From the NCBI GenBank assembly GCA_019096065.1, contig JAGUCH010000006.1, positions 5,476,001 to 5,540,000 on the forward strand: a DNA stretch of 64,000 nucleotides, written 5' to 3'. The position numbers and the translations under genes are program-made. Under the pieces are notes generated by a model. It worked only from the letters and a program-made list of their open reading frames with translations, ran no database searches and was not told where the DNA came from. This stretch comes from Paracyclopina nana. Lineage: Eukaryota > Arthropoda > Copepoda > Cyclopoida > Cyclopettidae. Position 1 is the stretch's first letter; every line of letters starts with the position of its first letter. Shown here piece after piece: positions 1 to 64,000 of this stretch.

Positions 1-1596
1 ACAGAAAAAGTGAAATAAGTTTGGTTCCCAAAGATTACATACAATAAGTTAATTTTATCGAAAAAGTCTTCTTCGATAAAAAGAGGAGCTCTTTGACCTG
101 CATTCGCAAACAAAATGCACCTGCTCTCCTCAAAATTGCCTTTTTCGCAGTCAGTTAAATTCACGTTCAAACAAAAGAGTTTGCTTACGAAGATGTATCA
201 TGATACTCAAAGTGTCACAAAGGCTCATTATCTTCCGCTTCTTTGATCGTGACTTGTTTACGGTTGTTATCGCTTCTTATTTACTGACATCGCAACCTCG
301 TCAGTAAATAAGAACCGATAACAACCGCAACCATGTTGCGATCAAAGACGCCGAAGATAATGAGCCAAAATGAGCTGAGTGCAAATTCTGGCATCTTCTC
401 AGAGATGGACAAAAGTTGGTTTCCAAGCAAATGTTGAGAAAGCATGGCAAAGCAGCACCGCTTCCTTTATGTGGTCTTTTTCGGCCTTTAAGTGGATTTC
501 CGTCGTCGGGGAACACGATGGCTAATTTGAGTCGAGGCCGTAAAAGGCCTCAAAATGAAGGCTGCAGCCCTTTTTTTTGGAGATCCAATATCTGACCACA
601 ACTTTCAACTTCCGCCGCTTGACTCAAGTGTCGCTAGTGTTCAATTTGCAAACTTAAAAGGAATCAAAGCAGGAAAGTCATGCATATAAAATGATTATGA
701 TAGGCTGAAAATTGCCACTTTTTAATCACAGATGCTAGGCAAGAAAAGTGCAATTAATTGTCGCTTTTTTTGTGCATCTACATATTTTCCTTAAAAACAC
801 TTGCTTGAATTCATAAGCTAAAATGCATTATAAAGCATAGATTATAATTATTTTTCATTTCATTGAAAGTTTATTATGTGATATTCGCATTTGCTGGTAA
901 TTTCAAATGGGCTTGTAATTCGTTACTGGCTTGAAAGTTTGAATGAGCGCAATGAGCATGAAATGCAGCAAAAGCCGCACAAAGAAGTGCGTTGCGTGGC
1001 AAAAGTGGTTGAATTTTGAGGAACAAAAATCGTCTTTACAAATATTTTACAAGCATTACACTCATGAAAAGTACCATAAAAGTTTCACACTTGTAACATT
1101 ACCCATGAGTGCTTTAAATGTGGGAGTGTAATTTTCCTTTGGTATAAAAAATGTATTTGCTACAAAATGTTCAGAAATTGGGCACATTTTCTCCTGGTTT
1201 CTGATCACTTTCAACTGTTTGTCCAGTGTAAACAATTGTGAAGCTTTTAGCTCAGCAACTCTAAAAAAATAAATAAACGAAGGAAAGTGTGCATGGGGAA
1301 AGTTACTTAATTAACCTAAGAAAACGCTGTATTCCACAAAGGAAAATGTAAGCAATACACAGATTACGTATTCGGCACAACGCGCCAAGCCACTTTGAAG
1401 TTTGCCAAGTTTTTTGCTCCATTGTGAAATCCGGCAAATCTTCAGCAATCAAAAGAAGTGTATTTTACCAAGCTTCTCGCTGAATTCTGTATTTTACGGA
1501 TGTATCCGAGGTCGAAGAAGGAGATGAAGCCTTTCGTCGCCAAAGGCAAGCTCAGTTTTCAAAGAGAAAGCTCGGAGGAAAGATCGTTTATATACC
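1..1596. other. gene-free left flank
   Basis: This is AT-rich sequence with no coding region I can support. Short open frames at 301-516 (-) and 943-1131 (+) have no recognisable domain, and the first lies partly inside a hairpin repeat. The only structured object is the inverted repeat at 222-366. The last part presumably holds the promoter and 5' UTR of the GPCR that starts at 1597, but no clear TATA/initiator pair was found. Confidence 0.5.
222..366. repeat. 67-bp inverted repeat (foldback hairpin)
   Basis: Arms 222-288 and 300-366 are reverse complements over about 67 bp with roughly seven mismatches, separated by 11 bp. The outer ends read GGCTCATTATCTT and AAGATAATGAGCC; the inner ends read CTTATTTACTGAC and GTCAGTAAATAAG. 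A transcript would fold into a long hairpin. It is probably a small MITE or foldback repeat. I see no convincing target-site duplication and no second copy in the window. Confidence 0.75.
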
Positions 1597-3893
1597 ATGT
1601 TGGATACAGCCAATGCATCTAACGTATCCCAAGAATGTATCTATGGATCGACTGAAGATCAAGTGAACTTATACGACTCCATAGCTTGGGCACTCGAAGG
1701 CCTAATTCTCATAATTTTGGGCGTTTTCGGCATTCTCGCCAATTTGGCTGCTGTACCCATTTTGCTGTCTAGAAGATTGGCCAATGTATTCAACCGAACT
1801 CTGGCCATCTTAGCTATTTGGGATACAGTTTACATACTCCTCGATGTATTGGAAAGTATTCGGCAGTATTATAAGGACGGATACTGGCACAATCATCTAT
1901 TTCCCTACCTTCTGTATCCATGTCAAAACATTGCCATGGTGACATCCATTTACTTGACGGTCATCATTGCTATGGAGCGGTATTTGGCTGTATCTCAGCC
2001 TGTATCCGTGTTTATTGGGGATACTGAGGGGCAGAGGTGGACCAAAGTTTTGTATTTTGTCCTACCTGTCATGATATTCTCAATTGTCTTCAATTTGCCA
2101 ACTTTTTTCGAGTTCAAGAGTGAAGATCACGAAGAGTGGAATCAAGATCTCCTAAGTAAGCGGAAAATCTATTTTACCTAATTAATTTTACATAAACCTC
2201 TGAAAAATCTATTTTTACCCAGCTAACAAGGCATATTCATTATTCTTCAAATTTTTCAATTATAATGATAAATTATGCAAGCAGGGAGAATACAGGAAAT
2301 TATTTTTGTGTGAGGGAAGAACTACTTTAGAGGCCTTTTTTGAAAGCCACCGAGGCTGGTCTATGAAAATTGGCTCCTAGCTTTAATGACAAAGGCCTTT
2401 TTAAAGGCCCTCACATCCTCATTTTTTCTTGCTTTATTTGACATCGTTTTCCGGGAAGACAAACAGAGCTGTCAAATGCGATCTACGTCTCTCTTAGGCC
2501 CTATTATTTTACCCGTTCCGTTTCCAAGATAATATATAGAAGTTCTTGCTTTTTATGAAATTACGTCAAAAACCAGAAATTTCTAGCGAGAAAATTCGTC
2601 ATCGTTAGTGGAGGCTTTCACGCAGCAAACTTCCTTTTAATGTATTCAGGCACAGGAGTAATTTTTTCGTCTCTGACATTGAAGGGAAAATCAGAGCTAG
2701 ACGTGAATACACATTATTAACTTGATTAAATATGCAGTTTGACAGTATTGTAATGTATTCTGTGCCCTGGCTTCGTTCGGATGAGGAAAACAATGCCCAC
2801 AATTATGTAGCCCTGAAAAATGTATCCGGATACATAGCCTTATATGTAATACTTTCCTTGATTCATGACATGTGTGTATTTCTATTTTCACTGCGCGGTC
2901 ATCGTTTTTGGCGGAAAATAGTAAACATGTTTTTGTTGCTGCCATTTCGCAGCATCGATACGTCATTCGAAGCAGAATACAGCTGAGCAAGCTTATGCAT
3001 ATGTATCTGCAGTCCTGTGAGACTGCAAGACTTAATAATCTACATTTGCATTTCAGATAACATTACGAACCTCACAGAAGTCTACAAGAACCCAAAGAAA
3101 TACAAAATAGTCATATCAAAATTGTCCATTACTGACCTACGTCTCAATGAAACATATGTACTGGCTTACATCAACATATCTAGAAATATCCTGACTGGTA
3201 TTTTCCCATTGGTCTCCCTGGCCATTTTGAATTATCTGGTGTATAAGCATTTGGTCAAACGAAGGCAAAGTGTTGCTCAAATGGGTAAGGAATTCCTCCC
3301 ATGAAAAATAATACATCTGAAAAAAAGCAAATACATCCGCTTTCAGCCTCTCAATCAGCAGCTCATCAAATGAATGTGGAAAATCGACAGGCTCACACAT
3401 TATTCGGAGTTGTGGCCCTATTTTGCGTGGGTCACACCCTCAGAATTATTCTGAACTTGCACGAAATTCTGTCAAAAGATCACAATGAAGGAGAAGCTTC
3501 AGATTCTGGCTGCTTTCTTAAGCTGCCTTTCTGGATATTGGTAAAGCTAACAGATTGCTTTTCGCTCTTTGTTGTCATCTCCTTCTTATGATTACTTGCA
3601 TTTAGGTGTCCAAGTCAGTGCAGAGAGTTCTGATCAATATGTCAGCGTCAGGAAATCTTGCCATTTATTGCACAGCCAACAAAACTTTCCGGCGCGTTTT
3701 GTTCAGAAAATTCATCAAATGTCAATGCGTCACTAACACGCCAATTGGAGCCAATGGAAGCGTATCCTACATTCCCGCCATTTTATCCACGCAAAACAAT
3801 GGCCCACCATCGAAACATAGGCATTCTTCAGCCAGAATGGCTCAACTCAATGGATCCATGGCCAGAAGAGGAATTTCATGGCCCACTGCATAG
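1597..3893 (+). CDS. FMRFamide-receptor-like rhodopsin-class GPCR
   Basis: Likely a neuropeptide receptor of the arthropod FMRFamide-receptor type, acting in the plasma membrane. Proposed exons are 1597-2155, 3057-3284, 3347-3540 and 3606-3893, with introns of 901, 62 and 65 bp. Phases agree and give 422 residues. The N-terminus has two N-glycosylation sequons (N6, N9). TM1 is about 31-57, TM2 66-86 and TM3 101-125, followed by ERY at 127-129 (MERYLAV, the DRY-box equivalent). TM4 ends in NLPTFFEF, a hallmark of FMRFamide receptors. TM5 lies in exon 2, TM6 in exon 3 and TM7 across the exon 3/4 junction, with SASGNLAIYC in place of NPxxY. The tail has FRRVLFRKF. Exon 3 could instead read on to about 3570, but that leaves an intron of only 35 bp; the donor GTAAAG at 3541 fits better. 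The family is fairly sure; the ligand is unknown. Confidence 0.85.
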
Positions 3894-4511
3894 AATTTTG
3901 TAATTCTCGTCAAATTTACATAAGTTTGGTTGCGTGATTCAAAGCGTCGGAAATGTTGCGAAATAAACCCAGCTGTTTACTTTTTTTTTTTTAAAAAAAG
4001 GCCTAATAGAATGCAAGAGGTTGTGTGCTTTCTAATAATGAACTTGCGCAAAAAATACATTTTCTAGCACGTGAGACTGCAAAATTGTGAGAGGAAATTA
4101 ATCTTGCTCGTTCAGTTAAGACTGTGGTTTATTTTGTCCTTCAAGGTCAAGCTTTTTTAAAACTCATTAGAAAAACCTTCCGAAAACAAACAAACGAGTG
4201 CAGCTAGGAATATTTTCTCCAAGGATAAGCCAACTAATTAATCTCTTTTTTTTTGCAAACTCTGTTCATCTCTTCTTGTTTATTTTGTTTATTCTGCTCA
4301 ATTAATTTCAGTCAAACGAAGAGCTTAGATTTGTCTTTATATGACGTTTTTGAGAGTAAAACTGCTCTAAAAAAGCTCATTGAGGTATTTGAGCTATTTG
4401 AAAACCAATTAAAAACTGCCTTTAAGAAACTTGCTCGAATTTACAGTTTTTGCAAGATATTTGCGCAAAATGGTTCATATTAAAGGTCAAGCGAACAGCA
4501 CCTTTCATTAT
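3894..4511. other. intergenic, GPCR 3' end
   Basis: A canonical AATAAA at 3962-3967 follows the GPCR stop codon by about 70 bp and is its likely polyadenylation signal. The rest is AT-rich, with no recognisable gene. An open frame at 4253-4483 (+) has low-complexity composition and no domain. The tail-to-tail Ig-domain gene ends at 4512. Confidence 0.6.
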
Positions 4512-4985
4512 TTACAATGACATTCCTTGGCGGTCAGCTGTTGCGGACGAATTCGTGTTTTCGTAATCTTGGTCTGTTGCGTCGCTGTGTTTTTGTTGAT
4601 GCATCATTTTGCGTTGGAGGGACGCCCTGCAGCAACCAGGCGCAAATAGAGCTCTATGCTTGATGGCATTCACATCTGGATTAACATTAAGCGTGGCAGT
4701 GACGCTTCCATAATCGTTGGCCACTGTGCAACAATACTGGCCTTCATCTCCTGGCCCCAAATTCTTGATTCTGAGCACAATTTGTCCACTTTGAGGGTCA
4801 TAACTGAATTCGTATTTTTCACTGCAGGGCAAAAGTCGCCCCTTTTTCGTCCATATGACGGCAGGTTGGGGCTGACCCGAGGCAACTGCCCTGAAAAAGG
4901 CGTCGTTGCCCTGCTGAAATCGAGTGGCTTCAAAGTTTTTCACAAAAGTTGGCACCGACCATACTGCTTTTTCCTCACTGGACAT
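4512..4985 (-). CDS. small protein with one I-set immunoglobulin domain
   Basis: A single open exon encodes 157 residues. Residues about 10-102 form an I-set Ig domain of the titin/obscurin/palladin kind: VPTFVKNF start, SGQPQPAVIWTKKG with the core Trp, then IVLRIKNLGPGDEGQYCCTV containing the D-x-G-x-Y-x-C signature, then NDYGSVTATLNV. The first disulfide Cys is missing (FFRAVASG), as in many intracellular muscle Ig domains. The hydrophilic tail of about 50 residues has no known domain. No signal peptide is seen, so it is presumably cytoplasmic and may be sarcomeric. A TCAGT initiator lies at 4995-4999, ten bp before the ATG, which favours a stand-alone gene. It could instead be one exon of a larger muscle gene, because GAGTCAG just upstream can also be read as an acceptor. 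Confidence 0.6.
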   Translation of the reverse strand: MSSEEKAVWSVPTFVKNFEATRFQQGNDAFFRAVASGQPQPAVIWTKKGRLLPCSEKYEFSYDPQSGQIVLRIKNLGPGDEGQYCCTVANDYGSVTATLNVNPDVNAIKHRALFAPGCCRASLQRKMMHQQKHSDATDQDYENTNSSATADRQGMSL

Positions 4986-6238
4986 TATTTTTTTACTGAC
5001 TCAAAATATTGTGTCAAAAAGAGCTCAGCTTTGAATGGACTAGCTGCAATTGAGGAACAACTCACGTCTACTACAGGGCCTGGAATGTAGTTGTAGAAAG
5101 CTAGCGTTTTTCCTTTTTTTGCTCCTTGGGCATGAGAAGAAACAAGATACGATCAACATTACAAAACGCTAACAAAACTGGACGTTTGAACTATAGATGA
5201 TTTTAATTTAGTATTCGGAATTGTTTTCCAGCAAAAAAAGTGAATTACAAATTATATAAAAAAGTTCATTAAAATAAACAAGCGCATTTGACAAACAAAA
5301 TGGATTTTTTACATCAACAGGAAAAAAGTGCAACAAATTTGAGATGTTATTTAAAAAATGCTTTTTCTATTTATAATACCAATGCAATGTAGTTGCGTTG
5401 CTTGTTATGAACTCTTAGGCCTGGTTCACCTGCGATATTATGATCAAAATATCGAACGATATTATGCTGATATTTGCAAATATCAGGTACTTCCAAAATC
5501 ATTTTTCAGATTTTTTCTTCGAATTCGGTCTTTTGGCACCAAAAGCCATCCTACAACAGTATCTAATTTCTCAGTTTCTCAGTATTTCGCTCCGATATTT
5601 TGACAAAATATCAGATATTATGAGCAGGTGAACCATGCCTTAATTCATTTCAGTTTTTGTCATTTAGATTTCTGAGGTTGTATCGAGCGAAGAGTGAGCA
5701 CCTGTCGCGTTTCGCGAAGCTTTGTAGCTTTAGCCTCTGTAAATGTGAGGCCACTCACAGAGGCCGAGTGCAAAAAAATTGCCGTAGAAAGCTCTCGTAC
5801 AGAAATTCAAAACATGAAATTCTTCTGCACGATTTCATGGGATAATCATGAAGCTTTCAAGCATTTCCATAATGCGTTAAAGCAACAGAAATATTCACCT
5901 TTGTCACGGTCGCGCAAAACATTCTTCGGCAAGGACAACAACAGCGAGAAAGTTCCTGAATAATGAGACAGAAAGCTGGGCACAAATTCAATTTTCAAAT
6001 GTGCATTTCTTGTTGGTCAACAGTAAGCAGATGACCTTAAAAATCCCAATTTTATGCAGCCTGAAAAGACGAAAGCTGCTTTTATCTAAGAAATAAATAT
6101 TAATTATAATTTATTTTTGAAGGTGCCAGTGCATTTTTAAGTGCAGTGGTACTTTAGAAAAAATCAACCTTAATTCACAATTAAGGAGGAATTGTTAGCC
6201 GTTAGCAACGTTAACAATATTGTTAATATATTAAAAAT
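4986..6238. other. intergenic with one MITE
   Basis: No gene is supported. It contains a Harbinger-like MITE (5418-5639). Open frames at 5657-5963 show no recognised domain and no consistent coding signal. The last 100 bp are very AT-rich and run into the inverted-repeat end of the next element. Confidence 0.5.
5418..5639. mobile_element. Harbinger/Tourist-like MITE, 222 bp
   Basis: The ends are inverted repeats, GGCCTGGTTCACCTGC on the left and GCAGGTGAACCATGCC on the right, continuing inward with ATATTATGA-type sequence. TTA lies directly outside both ends (5415-5417 and 5640-5642), a 3-bp target-site duplication as made by PIF/Harbinger elements. The interior is an AT-rich palindrome rich in GATATTT/AAATATC and has no coding capacity. 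The superfamily assignment rests only on the TIR start and the TTA duplication. Confidence 0.75.
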
Positions 6239-7334
6239 ATTGATAACCATGGCTTAGTCTTTCGCAAGTTTTGCATCATTACATAGTCACTGTAATTATG
6301 TAATGAAATAGCAAGGTGACTATGCATGAGGTATTTAAATACATACATAGAGTAATTAAATACATTTATAGGGTATTTAAATAGGGTAATGATGTAATTA
6401 AACACCATGCAAATAAATGCATTATGTAGTGAATTAGCTGCCTAAATAAGATGTTTCTTAAAGGATTTTTGTCAAGTTTTGACTTAAAATGCCTTACAAA
6501 TTGAATAAATAATAAGAATTTTTGGAATTTTTCTTTATTTCAACTTTTACATGCAGCCATTTATTGACAAATGAAAAAACAAGCATTTCACAAACATAGA
6601 CATCTTGTATATTTTTTGTTTTTAGGATAAGCAAATACAATGGTACTAGAGTGTGCTTTCCTAAAAATGCCAAATAAAGCCAAAATAAGCCATGCAGGCA
6701 ACTCAGATTGCTGACATTTCCATTTAGGACATCCTTATCTCCAGCTTTTGTGAAAACCATTTTATGACCTTATGTTCACCAAAATATGCAAAAGTCTGAA
6801 AGCAACAACAATTTGCCTGATGCAGTCCAACCACTCAAGGCCTCCCATGGGTTTTGTCAAGGTATCCACAGGTGCTGAGAAGGGTTCCACAGGTGCACAT
6901 TAGGTTGAAGTGCCAATTAAAAAAAGTTAGAGGACATGTACTTTTGTTCCTAAAGCTATCCTAGCTTATCAGTCTCAATTTGAATTTATTTCAGAGCCTA
7001 GACTTCCAAACCTAACTATCCTACTTTGATCTTATCATTTTTTGTGATTTCATGAGTAACACTTTTCAGGAATAGAGTTCAACAATTTTGCGCAAGTCAC
7101 ATTTGCTGTTTATATATCTGTCAACCTTTCTTCACACCTTCAAGTTCCTGGAGGACACACCAAACCTAAAACTGAAGTTTTACCTTTTTTGGTATTTAAA
7201 ACATAACTTATTTCAAGAAACCTTACTAAAAAGGAGTCCCTTTTCCACTGATCATAAGTAATGGCATCAGAAATCAAAACCTTAGCCAGTAAGGCTAAGC
7301 CAGAATCATCATAACCAAAACTTATATGCCACAA

Positions 7335-8335
7335 TTTTTGTCAAGCATCCATCTAGTGTGCTGGCCAATTCTTTGCAGCCACCACAATACCATAACTTGC
7401 AAGCAATGACTCCATCTCAACTTCTGTCACACTTCCATGTAGTGTGCTGCCTAACTTTTTAATCACCTCCACCAGTGCTTGCTAGTAATGGCACCAACTC
7501 TTCTATTGTAATACAACTATCTAGTGTGCTGACCAAATTTTCTCAAACCACCTGTGCCATCTTTTGGCTAAGCTGACCAACTTTTCACAGCCAACTCACT
7601 TCAGTGCCATAACTTGAAAAGAATAGCACCAGCTCAGCTTCCGTCTTACTTCAATCTGATGTACTGTTCAACTTTTCCGCAAATTTTTGACAGTCTCCTT
7701 ATTTGAGTGCTATAACTTGCAAGGAATGGCACCACCCCACCTTCAGTCACACATTTATCTGCCATGTCGCCAACTACTGACAGTCACCTCATATCTGTGC
7801 CATAACTTGCAAGGAATAGCACCACCTCAACTTCTGTCACACAACTATCTAGTGTGTGGCCCAATTTTTCACAGAAGCCTCAAAACCTGTGCCATAACTA
7901 GAAATCAATGGCTCCATCTCAACTTGTGTTACACATCTTTCTGATCTGCCCCCAACCTTTTGCAGCCATCTCTGCTATAACTTGCAAGTAATGGCTCCAT
8001 CTCAAATTCATTCACACTTCCTTATGGTGCTGCTCAACTCATCTTTTCACCCATCTATCTGGTCTGCTGCTTAATTGATCACAGACACCTCAAGATGTGA
8101 GCCATAACTTGAAAGGAATGGCACCAACTCAGCTTCTGTAGCACATCCATGTAGCGTGCTACCAAGTTTTTTACAGCCACCTCAACACCTGTGCAATTAC
8201 CTCCAAGTAATAGCACACTCTCAATTTCTGCCACACATCTATCAGGTGTGCTTCCATTTTTCAGTAACACATCTATCAAGTTAACTTTTATCTGTCACAC
8301 ATTTATCTGGTGTGCTGCTTAACTTGATAGTCACC
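7335..8335. repeat. degenerate tandem repeat, about 85-100 bp unit
   Basis: Short phrases recur in order about every 85-100 bp: ATCTAGTGTGCTG, CAACTTTTNACAGCCACCTC, CCATAACTTGCAAG, AATGGCACCAACTCAGCTTC and TGTCACAC. Units are strongly diverged and vary in length, which suggests an old satellite array. Open frames at 7687-7944 (+) and 8079-8279 (-) follow the repeat and are not treated as genes. Confidence 0.65.
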
Positions 8336-8673
8336 TCAAGGGTGGCATAGCTTTGCAGCTAGCCTAGCTTTGTGCATAAAAGATCAAATTAAGCAACAAT
8401 ATAACAATAGTTCTACAAGAAATTGGAAGAGTTTCTTGATAATCCATGGACTTTGGTTTTGGACTTCATCATAACTGCGGCTCTCAAGGTCTTGTTAAAT
8501 AGATCTCTCATCAATCTCAGGTAGTGAAGTTCCAAATGTGAAGCACCAGCCAATGTATGAAATGAGAAAGAATAGAGATTATCAACAACCAAAAGCAAAA
8601 ACATTCTGAGAAGTCCAGGTATTTATAAGTTGCGGTATAAAGGGATTTAATTTGGTTATGAGGACACAAACTT

Positions 8674-9905
8674 GACATCCCTAATAAGTCTGCAAGAAAA
8701 AGTTGCTAAGCCAATGAATTCACATTCAAAGTATTCAGGTTGTATTAATACTTAGACATCCAAAATGAGCCCACCAGGAAAAGTTGCTAGCCAATGACTA
8801 GGGGTCATTCACAGACAAAACTCACTAGTTCTCCCTAAGCATTGCTCCTAAAGAAAACAATTCACTTTTAAAGTATTTAGTTTGTATAAAGGACGCATAC
8901 TTAGACATCCCTAATGAGCCCGCCAGGAAAAGTTGCTAGCCAATGACTAGGGGTCATTCACAGACGAAACTCACTAGTTCTCGCTAAGCATAGCTCCTAA
9001 AGAAAACAATTCACATTTAAAGTATTTAGTTTGTATAAAGGACGCGTACTTAGACATCCCTAATGAGCCCGCCAGGAAAAGTTGCTAGCCAATGACTAGG
9101 GGTCATTCACAGACAAAACTCACTAGTTCTCCCTAAGCATAGCTCCTAAGAAAAACAGTTCACATTTAAAGTATTTAGTTTGTATAAAGGACGCGTACTT
9201 AGACATCCCTAATGAGCCCGCCAGGAAAAGTTGCTAGCCAATGACTAGGGGTCATTCACAGACAAAACTCACTAGTTCTCGCTAAGCATAGCTCCTAAAG
9301 AAAACAATTCACATTTAAAGTATTCAGGTCGTATAAGGACGCGTACTTAGACATCCCTAATGAGCCCGCCAGGAAAAGTTGCTAGCCAATGACTAGGGGT
9401 CATTCACAGACAAAACTCACTAGTTCTCCCTAAGCATTGCTCCTAAAGAAAACAATTCACATTTAAAGTATTTAGTTTGTATAAAGGACGCGTACTTAGA
9501 CATCCCTAATGAGCCCGCCACGAAAAGTTGCTAGCCAACGACTAGGGGTCATTCACAGACAAAACTCACTAGTTCTCCCTAAGCATAGCTCCTAAAGAAA
9601 ACAATTCACATTTAAAGTATTCAGGTCGTATAAGGACGCGTACTTAGACATCCCTAATGAGCCCGCCAGGAAAAGTTGCTAGCCAATGACTAGGGGTCAT
9701 TCACAGACAAAACTCACTAGTTCTCCCTAAGCATTGCTCCTAAAGAAAACAATTCACATTTAAAGTATTCAGGTCGTATAAAGGATGCGTACTTAGACAT
9801 CCCTAATGAGCCCGCCAAGAAAAGTTGCTAGCCAATGACTAGGGGTCATTCACAGATGAAACTCACTAGTTCTCAATAGCAATTCATATTTAAAGTAGTA
9901 AGTTT
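8674..9905. repeat. 148-149-bp satellite array
   Basis: The anchor GACATCCCTAATGAGCC (or a close variant) starts at 8674, 8755, 8904, 9053, 9202, 9350, 9499, 9647 and 9796. The last seven spacings are therefore 149, 149, 148, 149, 148 and 149 bp after the 8755-8904 step of 149. Copies are over 90% alike, except for the shortened first unit and the decayed last one. Units alternate between two variants at one site (TATTTAGTTTGTATAAAGG versus TATTCAGGTCGTATAAGG), so part of the array may have grown by dimers. No coding function is seen. Confidence 0.9.
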
Positions 9906-9934
9906 AAATAAAGGAGCCATACTTAGCCTGCAAA

Positions 9935-11762
9935 ATGCTGCCTCTGTGATGCGGCCTCCATTATGTAGTCTCCAAGATCTCATGATCACAATTTGAGTTT
10001 GCATGATGTGGCCTGAGTGATGCGGCCTGCTTGATGCGATCTGTGTGATGCGGCCTGCGTGATGTGGCCTGTGTGATGCGGCCTGTGTGATGCGGCCTTC
10101 GTGATGCGGCCTTCATGATGCGGCCTTCGTGATGCGGCCTTCGTGATGCGGCCTTCGTGATGCGGCCTGCGTGATGCGGATTCCATGATGCGGCCTCCAT
10201 TATTCGGCCTGCGTGATTTTGAGACCAAGGTAAAACTTCAAAAAAAGTGGGAAAATGTTTGTTTTGAGTTTGTGTGATGCGGCCTGCGTGATGCGGCCTG
10301 CGTGATGCGGCCTGCGTGATGGGGCCTTCGTGATGCGGCCTTCGTGATGCGGCCTTCATGATGCGGCCTCCGTGATCCGGCCTGCGTGATACGGTCTCGG
10401 TTGATGCGGCCTCGGTTGATGCGGCCTCGGTTGATGCGGCCTCTGTTATACGGCCTGCGTGATTTTGAGACCAAGGCAAAACTCATAATGCAGCTGCGTG
10501 TTGCGGCCAGCGTGATGTTGCCTGTGTGATTCGGCCTGCCTGATGCCACCTGCGTGATGAGGCCTTCGTGATGCAGCCTTCGTGATGCGGCCTTTGTGAT
10601 GTTGCCTCCATGATGCGGCCCTGCGTGATGCGGCCTCGGTTGATGCGGCCTCCATGATGCGGCCTCCGTTATTCAGCCTGCATGATTTTGAGACCAAGGC
10701 AAAACTTTGAAAAAGCAGGAAAAAAGTATGGTAAAAAAAATGTCACTTTTTGAGTTTGCGTGATGCGGCCTGCGTGATGGAGCCTCCGTGATGCGGCCTC
10801 CGTGATGCGGCCTCCGTGATGTGGCCTCCGTGATGCGGTCTCAGTGATGGTGCCTCCATGATGCGGCCTGCATGATGCGGCCTGCCTGATGCGACCTCCG
10901 TGATCCGGCCTGCGTGATGCGGCCTCGGTTGATGCGGCCACGGTTGATGCAGCCTCTGTTATACGGCCTGCGTGATTTTGAGACCAAGGCAAAACTCGTA
11001 ATGCCGTCTGCGTGTTGCGGCCAGCGTGATGTTGCCTGTGTGATTCGGCCTGCCTGATGCCACCTGCGTGATGAGGCCTTCGTGATGCAGCCTTCGTGAT
11101 GCGGCCTTTGTGATGTTGCCTCCATGATGCGGCCTGTGTGATGCGGCCTCGGTTGATGCGGCCTCCATGATGCGGCCTCCGTTTTTCGGCCTGCATGATT
11201 TTGAGACCAAGGCAAAACTTTGAAAAAGCAGGAAAAAAGTATGGTAAAAAAATGTCACTTTTTGAGTTTGCGTGATGCGGCCTGCGTGATGCAGCCTCCG
11301 TGATGCGGCCTCCGTGACGCGGCCTCCATGATGCGGCCTCCGTGATGCGGCCTCCGTGATGCGGTCTCCGTGATGAGGCCAGCGTGATGTTGCCTGCGTG
11401 ATTCGGCCTGCCTGATGCGACCTCCGTGATCCGGCCTGCGTGATGCGGCCTCCATCATGCGGCCTCTGTTATACGGCCTGCGTGATTTTGAGACCAAGGC
11501 AAAACTTTGAAAAAAGCAGGAAAAAAGTATGGTAAAAAAAATGTCACTTTTTGAGTTTGCGTGATGCGGCCTGCGTGATGCGGCCTCCGTGTTGCGACCT
11601 CCGTTATGCGGCCTCCGTGATGAGGTCTCCGTGATGCGACCTGTGTGATGCGACCTGCGTGATGCGACCTGCGTGATGCGACCTGCGTGATGCGGCCTGC
11701 GTGATGCGGCCTCTGTTTATGCGACCTCCGTGAAAACGGCCTCTTTGATGCGGCCTGCGTGA
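9935..11762. repeat. 14-bp minisatellite with higher-order structure
   Basis: The array is built from the unit TGATGCGGCCTGCG and variants (TTCG, TCCG or TCGG in the last four bases), measured at exactly 14 bp between neighbours around 10,275. A unique-like spacer beginning GATTTTGAGACCAAGG interrupts it at about 10,210, 10,460, 10,683, 10,975, 11,203, 11,485 and 11,758. Longer versions of the spacer continue through an A-rich stretch to TTTTTGAGTTTGCGTGATGC. Blocks around 10,490-10,760 and 11,000-11,260 are near-identical, showing a higher-order unit of about 510 bp. Since 14 is not a multiple of 3, all three minus frames stay open and yield overlapping RRPHHAGRITQAAS-type frames of up to 175 codons. 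I treat these as artefacts. Confidence 0.9.
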
Positions 11763-11778
11763 TTTTGAGAAAAGTAGG

Positions 11779-11952
11779 CGAGGTTGCCGTCAGTGACGAG
11801 GTCGCCATCGGAAGCGAGGTCGCCGTCGGAGACGAGGTCGCCGGCGGAGCCGAGGTCGCCATCGGAGACGAAGTTGCTGTCGGAGACAAGGAGGCCGTCG
11901 GAGATGAGGTCGTCGTCGGAGTTGAGGTCGCTGTCGGAGGTGTTGTCGCCGG
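11779..11952. repeat. 18-bp minisatellite
   Basis: About nine units of an 18-bp repeat near GAGGTCGCCGTCGGAGAC directly follow the 14-bp array. The period is a multiple of three and the unit lacks stops on either strand, so frames on both strands read as six-residue repeats (EVAVGD on plus, a Ser/Asp-rich repeat on minus). I see no support for translation. Confidence 0.8.
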
Positions 11953-12527
11953 GCACAGATCAGTTTGCCTACTTGGTCGCTGTTTGGGTACGGAAATTTC
12001 CGCTATAGCGAAGATTCAAATTTTCTGTATTTTGATAATTCATGTACTTGTCTTACCTTGGTCTTGATCATGGACTTGGCAACTTGGATTTAAATAATAA
12101 AGTCTCAAGTTGACCTCCACTTTTTAGAACTTGAAGAATGCTGCCAAGCTTTTTGAACGCGAGTTAATTTGTCAACAAAATCACGCAACCTGGATTATCT
12201 CGAAACTGGAGTGTTATTTTCCTGGTTGTTTTAGACTAAAAGATTTTAGAGGCATTTTTGGCAAGTTTTTTAATAATTTCATTGGTTTTTGTCTGGAAGC
12301 CGTAGTCACATAGTATTTAAATACATTTTGGGAAAAAGAAGCAAAAGACAGAACAAAAGTCACATAGTCAGCTATGCACTGTTTTTTATGTAGTGCATAG
12401 TACAAAGTCACCCATTTTGCTTCAATGAACTGACAGACTCTAGCTGACTATCTAAGCTGTTTAATTACATAATTACCGTGACTATGTAATGATGCAAAAC
12501 TTGCGAAAGACTAAGCCATTAGGGGAC

Positions 12528-13041
12528 TATTAAAAATCATTTAATATAACATAGCAAGTGTAATTGACCGCTATAAAAACTATAAGAGGAAAAAAATACC
12601 TTTTGATGGGAAATTAATGGATACTTTCTTATCATTTAATTTTTTAGAATACTGAGGGAATTTCAAAAGTCCACTTTTTTATTGCTTAGGTTGAAATCTC
12701 TATGCGCAAATATAGCTAAGAAAATAAAAATGAGACTAGAGACATCTCTGAATGAAAGTACGAAATGGGGTTTTCATGGCAACAACAACTATAATTACGC
12801 GATGCCTCATTTCCCTATTCATTAATCTCCCCTTTTGCCAAATGACTGACCACACCTTATGTACCGCCAATGGACCCTGTCTGCATTATTTATGTCCCTT
12901 ACTTCCGTCGCCAAAACCTATGGTAAACACATTTCTCAAAGACAAGAATAATATTTGGAATGCTGACTGATGCTGTAATATTTATTTTTCAATTAGTCAA
13001 ATGGCGCCATGAAGTGGTTAGGTTTGCAAAAAAATTAGTAA
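12528..13041. other. intergenic, 3' flank of the cysteine peptidase
   Basis: No gene is seen. A minus-strand AATAAA (TTTATT at 12,981-12,986) lies about 55 bp beyond the peptidase stop codon and is its likely poly(A) signal. The rest is AT-rich sequence with a short open frame at 12,752-12,970 that has no recognisable domain. Confidence 0.55.
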
Positions 13042-15389
13042 TTAGCAAGTGGACGACCCACAAATGTACAAGCAAGCATCTGTGACATCTTCTGCCATTG
13101 GAGAGCACACTGAATCCTTACACTGGATCTCCACCTCCACAGTGGAGTTTCCCACTAAAAAAAGAATAATAAATAGTCAGACCCAAGAAAAGTTATTTTT
13201 ATGTACCTTCTTTGCCCAATGTCCAATCTCCATTCATGGGGTAGAAATCTGGATATTTCTTGCTGAGGTCACATGAAGGCTTGTCTGCTTTGGGCGATTC
13301 AAGCGTTGTTGTTTCACTCCTTTGGATCAATCTGGCCTTGGCACATTCCGCAACAAAGCAATGTTGCTCCATTCCCATGACATTGGCTCCCTTCTGAATT
13401 TTAGCATATCCACCTTCACCCCATTTGGTTCCCCAAGAGTTCTTGATGATCCAATAGGAGTTTTGGCTTCCAAAGCAGAACCAGCCCCAAAAGTAGCAGC
13501 CGGAGTCGTCATTGAAATACCCAACAACAGTTATAGCATGTCCGGAATGCTGTTCGCCTGGTTTGAGTGTCTCATCGCTGAAATGCAGGCCAAAAATTAA
13601 TTTCACCACAGTTTGACATTGAAAAAATTTGATTATTACTCCTTTGACACTTTAAGCACTCCACCTGCGTAGTGCATAAAGGACCTCACGACTGGTCTTA
13701 TGTACACTCCCACAGCGCCATATTGGTATACCAGACTCTCCAATTTGCTCTCACTGCAATAGCCATCCGAAATAGCTTTGGTCACTCTCACCCCAGAGTT
13801 GGTTTTAACATTCATGTTGCATTTCAAGTATCGGTTGTCATTGTATCCCTGGTAGCGAATTTGGCTCTCAAGAGCCCCAACTCCTCCCATATTCTGGGCA
13901 AAAAGTTGATGTATTTATCAGTCCATCCTCCTTCACATCCTTTGGAAATTTGGGCTTGGTATCCGCAAGACAAGAGCTGCTCTTCAGACAAATCTATGCT
14001 CTTGGACGCGCCTTGCTTGAGGTAGCAAGTTTCATGGACAGCAGTGGCTGAAAAGGCTGCACAAGATCCGCATTGCTCCTGGCTTCTCACAGGAGTGACA
14101 AGGCCTAAAATGTATCATTAATGTCCCGTTCATCTACGCCCCAAACCCATCAAAAAATTACGGCCAGCTTAGAGCTCGAGCTGAGGCAAAATAAATAAGA
14201 TCGAATTTAAGCCAACTTGAAAGCAAACAAACATAGACTCCTCACTCATAACAATAACAATCAACTAGCGAGACAGCTATCGTACGTAAGTCATCAAAAT
14301 AGTAGGTGAAAATCTTGCCATTGAGGGATCGAGATACTACTGCTTTTAAATTTTGCCTTAAAAAAGGTACATCGCCTTTACTCAATTTTCGCCTACGTTA
14401 CGACCCAAATTTTTCCGCTAGGCATCGCTCGAATGTTTTGAATGAGGAGTCAACAATTTTATCATTTTAAGCTTACTTTACAGGGCACATTTTATGCTTT
14501 ATTAAAAGCTAGATTTCATCTTTTAGCCAAGCAAAATGTATCAATAGCTGATTTGCATCGATAAGTGTCAGCAAAGATGAGACAAAATAGTTGCAAAATT
14601 TGCCCCAGAAAACGCTGCTCGATCCCGAGCTGAACTTGTAGGTAGACATTTATTGGAAATCGCAGCTTATCTCTTCTAAAGTTTTGCTTTGCTTTTTGCC
14701 GCCCCTATTTTGCTACAAAAAGCTTAGCAAACGCTCAACATTTAAAGAAAATGCTTGAATTGAATGCTGAGCGAAATCAACCAAAGCAAACTAAACATAT
14801 CGCATTTGCTTTCAATGCTGAGGGCTCGCTCAGTTTTTTAGTTTAGCTTTGATTTATCTTGTAATAAGAGAGAACAGCATTTTGGCAATAAAAGAAAATT
14901 AATCAAGTTCATAATTACCTTCTTTAACGGCATCATAAGAGCTGGGTCTTCCCCATCTCTCAGCTCTTGCGTAGATTTCCCTTAGGTAAGGCTCGTTCTC
15001 AGCTTGCAAAGCCCGCAGATGTTCTTCAGTCATCTCAAGAGCTCCCATGCCATACTCTGGTAGCGCCCCAAATTTCTCGGCTCCGATCTCCTCGTCAGTC
15101 AAGTCGCTCATTTCGTTCAAGGCTTCAATGAAAGTTGACTCCCCTTTAACAAAGGCCTCGTTATTCGCTTCGATGCTCTCCTCAGCTTTTTCAAGCTGTT
15201 CTTCGGCTTTCTCTTCGACTTTGGGATCGGCGAACACCTTGTGGAATTTCTTCTCAAAATCCTTGATGGTGATCCCACCAAGAGCTGAAAAGTGGACAAG
15301 TCAAGGAATTATCCAAAAAATTTTTTTTTATTTGCTGAAAAAATACCTGAAGATGCCAAAAGGCTGACAAGGAGAATGGTAGCTTTCAT
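13042..15389 (-). CDS. secreted papain-family (C1A) cysteine peptidase with one frameshift
   Basis: Exons on the minus strand: 15389-15347, 15284-14919, 14104-13640, 13577-13207 and 13154-13042; about 452 residues if one base is restored. The N-terminus MKATILLVSLLASS is a signal peptide. An I29-type propeptide follows (TFIEALNEMSDLTDEEI). The mature enzyme begins near LVTPVRSQEQCGSC: oxyanion Gln about 145, catalytic Cys about 151, catalytic His about 305 (SGHAITVVGY) and Asn about 338 (IIKNSWG). GCEGGW is also present. Oddities: the near-invariant Trp after the catalytic Cys is Ala (CGSCAAF), and a Cys-rich extension of about 90 residues follows the peptidase domain. In exon 3 the frame breaks at a run of five T/A at 13,902-13,906; all splice phases close only if one base is added there. 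Either the sequence has an error or the gene is newly broken. Confidence 0.85.
14117..14860. repeat. two dispersed repeats inside peptidase intron 2
   Basis: From about 14,117 the intron matches the MITE family seen at 47,953: the end GTCCCGTTCATCTACGCCCC, then TTAAGCCAACTTGAAAG and GAGCTGAACT, in the same order as at 47,953-48,620. A second end was not found, so this copy looks truncated. From 14,721 to 14,860 lies a diverged palindrome with GCAAACGCTCAACATTTAA, related to the hairpin at 40,959-41,102. Both are in non-coding intron sequence. Confidence 0.6.
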
Positions 15390-15396
15390 CTTGCCG

Positions 15397-15434
15397 ACTG
15401 ATGAGGATTGTAGTGAAAAACTCGCGTTTTTATA
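15397..15434 (-). promoter_or_regulatory. TATA box and TCAGT initiator of the peptidase gene
   Basis: On the minus strand TATAAAAA occupies 15,434-15,427 and the arthropod initiator TCAGT occupies 15,401-15,397, about 33 bp downstream. This is the usual spacing of TATA box and start site. The predicted start (A at 15,399) leaves a 5' UTR of only about 10 nt before the ATG at 15,389. This is inferred from motifs alone. Confidence 0.7.
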
Positions 15435-16048
15435 CAGAAAGACACACATTTGTGTTAATAAATTATTCTTATTCAGTCCATTTGAGCAACAAAAGGATGC
15501 TGCACAAATGTACGATTATTGCCTATTTTTTGTCGGAATTGAAATGCACTTAACTAAAAGGTTATTGTTGAGCTTAAAGGCTGTAGTGAATCTTAATTTG
15601 CACACATAAAACACTTGTTTGCTCCCTACATTAAAAATAATCTTTTCGAGCCATTTGGGTTCTTGGTCAAAATTTTGGACACTTGCTTCTCTGATTGTAC
15701 TTTCCTCTACTACAAAGCCAGAATTGAGGAATTGAGTCAACCAGTCGAGCAAAGGCGGTAAATTCAAACTCCACAGTGTTCATCTAAGCTCATGCAGTAT
15801 TGTCTAGAAGTTTTTCTGAAGGGCAAGTAGTGAGACTTGAAAAAATCTCCAATTTTATTATCAAATATTGCTTTAGATGGGACATTATTAGTAAAAGGGA
15901 GCAAAACACAATTGTCGAGCCAAAATAATGTTCCAGACAATGGTTCTGAATTCGATCTGTCATTGGCTGCTGCTGTTAGCCTAATGCAGCGCACACGTGG
16001 GCAGAATCAGCTGTTGCGCGCATGTAAACAAACACTGGCAATTTTGAC
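15435..16048. other. divergent intergenic region, peptidase / ANKRD40
   Basis: The two genes point away from each other, so this stretch should hold both promoters. Just upstream of the ANKRD40 ATG, CACACGTGGG and TTGCGCGCATGTAAAC are present, resembling an E-box and a weak NRF-1-like site. Open frames here on both strands (15,292-15,994) have no recognised domain and are left out. Confidence 0.45.
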
Positions 16049-16765
16049 ATGGAGGAAAAGCTAAGAGAGGCTGCTTGCTATGGTGACATCGAGGCCATTC
16101 ACACTCTGATAAGAAATGGTGCCGACATCAATAATCAGCACAAAATCAATGGATGGACAGCTTTGCATTGGGCAGCCACAAGAAACGAGAAAAATGCAGT
16201 CAAAGTAAGCCAAATACCTGTTTTTATGCACCTTAAATTAACTTGTGAAATTTAGGCCTTGTTGGCATTGGGAGCTTCAAAGGAGGTGAAGAATAATGAT
16301 GGCAAAACTCCTGATCAAGTGGCCAAAGATGTCACCATAAAAAAGATGATACTTGGTGAAAATGAGGTTGGCATTGAGACTGTCACTGAGGAACCTGAGC
16401 CGAGATTTGTGCCAAATTATCTAGCTTATCCACCAGTGGACTACAAAGTGAATTTGAATCCTGACAAAAAGGTCACAATTCGGACCGAAGAAAATTCAAA
16501 AATTGAAGATGATAAAGCTGTGAAAATATTAAAGATCCGAGTGGCCAACTCTGAAGATCCGGATTACATTGAAATTGATTTGAAAGCAAGTGAGTTGACC
16601 TATGACAACCTCAAAAAAGTGATGTGTCAAGAGTTGTGCATAGCTGAAGGTGAAAAAGTGGAGAAAATACGAAAATTGCCCAACACAAAATTAAGGAGAG
16701 ACATTGAAGTGATGAGAATCGAAAATTATGCAGAATTGGAGCTGGTTTTGCTGCCAAGTTCATAA
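16049..16765 (+). CDS. ANKRD40: ankyrin repeat domain-containing protein 40
   Basis: Two exons, 16049-16204 and 16256-16765, are split by a 51-bp intron (GTAAGC...TTTAG, phase 0) and encode 221 residues. Residues about 4-80 carry two ankyrin repeats (LREAACYGDIEAIHTLIRNG, then GWTALHWAATRNEK, then ALLALGASKEVKNNDGKTP). After an acidic linker, the C-terminal block matches the ANKRD40 signature: KILKIRVANSEDPDYIEIDL, then ELTYDNLKKVMCQEL, then VEKIRKLPNTKLRRD and ELELVL. The molecular role of the family is poorly known. The stop codon is 28 bp from the stop of the convergent crystallin-like gene, so the 3' UTRs must overlap. Confidence 0.93.
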
Positions 16766-16793
16766 GCTTTATTTTTCAAGCTTTTCCACTTTT

Positions 16794-17771
16794 TCAGACT
16801 TTCCTGGTCCTTAGAGTGTAGTCCAGATCAGCCTTGATGACATTCTTGCCAAAGCACCCCTTTTTCACTGACGAAATTTGCCCAGCCAGGCTGCCAAGAT
16901 TGCTTTTGTTGAAGAAACTTGGGTAGCAATTCACAGTATCACTTGGAACCAAACAAAGGGATCTGCCCTGGTAGTAATCATACCTATGTAAGGGCCAAGC
17001 AAGCAAGAAGCATTTTCATCTAATTCAATCTAGTTCGACTTACTCATAAACAGTCCATGGGTCACATCCAGAAACGACAGCTGACAGCCCAAGGTCATCC
17101 TTGTTGCGTACTCCAGAATCAACATAAAAGTACTCCTCATCTCCTCCATAATTATCATAGGCATACAAGTTGATTGTGCTGTACCTGAACACAATCTTCA
17201 AGAGCCAATTATACATTAGAATTAATTAGAGAAATTATACTTGTATCCATCTGGAGCTCCAGTGAACCTTGCTGAGCTTGCCAACATGCTGAAAGCACTG
17301 TTGAAATCCACGCAATAATTTTCTCCCCATCCATTGTAACTGGGCAAAGTTGGGCTTCCTTCATTGTAATTTTCACCATCATAAAGCAGCCAGCTGAAAA
17401 TTATAGAATTTTTTTTTGATTTTGCATATAATTTATTTCAAGGCAATAAGTCTTACATTCCATAGAAGCAGCAGGATTTGGCCCTGTTGTTGAAGTCATA
17501 GTTGAACAAAGTAGGAGCATAGTCAATCAAGACCATAGAATCTCCACTTTGTTGGGGGCCTTCATAGCAGGTCAATTTCTGGGCACTGGCCTTTTTAGCA
17601 AGGCTTCTTCCCACCACATTGGCCTTGATGTAATTTTCCTTGCCAGAAATCTGCAACAAAAATTCAAGTTACATAATAAAGACTCTCCTTGATAAAAGTT
17701 GAAGGACTTACAGGCAATTTGGCTGAGACAGCCAGAAAAAGGCCAAAAAGGACGATTGCTTTGCCCAACAT
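16794..17771 (-). CDS. secreted beta/gamma-crystallin-like protein
   Basis: Five exons on the minus strand: 17771-17712, 17650-17457, 17393-17241, 17184-17044 and 16983-16794. All phases agree and give 245 residues. MLGKAIVLFGLFLAVSA is a signal peptide. Two Greek-key style motifs are visible: WLLYDGENYNEGS at about 86-98 and WTVYEYDYYQGRS at about 179-191. The second matches the crystallin pattern [W/Y]-x-x-Y-x4-Y-x-G-x-S well. Twelve or so cysteines and the signal peptide suggest an extracellular disulfide-bonded protein. Function is unknown: invertebrate members can bind calcium, but I could not confirm a binding stretch. A minus-strand AATAAA (16,768-16,773) lies inside the tail of ANKRD40. 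It is divergent from the kinase gene, with 74 bp between the two ATGs. Confidence 0.78.
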
Positions 17772-17845
17772 AGTTCCTTGAACTGCAAATCTTATCAACA
17801 AGTGAGTGATTAATCCATATGTATGTTTACTGATAATTGATAAAA

Positions 17846-19223
17846 ATGTTCCAAGAAAAGTGGAGAAATTGTGTGACTCATGTCAACAACTATGAATATA
17901 ATATGCATATTGATGATGCAACAATATTTCTGATTATTTCAGGCATGCCAAAAAAATTTCATAATGTCAAATCAGCACATTTGGAAAAATGCCTGGTCTC
18001 CAAGTTGGGAGAAGGGAATGTGCAAATATTGTCCAGGGTTGACAAGCCAGGATGTCAAGAAGGTGAAAATTACGACTTTGTCATCACCTGTCATTGCCTA
18101 ATGGCAAAGATGGGTGAGAGTGACCGAAAGTGTGAATTTGTTTCGAAATGCCTTGCATTTGAAGAAGAAAAGATGAAATTGCTCCTCCGAGATTTCAAAG
18201 TGGAGCTTTTCATGTATGAGAAGGTGTTTCCGGAATTGGCCGAAATCCGGGGAAGATTCGGCCTCAATCCTTTGAATGTACCACTTTGCTATTTCACTTC
18301 AATAGAGGACCAAGTGATTATCATGGAAAATATGAAAGAATTGGGTTACTCCATGAGGAAAGCAAAAGCTGGTGAGTAACACATGAATAATTTTTTCTTC
18401 ATAAATGAATTTTATGAATTTGCAGAGCCTTTGACTTGCACTGAAGTGAAATCAGCTTTTGAAACTTTGGCCAAACTTCACTCAACTTCAGCTAAATTGA
18501 TGCAAATTTCCAACTGGGACGAATTATCAGCCAATTTGCAGTCTCAGGGCTGGATTTCGGCTCATCCGGAGTTCTCCGGAATGATTGACGTTTTCTTCAA
18601 GGGAGCTTTTTCAATGGCTGGCATCAGTGAATTTAAGCCCACTAAGGACTTGATTGAAGAATTGAAGAAGATCGAAGTGAATGGCAGCTTCCAGGCCATA
18701 ATCCTGGATGACTTTTGGTACAACAACGTTCTGTTCCAGGGGGAGGCAAAAGCCCTCATTTTGGACTTTCAACACTGCAAAATTGGCAACCCTGTGAACG
18801 ATTTGGTGCATTTCATGGCCACAAGTGTGGGCTCTTTGGTGAGGAGGGAAAAGGGCCATTTTTTGCTCCAGCATTATTACAACACTTTAAAACGTGAATG
18901 TGGCATTTTCGGCCTTGAATTGGGCACTTTTGATCAATTATTGAAGGATTACAAATCAGCTTTTCCACTCGGCTTTCTCTATGGAATCATGCAAGCTCAC
19001 GTGAGTTATCCACATAAAGTATGAATATTCCTTGAAAAATTAATTTTTTTTCAAGTAGACTGATCACATTGGAAAATCTGAAGGAATTGACTGGAATTTG
19101 TGTTTTGGTGGCCTCACTGCAGAAATGGAAGCAAAACTGCTCCAATCCATGGCATCCAAGAGCAAAACCGATTTACTGTACAAAAATCGAGTCCTTGACT
19201 TGGTGCAAGATTTTCAGAATTGA
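17846..19223 (+). CDS. EcKinase/CHK-like small-molecule kinase family protein
   Basis: Exons 17846-18371, 18426-19000 and 19059-19223 give 421 residues in consistent phase (introns 54 and 58 bp). It belongs to the choline-kinase-like EcKinase family, some members of which phosphorylate ecdysteroids or detoxification products. Visible features: GENYDF at 72-77 (ATP loop region), FVSKC with Lys101, the helix FKVELFMYEKVFPEL, MENMKELGY (hinge), WYNNVLF, and ILDFQHCKIGNPVNDL (metal-binding DFQ). The usual HGD triad reads LDD at 269-271, keeping the last Asp but losing His and Gly, so activity is uncertain. The start may instead be the Met at 17,945, with a 5' UTR intron ending TTTCAG before it. 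AATAAA at 19,656 is a distant poly(A) candidate. Confidence 0.85.
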
Positions 19224-19703
19224 AAATTGTGTGGTTTTTATTATCAATTGACCTAGTAATAGTATTCTCGTCGTCGGAGTTCATCATATAGAGTTGTAGT
19301 ATTAATATAGCAAAAAGAACACAATAAGAACAGTAAGGAATAATAATAATTATGATTTTTTTTCTTGAAAAAATGAACACTCAGTGCCCAGGAAAAATGG
19401 CAGCAATTGGCAATAATGAAGCTTTTCTTGTCTTGGTCTCGAGAAATCGGGAAAAAAGTGATTTTTGTGGTGGGGGAAAACAGTAGGTTTATTTAATTAG
19501 GCAGTTGTAGAATTTTACTCAGTCTAGTAATAATTATTGTTATGTCACCGGGTGGTAGTTTTTCGTAGCAATATTTCAGATTTCGCTCATAATTTGGTGC
19601 CTATTAGAAAAAAAGCTGCTCCTATAGCTTTTTTCGCGAATATTCTTCCATCTCGAATAAATTACTTCTTTTTGTTGATGCTAGTTTTGAAACAGGGCAG
19701 CTT
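19224..19703. other. convergent intergenic region, kinase / ankyrin-SOCS
   Basis: About 480 bp lie between two stop codons facing each other. AATAAA at 19,656-19,661 may serve the kinase gene. An open frame at 19,114-19,380 (-) overlaps the last kinase exon antisense and has low-complexity, hydrophobic composition; I do not support it. Confidence 0.5.
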
Positions 19704-21357
19704 TTAATTTTGCGGAATTTTCTCCTCGAGCGTGATGAAGCGTTGCAATTTTCGTGGCACTTTGAGGCGCGACATCACGGCGTGGCCTTTGGAAAGACGT
19801 TTTGGGCCCAACGACCTCCGAAGGCTGTTGACGGCCAGCGACCTCAATTGTGGAGGCTGCAGCCAGTGGTGAGCCAGAAGGCCGCGGATCTTCCTAAAAA
19901 GAGGCCCGTGGACCTGCTTCGAGGTCCCCAGGGCGACCATGGTGCGGTCCACCATGGCCTTGAAGCCGCTGGCCTTTTTCTCCATGAAGGCCGCGCTGAG
20001 GACGTAGAGTGTGTCCTCGTCGAGGTCGTCGGTGTCGGCCTCCGATTTGGCCATTTGCGCGCGCAGATACCACGCGAAGGTCGCCTCGGTGCTCGCGCCC
20101 AAGTTGACCAGCATACGGGTCAAGGGGAGCGCGCGGTCGCCCGCTTCGACGGCGTACGTCAGCAGAGAGCGGCCTTTGTGGTCGGGGAGGTCGAGGTCGC
20201 CGGCCTCGAGGTCTTGCGCGAGCACCGAGACGAGGCTGCACACCTCGTGGATGTCCACGTTCTTCTCCTTGATGAGGTTCTTGACCAGGTGCAGCGGGAT
20301 GTCCCCCGTTGCGTCCTTGACTTTTTGCGGCGTTCCAGCCTCCAAAAGGATGCTTGCGGTTGAAGCTAAATTGCGTTTGACAGCGCCTGCAAAAGACAAT
20401 TATTTTTATTTTCTAGCCAAAGAAGCGAAAGCCCTATTTCTTAATTATGTTTATGGACTTAAAAAATGCTGAGTGTGCTCAAAAAGCCCTTTTTTGTAAA
20501 ATCGCTCAAATCATCCGAGCCAGAGAGGCAACGACTCCCACTTGGACACCCAACTAGGCAAACAAGTGACCTTTGAGAATCAGGCACCATTTTTTGCAAC
20601 TTGGCTTTGTTTGCAGCATATAACTGTACACTTTTTTGCATTTTTGCAGCTGGCGCGCTACATATCAAGGATTCGCGCGCGCGCGCGCAAGTTCAAAATT
20701 GCAACCAGGAAATGATTCGGGTCCAAGATGCACCTATCAGATTTTGAAAAAAAAAGTGGCTGTGCCATTTTTGAAATTACCTGACAGGAGATGATGCAGC
20801 AGCGTTTTTCCATTCACGTCCTGCTTTTTGAGAACATCACAGCCGATTTCAGAGCAGAATTTCCTAACCCAACGTCTTGGGCACTCGTCTTCTTGTTCGG
20901 TGGGGACGACGTCCGTTGTGACCGCCAGGTGCGAGACAAGCCGGTCAGCACAGAGCTTGGGCAGTAGCACGGGCTCTTTGCCAGTCTGGGACGGCCGGTG
21001 GGGATGGTCATCCCAACCGAGCCAATGTTCAAGCAAGGCCGACACTTCCACGTGCACGCAGCATTCATCTGAAATATTTATGTACATATAATTTCGGTCC
21101 TCGCTGGCTCGGCCTATCCAACGGCCCCGTTTTACGTTCGGCGGCTGGATGCAAATAGATATTGTGTGCTTACAGTAGCTGTGACGTTTGGTGTGCGGTG
21201 AAAGCCCGTTTCGCCCGACTTTATTCACGCTGTGGTTATTGTTGTTGTTGTTGGCCTTTTTGGGGCAGTCGTGGGGCACTGCTGAGATAAGGCCAGAGTG
21301 AGGCCAGAAAGGCTCACGATCCGTCTCCATTCTGAGCAGCTCCAGTGTGAGAGACAT
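19704..21357 (-). CDS. ankyrin repeat and SOCS-box protein
   Basis: Exons on the minus strand: 21357-21174, 21068-20781 and 20386-19704; 384 residues with matching phases (phase 1 at both introns, 105 and 394 bp). The middle part has ankyrin-type repeats (DVNGKTLLHHLLSG, LASTASILLEAGTPQKVKD, TGDIPLHLVKNLI, DHKGRSLLTYAVEAGD, LTRMLVNLGASTEA). The last 45 residues fit a SOCS box: LRSLAVNSLRRSLG followed by LKVPRKLQRFI, matching the L-x4-RR-x-LG and LP-x3-L-x3-L pattern. Such proteins act as substrate receptors of Cullin-5/elongin BC ubiquitin ligases. The N-terminal region has a six-Asn run from a GTT microsatellite (21,239-21,254). An acceptor-like TTTGCAG just before the ATG suggests a further 5' UTR exon. 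Exons are markedly GC-rich near 20.0-20.3 kb, unlike the neighbours. The exact orthologue is not known. Confidence 0.78.
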
Positions 21358-23180
21358 CTCGCCATTTCTGCAAATAGAAAAATCAGAATCTCGGATGCTA
21401 TTAATAACTTGCGGCGGTGTGAATAACCGTGGAATTTATGCGGTCAACTTTGAGGAGAGAACAGCTATTTTTGTGAGTCTCTCCTGAAGATCATCGAGCG
21501 AAAATCTCCAGAGATCATTGACACTCAGCTGAACGCGGCCGCAATAAATTGAGTAGCTTGGCTGACAGCGAGTTGCTAAAATCAGCGCGAGCCCATTTTG
21601 GCAAAAGTGATTTATGGGCATGTCCATATCTACGCGGCTTGCGAAACAATGACACGCGGGCAGTAAATTGCAGGCATTTATTATATGGTCAGCGCTTTTA
21701 TAATCCCGCCAACAATGCCACATTGAAAATTAAATGAATCCTAAAAAAAGGCCCAAAGTTTCCCCTGCCGGTGAGAGTAATTTTTTTTTAGTAATAAAAA
21801 TGTAATTACCACGATGGGTTACTTCGCTCGAATTCAGCGCGTTTCGCGCCCTTATTTCCGGAGGGGGGGACTTTGTTATCACAGATGAACGAGGCTTTTC
21901 CACGGTGGGTCGCAGTAGGCCTTCTTCCCTCACTGAAGGCTCATTTTCGGTTCTTCGACAAATGGTGGAAATGCGCGCGGGTCCGAGCTCGTCTCGCAAC
22001 TGACTTCTCTTTGCTCCCCTCGCTCGATCGCTCGAGATCGCTCCGCTCCGCTCCGGCTCCGCTCCCTTGCTTTAGCGCGCTACGTAGTAGCGTAGACGTA
22101 GCTCTGGCGCGCGGCAGGACATAATGCGGCCTCCGAAGCCTCGCAGGCTGGCCAAGGGAAAAGGCCAAAAAGGCCGGGGGAATGCGAGCCCAAAGGCTGC
22201 GATTCTAAGGCAACGGCGGCTGCGGAGAGAGTTGAATGCACTTCGGCCATTCCCCCGCAGCTCGGCACGGCAATCGAGCGGCGCGAGCGCTGCGCGAGCC
22301 ATGCACGAATGCCCGACCGGACGAAACAATGACGGACGTTGAGCGGTCGACGCCCGGTCACAGACCTTGCTGTAGAACGCGCGCGCGCGCGGCTGGCTAA
22401 AAAAAGACGCGACTTTCTTTTACGTTGGCGCTCGCCGTTCTCTCCTTTTATCAGAAATGCTCGCGATGGGCAATTTCATTCCCTTACGAAATGTTCTGCC
22501 GCTGAAAAGCGACATTTTCTGCCGAAAAAAGCGACTTTTAAAAGCATTTTTAATGATGAAAAGTGACTTTTCGCATTTTTTAATCAAAAGTGATTTTTGT
22601 CATGAAAGGTGGCTTTTTGCGTTTTTTCGCACGGAATGGAGCCAAAAAGGCCCGCTGAGGCTTGAAGACGTTTGCTTTGAGTGTCGGCCTCGTTGAAGGC
22701 TGGTCGGGAGGCGAGAGGGTGTCTGCGCGCGTGCCGTCCGGTGGGGCGCGTTGCTTCGTGGCTTCGTCGCTCCGTCGTTTCTCCGGCTTTGCATTGACCT
22801 GCTAACAGGTCATTCAACCACCACCGAGCAAAGCTCTCGCGCCTCGAGTGCAACCAGCGTTCAAGCCAAAACGTTGACGTCCATCACGGAGTCCAAAGCT
22901 TTTTTTTCCACCCGCTCCAACTTCGGCTACAAATGACCGCCATTTCCCCAAATATTCACAAAATGAGGGAGTCGCATCAAAAAGCCTCTCATCGTCGAAT
23001 AAAAGCGAAAAAAGCCGAATGATTGTCCGGAGGCCTCGCGTTTTTTGCTCGGGTTTTTTTGTGATGCACGGTGGGGCATCGTTTATGTTGACCATCATTT
23101 CCTTCTCCCCATTGTGCGACTTTGGCGAGTTCAAGGCCGCGAATGCGTTACAAGCACGCTCAATTGACGGACATTTACGT
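21358..23180. other. GC- and CpG-rich upstream region of the ankyrin-SOCS gene
   Basis: This region, especially 21,860-23,180, is much richer in C, G and CpG than the rest of the window. It has alternating GC runs (GCGCGCGCGCG near 22,380), a CGCTC-rich stretch near 22,020-22,070 and abundant CGCTCGC-type words. Several open frames on both strands (for example 22,080-22,361 and 22,584-22,853 on minus) share sequence antisense to each other and show no domain. The region may be a promoter domain or a patch of different origin. Confidence 0.4.
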
Positions 23181-26100
23181 AGCTTTGCATCCACATCAGC
23201 TAAAAAGAAGAAGTTTCGAAACTTTTGATTTGTCCCCTCTCATTTTGACGAAAAAACCGAATCTGTCGGAAACGCTCCGCGCACTTCCCAATCTCGGACT
23301 TTGGCTACCATTAATTAATTGTAATTAGTTAATTGCTCGATGAAAGCTGGGAACTTCCGACAGAGGCGTTTTTCACTCGCTTTTTTACGCACAAAAATAC
23401 AATAGCATTTTTAGTACACGCGCGCAAATTTAGCTGATTGATGAGTCGCGAAACTTTATTCCAATCGAGCGGAGCGACGCCCAACGTGGAGCAAAAGGCC
23501 AATTTTGGCCCATCTTCGAAAATGCGAAAAGGTGAATTTTCGCCGGCCAAGAGGGGCAAAGTTGCCATTCACCGAGTTTATGCATTCAATTTATGGCCCG
23601 GAATTTTGTCTTGATGCAAAAAAGCCGAATTCTCGGAGTTGAGGTCATAAAAGTTTCAATTGAAATACGATTATGCATTGAAACCCGAGTCTAGACACTT
23701 GTTAGCCAGGCACACTGGGGACGAACTTTACGACCATTTGCTTTTTTTTGACTACCTCTTCCCACCGTGATTTTTTGCCGCTGCAAAAACAATTTTACGA
23801 GCATGGTTTATCAGAAATGCCACGCAAAAAAGGTCAATCATAGGAAAACCATCAGAAATGAGATCATTTGTCGGTTTTTAAGGCAAAAAAGCTTCATTTG
23901 CCGCATAGGAAAAAAAACCTGTTTATGACAATTGCTCGGCTCATCTGTTTCCAAGCTCTTTTTGTCCACTGCTTTTAATGTGAAAAGGGAAAAAACAATC
24001 AATACGCCTGAATCACAATGGGAGTTTTGAGATCTGCTGTTTGACGAGTTTTTTGCGGTGCGCGGCACAAAAAACTTTATTTTGGCCGCGCATATAAACG
24101 TCAAATTTGCCAAAAAGCAAAAAATGCCAGCAATTTCGAGCTGTATTGACCACATGTCTAGACAACTAGCTGCTGCTGTGTTAAGTTCGAGCTGCCTTTT
24201 TTGCACGGGCTCTGGAGGACGGGTCGGAATTGGCTCGAGTTCTCCACCCTTTTGTGATAGATAATCTGCCAAGTCATCATTTATTGTTGTGCAAATTAGC
24301 ACACACGCACTTGTAGTCGTCGGTCATTCACTTTTACCTGGGCTCTCCTACAAAATAATTTGCATAATTGCGGAGCGCACAACTGGATCACAGTACTTCT
24401 ACGAATGTGTGCCCCACCCTGCATATGTAGCAGTGCACGCACACTGGCCTTTAAAGTCCCATTTTGCCACATTTTTCAATTAGAAGTGAACTCTCAATTT
24501 TCAAAGCAAAGTTAGCTGGTGAAATTCAAATCGATTAGTTCCAATTAAAAAAGTTGACAGCAAAAAAAGGGAGAAACTCTTCGGCTCGAAAACAGGTTCT
24601 TTTTAGGTCAGGCAGCCCCAGAGTGCAATTTCAGCAAGGGTGAATGAAACCATAAACCAAGAGTGTCATTATTGAGTTAAGTTTGCTGCTGGTTTTATTC
24701 GTCAATTCACTTCAATTGCACACACTGCTACGTGTCTGGTACGAAATTGTTGCCCATTAAAGTTTACGTTTTAGCCAGCGAGCACAGTGGGCCAACTGGC
24801 GGTAAAAAACCCTTTTCATTAAAGTCGGTCGCTGGGTAGTTCCTCCCAGTGTGTCGAACGCTCTCGTGATATTTAGCAAAGTGTAGCAAGCTAAGTACAT
24901 AGGGGAGCTTTTGCGTTTTAATGTCCTACTCAATTGCCTTTTATAGGCCAATTTTCCCATGGTGAATTTAGCTAGGGAAGGGTTTGAAAGTGGGCTATTT
25001 TTGCTGCTGCTGCATTCAAGGGTAGTCATTAATTTCATCGCAGGAAATTGGAATTTGAAGCCCACGAAATAAAAAGAGCTAGCTGACGACTCCGAAATTG
25101 TAACTTAATTGGATTTCGTGGAAAATTGTAATTTTCTCTCCACTTCATGGAGGTCGTAAAGATGTACAAATACAGCTTTTACACAGCTGATTGATTCCTC
25201 AAAATCAGCCATTTCCAGCTACATCTTCATTAAATATTGTGCGAGCAATGACCTTTCTTTTTTACAAGACATTTAGGCAAAATAGGTCAAGCCTAGAGAA
25301 TTGGCCATTATGCGAGAGAGCTGAGGGAAAAATGGCCACAAAAGTAGGTGCAAGTTATGGTTATTACGTAACGCGTAAGGTGAGAGAGTTCAAATGAAAA
25401 TCAGTAGCCCAGAACACGTTTTATCCAAAATAACCTCGGCCTCGGTTTTTTTTAATCAAAAGGCAGCCCTTAAAAAAAATGGCTGCGATTAATAACACTC
25501 AAACTGAGCACCATTTTGTGGTATTTCTATTTAGTACATCAGGAGCAGCTAGGGGTGAAAAAAGGGACATAATCGAGCCTCAGGGGGCGAAAAGTGATCA
25601 TTTGCAAAATTATTAATGGCTAGTGAGATAAGGCTGAAATGTTGACGCGAGTTCATTACGCTCGCAGCTGTATTATGTATTTTGGTATAATGTATTTGGG
25701 GTAAACAAAGGCTGTTGCAAAGTAGGGCAACGCTCGCGTTGGCAGCCTTTTGCAAACTTTATAGCCTTTCCCGACGATCTCACCCCCTTGATTCAAGCAC
25801 ACTGAGAATTAGCAGCACATAAAACCTTTTCATACCTTGCATAAAATGTATTTGGCTGTTTGAGCCGTATTTTGGCTATTTTCGCGTAATGTTCATCCAC
25901 TGTAGTAGTTTCCCCTCAGTGCTCTCAGTTTTGCACAAAAAGTAGGGCAACTGCTGCATGCAGCCCTACTATTACATAGTAAAAAAAGTCGTAATAGTAA
26001 AAGTTTGTGTGTGTATATAATATTTACTTGACTTTTATCTGGCCGAAACCAAACTTCGCCTACCACAAACCCTTTAGTAGCTCCCCTACCCAAGAAAAGC

Positions 26101-29100
26101 ACAAACAGAAGTCAAGTCATATTCTTCTATAATACTATAAGGGGGAAAATGTGCTTTAAGCAGCCATAAAATTGAAATGGGCCATAAGGTGCATTTTCTA
26201 AGTTGGTCAATTTTACAGCTGCTGTTTTGCATGCTTTTGCTATTTTGTTTGGGCAAATATTTCCTGGATGCTTCTAATTAGGGGCAATTTTATGCCAGTG
26301 TAAAAATCAGATTATAAATCAAAGTGGCCCACCAAAAAGTGGCTGGTAACAATTGAGGCTGCTGTTCTCTCATTGTATTGCTAAATTGGTCACCTTTTAT
26401 TGGTTTAGAATTCCCCAATGTGCTCGTCTTCCTGCAGAAGCCAAATGGGCTAATAAAATTCGGGGACGTTTTTGCCGCCAGTTTATGGCTGAGAAATGGG
26501 CCAAACAGTCAAAGCAGTGGAGATTTTAAAAGCTTTCTCCTCCTACTTCCTTTAAAAGTCATATTCATGCAAACTGTTCTTCCCACACTGAATGTTAATT
26601 TCCGCTGATTCTCGATATCGATTTGGCAATCAGCTTACTTAGCTCAATCTATGCAGGAGAAGATTGACCTACATCCCAAATTGCTGTATCTGAACGAATT
26701 TGCCTATCAAAAAAATAGTCAGCTTGGCTGTTTTGAGTCAAGTGGATCAGCTTGCTTTTTTGCTGAGAATGAGCTAATTTGGATAAAAGGGGTCAAAACC
26801 TATCTTGTTCCAGTCGTGGATTTGACATATTTTATGGGAGGACAGGTGGCAAATCTGGCCTCAAAATGAGAGCAGTGAGAAAGGATATTAGAATCCATTA
26901 TCCAGCTTTTACTGCCCTATAAATTGATGCTTCAAATGAGGGCAGATCGCCGACGGTTGAGCCGGAAAATGGCCGAACTTTGAGGACATGACTCTTCGTA
27001 TTAGCAATATGCTCGTCGGTGAACCGTTTTATGTCCTGAAATTGATGCTGCTCCTCTAGCGAGGCAAATCGGTTAACAACACTTCATTGTGGTGCTTCAT
27101 ACTTGACAAATCGTTAGACCGCATAAACCACAATATACCTTTGACAGCTCGCGGGGTTGAAAAGATGAATGGAAGCAGACTTTGCTGACTGCTGCGGTTT
27201 TGATTCAAGGGGTTGCGTGCTTTGTTTACATTTGCAGAGTTGCGCCAAACAACAGCAGCTCACAGTAAACAAATGTGTTATTTGTTGTGCTATCCATAAA
27301 TAATTCGAGCCACTAGAGCAAATCCAAGCCTTTTTTGCTCTCCTTTTTTTCCATTATTAATGAGAACCTCACCACATTCTAGTTTGTATTTGAGACAAAT
27401 TTCAAGACTGCCTTTTTTTGAATGCATCTTTTTTGCTCCAGCGTTCAAAAAGACAAAGGAAAAGTGAGAGTTGTTGTAGGCGTATTCAATCATCATCCTG
27501 GTTTGCTGTCCCCAGGATTTTTTGCTCACTGTCTACGTCTAGAAAAAGCTATTCTCAATGGGAATTTGGCATGTCAGACAATCTCTTTTTATTGCATTAT
27601 TGAGCTCTCAACAAGCTCTACACCACTTTTTCTTAAAGCAATTATTCATCCAAATAATTGATAGAACAGGTAGTTTACTTAGCTTAGAAAAAAACCGAAT
27701 TGAAATCGACCCTATTGAAGCATAGCTTTAGCTCATTGAAAGTAATTACCATGAAACATTCCGGACGCACATAAATAGAGATTAACATTCGTTAGGCTTT
27801 TTATGGCACTTTGATTTTTATCAGACAAGCAAAAAAGTGACATTTATACGCGTTGATATTTTCGCCTGATTGCTTCAACAATATGCATCTCAACGCGACT
27901 CTCAGCGTTTTGAGGGAAATATCAGTTTGATTTATTTCAACCAGATTAACCTGTTTTTGGCCTGGTAAATGGGAATTCATAAAAAGCTCATTTTTCATGA
28001 TGTGGAGACTGAAAACTGGAAAACAAACCAAATTCGGAGAGGGCAAAAAAAAATGACTGGGATTCATTTGAATTTACTGGCTCAGGTCCAATAAATTGTA
28101 GAAAATCTTTAGATGGAATTGATCAACACTTTCTATACTGCCTTTTTCATGGTGGTTTTGGAATCCAGCTAAAAATTATTTTGGTATGTATAATGATGAT
28201 GGACAAGTCAGCTGAAATGATGATCATTACTGAAAACTTTGGCTTGAGTCAATTTGTCAAAAAAATGACACACAACTTGACAACTGCAACAACAAGTTCA
28301 CACAACATTCATTTCACCATACAACAACAATAATTACATACACATATAAGCAAAATCATTAATAAACAAATAATTAACAAGAATAAATATTTTTCTACAT
28401 GAAAACAACATTGTTGTTATTTAAAAAATTCATAGCATATAAATAGTTTTGTGGCTAGGTGGTCTGCACTCGAATTAAGAAACTATTAAACTAATCTCTT
28501 TATGGGTGGACCACCCATTTGGCTGACATTAGCTTTTTACTGTCTTAAATGTGTTAAGTCCATTGCACTTTATGAAGTGGCTCAAAAAAGTTCACTGCAC
28601 CCTTAGCTGATATTTTACGCGCGCGCGCGTTAAGTCTGAAGCTGAGCAAATTCACAGACTCAACATGTAAACAAAATTGGCCTGCTTTTTGCTGCCAACA
28701 ACACCTAGCTTCTTTGGCTTCTGCTCTCAGTGAAGCTGAGAACTTGTCTGATTTCTGCGCCCAGACTTGTTTTTTTAAAATGCATCTTTGAACTGGAAGA
28801 ACTGGACATATTGTTCTTCTTAGAGAGAAAAATATTTAAGCAAACTGATGAAGAATCATTTCAGCAGTCCAATGATGGATTTGTTTGGAATTGCTGCTGT
28901 GTTTTCATGGAGAAAACTTCCATATGGCTAAAAATGCTTGGACTGTTTTCCCATTGCAATAAAAAAGCCTCTTCACTGAATTTTTGAACTTTCCATGTTT
29001 GCCTTAAAAGCTATTAATCCCTTTACTTGATTATGGTGTCAAAGTGCACAACAGCAGCACAAAATGAGAGGAATGTAGGTCAAAAATGGCTCATTAAGCT

Positions 29101-30811
29101 AAATGGGATCTGCCTCAAGTTTAAATTAAAGATTTGATTTGAGATAAGCTACATCAAGGGGGAGTCTTGGTGCAAATAGCACAACTTGGATGGATCACCT
29201 CAAACTTGCAAAACTTTGCAAGTGGCCAATTTAAAGAAAATTGCTTTTTGAGCTTTTTAACTATTTTCCCCTGTGTGCTAGCTAGTAGACTGCAACATCA
29301 AAAGGGGGAAAGTTTCTTTTTGTGCTCCTATAGAAGAAGAGAGGAGTAAAAAGCAAACGTTTGTTGTAGATTATGAACAGTGATAGCTGCAGCAACTCCT
29401 TCTAAATGGCTGAATACTACAGTAGTCAACAAAGACAGCCCAACTGCAACAATCTAGACATATCCTCAGACTTTTGGGCAAAAAATGCCAGTAATTGAAT
29501 ACTACTCTATGCTGTTGAAAGCAAAAAAGGAGCCAAAAAAATTCAGAATTGATAAAAAGAATCACACACAACTAATAATTAAAGGAAGTGTTTTTATTTA
29601 TACTTTGAAAGAGCCAAGGTTCCACCTAATTACTGTTAGACAACAAAGCTGTCTGGAAAGTCAGTATAACAAGATAAAAAAGCAATTCTTATTTGACTTT
29701 TATGTTGTATAACCTCATGTCAATTTGGTTGAATTATTGAGAGAGGGAACCATTAACTTTTTACTATATGATATCAAGACACTGTTTTAGCAAATAAAGA
29801 GCCATGGTTTGTGCTATAAAGATAACAAAGTGGGAGCTGCTCATTTATGGCCTCAGATTAAATGTGCATAAAAAGTGCATTTCTAATTCCCCATCTGCAA
29901 GCCATGAGGAGCATATTGTACTCTTTTCTGGAGAGAAAAAGGAGACAAAGGAGCCTTTTGAGCCTGAAAAGAGGTGAAAGGAGGCCAGGCCAGAGCTCAC
30001 ATACTGACACACACATCCACAGACTTGCCAGTACAGCTGTGCAGTAATCGAGGTCCTCGGCAGCAGCCTCGACTACTGCAGCCTCAAAGACTTGCTCACA
30101 CTGGGGGAATACCCAAAAAATATTTGCCAATCCAGCCCAGAATTGAGGTTAATTTTGTCATGTGAAACAACAATTTATTTTCCTATTTTTTCAAAGACTT
30201 TTTCCCCATGTGGGTAAGCAAAGAGAAAGCTGAGTGCAATGACACTTGAGGAGGAGAGCAAGCTTAGCATATTCATCAAGCAAAATCTGACAAGAGTTGT
30301 TGACCCCTGTTGCTCCCATGATGATAATTATGATCATGCCTTGACTTTATTGCACTTAGCTGTAAATTCTGAATTCCTCATTTGAGCTGCTCTTTTGCCC
30401 ATTTAGACTTATTTTTCTCTATATGGTGTTCCATGAACTTTTGTAATTTTGAAAAGCAGCTGACATCAAGCATATTTTTTTCTGTAAAGTACTATATTTT
30501 AGGTTATCTAAAGCTTGTGATAAGACTACAAAAAGCTTGCTATTGATGTTGCACACTTGTAAAAATGTACATATTGCAAGGCCACAAATAAGACCAACAA
30601 AATCATGAAAAATGAAGCCCAGTGTGCTTTTGTGAGGATTGTTTAAAAAAGAGGAAGGAAAGTGCATTTCTCCACTTGATTAGTAAAAAAAGTGCACTTA
30701 AGCTGGCTTTTTCCCCCTGAAAAATTCCAGATCCTTGTTGCAGCAGCAGCTTTCACCATGATTTCTCCTGAATGACGACCTGGAAATTTCTACTGTATAC
30801 TATAGCTAGTG
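23181..30811. other. gene-poor stretch
   Basis: I find no coding region I can support. All open frames are under about 155 codons, without domains or splice-consistent neighbours. It contains scattered copies of the 10-mer GCACACTGGG (exact at 23,710 and, on the other strand, 30,618; one mismatch at 24,439, 24,845, 25,797 and 30,096). There is also an alternating ACGCGCGCGCGCGT run near 28,617. Large introns of an undetected gene cannot be excluded. Confidence 0.4.
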
Positions 30812-30819
30812 CAAAATAG

Positions 30820-31543
30820 GGGTATACTGGTTAAAGGCTAATCGGCAAAAGGCTATTTGGTGTAAGGCTAATTGGTTAAAGGCCAATTGGTAAAAGGCCA
30901 ATTGGGCAAAGGCTACATAGGTAGAAGGCTATGTTTAAAAGGCCAATAGCAGATGTTTTTGAGTGAAAATGTTTGATTGGTTCACAAGTGACATATCATT
31001 ATCTTTTAGTTTTCCTTCTTAATTCTTAGTTTCATTATTTTTGTGACAAAAATTGGTTTTTTGTGCTTAGCTTAGGAATTCCTAAAAAGACTTGGATCTG
31101 TACAAAGGAACATTTTACAAACAAGACTTACTTGTCTTGACTTGATTGACCAAGCTGATTTAGCTTGTTGAGAATAAGCAAGACTTGATTGCCTTTCTCA
31201 TGTTGCCAGAAGAAGCTAAGCTAAGGTAAAAAAGCTAAGCAAACCCGTAACATTTAAAGCAAAGCATTTTGCTTTTTTCAAATGTTGAGGAAAATTAGGC
31301 AATGAAAATCAGTTATTTCGGTCAACATTTATAAGATACAGCTGAATTTCATTGCTGGAACTTCGTTGATCAAAATAGATGTCATTAAATGATTTGTACT
31401 CTTGTAATGTTATCAATTTAGCCTTTTTTTGTAGCCTTTCACCAATCTAGCCTTTGGCCAATTGTCCTTTCACCATTTTGCCTTTTATCAATTAGCCTTG
31501 CACCAAATTGCCTTTTACCGATTAGCCTTTAACCAGTAGAGCC
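30820..31543. mobile_element. 724-bp foldback MITE with tandem-repeat TIRs
   Basis: The left arm (about 30,820-30,950) is a run of 15-16-bp units around TTGGTAAAAGGCTAA. The right arm (about 31,425-31,543) is the same array reverse-complemented (TTAGCCTTTTACC-type units). The outer ends read GGGTATACTGGTTAAAGGC and, reversed, GGCTCTACTGGTTAAAGGC. CAAAATAG flanks both ends (30,812-30,819 and 31,544-31,551), a perfect 8-bp target-site duplication of hAT length. The interior is non-coding and contains a diverged piece of the CAAACGCTCAACATTT hairpin family near 31,218-31,300. Confidence 0.8.
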
Positions 31544-31551
31544 CAAAATAG

Positions 31552-32260
31552 TTGCTGTGGCCATTTATCTGAGCTGTCTATTTGCCAAATCATCCTGCAA
31601 ACTAAGGAAGCAACAGCCACATTCCTGGTGCTAGCTCGTGCTGGTCACTTTTTTCAATTATTTCACCCTGAAGATTGATGAGAGCAGCAGAAAGTGCATC
31701 TCTCAAAAAGCTTAAAAAGGCTTGATTTTGGCCACTGATGCTACAAGCTAAGGAGAAAATCCGGGAAAACGCAGTACGTTTGTGCATTCTCGCACCTCTG
31801 TGGCTCACACTCTACTGATACAAATCTATTATAGGGCTTGAAAGTGTTCACAAGTTTGCCCATTTCGGGGTCACATTTCTAAGTATGTTTAACAGGCGAA
31901 AAGAAAAGAGAAAAAAATTCTGGCTCACCCTTCTTAAAGTACTCAATTTGTTAAGCTCATATGTACACAAAATGCCGCCTGCTCACAAAGAAGCGCTGCT
32001 ATATAGCCCTTTAAATTGCTGTTGCTCAGCTCTGAAATCATCAATTTTAAAGACCTTTCGCCGCTCTCAGCTTGAGGCGAGATTCGCGTAATTGTGAGTG
32101 CATCACTTTTGATTGACTGAAAAATGCCAAACGTTTGACAATAATTATACATTCTGCTCCAAATGTAGCAATTTTCTGGTAGCTTACCTATGCGTTGGAG
32201 TGGGTGCATAATTTAAGCCTGGATTTGTCCAATTCTGACCTTTTTTCGGCCAAGCCTCCA
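31552..32260. other. spacer between two foldback elements
   Basis: About 710 bp of ordinary, moderately AT-rich sequence lie between the two target-site duplications. The short open frames here show no domain. Nothing else was recognised. Confidence 0.4.
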
Positions 32261-32375
32261 GGCTTACTGGCAGTGGCCAGATAACCAGCGCACAGAAATC
32301 CCGAATCACACAATGCACACACCAGCCTCATTAACCATAGAAACACACACGAATCCCAAAATCACATGATGCACA

Positions 32376-33651
32376 CAACCTCACTCACCTCACTCTCCTC
32401 ACAATCCTCAATCACCTCACAATCCTCATCAACCTCACAATCCTCATCAACCTCACTCACCTCACCCACCTCACTCGCCTCATCAACCTCACTCACCTCA
32501 CCCGCCTCATCAACCTCACTCACCTCACCCACCTCACTCGCCTCATCAACCTCACTCACCTCACCCACCTCATCAACCTCACTCACCTCACCCACCTCAC
32601 TCACCTCACTCGCCTCATCAACCTCACTCACCTCACTCGCCTCATCAACCTCACTCACCTCACTCGCCTCATCAACCTCACTCACCTCACAATCCTCATC
32701 AACCTCACTCACCTCACTCGCCTCATCAACCTCACTCACCTCACTCGCCTCATCAACCTCACTCACCTCACTCGCCTCATTAACCTCACTCACCTCACTC
32801 GCCTCATTAACCTCACTCACCTCACTCGCCTCATCAACCTCACTCACCTCACAATCCTCATCAACCTCACTCACCTCATCAACCTCACTCACCTCACTGG
32901 CCTCATCAACCTCACAATCCTCATCAACCTCACTCACCTCATCAACCTCACTCACCTCACTCGCCTCATCAACCTCACTCACCTCACTCGCCTCATCAAC
33001 CTCACTCACCTCACTCGCCTCATTAACCTCACTCGCCTCACTCGCCTCATCAACCTCACTCACCTCACCCACCTCATCAACCTCACTCACCTCACCCACC
33101 TCACTCACCTCACTCGCCTCATCAACCTCACTCACCTCACTCGCCTCATCAACCTCACTCACCTCACTCGCCTCATCAACCTCACTCACCTCACAATCCT
33201 CATCAACCTCACTCACCTCACTCGCCTCATTAACCTCACTCACCTCACTCGCCTCATCAACCTCACTCACCTCACAATCCTCATCAACCTCACTCACCTC
33301 ATCAACCTCACTCACCTCACTCGCCTCATCAACCTCACTCGCCTCATCAACCTCACTCACCTCACAATCCTCATCAACCTCACTCACCTCACTCGCCTCA
33401 TTAACCTCACTCACCTCACTCGCCTCATCAACCTCACTCACCTCACAATCCTCATCAACCTCACTCACCTCACTCGCCTCATTAACCTCACTCACCTCAC
33501 TCGCCTCATCAACCTCACTCACCTCACAATCCTCATCAACCTCACTCACCTCATCAACCTCACTCACCTCACTCGCCTCATCAACCTCACTCACCTCACA
33601 ATCCTCATCAACCTCACTCGCCTCATCAACCTCACTCACCTCACTCGCCTT
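32376..33651. repeat. left-arm 9-bp-register minisatellite
   Basis: Read on the minus strand, the array is a mosaic of 9-mers, mainly GAGGTGAGT, GAGGTTGAT, GAGGCGAGT and GAGGATTGT. They commonly combine into 27-bp units encoding EVSEVDEAS or EVSEVDEDC and 18-bp units encoding EVDEAS. Because every unit is a multiple of 3 and lacks stops, there is a 425-codon frame on minus and a 466-codon Ser/Thr/Leu frame on plus. I regard both as repeat artefacts. Nearly pure repeats over 1.28 kb imply recent expansion or homogenisation. Confidence 0.93.
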
Positions 33652-33998
33652 GTATTACATAACCCAGTACTTAAAACTCGGTAATGATACCAAAATTATA
33701 AGTAGCTCAAGTAAAAGCAGATATTTTTTTCCTTTTTATCCTGAATTTTCTTCCGCTACTTCTTAGTAAATCGTCCCATGTAAAAAGTACAAAAGGCTGC
33801 TGTTTCAAACTCGTATTCAAAGCCAAAATTCGAAAAATTCTCCGATTTTGGATGTATTTATAGTTTTGGAAACTAGAGACAAAACTATACACTTTTTATT
33901 CCTGAGTCATTCAAGCAACTCAGCTATAAGTCTCCGTAATCTCAGCTGACAGGCTGCTATTTAGCATTAAACTTTGGCGCGCTATATCTCGAAGATAA

Positions 33999-34152
33999 TA
34001 GCCCGGTTCCAACAAGGAAAATCAGCTAAGTCAGGAGACGTAACTTGACTTATTAGCATAGTCAGGTAACAGCTAGCTCGCGCACTCAGCTCAACCTGAC
34101 TTAACTGGTTTACCGTACTATACTATACTGATATCCCGTGTTGGAACCGGGC
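33999..34152. mobile_element. 150-bp MITE nested in the core
   Basis: The termini GCCCGGTTCCAACA (34,001 on) and TGTTGGAACCGGGC (to 34,150) are perfect inverted repeats flanked by TA on both sides. It interrupts a module that reads through uninterrupted in the related copies near 36.5 and 37.7 kb. It is a typical small Tc1/mariner-type MITE by its TA duplication; no coding capacity. Confidence 0.75.
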
Positions 34153-34207
34153 TATTTACTGCTGAGCGCTCAGCGCTATCTCCGCTCATAGTTGTCCGAT
34201 TTTAATG

Positions 34208-34337
34208 CTCTGTTCATCTACAAACTCCTTAAGGAATCGGAACGCGAAATTCCTTTGCGCAAAGGAGTTCTCAGTACATAAACTAGCTGCGTAGAGTTGT
34301 CATTATGCATTCCTTAAGGAACGGTAGATGAACAGAG
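34208..34337. mobile_element. 130-bp inverted-repeat insertion nested in the core
   Basis: The ends are CTCTGTTCATCTAC and GTAGATGAACAGAG, continuing inward with ACTCCTTAAGGAAT and ATTCCTTAAGGAAC. The ends resemble those of the dispersed TGCCCTGTTCATGTA family (see 47,953). The target duplication is unclear. The related module copy near 36.57 kb has only about 30 unrelated bases at this place. Confidence 0.6.
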
Positions 34338-34409
34338 ACTCAGCAGTAACTACTTTTACTTCATAGCAAAATTGATATCTCCACTTTTACTTGCGCTAGT
34401 TCTTAACGA

Positions 34410-34806
34410 AAAGCTCTATGTACTACGTAGTACATAGCCCTGTAATCATCTTGGCCCTGTACTTAAAACTCGTTAAGCATGCGAAAATTCGAAAAATGCC
34501 CCGATTTTGGAACTTTTTACTGTTTTGGAAATGGGAGATCAAACTGAACACTTTTTGTTTCATAGTAAACAAGATAGCTCAGCTAGAAGTCTCCGTAAAG
34601 CTCAGCAGTTAGGCTGCTATTAAGCGGTAAACTTTGGCGCGTGATATCTCCGGTTCTAGACCAGATATCTTGCCCCAATTTGATTCTATGAAGTCAGGGC
34701 CATCAGCTCTACAAGGTCTATTAGTAGTCAAAGACCGCAGACCGACTTTAATTTGATCGGCGAAAATTTGACGCCAACCGTTTTTCGCGGAAATTTCCAC
34801 TTTAGA
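34410..34806. repeat. core module copy A (direct repeat)
   Basis: About 397 bp are nearly identical to 36,998-37,394 (only one clear substitution noticed, TATCTCC versus TATTTCC), at an offset of 2,588 bp. It starts with a perfect 22-bp palindrome, CTATGTACTAC followed by its reverse complement. The 64-codon frame at 34,418-34,612 and the minus frame at 34,609-34,800 recur unchanged in the second copy and are not supported as genes. The wider module recurs less perfectly at about 33.67 and 36.64 kb. Confidence 0.9.
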
Positions 34807-34986
34807 AAGCTATAAAGTCCTCAAATGCTTGAAAAAGTCAAAGAAAACAATAAGTGGAAGACTTAGCAGCAAGAATTGCCCCATTTCGAGCTGTTTTAAG
34901 CCCCCAAAACTCGAAAATTCGAGCTAAAATGGAAAAGTAAACAAAGTCTCTATATAGTAAACTTCGGCGCGCGATATCTCAGCAAC

Positions 34987-36424
34987 GCACATTACCCAAC
35001 CAGACATTTTACCAAGTTTTCTGAAAGTTATTGTAACGTGTTAGCACTCCTTCGTTTTACCCAGGTTGAGTTTATGTCGTTATGTAACAGTAACTTCCAT
35101 ACCACCTATGAAAAAAAAAGAGAAAAATCGAATGTGACACGGAAAATTTGTATTTTCGATTTTACTTAGGTGTCAAGGTAGTTAATGTTACATAACGACT
35201 TGAACTCAATGTCGATAAAACGCATAAGTTTCACTGAGGGTTTTTTTGCCGTATGAGGGCCCAGAATTTCTGGTTGGGTAGGGTCACTCCTAATAAAAAA
35301 GTCGCATCATTGAAAAGTACGTGAAAATGCATCGTAACTTCAAGAATGCCAAAAATTGGCATTACTTAGATAAATCCCATTCTAAATCATAGGAAAGTTA
35401 TTCTAAAGCTAGAAAAATGTAAAGAAATTAGGTTTTTAGGCATCCAATTGCCTAAATTGATCAAAAACACCCCAATTTTAATAGAAATAGCCACAAGTTT
35501 GGTTTGCAAAAACTCCTCCAAATCTCATAAGTATGTGGATATATGAACACAACAGGGGTACTAAATTATTCCAAGGTGCCCTACTGAAGTTTTTTGGAAA
35601 GCATCTTTGAGGAATGCTGAAGTCCAAGGGATCTATAGGCACCTATGATTTTTTTTAATTTTCTTGCAGCCTTTTGGCATAGAGTTTCATTGACAAAATC
35701 TGAGTTTGACTAAATAAAGTCTTTGAAGATAACATTTTAGTAGCCCAAAAACATCAAGGAAGTCAATTTTGAAGTATTAGCATCAATCTAGAGCCGAATT
35801 AGTGATGGCCTTTTTCGCACAATTGGGCTTTGCTTACGGAGGCTCTGGTAGTAATGATTTTTGCCGCAAGGAGGAGCTAATGACAGCCCAGCTAATAGCA
35901 GTGTAGGCTGAGCGGGCTGAAAATTGAATTTCGATCTGTTTCGGTTTGCACCTGCTCCGCTACTAGCCCCAATATAAAAAAATTGAACCTTCGATCAATT
36001 TTTAGAGTCAACAGATTTGGTATATTTCAACTAATTCACAAATATTTTAGTCTTCTAATTTTTTAAAAGTAAGATTTAATCCAGTTTTGTTGCCATTTCA
36101 TGGGCACATTGAGTAATAATTGTGTGCTTTGCAGGACAATTTGCCCAAGAAAAGCAAGCTTAATACACAGAGTTGCTTTCTGGAAAAGGCAGAAAATCTT
36201 TCGTTTCTTGACAAGAACGCCAAATATTTCGTTTTTAAAAGTCAAAAAGCCAAATGATAACGATTATGCGACGAACTAGTTGAAAGGACACTGAAAAAGT
36301 ATCGGAGGTTACTCCTAATGCTATCCTTTTTACCTTATTCGGAAAAATGTAACTACACCATGAGCAAAGCCCAATTTTCAATGAAAACTATGCGACTTTT
36401 TTGTTAGAAGTGACCCTTCTGTGC
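34987..36424. mobile_element. 1.44-kb TIR element nested in the core
   Basis: The intact module copy near 37,568 reads CTCAGCAACGGAG without interruption. Here CAGCAAC is followed by GCACATTA... and 1.4 kb later ...TTCTGTGC is followed by AACGGAG, so AAC is duplicated (34,984-34,986; 36,425-36,427). The ends are inverted: GGGTCACTCCTAATAAAAAA (35,281 on) against a matching reversed end finishing at about 36,417. The left TIR is split by a younger MITE. No transposase frame was recognised. Confidence 0.65.
34995..35278. mobile_element. 284-bp TA-flanked MITE
   Basis: The termini CCCAACCAGA and TCTGGTTGGG are flanked by TA on each side. A second internal inverted pair is TTATGTCGTTATGTAAC and GTTACATAACGACTTGA, so the element folds into a hairpin. 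It sits inside the left terminal repeat of the 34,987-36,424 element and is therefore younger. Confidence 0.75.
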
Positions 36425-36997
36425 AACGGAGAGTCTCAGCGGCTATGAATTCGTCTTGACATTCTCTATCACTTTTTTAAGTACTCAAAGTGTTTCAGCG
36501 CATTTTCGTTTACGAAGTTCTGTACTGCTGAGCGCTCAGCGCTATCTCCGCTTGTATTTATCCGATTTTAAAACTGTTTACATTTTTGGAATCCATAGAC
36601 TCAGCAAAAACTACTTTTACTAAATAGCAAAATTGATATCTCCACTTTTGCGCCCGCTACTTCTTAACGAAAAGCTCTATGTACTACGAAGTACATAGCC
36701 CTGTACTTAAAACTCGCATTTAATGCCAAAATTCGAAAAATGCCCCAATTTTGGAACTATTTACTGTTTTAGAAATGGGAGATCAAACTAAACACTTTTT
36801 GCTTCATAGTAAACAAGATATCTCAGCTCCTTGTCTCCGTAAAGCTCAGCAGTTAGGCTGCTATTAAGCGGTAAACTTTGGCGCGCGATATCTCCGGTTC
36901 TAGACCAGATATCTGGCCCAAATTTGAACCTATGAAGTCAGGGCAACCTCCTCTACAAGGTTTATCTACAAGCAGTCCAAGCCCGCATTTCAACTTT

Positions 36998-37394
36998 AAA
37001 GCTCTATGTACTACGTAGTACATAGCCCTGTAATCATCTTGGCCCTGTACTTAAAACTCGTTAAGCATGCGAAAATTCGAAAAATGCCCCGATTTTGGAA
37101 CTTTTTACTGTTTTGGAAATGGGAGATCAAACTGAACACTTTTTGTTTCATAGTAAACAAGATAGCTCAGCTAGAAGTCTCCGTAAAGCTCAGCAGTTAG
37201 GCTGCTATTAAGCGGTAAACTTTGGCGCGTGATATTTCCGGTTCTAGACCAGATATCTTGCCCCAATTTGATTCTATGAAGTCAGGGCCATCAGCTCTAC
37301 AAGGTCTATTAGTAGTCAAAGACCGCAGACCGACTTTAATTTGATCGGCGAAAATTTGACGCCAACCGTTTTTCGCGGAAATTTCCACTTTAGA
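36998..37394. repeat. core module copy B (direct repeat)
   Basis: The near-identical partner of 34,410-34,806; see that entry. Downstream it continues into the uninterrupted module end (CGATATCTCAGCAACGGAG) that was used to define the nested insertion at 34,987. Flanks diverge sharply after 37,394, which suggests a recent local duplication or gene conversion tract. Confidence 0.9.
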
Positions 37395-37859
37395 ATGCAA
37401 TAAAGTCTTCAAATTCATGAAAAAGGCCAAGAAAACAATAAGTGGAAGACTTGGCAGCAAGAATTGCCCCTTTTGCGTCACTTTTAGCCCCCAAAACAGC
37501 CCAAATTCGGGCTCAATTGATAAAGTAAAGAAAGACTGTATAGTAAACTTCGGGGAAGCGATATCTCAGCAACGGAGCGTCCCAGCTCACTACTTTTTGC
37601 GGCTATGAATTCGTCTTGACATTCTCGATAACTTTTATTTCTACTCAAAGTCTCTAAGCGCAATTTCATTTACGAAGTTCTGTACTGCTGAGCGCTCAGC
37701 GCTATCTCAGCTCATAGTTGTCATAGTTCCACTCTAGAAAACTGGAAGAACGTTTCCAGCTATTTTAGCCCAAAAAAGACAAAAAAATCGGGCTTTTACT
37801 TGCGCTACTTCAAATTTTGGCATCATTACCGAGTTTTAAGTACTGGGTTATGTAATACA

Positions 37860-38998
37860 AGGCGAGTGAGGTGAGTGAGGTTGATGAGGCGAGTGAGGTG
37901 AGTGAGGTTGATGAGGCGAGTGAGGTGAGTTAGGTTGATGTGGTGGGTGAGGTGAGTGAGGTTGATGAGGCGAGTGAGGTGAGTGAGGTTGATGAGGCGA
38001 GTGAGGTTGATGAGGCGAGTGAGGTGAGTGAGGTTGATGAGGATTGTGAGGTGAGTGAGGTGAGTGAGGTGAGTGAGGTGTGTGAGGTTGATGAGGTGAG
38101 TGAGGTGAGTGAGGTTGATGAGGCGGGTGAGGTGAGTGAGGTTGATGAGGATTGTGAGGTGAGTGAGGTTGATGAGGCGAGTGAGGTGAGTGAGGTTGAT
38201 GAGGATTGTGAGGTGAGTGAGGTTGATGAGGATTGTGAGGTGAGTGAGGTTGATGAGGTGAGTGAGGTGAGTGAGGTTGATGAGGATTGTTAGGTTGATG
38301 AGGCGAGTGAGGTGAGTGAGGTTGATGAGGCGAGTGAGGTGATTGAGGTTGATGAGGCGAGTGAGGTTGATGAGGCGAGTGAGGTGAGTGAGGTTGATGA
38401 GGATTGTGAGGTGAGTGAGGTGAGTGAGGTTGATGAGGTGAGTGAGGTGAGTGAGGTGAGTGAGGTTGATGAGGCGAGTGAGGTGAGTGAGGTTGATGAG
38501 GATTGTGAGGTGAGTGAGGTTGATGAGGCGAGTGAGGTGAGTGAGGTTGATGAGGCGAGTGAGGTGAGTGAGGTTGATGAGGCGAGTGAGGTGAGTGAGG
38601 TTGATGAGGCGAGTGAGGTGAGTGAGGTTGATGTGGTGGGTGAGGTGAGTGAGGTTGATGAGGATTGTGAGGTGAGTGAGGTTGATGAGGCGAGTGAGGT
38701 GAGTGAGGTTAATGAGGCGAGTGAGGTGAGTGAGGTTGATGAGGATTGTGAGGTGAGTGAGGTGGGTGAGGTGGGTGAGGTGAGTGAGGTTGATGAGGCG
38801 AGTGAGGTGAGTGAGGTTGATGAGGCGAGTGAGGTGAGTGAGGTTGATGAGGCGAGTGAGGAAGATGAGGTGGGTGATGATTCTGAGGTGGGTGAGGATT
38901 GTGAGGTGGTTGAGGATTATGAGGTGGGTGAGGTTGATGAGGTGAGTGAGGTTGATGAGGTGGGTGAGGATTGTGAGGTGTTTGAGGATTGTGAGGTG
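37860..38998. repeat. right-arm 9-bp-register minisatellite
   Basis: The same 9-mer vocabulary as the left arm, here on the plus strand (GAGGTGAGT, GAGGTTGAT, GAGGCGAGT, GAGGATTGT). The order of units differs from the left arm, so the two arrays have expanded separately or been reshuffled since they formed. Near 38,865-38,990 the units become degenerate. Frames at 37,940-38,293 and 38,312-39,022 (+) are repeat artefacts, broken once by GATTGTTAG at 38,285. Confidence 0.93.
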
Positions 38999-39093
38999 AT
39001 TTCTGTGTGTTCCTATGGCTGATGAGGCTGTAATGTGCTATGTGTGATTTCGGGATTTCTGTGCGCTGGTTATCTGGCCACTGCCGGCTTACT

Positions 39094-40958
39094 GGTGGTG
39101 TATCTACCATAATTTTGACGAGAAAAAGAATAATTGCTTTAACGTGAACATAAGTGGTTTTTTTGCAAGGAAAAAAGAGCCCAAAGGCAAAAAATTAAAA
39201 AAAGGAGTTATTCTATGAAAAAGTGAAAATAAGGATTGTAGGAGTGCTACTAGTAAATTGCGAAATCCTTTTTTGCACACACACTCGAGTCGTTTTGCAT
39301 CAGCAAGAAAAGGTGAAATCGTGAGCCAGGCTTTGCAATTTGTTGGTCAATGAACTCTTGCATCATCGTCATGATGGCCTTTATGCAAAAAAGGCCGCGC
39401 AATGAAGGCTTTCCAACACCTGCACACTGGCCATAAATTCACTCTCAGGTCAGCTGTCAAACGCGCAGTTTGACATTTTTTTCATAAAATACAGTGTATG
39501 TATAGTTGTAGTAGCATTTGCAGAAAAGATGTATGAGCCTCCCTCAAGTGACAGACACAAATGAGTCGAGATTATTCGACTATTTCCTTCAGAGTGCTCG
39601 ACAATGTCAAGACGAGCAAAGATGGCATTTTTGCCATTACTCCACGGGAAACGCTATGCATCGGGTCAATGTCCTTCGTTTTAAGGATAAATTCTTCTAT
39701 TGATTTATTTGAATGTCCTGCTCATGCATAAAGAAGACCAAAAGGAATGGTAAATTGTCTCTAAGGATTTTGCATGATTGACTTTTCAAAAAAAATTTAA
39801 TCTGTACATTTTTGTTTTGTTAGAAGAGTTTGATATAATTTTTTTAATGGTAGGATCATCAATTTTATGATTGACTTGAAATCTATCCAATTTTTTGGCA
39901 ATAACAGCTGAAAACTCAATTGATAAATGTCAAAAGTGTTTTCTAGTGTTTTCTTTAGGAGTTGGGCAAAAAGCCTTATTTCTTTGATATTGCACTGTCA
40001 GTTTCTCGAGATGGATATATCTGAAAGGCTTGTTCAGAGCAAATAACAGATGGCGTGCACAGTGGTTAATTATCAGCAAATAATACTCTTCTGCCCTTCT
40101 GACTCATCTAATGGTCTTATATATTTGCTGGTGATAATTATGAGAGAGTCTCCTTGGAGCGGCAATTTTCATTTTTTAGCCCCGCAGTGCAAATGCTTGC
40201 AATTCGGGCAAATTGGGCCACTATATACTACACTACTGCATTGGTTTGGCTTTCATAGATAATTTTCTGGATGATTTCCCTCCTATTACGAGAAAATGCA
40301 TCTCCACTCTCGCATAATACAGAAAAGAGTCTCACAATATTCAGAGTCAATAACCTTTCTGTCAAACCGAGCCTATAATTTTGAGGCATCGAATATTACG
40401 GGCTCTCGGCTCGACTTTGAGCTCGATCTGTCATAAACTGTTCTTCAAATAATGTGGCAAATAAGGAAAATGCGTTTTGCTGTTTTGCAGCATGAGAGAA
40501 AGGAATTTTAATTTCCCCTTTGCGCCTAATGACCTCTTATCAGTCAAGAAGACAGCAATTACAAGCAGAGCCAATTTACCAAAGTTGACTGTCAATTTAT
40601 AATGAATTACTGCGATCCATTTTTCACACGTTCTGTTTGGCAGAAAAAAGCAGAAGAATCTCCTCAAACGAGAGAGTATACTATGTACAACATATGTGCT
40701 ATGGAGCAATGGTTGTTGAACTACTACAGAAGAAGAAGCTTACGGTAATTTCCAAACCTGCCATACAAAATGCAACTCACTCTGCTGCTACTCTGCTACT
40801 TTATACTGTCGCTGTACATTAACCCCAGCCAAGGGTGAATGATCTGAAAAAGTGGGGGCGACCGAATTTCTCGTATAGCAGCTTTCTTTCTCGCGAGATC
40901 TCGCCAATATTGATTCTCTCGAGAAAAAGTAAGTGTTTTAGTACGAGAGGTTAAACAT
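39094..40958. other. gene-poor stretch
   Basis: No gene is supported. It holds a near-match of the recurrent 10-mer (GCACACTGGC, 39,422). A piece at 40,365-40,432 (GAGCCTATAATTTTGAGGC, then CTCGGCTCGACTTTGAGCTC) belongs to a dispersed repeat also found near 49,820, 50,440, 58,840 and 60,350. Confidence 0.4.
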
Positions 40959-41102
40959 AGCTGAGCAAACGCTCAACATTTTAAGCAAAGCAGCTGCACC
41001 TTTTTGAATGTTGAGCGAAATAACTGGTTAGCGTTGGTTAATTTCGCTCAACATTCACAAAAAGCAGCTGCTTTCCTCTAAATGTTGAGCGTTTGCTCTG
41101 CT
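40959..41102. repeat. palindromic repeat, about 65-bp arms
   Basis: Arms 40,959-41,025 and 41,038-41,102 pair through GAGCAAACGCTCAACATTT on the left and its complement AAATGTTGAGCGTTTGCTC on the right, with AGCAGCTGC in the middle of each arm. Diverged relatives sit at 14,721-14,860 and 31,218-31,300, so this is a dispersed family. The sequence around it ends ATGAGAACGGCC near 41,135, like the ends of the repeats at 55.8-59.7 kb. Confidence 0.7.
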
Positions 41103-42123
41103 ATTTTTACCTTAGCTTAGCTATTTCTAGCAATATGAGAACGGCCTGAGGTTTAGCAAAAATGTGTCATATATTTGTCATATTTCAACATGAAGAGGTA
41201 TGACAACAAATTATTTCAAAGAGTTTCTTCATTGCACACATTTTGGCACAAGAATGTGAAGCTTGCGGATTTTGCAGTTTTTTTGCCTATCACATTTCCG
41301 AAATTCAGCATTTTGCTTAAAGCGCGCGCGCTTTGCCTTTTAATATACTAGTTATTGCATATAGGTGATTTCTCTTGGCTTGGCTGGCATTTCTCTTGGT
41401 TTGGGTGCAATGCCCTCTTCGTGGAGCTGAATGAGGTTTGTAAGGCCGACGAAGACGACGACAGCTCGCAAGAAGTGAGGAGTGAAATCTTCAGAATGCA
41501 AAAAAGTGTCACAAGAAAAATCAGTGAGATAAGCTTTGTTTCCAGGCAATTTCATGCCGCGTCTCCACAATCTTTTCTTTTCCATAATAATTAATCAAGC
41601 CCCTGCTGCTGGCGCCACCAACTGACCAGTTTGACAAATGAGCCATTTGATAGCCAGTTTTCCCACCGTGCACCGTGCACTGTTAATAATTTAGCACTGT
41701 TATGTCCAAGTAGCGCGAGTTTTCTCCAGGGGAAATATACGGAAACCATCCCGTAATTCAGTGCAAACCAATAGCACTCTGGGGTAATTCGCACTTAAAA
41801 CGCTCCCATTTTTTGAAAAAAATATCATATTTCATTGCAGAGTTTTGATTATTTTAATTTTTGAGGTATATTGAAGGGTGCCATGATTATTATGAATTTC
41901 GGCTTTTTTCAGGGAGAAAAGCCCCAGTGTGGAAAAGACAAAAGTAAAGTGTTGTCTACGTAGCGGTAACTTTATGAGAAAACTGCGGTAGTTATTCGAG
42001 ACGGCAACAACCAGGCCACAAATTCGTAATTTCGCACAAGTGTCCTCCCAAAATATTCCTATGTGTGTAATTCAAGACGAGCAATCCCAAAGCTGTGATT
42101 TTTTATGTTGCAGGGCTCTTATA
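41103..42123. other. gene-poor stretch
   Basis: Nothing coding is supported. Open frames at 41,352-41,594 on both strands mirror each other and have no domain. There is one near-match of the recurrent 10-mer (CCCAGTGTGG, 41,923). Confidence 0.4.
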
Positions 42124-42960
42124 TCCCGTTCATGTGCAAAGTTGCTTTTCGGAAAGTAAAAAATTGTCATTAGGCAACGGAGTTTAGCTATCAAACCACT
42201 TAAGAAGGGCTTCTCAACTAGTTGAACCAGGAATCGAGTTAACAAATTTAGGGCATTATTCCAATACACATTGATTATTTCACCTGTTTCTTACATGTAA
42301 TAACTCTGCAATTTTTGAGTTGGTTCATGTGAAGTTGGGAGAAACATATTGATTCAAAAGTAACCAGTTTGGCTCTGAAATTGAAATAAACTTTGAGTGT
42401 TTACTTTTCAATAGTCTTAAAATTGACCCGATTTTTTCCTAAGCGTTAGCATCAGCAGAAGTTTACTTTTAGGTGGATCCCACAACATTAGGCAGCTAAG
42501 CTTAAGCAAAGGCAAAGTAACTTTGATTGCGAATTTCTCAGCAACCTCTCGACTGATTCGAACCAAAATTGGTAGGATTCATCAGAGTTGCCTTATAATT
42601 GTTCATGCCTAATTCAGTCCAAATCCGAGGTCACATTCAAAAGATTGGTTTTAAGCAAAGCAAAGCTGGGTTAAGCAAAGGGAAATTGGGTACCACTTAG
42701 CAGCCTCGGATTTGCACTAAATTTGACAGCAACAATTATTAGGCAACTCTGATGAATCCTACCAATTTTGGTTCGAATCAGATGAGAAGTTGCTGAGAAA
42801 TATGCTATCAAAGTTACCTTGCTTTGCTTAAGCTTAGCTGCCTAATGTTGTGGGATCCACCTTGTGTGTTTGTCATAAAACAATTTTTCTCCTTTCCATA
42901 AGGCGTTCGACGTGCATGATCGTAAGGAATTTGGGGGCACATGAACGGGATAGCTTAAGC
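42124..42960. mobile_element. 837-bp TA-flanked MITE with a nested palindrome
   Basis: The ends TCCCGTTCATGTGC and GCACATGAACGGGA are perfect inverted repeats, with TA just outside each (42,122-42,123 and 42,961-42,962). The TIR is related to that of 47,953-48,701. A second inverted-repeat element (42,471-42,862) lies inside and is younger. No coding capacity. Confidence 0.78.
42471..42862. repeat. 392-bp long-palindrome element
   Basis: The outer ends AGGTGGATCCCACAACATT and AATGTTGTGGGATCCACCT pair, and the match continues inward for close to 190 bp per arm (AGGCAGCTAAGCTTAAGC; TTCGAACCAAAATTGGTAGG; AAATCCGAGG). Another copy begins at 63,752 and is cut by the window end. Internal phrases (CTCAGCAAC, CCAAAATTGGTAGGATTCAT) are shared in diverged form with the repeats at 55.8-59.7 kb, so these are one superfamily. 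Confidence 0.85.
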
Positions 42961-42962
42961 TA

Positions 42963-45900
42963 CTTATGGAAAACATCGTTTCCCCTCTATTTAACGTTCC
43001 TCATGGGGAAAACCATTCAAAGCACATTTTGACCGAGATACCTTTTTTTAAACGAGAAAACTACTCTTCTTTCATGTCAAGCTCTAATAATACAGTTTTC
43101 CTTTTAAATATGAGCTAATTTGACGAGAAGAAACCTCGAGTTGACAGCACGAACCAAAGGCAGATAAAAAGTGAAATGGAGCAACAGCAGCAGAAGCTTG
43201 AGTAAAAAGGAGCACACTGGGGGAATCCGGGGCCAAACGGGGACTGGTTGCCTGGTGCGAGTTTTTTCAGTTTCGCCCACTGTGCGCATGCCAAGAAGGG
43301 TAAATCATAGCTTTGTTCCCATTCTTTTTGCCCACAAGGGACAATTTTGACGTGGAAAAAACTCTGGCTAATTTTGACCAAAAGATGTTTTGCTCATCAT
43401 CATCTTGCTTTGTTGTAGGTTTGGCAGTTCGAATTCTGAGCAGCCATTTTTCTAGCTTTTTTTTCAATTCACACTTTTCTGCATTTGAGTTTCAGTTGGT
43501 TGCAAAAGTTGACCTGCGCAAGCTGCTCAACACAAAAGAAACTGGAATTTTGAATCGCAAAGCTACCTTTTTTTATTTGTATATAATGGTCTATTTTGAC
43601 AAGGCTTCTTCTCATTTCATTGTTGCATTGTCATCGTAAAAACGACGCTGATCTCCATTAATTTCTCAACGCTGAAAATTTCGGGCAAAAATGCACACTG
43701 GGCTGGATCTGTTTTCCTCGTCGTCATTAGCCTTAGATTTCTGGAATCCGTTCATAAATCCAATTTTTTTATATGTTTCTCCCAAAATGAGGTGAAAAAG
43801 CTCGATTTTCCCCCAGTGTGCTACGAAGCTACCCCGCCACGGGGGCCAAGAAACAAGTCATCAACTGGTCATTGCCATTGCAATAAAAATACTTTGCCAT
43901 AAAGAGCGAGAAACAATTTTCACCTGAAACACTCCCAAACTATCACTGAGAACTAAAACTCATTAAAAAATATGTTTGCCTTCAATTCATCTTTGTTTTT
44001 CATTTTCCCCAGTTTCAACACAAATCTCGTTTTCACCTGATTCCGTGTTTATTTTTGACCGGCGCGCGCAGTCGCGTGCTAGGCGAATCAAATTCGCCTT
44101 TTTTCAGCGTGTTTTTCCTGCTGCTTCTGAAAGTGCATCTTTTATGAGAGGTGGGTGCTTCGATTTTATGAAATGTGAACGTTGCGTGAATTATGGGACC
44201 AGTGTGCGCAAGCATGCGAATCCCAGATAAAAATCTTGCCAAGAAAGCCTTTCGATTCTTCTTCATGCGAAAAAGTGCATTAGAGGATAAAAGTGCTTTT
44301 AAGGGGCTCGCAAAAAAGTGGCCTTTGAAAAGCAAGGCATCAGAAAGTGCAATTTGCCAAAGAAGCAGCCAATAATTTCCCCTTTAATTTCGACTTCTTT
44401 TTCCTCCCCAGAAGTTGCATGCATGACAGTTGTTGGAAAAGGAAAGAAAAGTGGCCTTTTTTCAAGAAAGCCATGACAAGCCATATAACTATTATTATTT
44501 CTGGTAACCACGAAGCAAACCAAGTCCATTTCCTCGTGGCCTTTCCCATTGATTTTGTCCTTCGCCTGAATCTAGAATTGATTATCCAGTGTACACGTCT
44601 CTTGGAGAGAGGCCATTGACCCCGAAAATCAGTTTACGTGAATTTTTTCCACATTTTTTAGGTGGGGGAAAAAGTGCTTGAAAATTGGTCATTTTGCAAA
44701 GCTGCCGGAGCCAAAAAGAAAAAGCACACACATTATTGGAGGGAAACTGGAATTTGGTCCTGAAAATGGAGTGAGAGAAAGAGAAACGTAAATTTAGTGC
44801 TCGGCCCAGTGTGCATGCTACTCCTATAGAGCTATACAGCGTAGTTTATGTAGGAGAGTAGGCCACGGTGTCAATGCACTCTGTAGCGCGAGCTAGAAAC
44901 GGGAGAAAAGAAGTTTCTTTCACGACTACTTTACACTCATTTTCCAGGCCTAATTTGACATGTTTAATCGAACAACGGTAAACAGGCTTTATACACAGCA
45001 TAAAGGAGCTCCACTTGATTTTTGTGACAAGCTAATAGGTCGATTTCACGTGCAGGCAAGCTTAAATAAGCTAAGTAGTTTGGAGGCTGATAGCTCAGCA
45101 ACTGCTGAGTCGATGATACCAAATTTGGAGTTATTATCCTTTTGGTGCCGATCGGCTCAGTAGTTGTTGAGATATGTCAAAAAAAGCCTTGCTTAACATT
45201 ATAGGAGCCTAGCTAGAAAAATATGAGAACGGGCTTATATGAAATCGACCTTATTAGAAATGCAAAGGAAGGAAAATGATTTAAAAGTGGGAAAACTAAA
45301 GAGGATCCTTTGGTCTTCCTACGTCGTTGTCCAGTGGCCTCAAGAGGCCGAAATAGAATTGGCCTCTCGAGGCCATGACAGAATGGTAAAGGGGGCCTAA
45401 TTGAATTTCTGCTGGCAACTCCACCACGTTTCTCCATTATATAGTAGTATACTGCTGTATTTCTTCTTGTTCCTCATCATTTTTATAGTAGCTGTTTAAG
45501 GGCCTTCCATGATCGTAAAAGGCCAAAAGTAAAGCCATAAAAATCTCTCAATTCTCCACGCGGTCATTGGGTGAAGTGGAGCTTTTTTCTGAATGTAAAA
45601 ACTAGCAATGAGTTTTACATCCATTTTGCAGTTTGTTTTGACGCGTCAGCTGTTTGTTGACATTTTTGCAGCACGTGCACGTGGGCGCGCCGGCGCGCGA
45701 TCACGCGTTCTTTCACTTTTGTCGATATTTCCTTAATTTTCGTTGTAGAATCGTCCATTTTTGTTAATTTATATTTTTTTGTGTAGACTGCAGCAAAGCT
45801 AATAATGCTCGAGGCCAATGGCCTCTCTCGGCATTTGCCTTTGTTTTTGCCGATTCACGGCGAATCTGATGCAAAATTTACTGCTTAGTTGGCAACAAAT

Positions 45901-47952
45901 CTGCTGCTGCTTTTGATAAGGCAATTTGACACGAGGACGCAGCACAGCAGATAATAATTTGCCACTGTGGCCCAAATTCAGCCTACATTCTTTGATTTAT
46001 TTTACATGATACTATTATGAGGTAATTGGGCTGTGACACGTGAACCTCACCTCTAGTAATAATCACCGAGAGAGGAAAAGTAATGATTTGGTGATTACTC
46101 CATTGTGCCCGAAAAAAAATGCTCCCCTTCTTCCATCTCAATCTTTTGATAATTAAGCAGCTAGCAGAAGCAAAACAGTTCATCAATCATGCAGCATAAA
46201 CAAACTTTGCTCTCGTTGCTTCTCAAGCTTAGAATGCCATTAGTGAGATTATTCGTCCACAAATTTCCCAGAAAAAATCACGTTAGTCTTGGCTAGAATT
46301 AGTATTAGATGTAGTACTGCTGCAACTTCGCATGAACAAACGCAGTTTATGGCCCTCGAGTGAGGACATCGTGCTTTTTCCAGGCCCACCTCTCATTTAA
46401 CGATATTTATGTGCTGCAGTATAAATAACAGGCAAAAAAATGAGCAAACGTCAGAGCTCTCAAACTGATTGTAAAAAGTTTAATAAGTGAGCGAGCGCGC
46501 GGCCCGCGAGCGCCCGTTAGTATGCGCGTAAACATAAACAAACAACGGCGCGCCGGTCACAACCCGGTCAAAGCTGCATAGAAGCTTTTCACTAGCAAAA
46601 TGAAAGCAGCTCTAAGGACAGCACTTACCGAATTGCAGGGCTGTAAAAGCTGCTGCTAGACGACCTCATTTGAGGTCTTTGCACTTCCTATATATTTATA
46701 CAGTCTTCTATTAAAAGGCGACGTCTAATGAGATTATTATACGCGTTCACTATTGCAGCTTGTATAACCAAGTAATCAAATAGATATAAAATCATGTGAA
46801 AGTTTTTAATGGCAGTGCAATTTCACGTTTTGCATTCATAATCATTGAGGCTGAGCTTCAGCTGATTTTCGATTCGAAAATTTTGGCATTTTATTATGCA
46901 AATTGGCGCAGCAGTTTTAAACTGTAAAATTACGCAAATGGAGAAAAAGCAAATTTTCCAGCTTCAATAAGACGAGCTCAATTTGTGTGTGGTGTGATTA
47001 GTTGCCTGATTTTTTATTGGGCCTTTTTTGTACCTCTTTTATTGACTTCCTATCAAGCAAGTGTTTGCACCAAAAAGATCCCCACTGCACACTGGGCCAA
47101 AAAAACTTCATTTTGTACGTTTCGGCCAAATCAAAATTCGTCATTTTTCACTTTTTTGGCTCAATACCTGCAGTTCATGCTCCAACAGACCCAAATTAAT
47201 ACTTTATTTGCGGTAGCGGTATCATACCGTAGAAACAAGCGGGTCGAGAAGTGACCCGGTCAAGTTTGTTAAAAAACCTCAATAAAAAATCAAAAGCAAA
47301 AAAATGGCTCAAAAGTCCACTTTTAGGCAAAAAAGATCAATGTTCTTTTAAATAACTCATTTTTGAAGCTAATTCTTCCCATTTATGCTTTTGAGCTTAT
47401 GTTTTAGTACTTTAGGAGGACCACAATTGGGCCCAAAATGAACATCCCATTTTCCTAAAAAATAGAATAACAAAAATAAGCCTAAGTTGTGGGGTCATGA
47501 GTGGTTTTCAATAAAATCAAGTCCTATGTGGAGCAAAAGTCTCATGACCAAGGATTAAAGTGGAACTGATTGCATTTTTTGGCGACCTTATCTGTTTGAA
47601 GAAGTCAAAAAGTCAAAATTTGCCATGTTTAGAAAGCTCCGCCATAGAAGCTACAATTTGACGGAAAAATTCATAACGTACAAAAAAAAGTCTGATTGGC
47701 CCTGTGTGCACTGAGACTCCATGCGGCTACCTTTTCAAGCCATTTTTTGCTGCCATCCTCGTTAAGCAATTGAAGCTTCGTTGTAAAACAAGAGTAAACA
47801 AGTCGCGAGCAACCGTAATTTGATATGATTTCAGCTTGTAGAATCTAGCTTTGGAAGCATTTTAACAAGCTTCCTTCTTTATCATTTTCGTTCTTTTCTG
47901 AATTCAATCAATGTGTGAAACATTCAGCTTGAACTAATATTATTTGATTTTA
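42963..47952. other. gene-poor stretch rich in GCACACTGGG
   Basis: No gene is supported. Exact copies of GCACACTGGG or its complement occur at 43,212, 43,693, 43,812, 44,805 and 47,087, with a one-mismatch copy at 44,198. There are CpG-rich palindromes near 45,680-45,700 (CACGTGCACGTG then GGCGCGCCGGCGCGC) and near 46,490-46,550. A minus frame at 45,615-45,818 contains a Met start followed by a Lys/Arg/Thr-rich 47-residue stretch with no recognised domain. Confidence 0.4.
44948..45235. repeat. partial copy of the CCCGTTCTCAT repeat family
   Basis: The right half is close to the family at 55.8-59.7 kb: GTGCCGATCGGCTCAGTAGT, then GAGATATG, then AGCCTTGCTTAACATTATAG, ending in ATATGAGAACGGGCT. 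The left half is diverged and no clean left terminus is seen. Confidence 0.65.
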
Positions 47953-48701
47953 TGCCCTGTTCATGTACGCCCCAAACTCGGCCGAATAATTGTCGTAGCA
48001 GGGGGGTCTCGTAAGTGATTTCTTGACGCAAGTTTTGCATACTAAAACCACCAAATCTGTTCGTCTTAGCTGCGGTGGCGCTAGTAGTTCTTACTTCATA
48101 GCGCGTAAGCTCATGTGACGTCAGTGATGGAAGCGAGCGGGCTAATCTTTCCCTTTTTAAAACAGAGCTCCCAGATAAGTTCTGTTTTTACCAAAAAGTA
48201 TGCAATTTTGGCACATTTTGCTAATTTATGGTTGATTATGGAAATTTTTGGAAGTGAAATCCACAGAATTCTATTGAAATTTCGTCTTGGAGCCTACCAC
48301 AGCTCAGTCAGACTGTGCGCTATAGTAAAGCAGCGATAAGAACTCACCTTATTAGTATAGATCATCTTGTGTCGTAGAACAAGCGCCAGCTGGTACAAAA
48401 TAATCAGATCGATTTTAAGCCAACTTGAAAGTAAACAAAAGTAATTATGGCAATTAATGGGCCATATTTTGAGACATTTGTAGCAAAATTAGTAGTTAGA
48501 TTTCATCTTTTACAAAAGAAACGCGACGAAAGCTATCATGAAAAAAAGTTGAAAATCATGAAACTAAATTGCAAAAATTGCCCTAAAAAACGCTACTCGG
48601 TTCCAAGCTGAACTCGTTGAGTGGTAGTCAGCAACAGATTCACTTTTCCCAAATTCAATTGTTTCCAAATCCGAGGGCATTCTTAATACATGAACAAGGC
48701 A
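47953..48701. mobile_element. 749-bp TA-flanked MITE
   Basis: The ends TGCCCTGTTCATGTA and TACATGAACAAGGCA are inverted repeats, with TA directly outside (47,951-47,952 and 48,702-48,703). Internal phrases (TTAAGCCAACTTGAAAG, GATTTCATCTTTTA, AGCTGAACT) are shared in order with the fragment in the peptidase intron at 14,117-14,650. Non-coding. The TA duplication fits Tc1/mariner-type MITEs. Confidence 0.8.
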
Positions 48702-48703
48702 TA

Positions 48704-51416
48704 TTAGTGTAGGAATGGATAAAGGAAGGCGATTATTAATTTTCGCGCTTCTTTTAGAGCGGAAGTTGAGGAATTTAAAACGCGCAACCTTTCTCACATT
48801 TCGCCAATTATTTTGTCATTTTATTGCCGTTGGCAAAGCCGGCAAATTTCATCGGAGCAGGCAATAAATTCGCTTTTATGTGCGGCCTACCGCCATAAAT
48901 CTCACTTTATTATCAGTTACGCGAACATTACAAAAAATCCTTTTTTATATACCGCGCTGCTCGAATTTACGCGCGGAAAAACGGCTGGTCCTTTTTTAAA
49001 GGAAAACCGCGGCCATTTTGCCCGTGTCAAAAATGTAATAATTAATTTTCGGCTGTGCATGAAGTGTGTAAAATTGCATTTGTCAGCAGCAGCCCAATTT
49101 TACGAATCTGCGCGCTTGTTGGGTCAAATGTCAAGCTAGCATGCAAAAGGGTTGCAAGTGTGCCAAAATGTGTCGAGTTTCGCAAAACGTCCATGATAAA
49201 TTGCAATGCCTTCAAACTTGGTCAGTGGGTCAGCAGCAGCAGCAGCAGACCTTCTTCGATTACAATGACAAACTTGGCGCCAAAATTATATTGAATTTTA
49301 ACAATGGCTTCTTGCCTGTAAAATCCCCTTTTGAAATACGTTGCCCTACTTACTTGCAAAAATGGTTGTTTTTCTCGGTCCAGCAAGAAAGTCATTGACC
49401 CTCTCTGTATCAGAAGTTGACTTTCATAATAAGCTCTCTTTTCATGAGGTAATATAATATTTTAGTGGCAAGACCATTGGAAGAAGATATCAAGCTGTAG
49501 TATGCCACCCTCAGAGTTTTTTATGGCGAGAGGACCCCCCTGTGTCATGGAGAGATCCTCTGGAAAGTTGTTAAGGATGCAATGGAGCTTTCTCAACCTC
49601 CGAGGACGTTCATTCACCCCGAGGACAGAGTATATACTACTCTCGGCAATTCTGGCCTTCAAAAAAGGCACCGCACAGCTCAAGTCGTTTGTCAAACGCA
49701 GGCTTTATTTTTTTCCGTCAAAGCAGCCCCCCAGAAATGCCTTAAATTTCTTGGCCCGGTCACTCTTTTTTGAGTGAGTTTGATATATTTAATTGAGTTT
49801 CATTGAATTATAAATATTCCAGGCACACCGAGCCTACAATTGTCAGGCTTACATGGGATGCTCCTCAATTTTTCATTCGGCTCGACTTGGAACTCGATCA
49901 ACGACTCCATGGGCAAAAGTGCTGTTTTTACTACGAAAAATGCGCGGGAAAGCCCGTATAAAGTAGCTTCCTTCCATTAAATGTATATTTATTAGCAAGA
50001 AATGCTCCACTGAGCATTTTGGGGCAGAAATCAGAGCGGCTACTTTTCAATTGGACTGAGTCATCAAACAATCTCAGCTTTTGGTCATCATCACCGTAGT
50101 TTTATGGGTCATGCACGTTTCCCACTTTACGGAAGCGCCATCTGCTGATCGTCGTAGCTTTCTTTTATGCCCAAGAGACATCTTATATTGGAATAGAGTT
50201 AGAAAAACAATTGTGTGTCGGGGCCGTAAATGTCTTGCCGCGACAATGTTTATGGGACACACGTGACAGCTCTTTTTATAGTGTGTCATGAAGCCAGCGA
50301 TTGACAACACGTGGTCATCTGGATTTGGTGATCATGTCGCGCAATCAACCATCGTTCGCCTTGTGTATAATATTGTTAACACGAGCATCAAACGGTCAAT
50401 GCCCTGGTATGTACAGAGAGTCCTGCCTAAAATAGGGCTTGATTGATCGAATTTCAAGTCGAGCCAATAATAAAATAGCTCAATGCAATACTTTATTTTA
50501 GTGCCTTAAAATTGTGGGCTCGTTTTATAAGCATGCTCTTTTCTTCTCCTTTTGGCAGGACACTCTGTAAAAGTGGAATTTCAAGCATTTTCTCGTTTTT
50601 CCCTTTTTCGAAGGATATTCTTTATGCTGTAACCAGACACGACATGTCAAAAATTCAAGTCAATTTAAGCATGAATAGTATTATTAGATAATGTAAAAGA
50701 CTGCTGAATTGAACTTTGATGCATGAAATATGATGTGCTAAAACATGGCCGAAAATAATTTGAAACCTGATCTCGTGTTTTATTGTGCCCAAAACTAGTG
50801 TCCCGCTCATGTGTCAAATTGACTTTGCTAACAGCAAAATAATTGTTTCTTTTCAAAAAACAAATGAGTTTTGCTGTCAAAGCCTTTAACTGAAGGCAAT
50901 TATTTGTTCAAGAACTGAAATTGAGGGCATAATTTGAATTATATTTTTGAAGTGGTCTTGAAAATCGACCTGATTAAATTAAAAGTGGCGGAAAACTTAA
51001 TTAATTTTAGGGATACATGAACAGGACATAAGTTCCTTTGTTGGTGCTGCTTTTTGTTGTGGGCACAAAGTAATGGTGACAACTTTTGAAGGAAGAAGAA
51101 CTTTATTAGCAGAAAGGACAATGAAAGTAGACCTCTGGAGCACCTCAAAGAACCACCAACTGTTGTCCTATAAAGAATGCTTTATGACACCTCGAATTGC
51201 CCACTGTGGCCATAACATCAGGCCTAGAATTGCAAAGTCTACTGTCATATCATTGTTGCCACTCTCAAAGTTTGAATTGAGTTTTTCTTTTGCTTTAAAA
51301 GCAGGAATTGTCAGAGCCAATTAACATTTATGCCATGCATACAGAAAACATGAACAGAAAGAAATATGTAATGAAAAACTGCTGAGAAGACATTTTGCCA
51401 AAAATATTTTTAAATA
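48704..51416. other. gene-poor stretch with repeat fragments
   Basis: No gene is supported. A CAG microsatellite lies near 49,230. Fragments of the GAGCC/GGCTCGAC repeat occur at about 49,815-49,920 and 50,430-50,530. A shorter inverted-repeat element lies at 50,799-51,028. Open frames at 49,462-49,777 on both strands mirror each other and show no domain. Confidence 0.4.
50799..51028. mobile_element. 230-bp MITE of the GTTCATG family
   Basis: The ends are TGTCCCGCTCATGTGT and ATACATGAACAGGACA, inverted with a few mismatches and related to the termini at 42,124 and 47,953. TA follows the right end; the left side reads CTAG, so the duplication is not clean. The interior is AT-rich and non-coding. 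Confidence 0.55.
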
Positions 51417-51470
51417 TTATTCCTCTGCTTCATTTCCTTCTTCCTCTTCTTCAGATGAGCTGTGGTGGAG
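51417..51470 (-). CDS. possible alternative last exon of troponin I
   Basis: A good acceptor (TTACAATTGCAG) precedes an 18-codon frame reading LHHSSSEEEEEGNEAEE and stop. The exon enters in phase 0, the same phase as the donor after LN at 51,740, so it can replace the exon at 51,631-51,521. Acidic Glu-rich tails are common in arthropod troponin I. The exon lies beyond two AATAAA signals of the main form, which fits alternative splicing with alternative polyadenylation. This is inferred from sequence only. Confidence 0.4.
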   Translation of the reverse strand, partial: LHHSSSEEEEEGNEAEE

Positions 51471-51520
51471 CTGCAATTGTAAGAAAGAGAGATTTATTGC
51501 TTTTTTATTTATAAAAGGTG

Positions 51521-52577
51521 CTAAAAGTTAATTATTGCCTCTTTGGACATGAGAGTTGGAGATTCTGGTGGGTAATCTGAGGAAAACGATTTGGACTTTT
51601 CACCCTTGGTCCATTCTGGCTTCTTTTTCTGCTGAAACCGAAAGAGAAAAAATCTTGAAGGAAAGTAGGCCTCCTTTTTCGATCTGATAGCCTCTAAATC
51701 AAATAATGAAATCTGCAGAATTTGAATAATAATACTCACATTGAGGTCTTCCTCGTCCATGGTGAACTCCTTCTTTTTCACCACTTTCAGATTTTGCCTA
51801 AAGTTGAACTCGGCTGCTTTCTTTTGCAATTTCGCGAATTTGTTGTCATATTTGGAGACCTTTTTGAGGCTCGGCTTCACACTGGAAACAAAAAATGGAG
51901 GCAATTTTGAAAAATGGCCGCTATATTCAAATGCATGCTCACAATTTTCCCCGCAAATTGTTGACAGCAATGTTGGTTTCTTCAATCTGCAAAATTATAG
52001 GTTGCGTGAGTTTGTTTACATTTGTTGCGCGCGTCCTCACTCACCTGGTACTGCTTGATGTCAGCTGTTTTCTCCAAGTCAAACTTTTCGCCCTCTAACG
52101 CCTTGATCCGGTCGTGATATTGCTTGCAGATTGCCCTCAGTTGATCTACAAAAAGTTGCATTTACTCATATTTGGATTAATTTGAAGTTTTTTAAAGGGC
52201 ACCACCATCAGAAAGTCCAGAAAGGTCAGCTGACTTCCCACATCTTTCCTGCACTTTTTGCTTCTTAATTTTGAGAGCTTCCTCGTGCTCTTCAATGATT
52301 TTCTTGCGTGCATGATTAGCCAGCAAAACCTTAGAGGTAAATAAGTTGAAAAAGTCCGCCATTTTTCATCTTTTGTGTAGGTTATACCCGCAGCTTCTTT
52401 TTCCTTTCAGGAGTCATAAATCCTTTCTTTTTCTTTGTTCTGGCCAGCTCCTCCATGCGATTCCTCACTTCCAATTTCCGATCCATATACGTCGGGCTGG
52501 GAAAAACTTTTAAGCTAAATCTGCTGTGAAATATTGAAAGAAAAAGCAGGTAATTACCCAGCTGCCTCTTCAGCCAT
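51521..52577 (-). CDS. wupA: troponin I (muscle thin-filament inhibitory subunit)
   Basis: Seven exons on the minus strand: 52577-52558, 52496-52388, 52329-52206, 52145-52045, 51986-51943, 51881-51740 and 51631-51521; all phases match and give 216 residues, the usual size. It inhibits actin-myosin ATPase and releases on calcium binding to troponin C. Diagnostic arthropod blocks are visible: KKGFMTPERKKKLR (residues about 30-43), QERCGKSADLS, LRGKLVKPSLKKVSKY (inhibitory region), NKFAKLQKKAAEFNFR, LKVVKKKEFTMDEEDLN, and QKKKPEWTKG at the C-terminus. Introns are 48-108 bp. Two AATAAA signals on the minus strand (51,504-51,509 and 51,493-51,498) follow the stop closely. A possible alternative final exon lies just downstream. 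The symbol follows the Drosophila orthologue. Confidence 0.95.
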
Positions 52578-52873
52578 GATGAGATTATAGATGATGATAT
52601 GTGCTTTCCAGCAACTTTCCAAGATCTGACTAAAAATGAACCTCCAATCTGGAACAAGCGCGTGCCTTTAAGTCTACATCAGCCAAAATCTCTCCTCGCA
52701 AAAACTTTTTCAATCAAGATGATAGTCAAGAAATTCTGGCGTTCGCATTTCCTGGCAAACCAGCCGTCACATGTTTCCAGCTCACACCAGTGCAGTGTCA
52801 AATGTCAGCTGACGTCCGCCTGTGTAGCTTGCAGGGCGCGCCAGTACGCGACGCGCGCACTGAACGCGTTTCC

Positions 52874-52883
52874 GCGCATGCGC
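52874..52883. promoter_or_regulatory. perfect NRF-1 / Erect-wing type site
   Basis: GCGCATGCGC is a full palindromic NRF-1 core inside a short CpG-rich patch (52,835-52,890), about 300 bp upstream of the troponin I start codon. In Drosophila the NRF-1 orthologue Erect wing is needed for flight-muscle and neuronal development, so the location is suggestive. Occupancy and target gene are inference. Confidence 0.45.
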
Positions 52884-55802
52884 GCTAAGAGCTTAATAGT
52901 ATGTTTCTGGCTGCAGCTTTTTAAAGCTTTTTCGCATGCATAATGAATCACTCTGTATTTCCACTTGATACAACGTTCGATATAGTTTACCAAAAGCTCT
53001 TGAGGCAACGTAAACAAAATTCTTCCTTTTGAGAGCTGCAGCAGCAGCTATAAACACTTTTTGGTGAGCCTGCTATCTACTTAATGAGCTTAAATTCTAT
53101 GTAGTGCACAGCAGCTTGCATGCAGGCGGGAGATCAATCAATAATTAACTTTCGCATGTTGAAATGGCTTATTGATGATCCATCGTCCATGTTGGAAAAG
53201 TAAAACACTGCCATATTGAAAACAACCCCATCAAAATGTCGTTAAGTGCGCCGCCATATTGCAGATGTGTCAAGTCCGTGAAAAACGGACTTTTTGCCTC
53301 GTTTTCAGCAACCAGAAGGTGAGCATTTGACAAATGTTCCTTTCCGTCCAATTTTCCCAGGCTGCATTCAAAGAAAAAAATTCGGTCCAAGTGGGTGCAA
53401 GCATATGTAGAAATAATTCAAAAAAATGAAAGGGAGCCAAAAGAAGAAGAAGAAAAAAAGAAATAACCAAGAAGTAGTTAGTTTTACAATTGTGCTGCAG
53501 GCTTTTCTTTTGTCACTGAACTTCTTTTGCTCTATAGGGGTGCAATAATGCAAGGTGCACAGTGGGGAGCCAAGGAAGCTTTTGATTAATATAATTTCAG
53601 GCTCTTTTCATAACTGCTTCAAAATAGGGGAAGTTGAGAGAGCAATTCGTCAACTTCACATCATGAAATCTGGCTGCAACCACCTAAAAGAGGAAAAAAG
53701 GATCGTCTCACATCTAAGTGCATTTCAGGTGCTTTTTTCAGCTACTTTCATTATTTGTAGAGCAGAGACAAAAAGGTGCAAGTCATGGTTGAAGCTGCAA
53801 GCTGAGTGCTCACTCTGCCTTCATCATGTTTTCAATTGAAAACCCCCATCAATGAGACTGCCAATTACATCAAAAACTGAAAGAAGGAGACAACTGAGTC
53901 ATGCTCACACTAAACATCAGCATGCAGCGTTAGCTACTTCATAAACTTAGAGAGTGGACAACGCCAAAAGTAAGTACTACGGTTTTAGCTGCCAATCTCA
54001 ATAGTGGTTCCTTTAGAAAGCGATCAAAGAAATCTGAGGTAATTGCTGAACTTGATTTATAATTTTAAAATGAGCATGCCGAATCTTATTCTAAAGAATA
54101 CGATTTTCGTAAACAATAGTAAATAATTGAATAATTAAGCAAATATTCAAAAGTGTGTTTTGCTTTTCCCCGCTCCCCATGCTGCTCCGTAGGTTTTGTA
54201 GAGAATAAAGATATATTTCCGATTTGCTTAAAAAAGGCTGCGTGGAAGAAACTAGCGCAAAATTGCGGATTTTGTTGTCCGCTCTCTAAGCTTATTCAGC
54301 ACCTAGCCAGCGTTTACATCCCCTTTTCTGTAATACAATTGATGCAGTAGCAGCAGCAGCAGAACTCCCCTTATTTAAAGCTGGTTCACTCTGTCTGGCC
54401 TCAGTCTGGAAAATTCCAAGTTTGGTGCCACAGTGGGGCAACAGTGGGCCAAAATGTGCATTCTCATGGAATGTCAATTGCCTCCTTTTTCCACGCAGTG
54501 CAATGAGTCTAATATTATATGCTTTTTATGCGCGTCGATTGTCGGGAAAAGTGTAAAGGCGATTTTTTGGTGTCATTCAAAGTGCAGCAGCAGCTGCACA
54601 CTCTTTCATTCTCGGGCTATTAAGTGCAGCATCATTTCAAAATCTGAGATATTTGAAAGGAATTGGTATAGTTTGATGATGACAAAAATTAGGGATGAAT
54701 GAACGGCCCTGACCCCGAGCTATTATAATTGAAAATCTTTTTTTTATGATACGTTATATCAGAAATTACGTGACATGTGTGACGAAATGAGGTGCCCTGC
54801 CCTTTAGCCACCCCCCAAAAAATAACTCCTATTTAGGCCAGGAAAAAAAAACCTGTCAAAAGCAGAGCTGCAATCCGTTGAAAATGCAGCTGCATTTATC
54901 TGAGAGAGTGGCTCACAATTTTGGGGATTTTTTGTGACACGTTCCTCAATGGAAAATTATTACTACGAATATATTCATGCACGGCTGTCATATCTGTTAT
55001 ATATGTGGGGAAATACAAGCATTTCTGATTATTAGTGGGATATAGCATGGCTAATTTTGACTTTCGCAGCACATTTGAAGCAATTTGTGGGAAACAAAGG
55101 CGAAATTCAATGCTCTCACATCTGCTTTCAATGCTCACACACAAATAAGTGACAGCCATTTATTTGTTTGTGATCGTTAAGAATGCAAATTCCCCAATTC
55201 CCCACTTTTTGCCGCAAAAACCGACTTTCTCATTAATTATGCTAATCAGTCATACATTGCATGAATGATAAATGGATGTCCTCTTTTTTGCTTGTTTTCA
55301 CTTGGTATAACATATACAGTAATAAATGAGCTGCAGGGGAATTCCCCATGACTTTTGGCTTTTGCTTCAAAATCAATGGAAAAATTGCAGGAATTTCAGC
55401 CAAGGTGAAAAATATGCTCATTGACCGGAACCAAGCAAGCATGCATACATTTTTGAGCCTAATTATTTCTCCATGCTCAAAACTCACAAGCGAAGGGGAA
55501 TTGTTGGCCAAATGGGAAGATTTTGAATGCTAGTGAAATTGGAGCAAACAAGTCCACCACTCGTTGCAGGAAAACGCGCGGACAATTCATCTGTTGCAAT
55601 TGTATAGCAGTACAAGCGATTGTTATATGACAACGCAAACAACAAGTTTGAATACCTCCATTCTTCTGAAGTTTCAAGAGTGTACCGACTTTGATCCAAA
55701 TGATCCAACCGATTTTCCATGTGTGTGGCAAATATCCGAAAGATGCTTGTTTCACGGAAAAAAGGCAGCCAGGATATCCTCCTTGAAATAAGTGACAGTT
55801 TC
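52884..55802. other. gene-poor stretch upstream of troponin I
   Basis: No gene is supported. The first few hundred bases presumably contain more troponin I regulatory sequence. A CAG/CTG microsatellite lies near 54,347-54,362. Open frames here (for example 53,555-53,839 on plus) have no recognised domain or conserved block. Confidence 0.4.
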
Positions 55803-56206
55803 GCCCGTTCTCATGTTACTTAAGCAAAGCTCTTTGAAGTTAAGCTAGGCTCTTTAGAAGCGAATGCCTCAGCAATTACTGAGCTGATTGGAACCAAACT
55901 TGGTAGTGTTCTTCAGTGAGACTATCTACGGCTTTGTGCCAACTTGGTTGAGATCCGAGGCCGCCCAACTGGAGGCCATTTATATAATGTGAAGCAAGGC
56001 AGCTTTGCTTAACATATATAGCGGGAAAATGGCCTCCACTCATCGGCCTTCAATCCGGATGAATTTATGCATGAACAATTATTAGGGTCTACTGAAAAAT
56101 CCTTCCAAGTTTGGTGCCAATCGGCTCAGTAGTTGTTGAGATATGCGCCTCCAAAGAGCCTTGCTTATCATTATAGGAGCCTAGCTAGATAAGTATGAGA
56201 ACGGGC
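55803..56206. repeat. CCCGTTCTCAT family, copy 1
   Basis: The ends GCCCGTTCTCATG and TATGAGAACGGGC are inverted repeats. The body is an imperfect palindrome: TGATTGGAACCAAACTTGG on the left pairs with CCAAGTTTGGTGCCAATCGG on the right. AACTGGAGGCCATTT and ATGGCCTCCA flank the centre. About 404 bp long and oriented opposite to the copies at 57.6 and 59.4 kb. Non-coding. Confidence 0.8.
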
Positions 56207-56212
56207 TTTAAA

Positions 56213-56451
56213 ACAACTATGCAGCAGATTGGAATTCAACTTGGCAGAATTCTTCAGAAGAGCCTTATAATTGTTCATGCTTCACATTTTGAGCAGCCTC
56301 CAGTTGACGGCCTCAGATCTCAACTAATTTTGGTATGCTGCTACAAATAGTTGCTCTGAAGAATCCTGCAAAGTTTGGTTCCAGTCTTCTCAGCAATTGT
56401 TGCACTATTAGCTTCCTAAGAGCTTTGCTTAACTAATATCAGATCGGGCTG
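56213..56451. repeat. diverged CCCGTTCTCAT family fragment
   Basis: Directly after copy 1, phrases of the same family recur (CAACTTGGCAGAATTCTTCAG, here slightly shortened in the match; CTTCACATTTTGAGCAGCCTC; AGTTTGGTTCCAGTC; TTGCTTAAC), ending ATCAGATCGGGCT. It seems to be an older, partly deleted copy. Confidence 0.55.
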
Positions 56452-57576
56452 ACAAGAAGCATTTTCGTTCTAGCTCTAATTTTGTAACGTCTAGCTCGTC
56501 TGTCTGATTTTTTAAAGGGGGTGCAGCCATAATAGTAGCAAGTGAAAGCTGTCTGGATGCAGGGGATAACAGTTCAGCATAATAATTGCATTCTGTCTGC
56601 AGCAACCCCCTTTGCACTTGCAGCTCCAGCAGCAGCACACAAAGCCTTAGTTTTCTAATCTGTCTGCACTCTAATGCAGCTCAGGGGAAAAACCAGACAG
56701 TCGTTGAACCAGACTCTCCTATAGAGTACACGAGCTGCAGCAGATAAACTTGACTGCATCCAACATAACAACCCAGACACATGCAATGTCCTGTGTATGA
56801 AATATATGCTTGCAAGTTTTCAGACATTGCAGTTTTTTCATAGAAAGTGACACACCTCTCTTTTATGTAATATAGCACTTTTTAAAAGAAGGCTGTATAG
56901 GTGCCCAAAATGGCCTTTATTCAGCATGTTCTAATCAAAATGGTTTCCCCCCTCAACTTGCAGCTGCAGCTCAAATTCCCCCAGGAATATTTTCTGACTC
57001 ACCAGAAAGCTCGAGGGGAAAATTGCTCTTGGTTGAACTTATTGCATTTTTTCGTCTGGTGGGGATCCGCCGACAGCAACATCAATGCACTATTGATTTT
57101 TGCCCTAAAAAAGAATAATGCTCGTGATAAAACATGGACCATTATTTATGTCTCTTCTACATCATCATCAGGTCGTTTTCTTCGTTTGAAGAAGCAGAGC
57201 AAGGCAAAAATGAAAAGCTGACTACTTTTTGGAAACTGGCTTTAGAAGCCACCAATATTTCTGGGTGGCCAAGATGGCGGCCGGCAAAATCGATAAAAGT
57301 GCATCGGAGAGCAAAAAGAGAGAGAGACAGAGCAGCAAACGAAGAAGCTATTGGTGTCACGTTACGATATAACGCTATAGTATATAAGGGAGCCAGCCAT
57401 CTCAGACTTGTCTGGCTAATGACATTTCCGGATGATATAGCAACTAGGGCTTCCGCGCAAAAGTATCATATATTCATTAGAAAAATGGGCGCAACTTGGA
57501 GGGTTGATGGATTGCTTCTCGCAAAGTTTCTGCAGCATTGCAGTGAAGCCCCAAAAAATGGATGCTTGGCTTTTAA
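56452..57576. other. spacer with a possible start-site motif
   Basis: No complete gene is supported. The notable object is AAGATGGCGGCC at 57,271 (see the candidate at 57,274). The open frames at 56,901-57,221 and 57,134-57,598 are not domain-bearing. Confidence 0.4.
57274..57372 (+). CDS. candidate first exon at a YY1-like ATG (weak)
   Basis: CCAAGATGGCGGCCGG matches the YY1/Pho-type element AAGATGGCGGC that often covers a start codon. From this ATG a 32-residue hydrophilic frame runs (MAAGKIDKSASESKKRERQS and on) before a stop; a GTGTCAC donor-like site lies near its end. No downstream exon could be assigned, so this may be a first exon, a tiny ORF or chance. Confidence 0.2.
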   Translation: MAAGKIDKSASESKKRERQSSKRRSYWCHVTI

Positions 57577-57960
57577 GCCCGTTCTCATGTTTTTTTAGCT
57601 AGGCTCTTTGGAGGCGCATATCTCAACATCTACTGAGCCGATCGGCACCAAACTTGGTAGGATTCATCAGTGGGAACTAATAATTGCCCAAGGCAAAATT
57701 CATCCTGATTGAAGGCCGATTCGTGGAGGTCATTTTTCCCGCTAAAAATTGTTAGGCAAAGCTGCCTTGCTTCACATTTTAAACGGCCTCTAGTTGGGCG
57801 GCCTCGGATCTCAATCAAGTTTGGCACAAAGCTGTAGAAAGTCTTACTGAAGAATTTTACCAATTTTGGTTCCAATCGGCTCAGCAATCGCTGAGGTATT
57901 CGCTTCCAAAAAGCCTTGCTTATCTTCCAAGAGCTTTGCTAAACTAATATGAGAACGAGC
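57577..57960. repeat. CCCGTTCTCAT family, copy 2
   Basis: About 384 bp with ends GCCCGTTCTCATG and ATATGAGAACGAGC. TTTA occurs just outside on both sides (left ...TTTTAA, right TTTAGC), a possible 4-bp duplication. The body shares GAGCCGATCGGCACCAAACT, CATCCTGATTGAAGGCCGAT and GGGCGGCCTCGGATCTCAA with copies 1 and 3. Confidence 0.8.
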
Positions 57961-59356
57961 TTTAGCTAGGGAAAAATCAATTTAAGGATATCCTCCTCCC
58001 TTTTTTCATGCTACAACGTGGCCACAAGTTGTTCGTCATTTTTCACACTAGCTCGTCTGCTCTAATGATGCTTGCATTATTTTTGAGATGCTAATCTTGC
58101 CTGCTCTCAAATACCCGCAAGATGGATGTGTGAATGTCAAAAGTGATCATGTTTCACCAAAAAAGCTCTGGATTCCATTTTTTCAATAATTAGCATTCTG
58201 AGGCCTCCAATAATGGATTTTTGTCAACTAGTGAACTATTAATGTATTTTTTACCTTTTATGCAGAGCAATATTTTATATCTGAGTGCAACAGCAGCCAA
58301 ATTAGTGCAAACAACCCATGATTAGCTAAATGGCCTGCAATTAATTATTCGACACGTTACAAATTGGCTCATCTGTAGTCAACACCCCAATTATTTAAAT
58401 TGTTTCCTCCTGTATAGCATATAATAGAACACAAAGCCTTAAAAGTTGTCTCTCAAAACAAAATTTCTCCCATCAAATGCAACGAAAGCCATAAATCTCT
58501 CAAGGAAGAATGTACTATAAGAACAGGAGCTTGCATCTGCAACAACACACTATTATCCTGAACTGTCAAAGATTTTTGCTGGCAAAAACAAAAGAGATGG
58601 AGAAGAAGAAGACGGTTGACATATATTTTCTCCCGCCGAGAAAAAGCCAAATCATGGGAAAATTCAAACATTTCTCACTGCTTTTCCCATGATCAGTGAG
58701 CTTTGTTTGTTTGTCCATCAAAGCTCGTTAGTTGATCTCCCTAAACATGTATACCCCCCAAAATTTCACATTTACACTGATCACCCAGGCGTGTTGCTAT
58801 TATATAGCATTGTAGCACGTGTACAGCACATTAAAGGCTGTCCCATAATTTTCGCAACTCATGGATCGGGCTCAGAGTCGAGCTGAGCTTGGCATTCAAC
58901 CATTTGTGCCTCATATGCCTCAAAAATATAGGCTCGGTTTGCCTGACATATTTTTTCCTCAATTATTTATCTCCAGCAAATTGTAATATTTTTTTGGTGA
59001 GCACAACAATGGAGGTCAATGCCTTCTACCTATATTACACGTAGTAGTGCATGGAGGAAAGATGCACTAAGCTACAATGTATACATATGGAGAAAAACTC
59101 TTATCAGTGCTCTTGAGTATGATGATAAGAGCAATTCTGCTCGTTGTTGAGCTTGACATAGAAAATTTTGGATATTTTCAGCGGAAGTTTATCCTCGCTG
59201 TGCTATGAGAAGAATGCAAGTAGAAGCTAGGAAAAAAGAGACTGCAACTGCATGCACCTCGTATATTAGGATATATAAGTACTCAGGATTTTCCCGGCTT
59301 CGTTAACCGCACGAAAAACACAATTCACTCCACTTAGCAACAGCTTTATAGTCCAA
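57961..59356. other. gene-poor stretch
   Basis: No gene is supported. Near 58,835-58,950 lies a copy of the short GGCTCAGAGTCGAGCTGAGC / ATAGGCTCGGTTTG repeat also seen near 40,365, 49,820 and 60,350. The rest is AT-rich with frames that have no domain. Confidence 0.4.
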
Positions 59357-59749
59357 AGCCCGTTCTCATATTTTTCTAGCTAGGCTCCTATAATGTTAAG
59401 CAAGGCTCTTTGGAGGCACAATCTCAGCAACTTCTGAGCCGATTGGCACCAAACTTGGAAGGATTTGTCTGTAGACCCTAATAATTGTTCATGCATAAAT
59501 TCATCCGGATTGAAGGCCGATGAATGGAGGCCATTTTTCCCGCTATAAATGTTAAGCAAAGCTGCCTTGCTTCACATTTTAAATGGCCTCCAGTTGGGCG
59601 GCCTCGGATCTCAACCAAGTTTGGCACAAAGTCGTAGAAAGTCTCACTGAAGAATCCTAGCAAGTTTGGCTCCAATCAGCTCATTAATTGCTGAGGTATT
59701 CGCTTCCAAAGAGCCTTGCTTAACTTAAAAGAACTTAAGAGAACTGGCT
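59357..59749. repeat. CCCGTTCTCAT family, copy 3
   Basis: About 393 bp in the same orientation as copy 2 and closer in sequence to the reverse of copy 1 (TTGTTCATGCATAAATTCAT, GGATTGAAGGCCGATGAATG). The left end is intact (AGCCCGTTCTCATATTTTTC); the right end is worn (AAGAGAACTGGCT). Confidence 0.78.
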
Positions 59750-62494
59750 TATGTAACACAAAATACAATGCTAAATAGCTATGAAAAATTTGAGCAGCGA
59801 ATGGCAAAACTTCCCAAAGTAGAAAATAAAAGTGAATTTCAGGCCTATTGCGGTTACCACAGCACTGTATAAGGCCTGCATGCAGGTCTTTTCTCTAGAG
59901 AAAGCTCAGTGCATTTAGCATGTACGTGAGACTGCAAGAGCTTCATTTAAGCCTTATTTTTTTCGGCTCGGTGCATGTAGTAATATGACAAGGTACGAAC
60001 GCCAGGATAAAATAAGGGATTACCTTGTTCACATGCAAGCAGCTACACTGGGAAGCCATGGATATGCAGCAGTAATCCTATGCAGCTACACATTTAAGGG
60101 TCAACGAACCTGAGAGAGCGATGCAAGTCAATAATAAATTATTTTTGGGCAGCAGCCATTTTTGAGCCAAAACATGGCTCATAAACTAGTCATGGAGAGC
60201 TTGTAGGAAGAAGGGGAGGAAAAGCTCCTATATTCTATACTGGTGAGCTGCTGCATGATGTGACGCTTAACCGAGTGACCTAGTTTTTGACTTGGCCAAA
60301 TGTCCGTCATAAAAAAGAATGGCTGACTGGAAGCAAAATGTTCGACTACAGACTGTCCCATAATTTTTGGAAGCTTACAAAGTGAGCTTGGGACTCATCC
60401 GATCCGGCCAAAAAAGCATGCAGTATGCCCAACAAATGTAGGGTCGGTTCTTAATCACTCAAACATAGAGAAAATGGCGGTTGGTGGAGGAAACAGCATA
60501 ATAGAAGATTGAATTTTATTTTCACGAACAGCAGCAGCAGAAAAAGAATCGAAAGCTGTTTTCCCTTTCTGAGGTCCCAAGGGAAATCTCGAGCTTACTC
60601 TGCTTTCCAGTGCATTGAGCAGGTTTAGTGGGTTGTGGGCCTTAATACTGCAACTAAGTGAAATTGGCCTAGTACCACTAAATTCAAATTGGTGCGAAAA
60701 TTGCCCGCCAAACTAGCAGAATCAATTGCACTTTTGGTGGAGCAGTTGTATAGCATGGCTGAATTTATGGGGATCTGTCAAGTGTTCACTGTTATAAGAT
60801 AAAGGCAGCTTTTTTGCCCTAACTGCAATCTTGGACTTGAGTAAAGTCCCATTTGTTTTAGCTGATGGCTTTGCTACTTGGCTCAATCCTAAGGTTTTTT
60901 TTCAGTGCTCATTTACCATCCAGATAACATGAAACTTTATTTACACATGACAAGAATCGAAATTGTTTCTGCAAACAAAGGGGGGAAAAGGAAGTAATCA
61001 TGAAAAAATAAGCAGGTTTGAATTTTTTATTTTAGCAAATTATTGTTTAAATGCATTCTGGATCTGAAAGAGAAACATTTTCCTGCCATCAAAGAGAACT
61101 TTTTGAGTTATGAATTATCATGTGTAGCAATTCTTTTGATGCCAAAACATTAAAGGGAAGAAGCAGCTTTTTCTTCTCCTCAAAGCCATCAAAAGTGAAT
61201 GAGTGAGATTGAAGCTGCAATTATGGAAAAAGGTTTCTCTCATCAAGAGAAGCTGAATTTTCGAGGCTAGAAGAGCACTAGTCAAATCGTATTTCGTTAT
61301 GTTCGATAATTGACGATAATTGACACTCCGGTACTTGACTGACATTTGAAAGTAGATTGTGACAAAATTAATGAGGAGCATTTTGTGCATTTGTGAGGCT
61401 TTTACTCATTACTTTGTCTCCTGGTGAAGAGAGATTCAGAATTTGGGTCAAATACCTTGCAAACTTTTCTTCACGTGGCTTTTAAACCAAAAAACTTTTT
61501 GGTGTCCCACTTTTGTAATTTTGCAGGAAGAAATTGGGATCTGGCTGCAAAATTAGATAAAAATAAAAATTGATCATTTCGGTGGTGTGGGTAATTGACA
61601 AAACTGCAAATCCACAAAAACACAGATGTGTCCCTAAATTCATTTCAACTTTTTTAATTGCATGCTTCTGTCAAGTCAGGTGAAAATTCACCACCTGTGC
61701 ACCAATTTGTGCTTTAAACTTTATTTGTGAGATCTGAAAAAAAAGCTGCAGGTAGCAAAAAACATAAGGAGTTTTGAGCACCTGCTTCAGGAACCAAAAA
61801 AAAAGTCTATAGTACATCATATGAACAAAGGGAAAAAAGGGTTTGTTTTCCAATTGGTATGCTGGTTTTCAATCTATATACAAAGTACAATTATAGAACT
61901 GGAAGCAGATGCATTTTTCTTTAATTATGGGTTGTGTGTCCATTGGACTGTGTCAACAGTGAAGCCAGATTTATCCATGAAAATGGTTCAACATGACTTG
62001 GCTGATTTTAGTGTGTCACTCCATGTGCAACTCGATCCATCATTACATGGACATACAGCACAAAGGACAAAAAAGCCATTTGATATCAAAATTGGCCAGT
62101 GTGCCAAGCCAGGGCCACGTGGGTCATTATGATATTATATGGAAGCACTCTAACAACACCTGCCCAAAAGCCATTGAAGCCAATTTATCATTTTATCAGC
62201 CCCAGTTGAGAATTTGATGCCATTCCCTGATTAAAAAGAGAGGTCTATTCATCATCTGCTTTGAAAATGGGTGATGACTCTGCAGTTTGGCTACTGGAAG
62301 TGCAACATTGTGTATATGGCTTGAAACATGAGAAAGATCAAGATTATCATCAGCAGGAAATGCATTTTTCGAAAACTAAACATCTGGGTAATATGCATCT
62401 TTTTCCATCTCTATTGGAGTGAAGAAGCAAGCTTGAGGAATTGATACTAATCAGATAATTGCTGGAGATCCAAAAGTGGGAGTTTTTAGATAAA
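59750..62494. other. gene-poor stretch
   Basis: No gene is supported. A short dispersed-repeat fragment lies near 60,350-60,440 (ACTGTCCCATAATTTTTGG). Overlapping plus frames at 61,821-62,132 and 61,993-62,217 look slightly protein-like but share no recognisable domain and cannot be joined by a convincing intron. They include a near copy of the recurrent motif (GCCAGTGTGC, 62,095). Confidence 0.4.
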
Positions 62495-62894
62495 TGCCTT
62501 GTTCATGTAAAATGAATGCTTTAAGGTATGGAAAGTATTGTTTTTAGGAAAAGTGAATCTGCTGCTGACTTTCTCAACTAGTTCAGCTTGAGGGTCGAGA
62601 AGCGTTTTTATGGGCAAAATTGGTTATTTCATCGCATCGTCATCAACATTGCTATCGCCAAAATGAGCTTTCTTCATATTGCCTAAAAGTAGAAAGTTTA
62701 AAATAGTATTTTATTAAGCTGAAAATATTCGTAATGCAGCTGAAGTTTTCATAAACATTGTTTTCTTTCAAATTGGCTTAAGGTGGATTTGTTCATCAGC
62801 TATCGCTAAATTGTCATAAGGTCATTTTTCTCCTATACTTTAATTGTTTTTCGCACATTTTCCTAAAGCGTTTGGGGCGTACATGAACAGGGCA
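62495..62894. repeat. GTTCATG-family MITE, inverted copy
   Basis: The left end TGCCTTGTTCATGTA equals the right end of the 47,953 element reversed, and the right end GGGGCGTACATGAACAGGGC equals its left end reversed. The copy is therefore inverted and shorter (about 400 bp). No clean TA duplication is seen. A further loose terminus, GTACATGAACAGGGCATA, lies at 63,031-63,048. Confidence 0.6.
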
Positions 62895-63751
62895 CAAAAT
62901 TCACGCCAAGTCTTGGGGCTTATTTTCACAAAGCCACAACTGACTTCGATATTTTTGTAAATACCCTTTAGCATGGATTTTTTCCTACATGGCTCATACT
63001 ACAACTGCGTAAGGAATTTGAAGTGTAGTAGTACATGAACAGGGCATAATTGTGTAGTAAAGTTGACTTCCTGCATTTCTAAGCCAGCGCAACAAAGAAG
63101 AATGGTCCTTATACTTAGTGTAGGGTTAAATGACTGCTTTCCTGTTTTGATCTTGTGTTTCTGCTTGCCAGATGCTCTCTGTTTTATTCAAGTCAATTGT
63201 GTAAAATCATCATTTTCTGGGAGAATTGTTGCAAAAGATCTCATGAAGATGACATTTCGTGCCAGATTGAAATGCTTTCATCAGCTTCTCCTTTAGTGAA
63301 ACTCTAGGCAACAAAGGCAGCAAAAAAGGGTTTTTCAGCAGATTTTGCAACTCTGGCACATGCTCCATCTCGAGATTTCGATCTGAGCTGAATTTGCTGA
63401 AAAACGGGCGAAATTCCAGCTAGCCTTCCTTTTCTGACCGCAGTTTCCACTCTATTGAGCATTTTGGCTATTGTAGGAAAACTAGGGCATATTTCACCAA
63501 TGCCATTATGTCAGAAAATGGGGTCAAACTCTTGAGGTCATCCCACGTGCTTTTACCACATTGTCATGCCACGAAAAAAGAGGCAAAATTTGTCTATAAT
63601 TTGATGCTAGATATTGGATAAATCAAACCATCTGTCAGCAAATACTATATATGAAAAATTGCCTTTTTACCACATGAAAAAAAGCTAAAATCTACGTTTC
63701 GAATCGCAAAACCTAGCTCTGCTGTTGCAGCTTTTTTACAGCTTTCAAACT
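62895..63751. other. gene-poor stretch
   Basis: No gene is supported; the frame at 63,063-63,296 has no recognised domain. It contains one isolated end of the GTTCATG repeat family near 63,031. Confidence 0.4.
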
Positions 63752-64000
63752 AGAGGTGGATCCCACAACATTAGGCAGCTAAGCTTAAGCAAAGCAAGGT
63801 AACTTTGATTGCATATTTCTCAGCAACTTCTCAGCTGATTCGAACCAAAATTGGTAGGATTCATCAGAGTTGCCTTATAATTGTTGTTGTCAAATTTAGT
63901 GCAAATCCGAGGCTGCTAAGTGGTACCCAATTTCCCTTTGCTTAACCCAGCTTTGCTTTGCTTAAAACCAATCTTTTGAATGTGACCTCGGATTTGGACT
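63752..64000. repeat. long-palindrome element, cut by window end
   Basis: It begins AGGTGGATCCCACAACATT and follows the 42,471-42,862 element closely through TTCGAACCAAAATTGGTAGG, GAGTTGCCTTATAATTGTTG and AAATCCGAGGCTGC. About 250 of the expected 390 bp are present. It differs from the first copy mainly by small indels. Confidence 0.88.

Follow-up and report, generated by a model that had tools for sequence, protein, structure and literature searches.

What is the 6.8 kb structure that lies within the 64,000-nucleotide stretch of Paracyclopina nana DNA analysed here (the window), in which two minisatellite arrays face each other across a repetitive core, and what could have moved it? In our assessment it is very probably a foldback DNA transposon of the non-autonomous sort, a member of a clan with three or more sister families, and a MULE-type transposase is its most likely mover.

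The element itself, E1, occupies positions 32269 to 39085 of the window (6,817 bp). An earlier note, made from the letters of this DNA, had placed an element at 32261 to 39093; the element is there, but that span also counts the two flanking octamers, which lie outside it (Table 1). The identical terminal repeats and perfect 8 bp duplication that the note described were both recovered, as the last 34 bases of E1, once reverse-complemented, equal its first 34, and GGCTTACT stands on both sides. At the left end, likeness to other copies extends beyond these 34 bp, to about position 32356. The end reads GGCAGTGGCC and not CAGTGGCC, since the octamers match immediately outside the GG (14 of 15 pairs perfectly). 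Also as described earlier, the arms are inverted minisatellites of more than 1.1 kb, namely 27 bp arrays of 1.28 kb and 1.11 kb, with a complementary stretch of approximately 1.13 kb (up to 84% without gaps), and the core contains repeated modules, among them one of 300 nt, with nested insertions (element X and a palindromic element within its end). Element X is missing from the homologous core module near 37570. The single core frame scanned (37197-37565, 122 aa) had no Pfam match.

Table 1. Features of E1 and its flanks, in window coordinates.
Feature	Position	Strand	Details
Left target-site duplication, 8 bp	32261..32268	.	GGCTTACT; octamer comparison, 8/8
Left terminal inverted repeat, 34 bp	32269..32302	+	Same as right one
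Left arm, 27-bp minisatellite	32376..33650	+	48.6 copies
Core, 4.2 kb	33651..37859	.
Innermost inverted repeat, left copy	33654..33737	+	87% complementary to 37773-37856
Core module copy 1, 300 nt	34410..34709	+
Left 5-bp duplication of element X	34983..34987	.	CAACG
Nested element X, 1,436 bp	34988..36423	.	Ends CACA...TGTG
Palindromic element, 284 bp	34995..35278	.	Inside end of X; TA on either side
Right duplication of element X	36424..36428	.	CAACG
Core module copy 2	36654..36953	+	81% identity
Core module copy 3	36998..37297	+	100% identical to copy 1
Innermost inverted repeat, right copy	37773..37856	-
Right arm, 27-bp minisatellite	37860..38969	-	41.4 copies; opposite orientation
Right terminal inverted repeat	39052..39085	-
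Right target-site duplication, 8 bp	39086..39093	.	GGCTTACT; octamer comparison, 8/8

The host DNA has Pfam matches to EcKL/DUF1679 and a Srw-type GPCR, which are nematode-like. We searched the host assembly with a 22-base end pattern, allowing up to three mismatches. The pattern occurs at 119 places, against 0 for a reversed control pattern; the E1 ends are therefore not a product of chance, and the genome search proposed in the earlier note did return other copies. E1 belongs to a clan that comprises three or more sister families within this one genome, with common outer ends and different arm satellites. Ten family-A copies were measured and all have long inverted ends made of tandem subrepeats, the structure that defines foldback-type elements, with oppositely oriented minisatellite arms of 0.8 to 5.1 kb. 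Family-A elements are 4.6 to 30 kb in size, counting nested insertions, and there are two much smaller sizes as well, 0.7 and 1.2 kb. Large family-B end pairs lie at C3:4075315-4128744, C3:1636274-1666723 and C1:11039710-11052974. E1 is a foldback element of a known general kind, and its superfamily lies between several candidates. Sea urchin TU elements likewise have long inverted arms, made of 15 bp tandem repeats, and 8 bp duplications. No description of these families or their ends was found in the titles and abstract starts examined, all from open-licence full texts, which is not proof that they are unpublished.

Evidence for mobility comes from the insertion sites. Fifteen of the 17 end pairs that we read have perfect 8 bp duplications, B3 matches at seven of eight positions and E12 has none; all 16 duplications are 8 long. 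An empty site was defined as one octamer with the element absent, and 40 of 673 candidates were scored. The joined flanks of E2 match eight places at 180/180 and four more at 94-99%, those of E7 match 14 places at 92-99% and those of E14 match 15 places at 91-100%. These uninterrupted places indicate precise insertions; no excision was seen. The empty sites that the earlier note had suggested looking for were therefore found for three sister copies, and none was seen for E1 itself among the 40 scored candidates. In addition, E3 contains a nested family-C element flanked on either side by CTTTGGCG, and the core of E2 is the empty site of this insertion. Presence at several sites, target duplications, empty sites and this nested insertion together identify the clan as mobile. 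A target motif or palindrome was rejected, as the palindromy observed over 15 sites was reached by 206 of 2000 shuffles.

The arms keep their own identity as copies spread. Among E2, E3 and E4, the proportion of arm 36-mers in common is 0.61-0.70 for left arms and 0.74-0.81 for right arms, compared with just 0.45-0.52 between the left and right arm of one copy, and this left/right identity is retained between copies of a subfamily on different contigs. Cores are 99.3% identical between E2 and E3 (2,175 bp), 98.1% between E2 and E4 (3,094 bp) and 98.6% between E8 and E11 (1,320 bp). Satellite units of 160 and 169 bp in the cores of family-B copies match the family-A copies E8, E10 and E11, and the 160 bp unit also matches E6, E7 and a family-C array; neither unit has a match in the E1 or E2 cores at E 1e-10. 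Core satellites are thus common but not general, and we rejected them as a defining trait of the clan. We also rejected a derivation of the arms from the end sequence. When 90 bases were compared on the same strand, 137 of 500 shuffles in family A and 371 of 500 in family B attained the end-versus-arm-unit score, and the lowest of the 12 tests in all (family C, outer 34 bases, 18/500) is not convincing after that number of tests.

No transposase domain was recognised in the 20 reading frames scanned, which are part of the listed frames and include none from family-B copies. This suggests that the elements are probably non-autonomous, as the earlier note had proposed. Pair checks used 100 of the 119 places of the end pattern plus 100 of 103 in another listing; five MULE and 11 P transposase matches were detected in the genome, none of them within these listed end pairs, and no autonomous copy was found there. 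The gene-rich interiors of E3, E5 and E9 were considered as autonomous copies and rejected, as they are nested LTR retrotransposons with terminal repeats identical over 238, 237 and 173 bp. Two of the three interiors were scanned. The E3 interior encodes reverse transcriptase and RNase H, with integrase domains slightly below the cut-offs, and that of E9 encodes a Pao peptidase, reverse transcriptase and integrase; the E5 frames are near-identical to those of E3. Four frames scanned in E14 had no Pfam family. A KDZ (Zisupton and kin) transposase model gave 0 matches, its control also being silent.

Movement of such elements would need the common outer end (GGCAGTGGCCAG...CCAGCG), at which a transposase supplied in trans would cut. 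The element would then be pasted into a staggered 8 bp cut, giving rise to the octamer duplication, and the minisatellite arms and core would be carried along together as passengers, varying in copy number. Among possible sources of the transposase we tentatively rank a MULE first. MULE target duplications are 8-11 bp, mostly 9 bp, and the constant 8 of the clan sits at the edge of this range. MULE and Merlin fit the GG ends and 8 bp duplications better than hAT or P. The five MULE loci in the host genome are at C6:2032167, C2:6668156, C5:6359976, C1:17718506 and C7:3428256. None of them falls inside the listed end pairs (100/119 and 100/103 places). The nearest, C1:17718506, is outside a lone partial end at a distance of 4.4 kb, a proximity estimated to be not beyond chance.

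The architecture also counts in favour of a MULE through its resemblance to MULEs with tandem-repeat ends. Tm1 of the nematode Meloidogyne (Mutator/Foldback) has tandem-repeat ends and duplications of 8-10 bp, mostly 9, and, like the clan, is mostly non-autonomous, with a nested insertion and no clear target preference; it differs in its ends (CGGTTAA / CCTACCC), its 13-15 bp units, its mostly 9 bp duplications, a known copy encoding a Phantom-like MULE transposase and the size of one described element, 1,080 bp versus 4.6-30 kb for family A (PMC3169594). Muta1 and Muta5 of Aedes aegypti share with the clan an outer motif (10 or 8 bp) followed by a subterminal tandem repeat, 8-9 bp duplications and many non-autonomous derivatives of varying repeat number, and Muta1 has no clear target preference; unlike the clan, their ends are just 145-151 bp, their duplications (8 or 9 bp) vary and a transposase is present (PMC5225508). 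Tetris of Drosophila virilis is similarly a non-autonomous foldback element with tandem-repeat arms, a link to satellite DNA and no autonomous partner found, and its authors propose Mutator on the basis of duplication size, but it has arm units of approximately 220 bp, an external flanking domain of up to 866 bp, 8-10 bp duplications and three complete copies only (PMC4079207).

A broader reading is possible but unlikely. Here conservation within the clan would be limited to about 22 bp at the termini, with entire arm satellites (27-bp, 110/140-bp, 103-bp) swapped and 160-/169-bp satellites carried in many cores. The clan would thereby spread satellite DNA over chromosomes, and the driver would belong to a superfamily that has so far not been connected with foldbacks (e.g. 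Merlin) or is not yet described. A Merlin (IS1595-like) non-autonomous element is in itself doubtful: the clan has both the 5'-GG ends and a duplication length within the 8 or 9 bp given for Merlin (PMC8101967), but the host genome has 0 matches to PF12762 and none to NF033547 even at E 10, although both models gave matches in one control genome. A transposase of unrecognised type seems to us about as doubtful as Merlin.

A Galileo-like element of the P superfamily is improbable. P duplications are 8 bp, and Galileo has 7 bp duplications (rarely 8), long foldback-like composite ends, some with tandem repeats, and a known P transposase (PMC4168063); the clan's 8 bp fits, and three of the 11 P RNase-H matches in the host genome are strong. 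However, no P match lies within the listed end pairs (100/119 and 100/103 places). P-type transposases, suggested earlier as possible partners, are present in the genome, with loci that include C5:1232660 and C3:7186108. The one P copy that was read, at C1:7.81 Mb (4.3 kb around), lacks 27 bp arms and clear inverted ends; its three loose GGCAGTGGCC matches (two edits allowed) include two that face each other, both inside transposase-like frames. Galileo also prefers GTANTAC (PMC4168063), whereas the clan shows no target motif over the 15 sites compared.

A hAT-derived non-autonomous element, the affinity favoured by the earlier note, is very improbable. It would account for the 8 bp duplication and for the CAGTGG two bases inside the E1 end, but hAT ends normally begin (C/T)A, and the octamers match immediately outside the GG, which is hence part of the element. 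The hAT dimerisation domain had 0 matches in the genome, a weak point as its control was silent. Finally, an assembly artefact or plain inverted satellite duplication is hardly credible, for although long arrays are difficult to assemble, the same design recurs with precise octamers at many sites, three copies have precise empty sites and left/right arm identity is retained on different contigs.

The clan supplies complete foldbacks with long arms, and for some of them precise empty sites are available. They allow a direct look at the origin, growth and exchange of satellite arms at constant ends. Tetris had prompted the idea that foldbacks might seed dispersed satellite arrays, and the clan bears on that question too. 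Their long inverted repeats are likely sources of rearrangement. E10 precedes a gene by approximately 100 bp, and the flanks of E8 look coding; such insertions may therefore affect genes.

The studied element, E1, is a 6,817-bp foldback element flanked on both sides by GGCTTACT, and its outer 34 bases are identical at the left and right ends. Its arms (1,275 and 1,110 bp) are composed of a 27-bp minisatellite in opposite orientation, and its 4.2 kb core has a G+C content of 0.39 versus 0.53 in the arms. The core contains direct modules, with 300 nt identical between one pair, and two nested insertions, one within the other. The foldback with satellite arms, octamer duplication and nested insertions is real and was well described in the earlier note. 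The left flank of another copy, E14, on contig C5, includes a 338-bp relative (92%) of the nested element X.

Searching the genome with the terminal 88 bases of E1 yielded at least 50 matches (best 40 of 42 candidates scored). The end motif GGCAGTGGCCAGATAACCAGCG, allowing up to three mismatches, occurs at 119 places in the whole assembly (60 forward and 59 reverse) and the reversed pattern, used as a control, at none, bearing out the family suggested in the earlier note. Many end places form facing pairs, among the 100 of 119 listed. Both ends were read in 17 pairs (E1, E2-E4, E6-E14, B1-B3 and a pair nested in E3), while E5 is represented by one end and eight further places by single ends. 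Perfect 8-bp duplications were found in 15 of the 17 pairs: 14 of the 15 tabulated pairs (B3 matches at 7/8) and the element nested in E3; E12 has no target duplication. Neither sequence preference nor a palindrome was detected among 15 target sites. Three single family-A ends (L059, L060 and L061, on C8 and C2) have a common outer flank, GCTTACCGAGTTT...ACGAAAAGT, so these ends sit within a larger repeated unit.

The copies fall into three families that have their type of outer end in common, which we refer to collectively as a clan; E14 is a divergent family-A member with 9-bp arms. Many copies have satellite-rich cores. A 160-bp unit from two B copies matches E6, E7, E8, E10, E11 and the C array (76-94%), and a 169-bp unit from three B copies matches E8, E10 and E11 (73-77%); neither matches the E1 or E2 cores at E 1e-10, the cores of E9 and E4 lying outside this comparison. 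Arrays of the 169-bp satellite also occur at many other places (at least 275 matches, best 39 of 154 candidates scored), for example at two that do not lie between listed clan ends.

Features of the clan and its surroundings. The window is C6:5476001-5540000 of the 91.95 Mb, 10-contig assembly; C, contig; L, further stretch of the assembly with local coordinates
Feature	Location	Ends	Arms, repeats or remarks
E1	window 32269-39085		
X, nested in E1 core	window 34988-36423	CACA..TGTG	5-bp duplication
Small foldback-like element, just left of E1	window 30826-31540	CTGGTTAAAGGCTAATCGG; TA apparently on both sides	~107-bp arms, degenerate 15-bp repeats, opposite orientation
Neighbouring arrays	window 8717-11939		149-bp tandem repeat x7.6; 14-bp array x124; 18-bp array
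Family A		GGCAGTGGCCAGATAACC	27-bp arms
Family B		GGCAGTGGCCAGATATCC	110/140-bp arms
Family C		GGCAGTGGCCAGGTGTCC, other end slightly different	103-bp arms; one copy read
Nested LTR retrotransposons	L040-L042, L046-L047, L051-L052		RT/RNase H type in E3, near-identical in E5; Pao type in E9
169-bp arrays not between listed clan ends	C1:142-148 kb; C4:5945-5949 kb		
P-type transposase copy	C1:7.81 Mb (L071; 4.3 kb read)		29/63-bp tandem array at its left
Open frames around E8	L050:3-452; L050:9347-9679		minus strand
E10 end and the frame that follows	L053:7427-7762		

Distinct left and right arms are kept among copies of one subfamily. E2, E3 and E4 have 0.61-0.70 of left-arm and 0.74-0.81 of right-arm 36-mers in common between copies, versus 0.45-0.52 between the two arms of one copy, and E6 and E7 show the same pattern (0.47 and 0.63 versus 0.31 and 0.34). 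The pattern is less clean in E8-E11, where it appears only with E9 and E11 read in the opposite direction, with exceptions (E10 left versus right, 0.52; E8 left versus E11 right, 0.38). Arms therefore seem to travel along with the element, rather than being made anew at each site. Core identity reaches 99.3% over 2,175 bp (E2-E3), so part of the movement happened recently. The more remote E1 has 82.7-83.5% identity with E2-E4 across 660 bp.

For 14 elements, 90 + 90 flank bases were joined around a single octamer and compared with the genome (at least 42 matches; best 40 of 673 candidates scored). Among the matches listed, uninterrupted places span the junctions of E2 (eight at 180/180 and four more at 94-99%), E7 (14 places, 92-99%) and E14 (15 places, 91-100%), so all three inserted precisely into other repeats. 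The empty sites anticipated in the earlier note thus exist for these copies. E1 is one of 11 junctions with no spanning match among those listed (best 40 of 673 candidates), which at this scope is no evidence of absence; for E13, the left flank is covered in part by a single match at 85%. For the element nested in E3, the E2 core represents the empty site.

These long-armed elements are probably non-autonomous, and their host looks nematode-like. A Pfam scan of 20 of the reading frames, with family-B copies outside it, matched LTR retrotransposons nested within E3 and E9, as well as a 3-HAO gene flanking E10. Sub-cut-off matches to P35 and cobalamin adenosyltransferase in a retroelement frame were taken as chance. 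The terminal repeats of the LTR retrotransposons show no differences over 238, 237 and 173 bp, which marks these insertions as very young.

We rank a MULE first as the putative source of movement, because the described elements of like design considered here that have a known transposase are MULEs and because MULE transposases are present in this genome (five matches). Tm1, Muta1 and Muta5 combine a short outer motif and tandem subterminal repeats with 8-9-bp duplications and a known transposase. Merlin would fit the GG ends and 8-bp duplication, but its transposase has no match in the whole genome. The P RNase-H domain has 11 matches; no MULE or P match lies between clan ends, among the 100 of 119 and 100 of 103 end places listed, so the autonomous partner envisaged earlier was not recovered there. 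The earlier leaning towards hAT is not upheld. The hAT dimerisation domain, like KDZ, had no match in the whole genome, with silent controls for both.

The P-type copy that we read carries THAP-like and transposase-like frames (labelled by eye) split over several frames, and its 4.3 kb lack clan-type ends or arms. This stretch does contain three loose GGCAGTGGCC matches, two of which face each other and lie inside the transposase-like frames. E8 is bordered on either side by an open frame that, judged by eye, resembles coding sequence, and a frame matching 3-hydroxyanthranilic acid dioxygenase has its next in-frame ATG ~100 bp beyond the end of E10.
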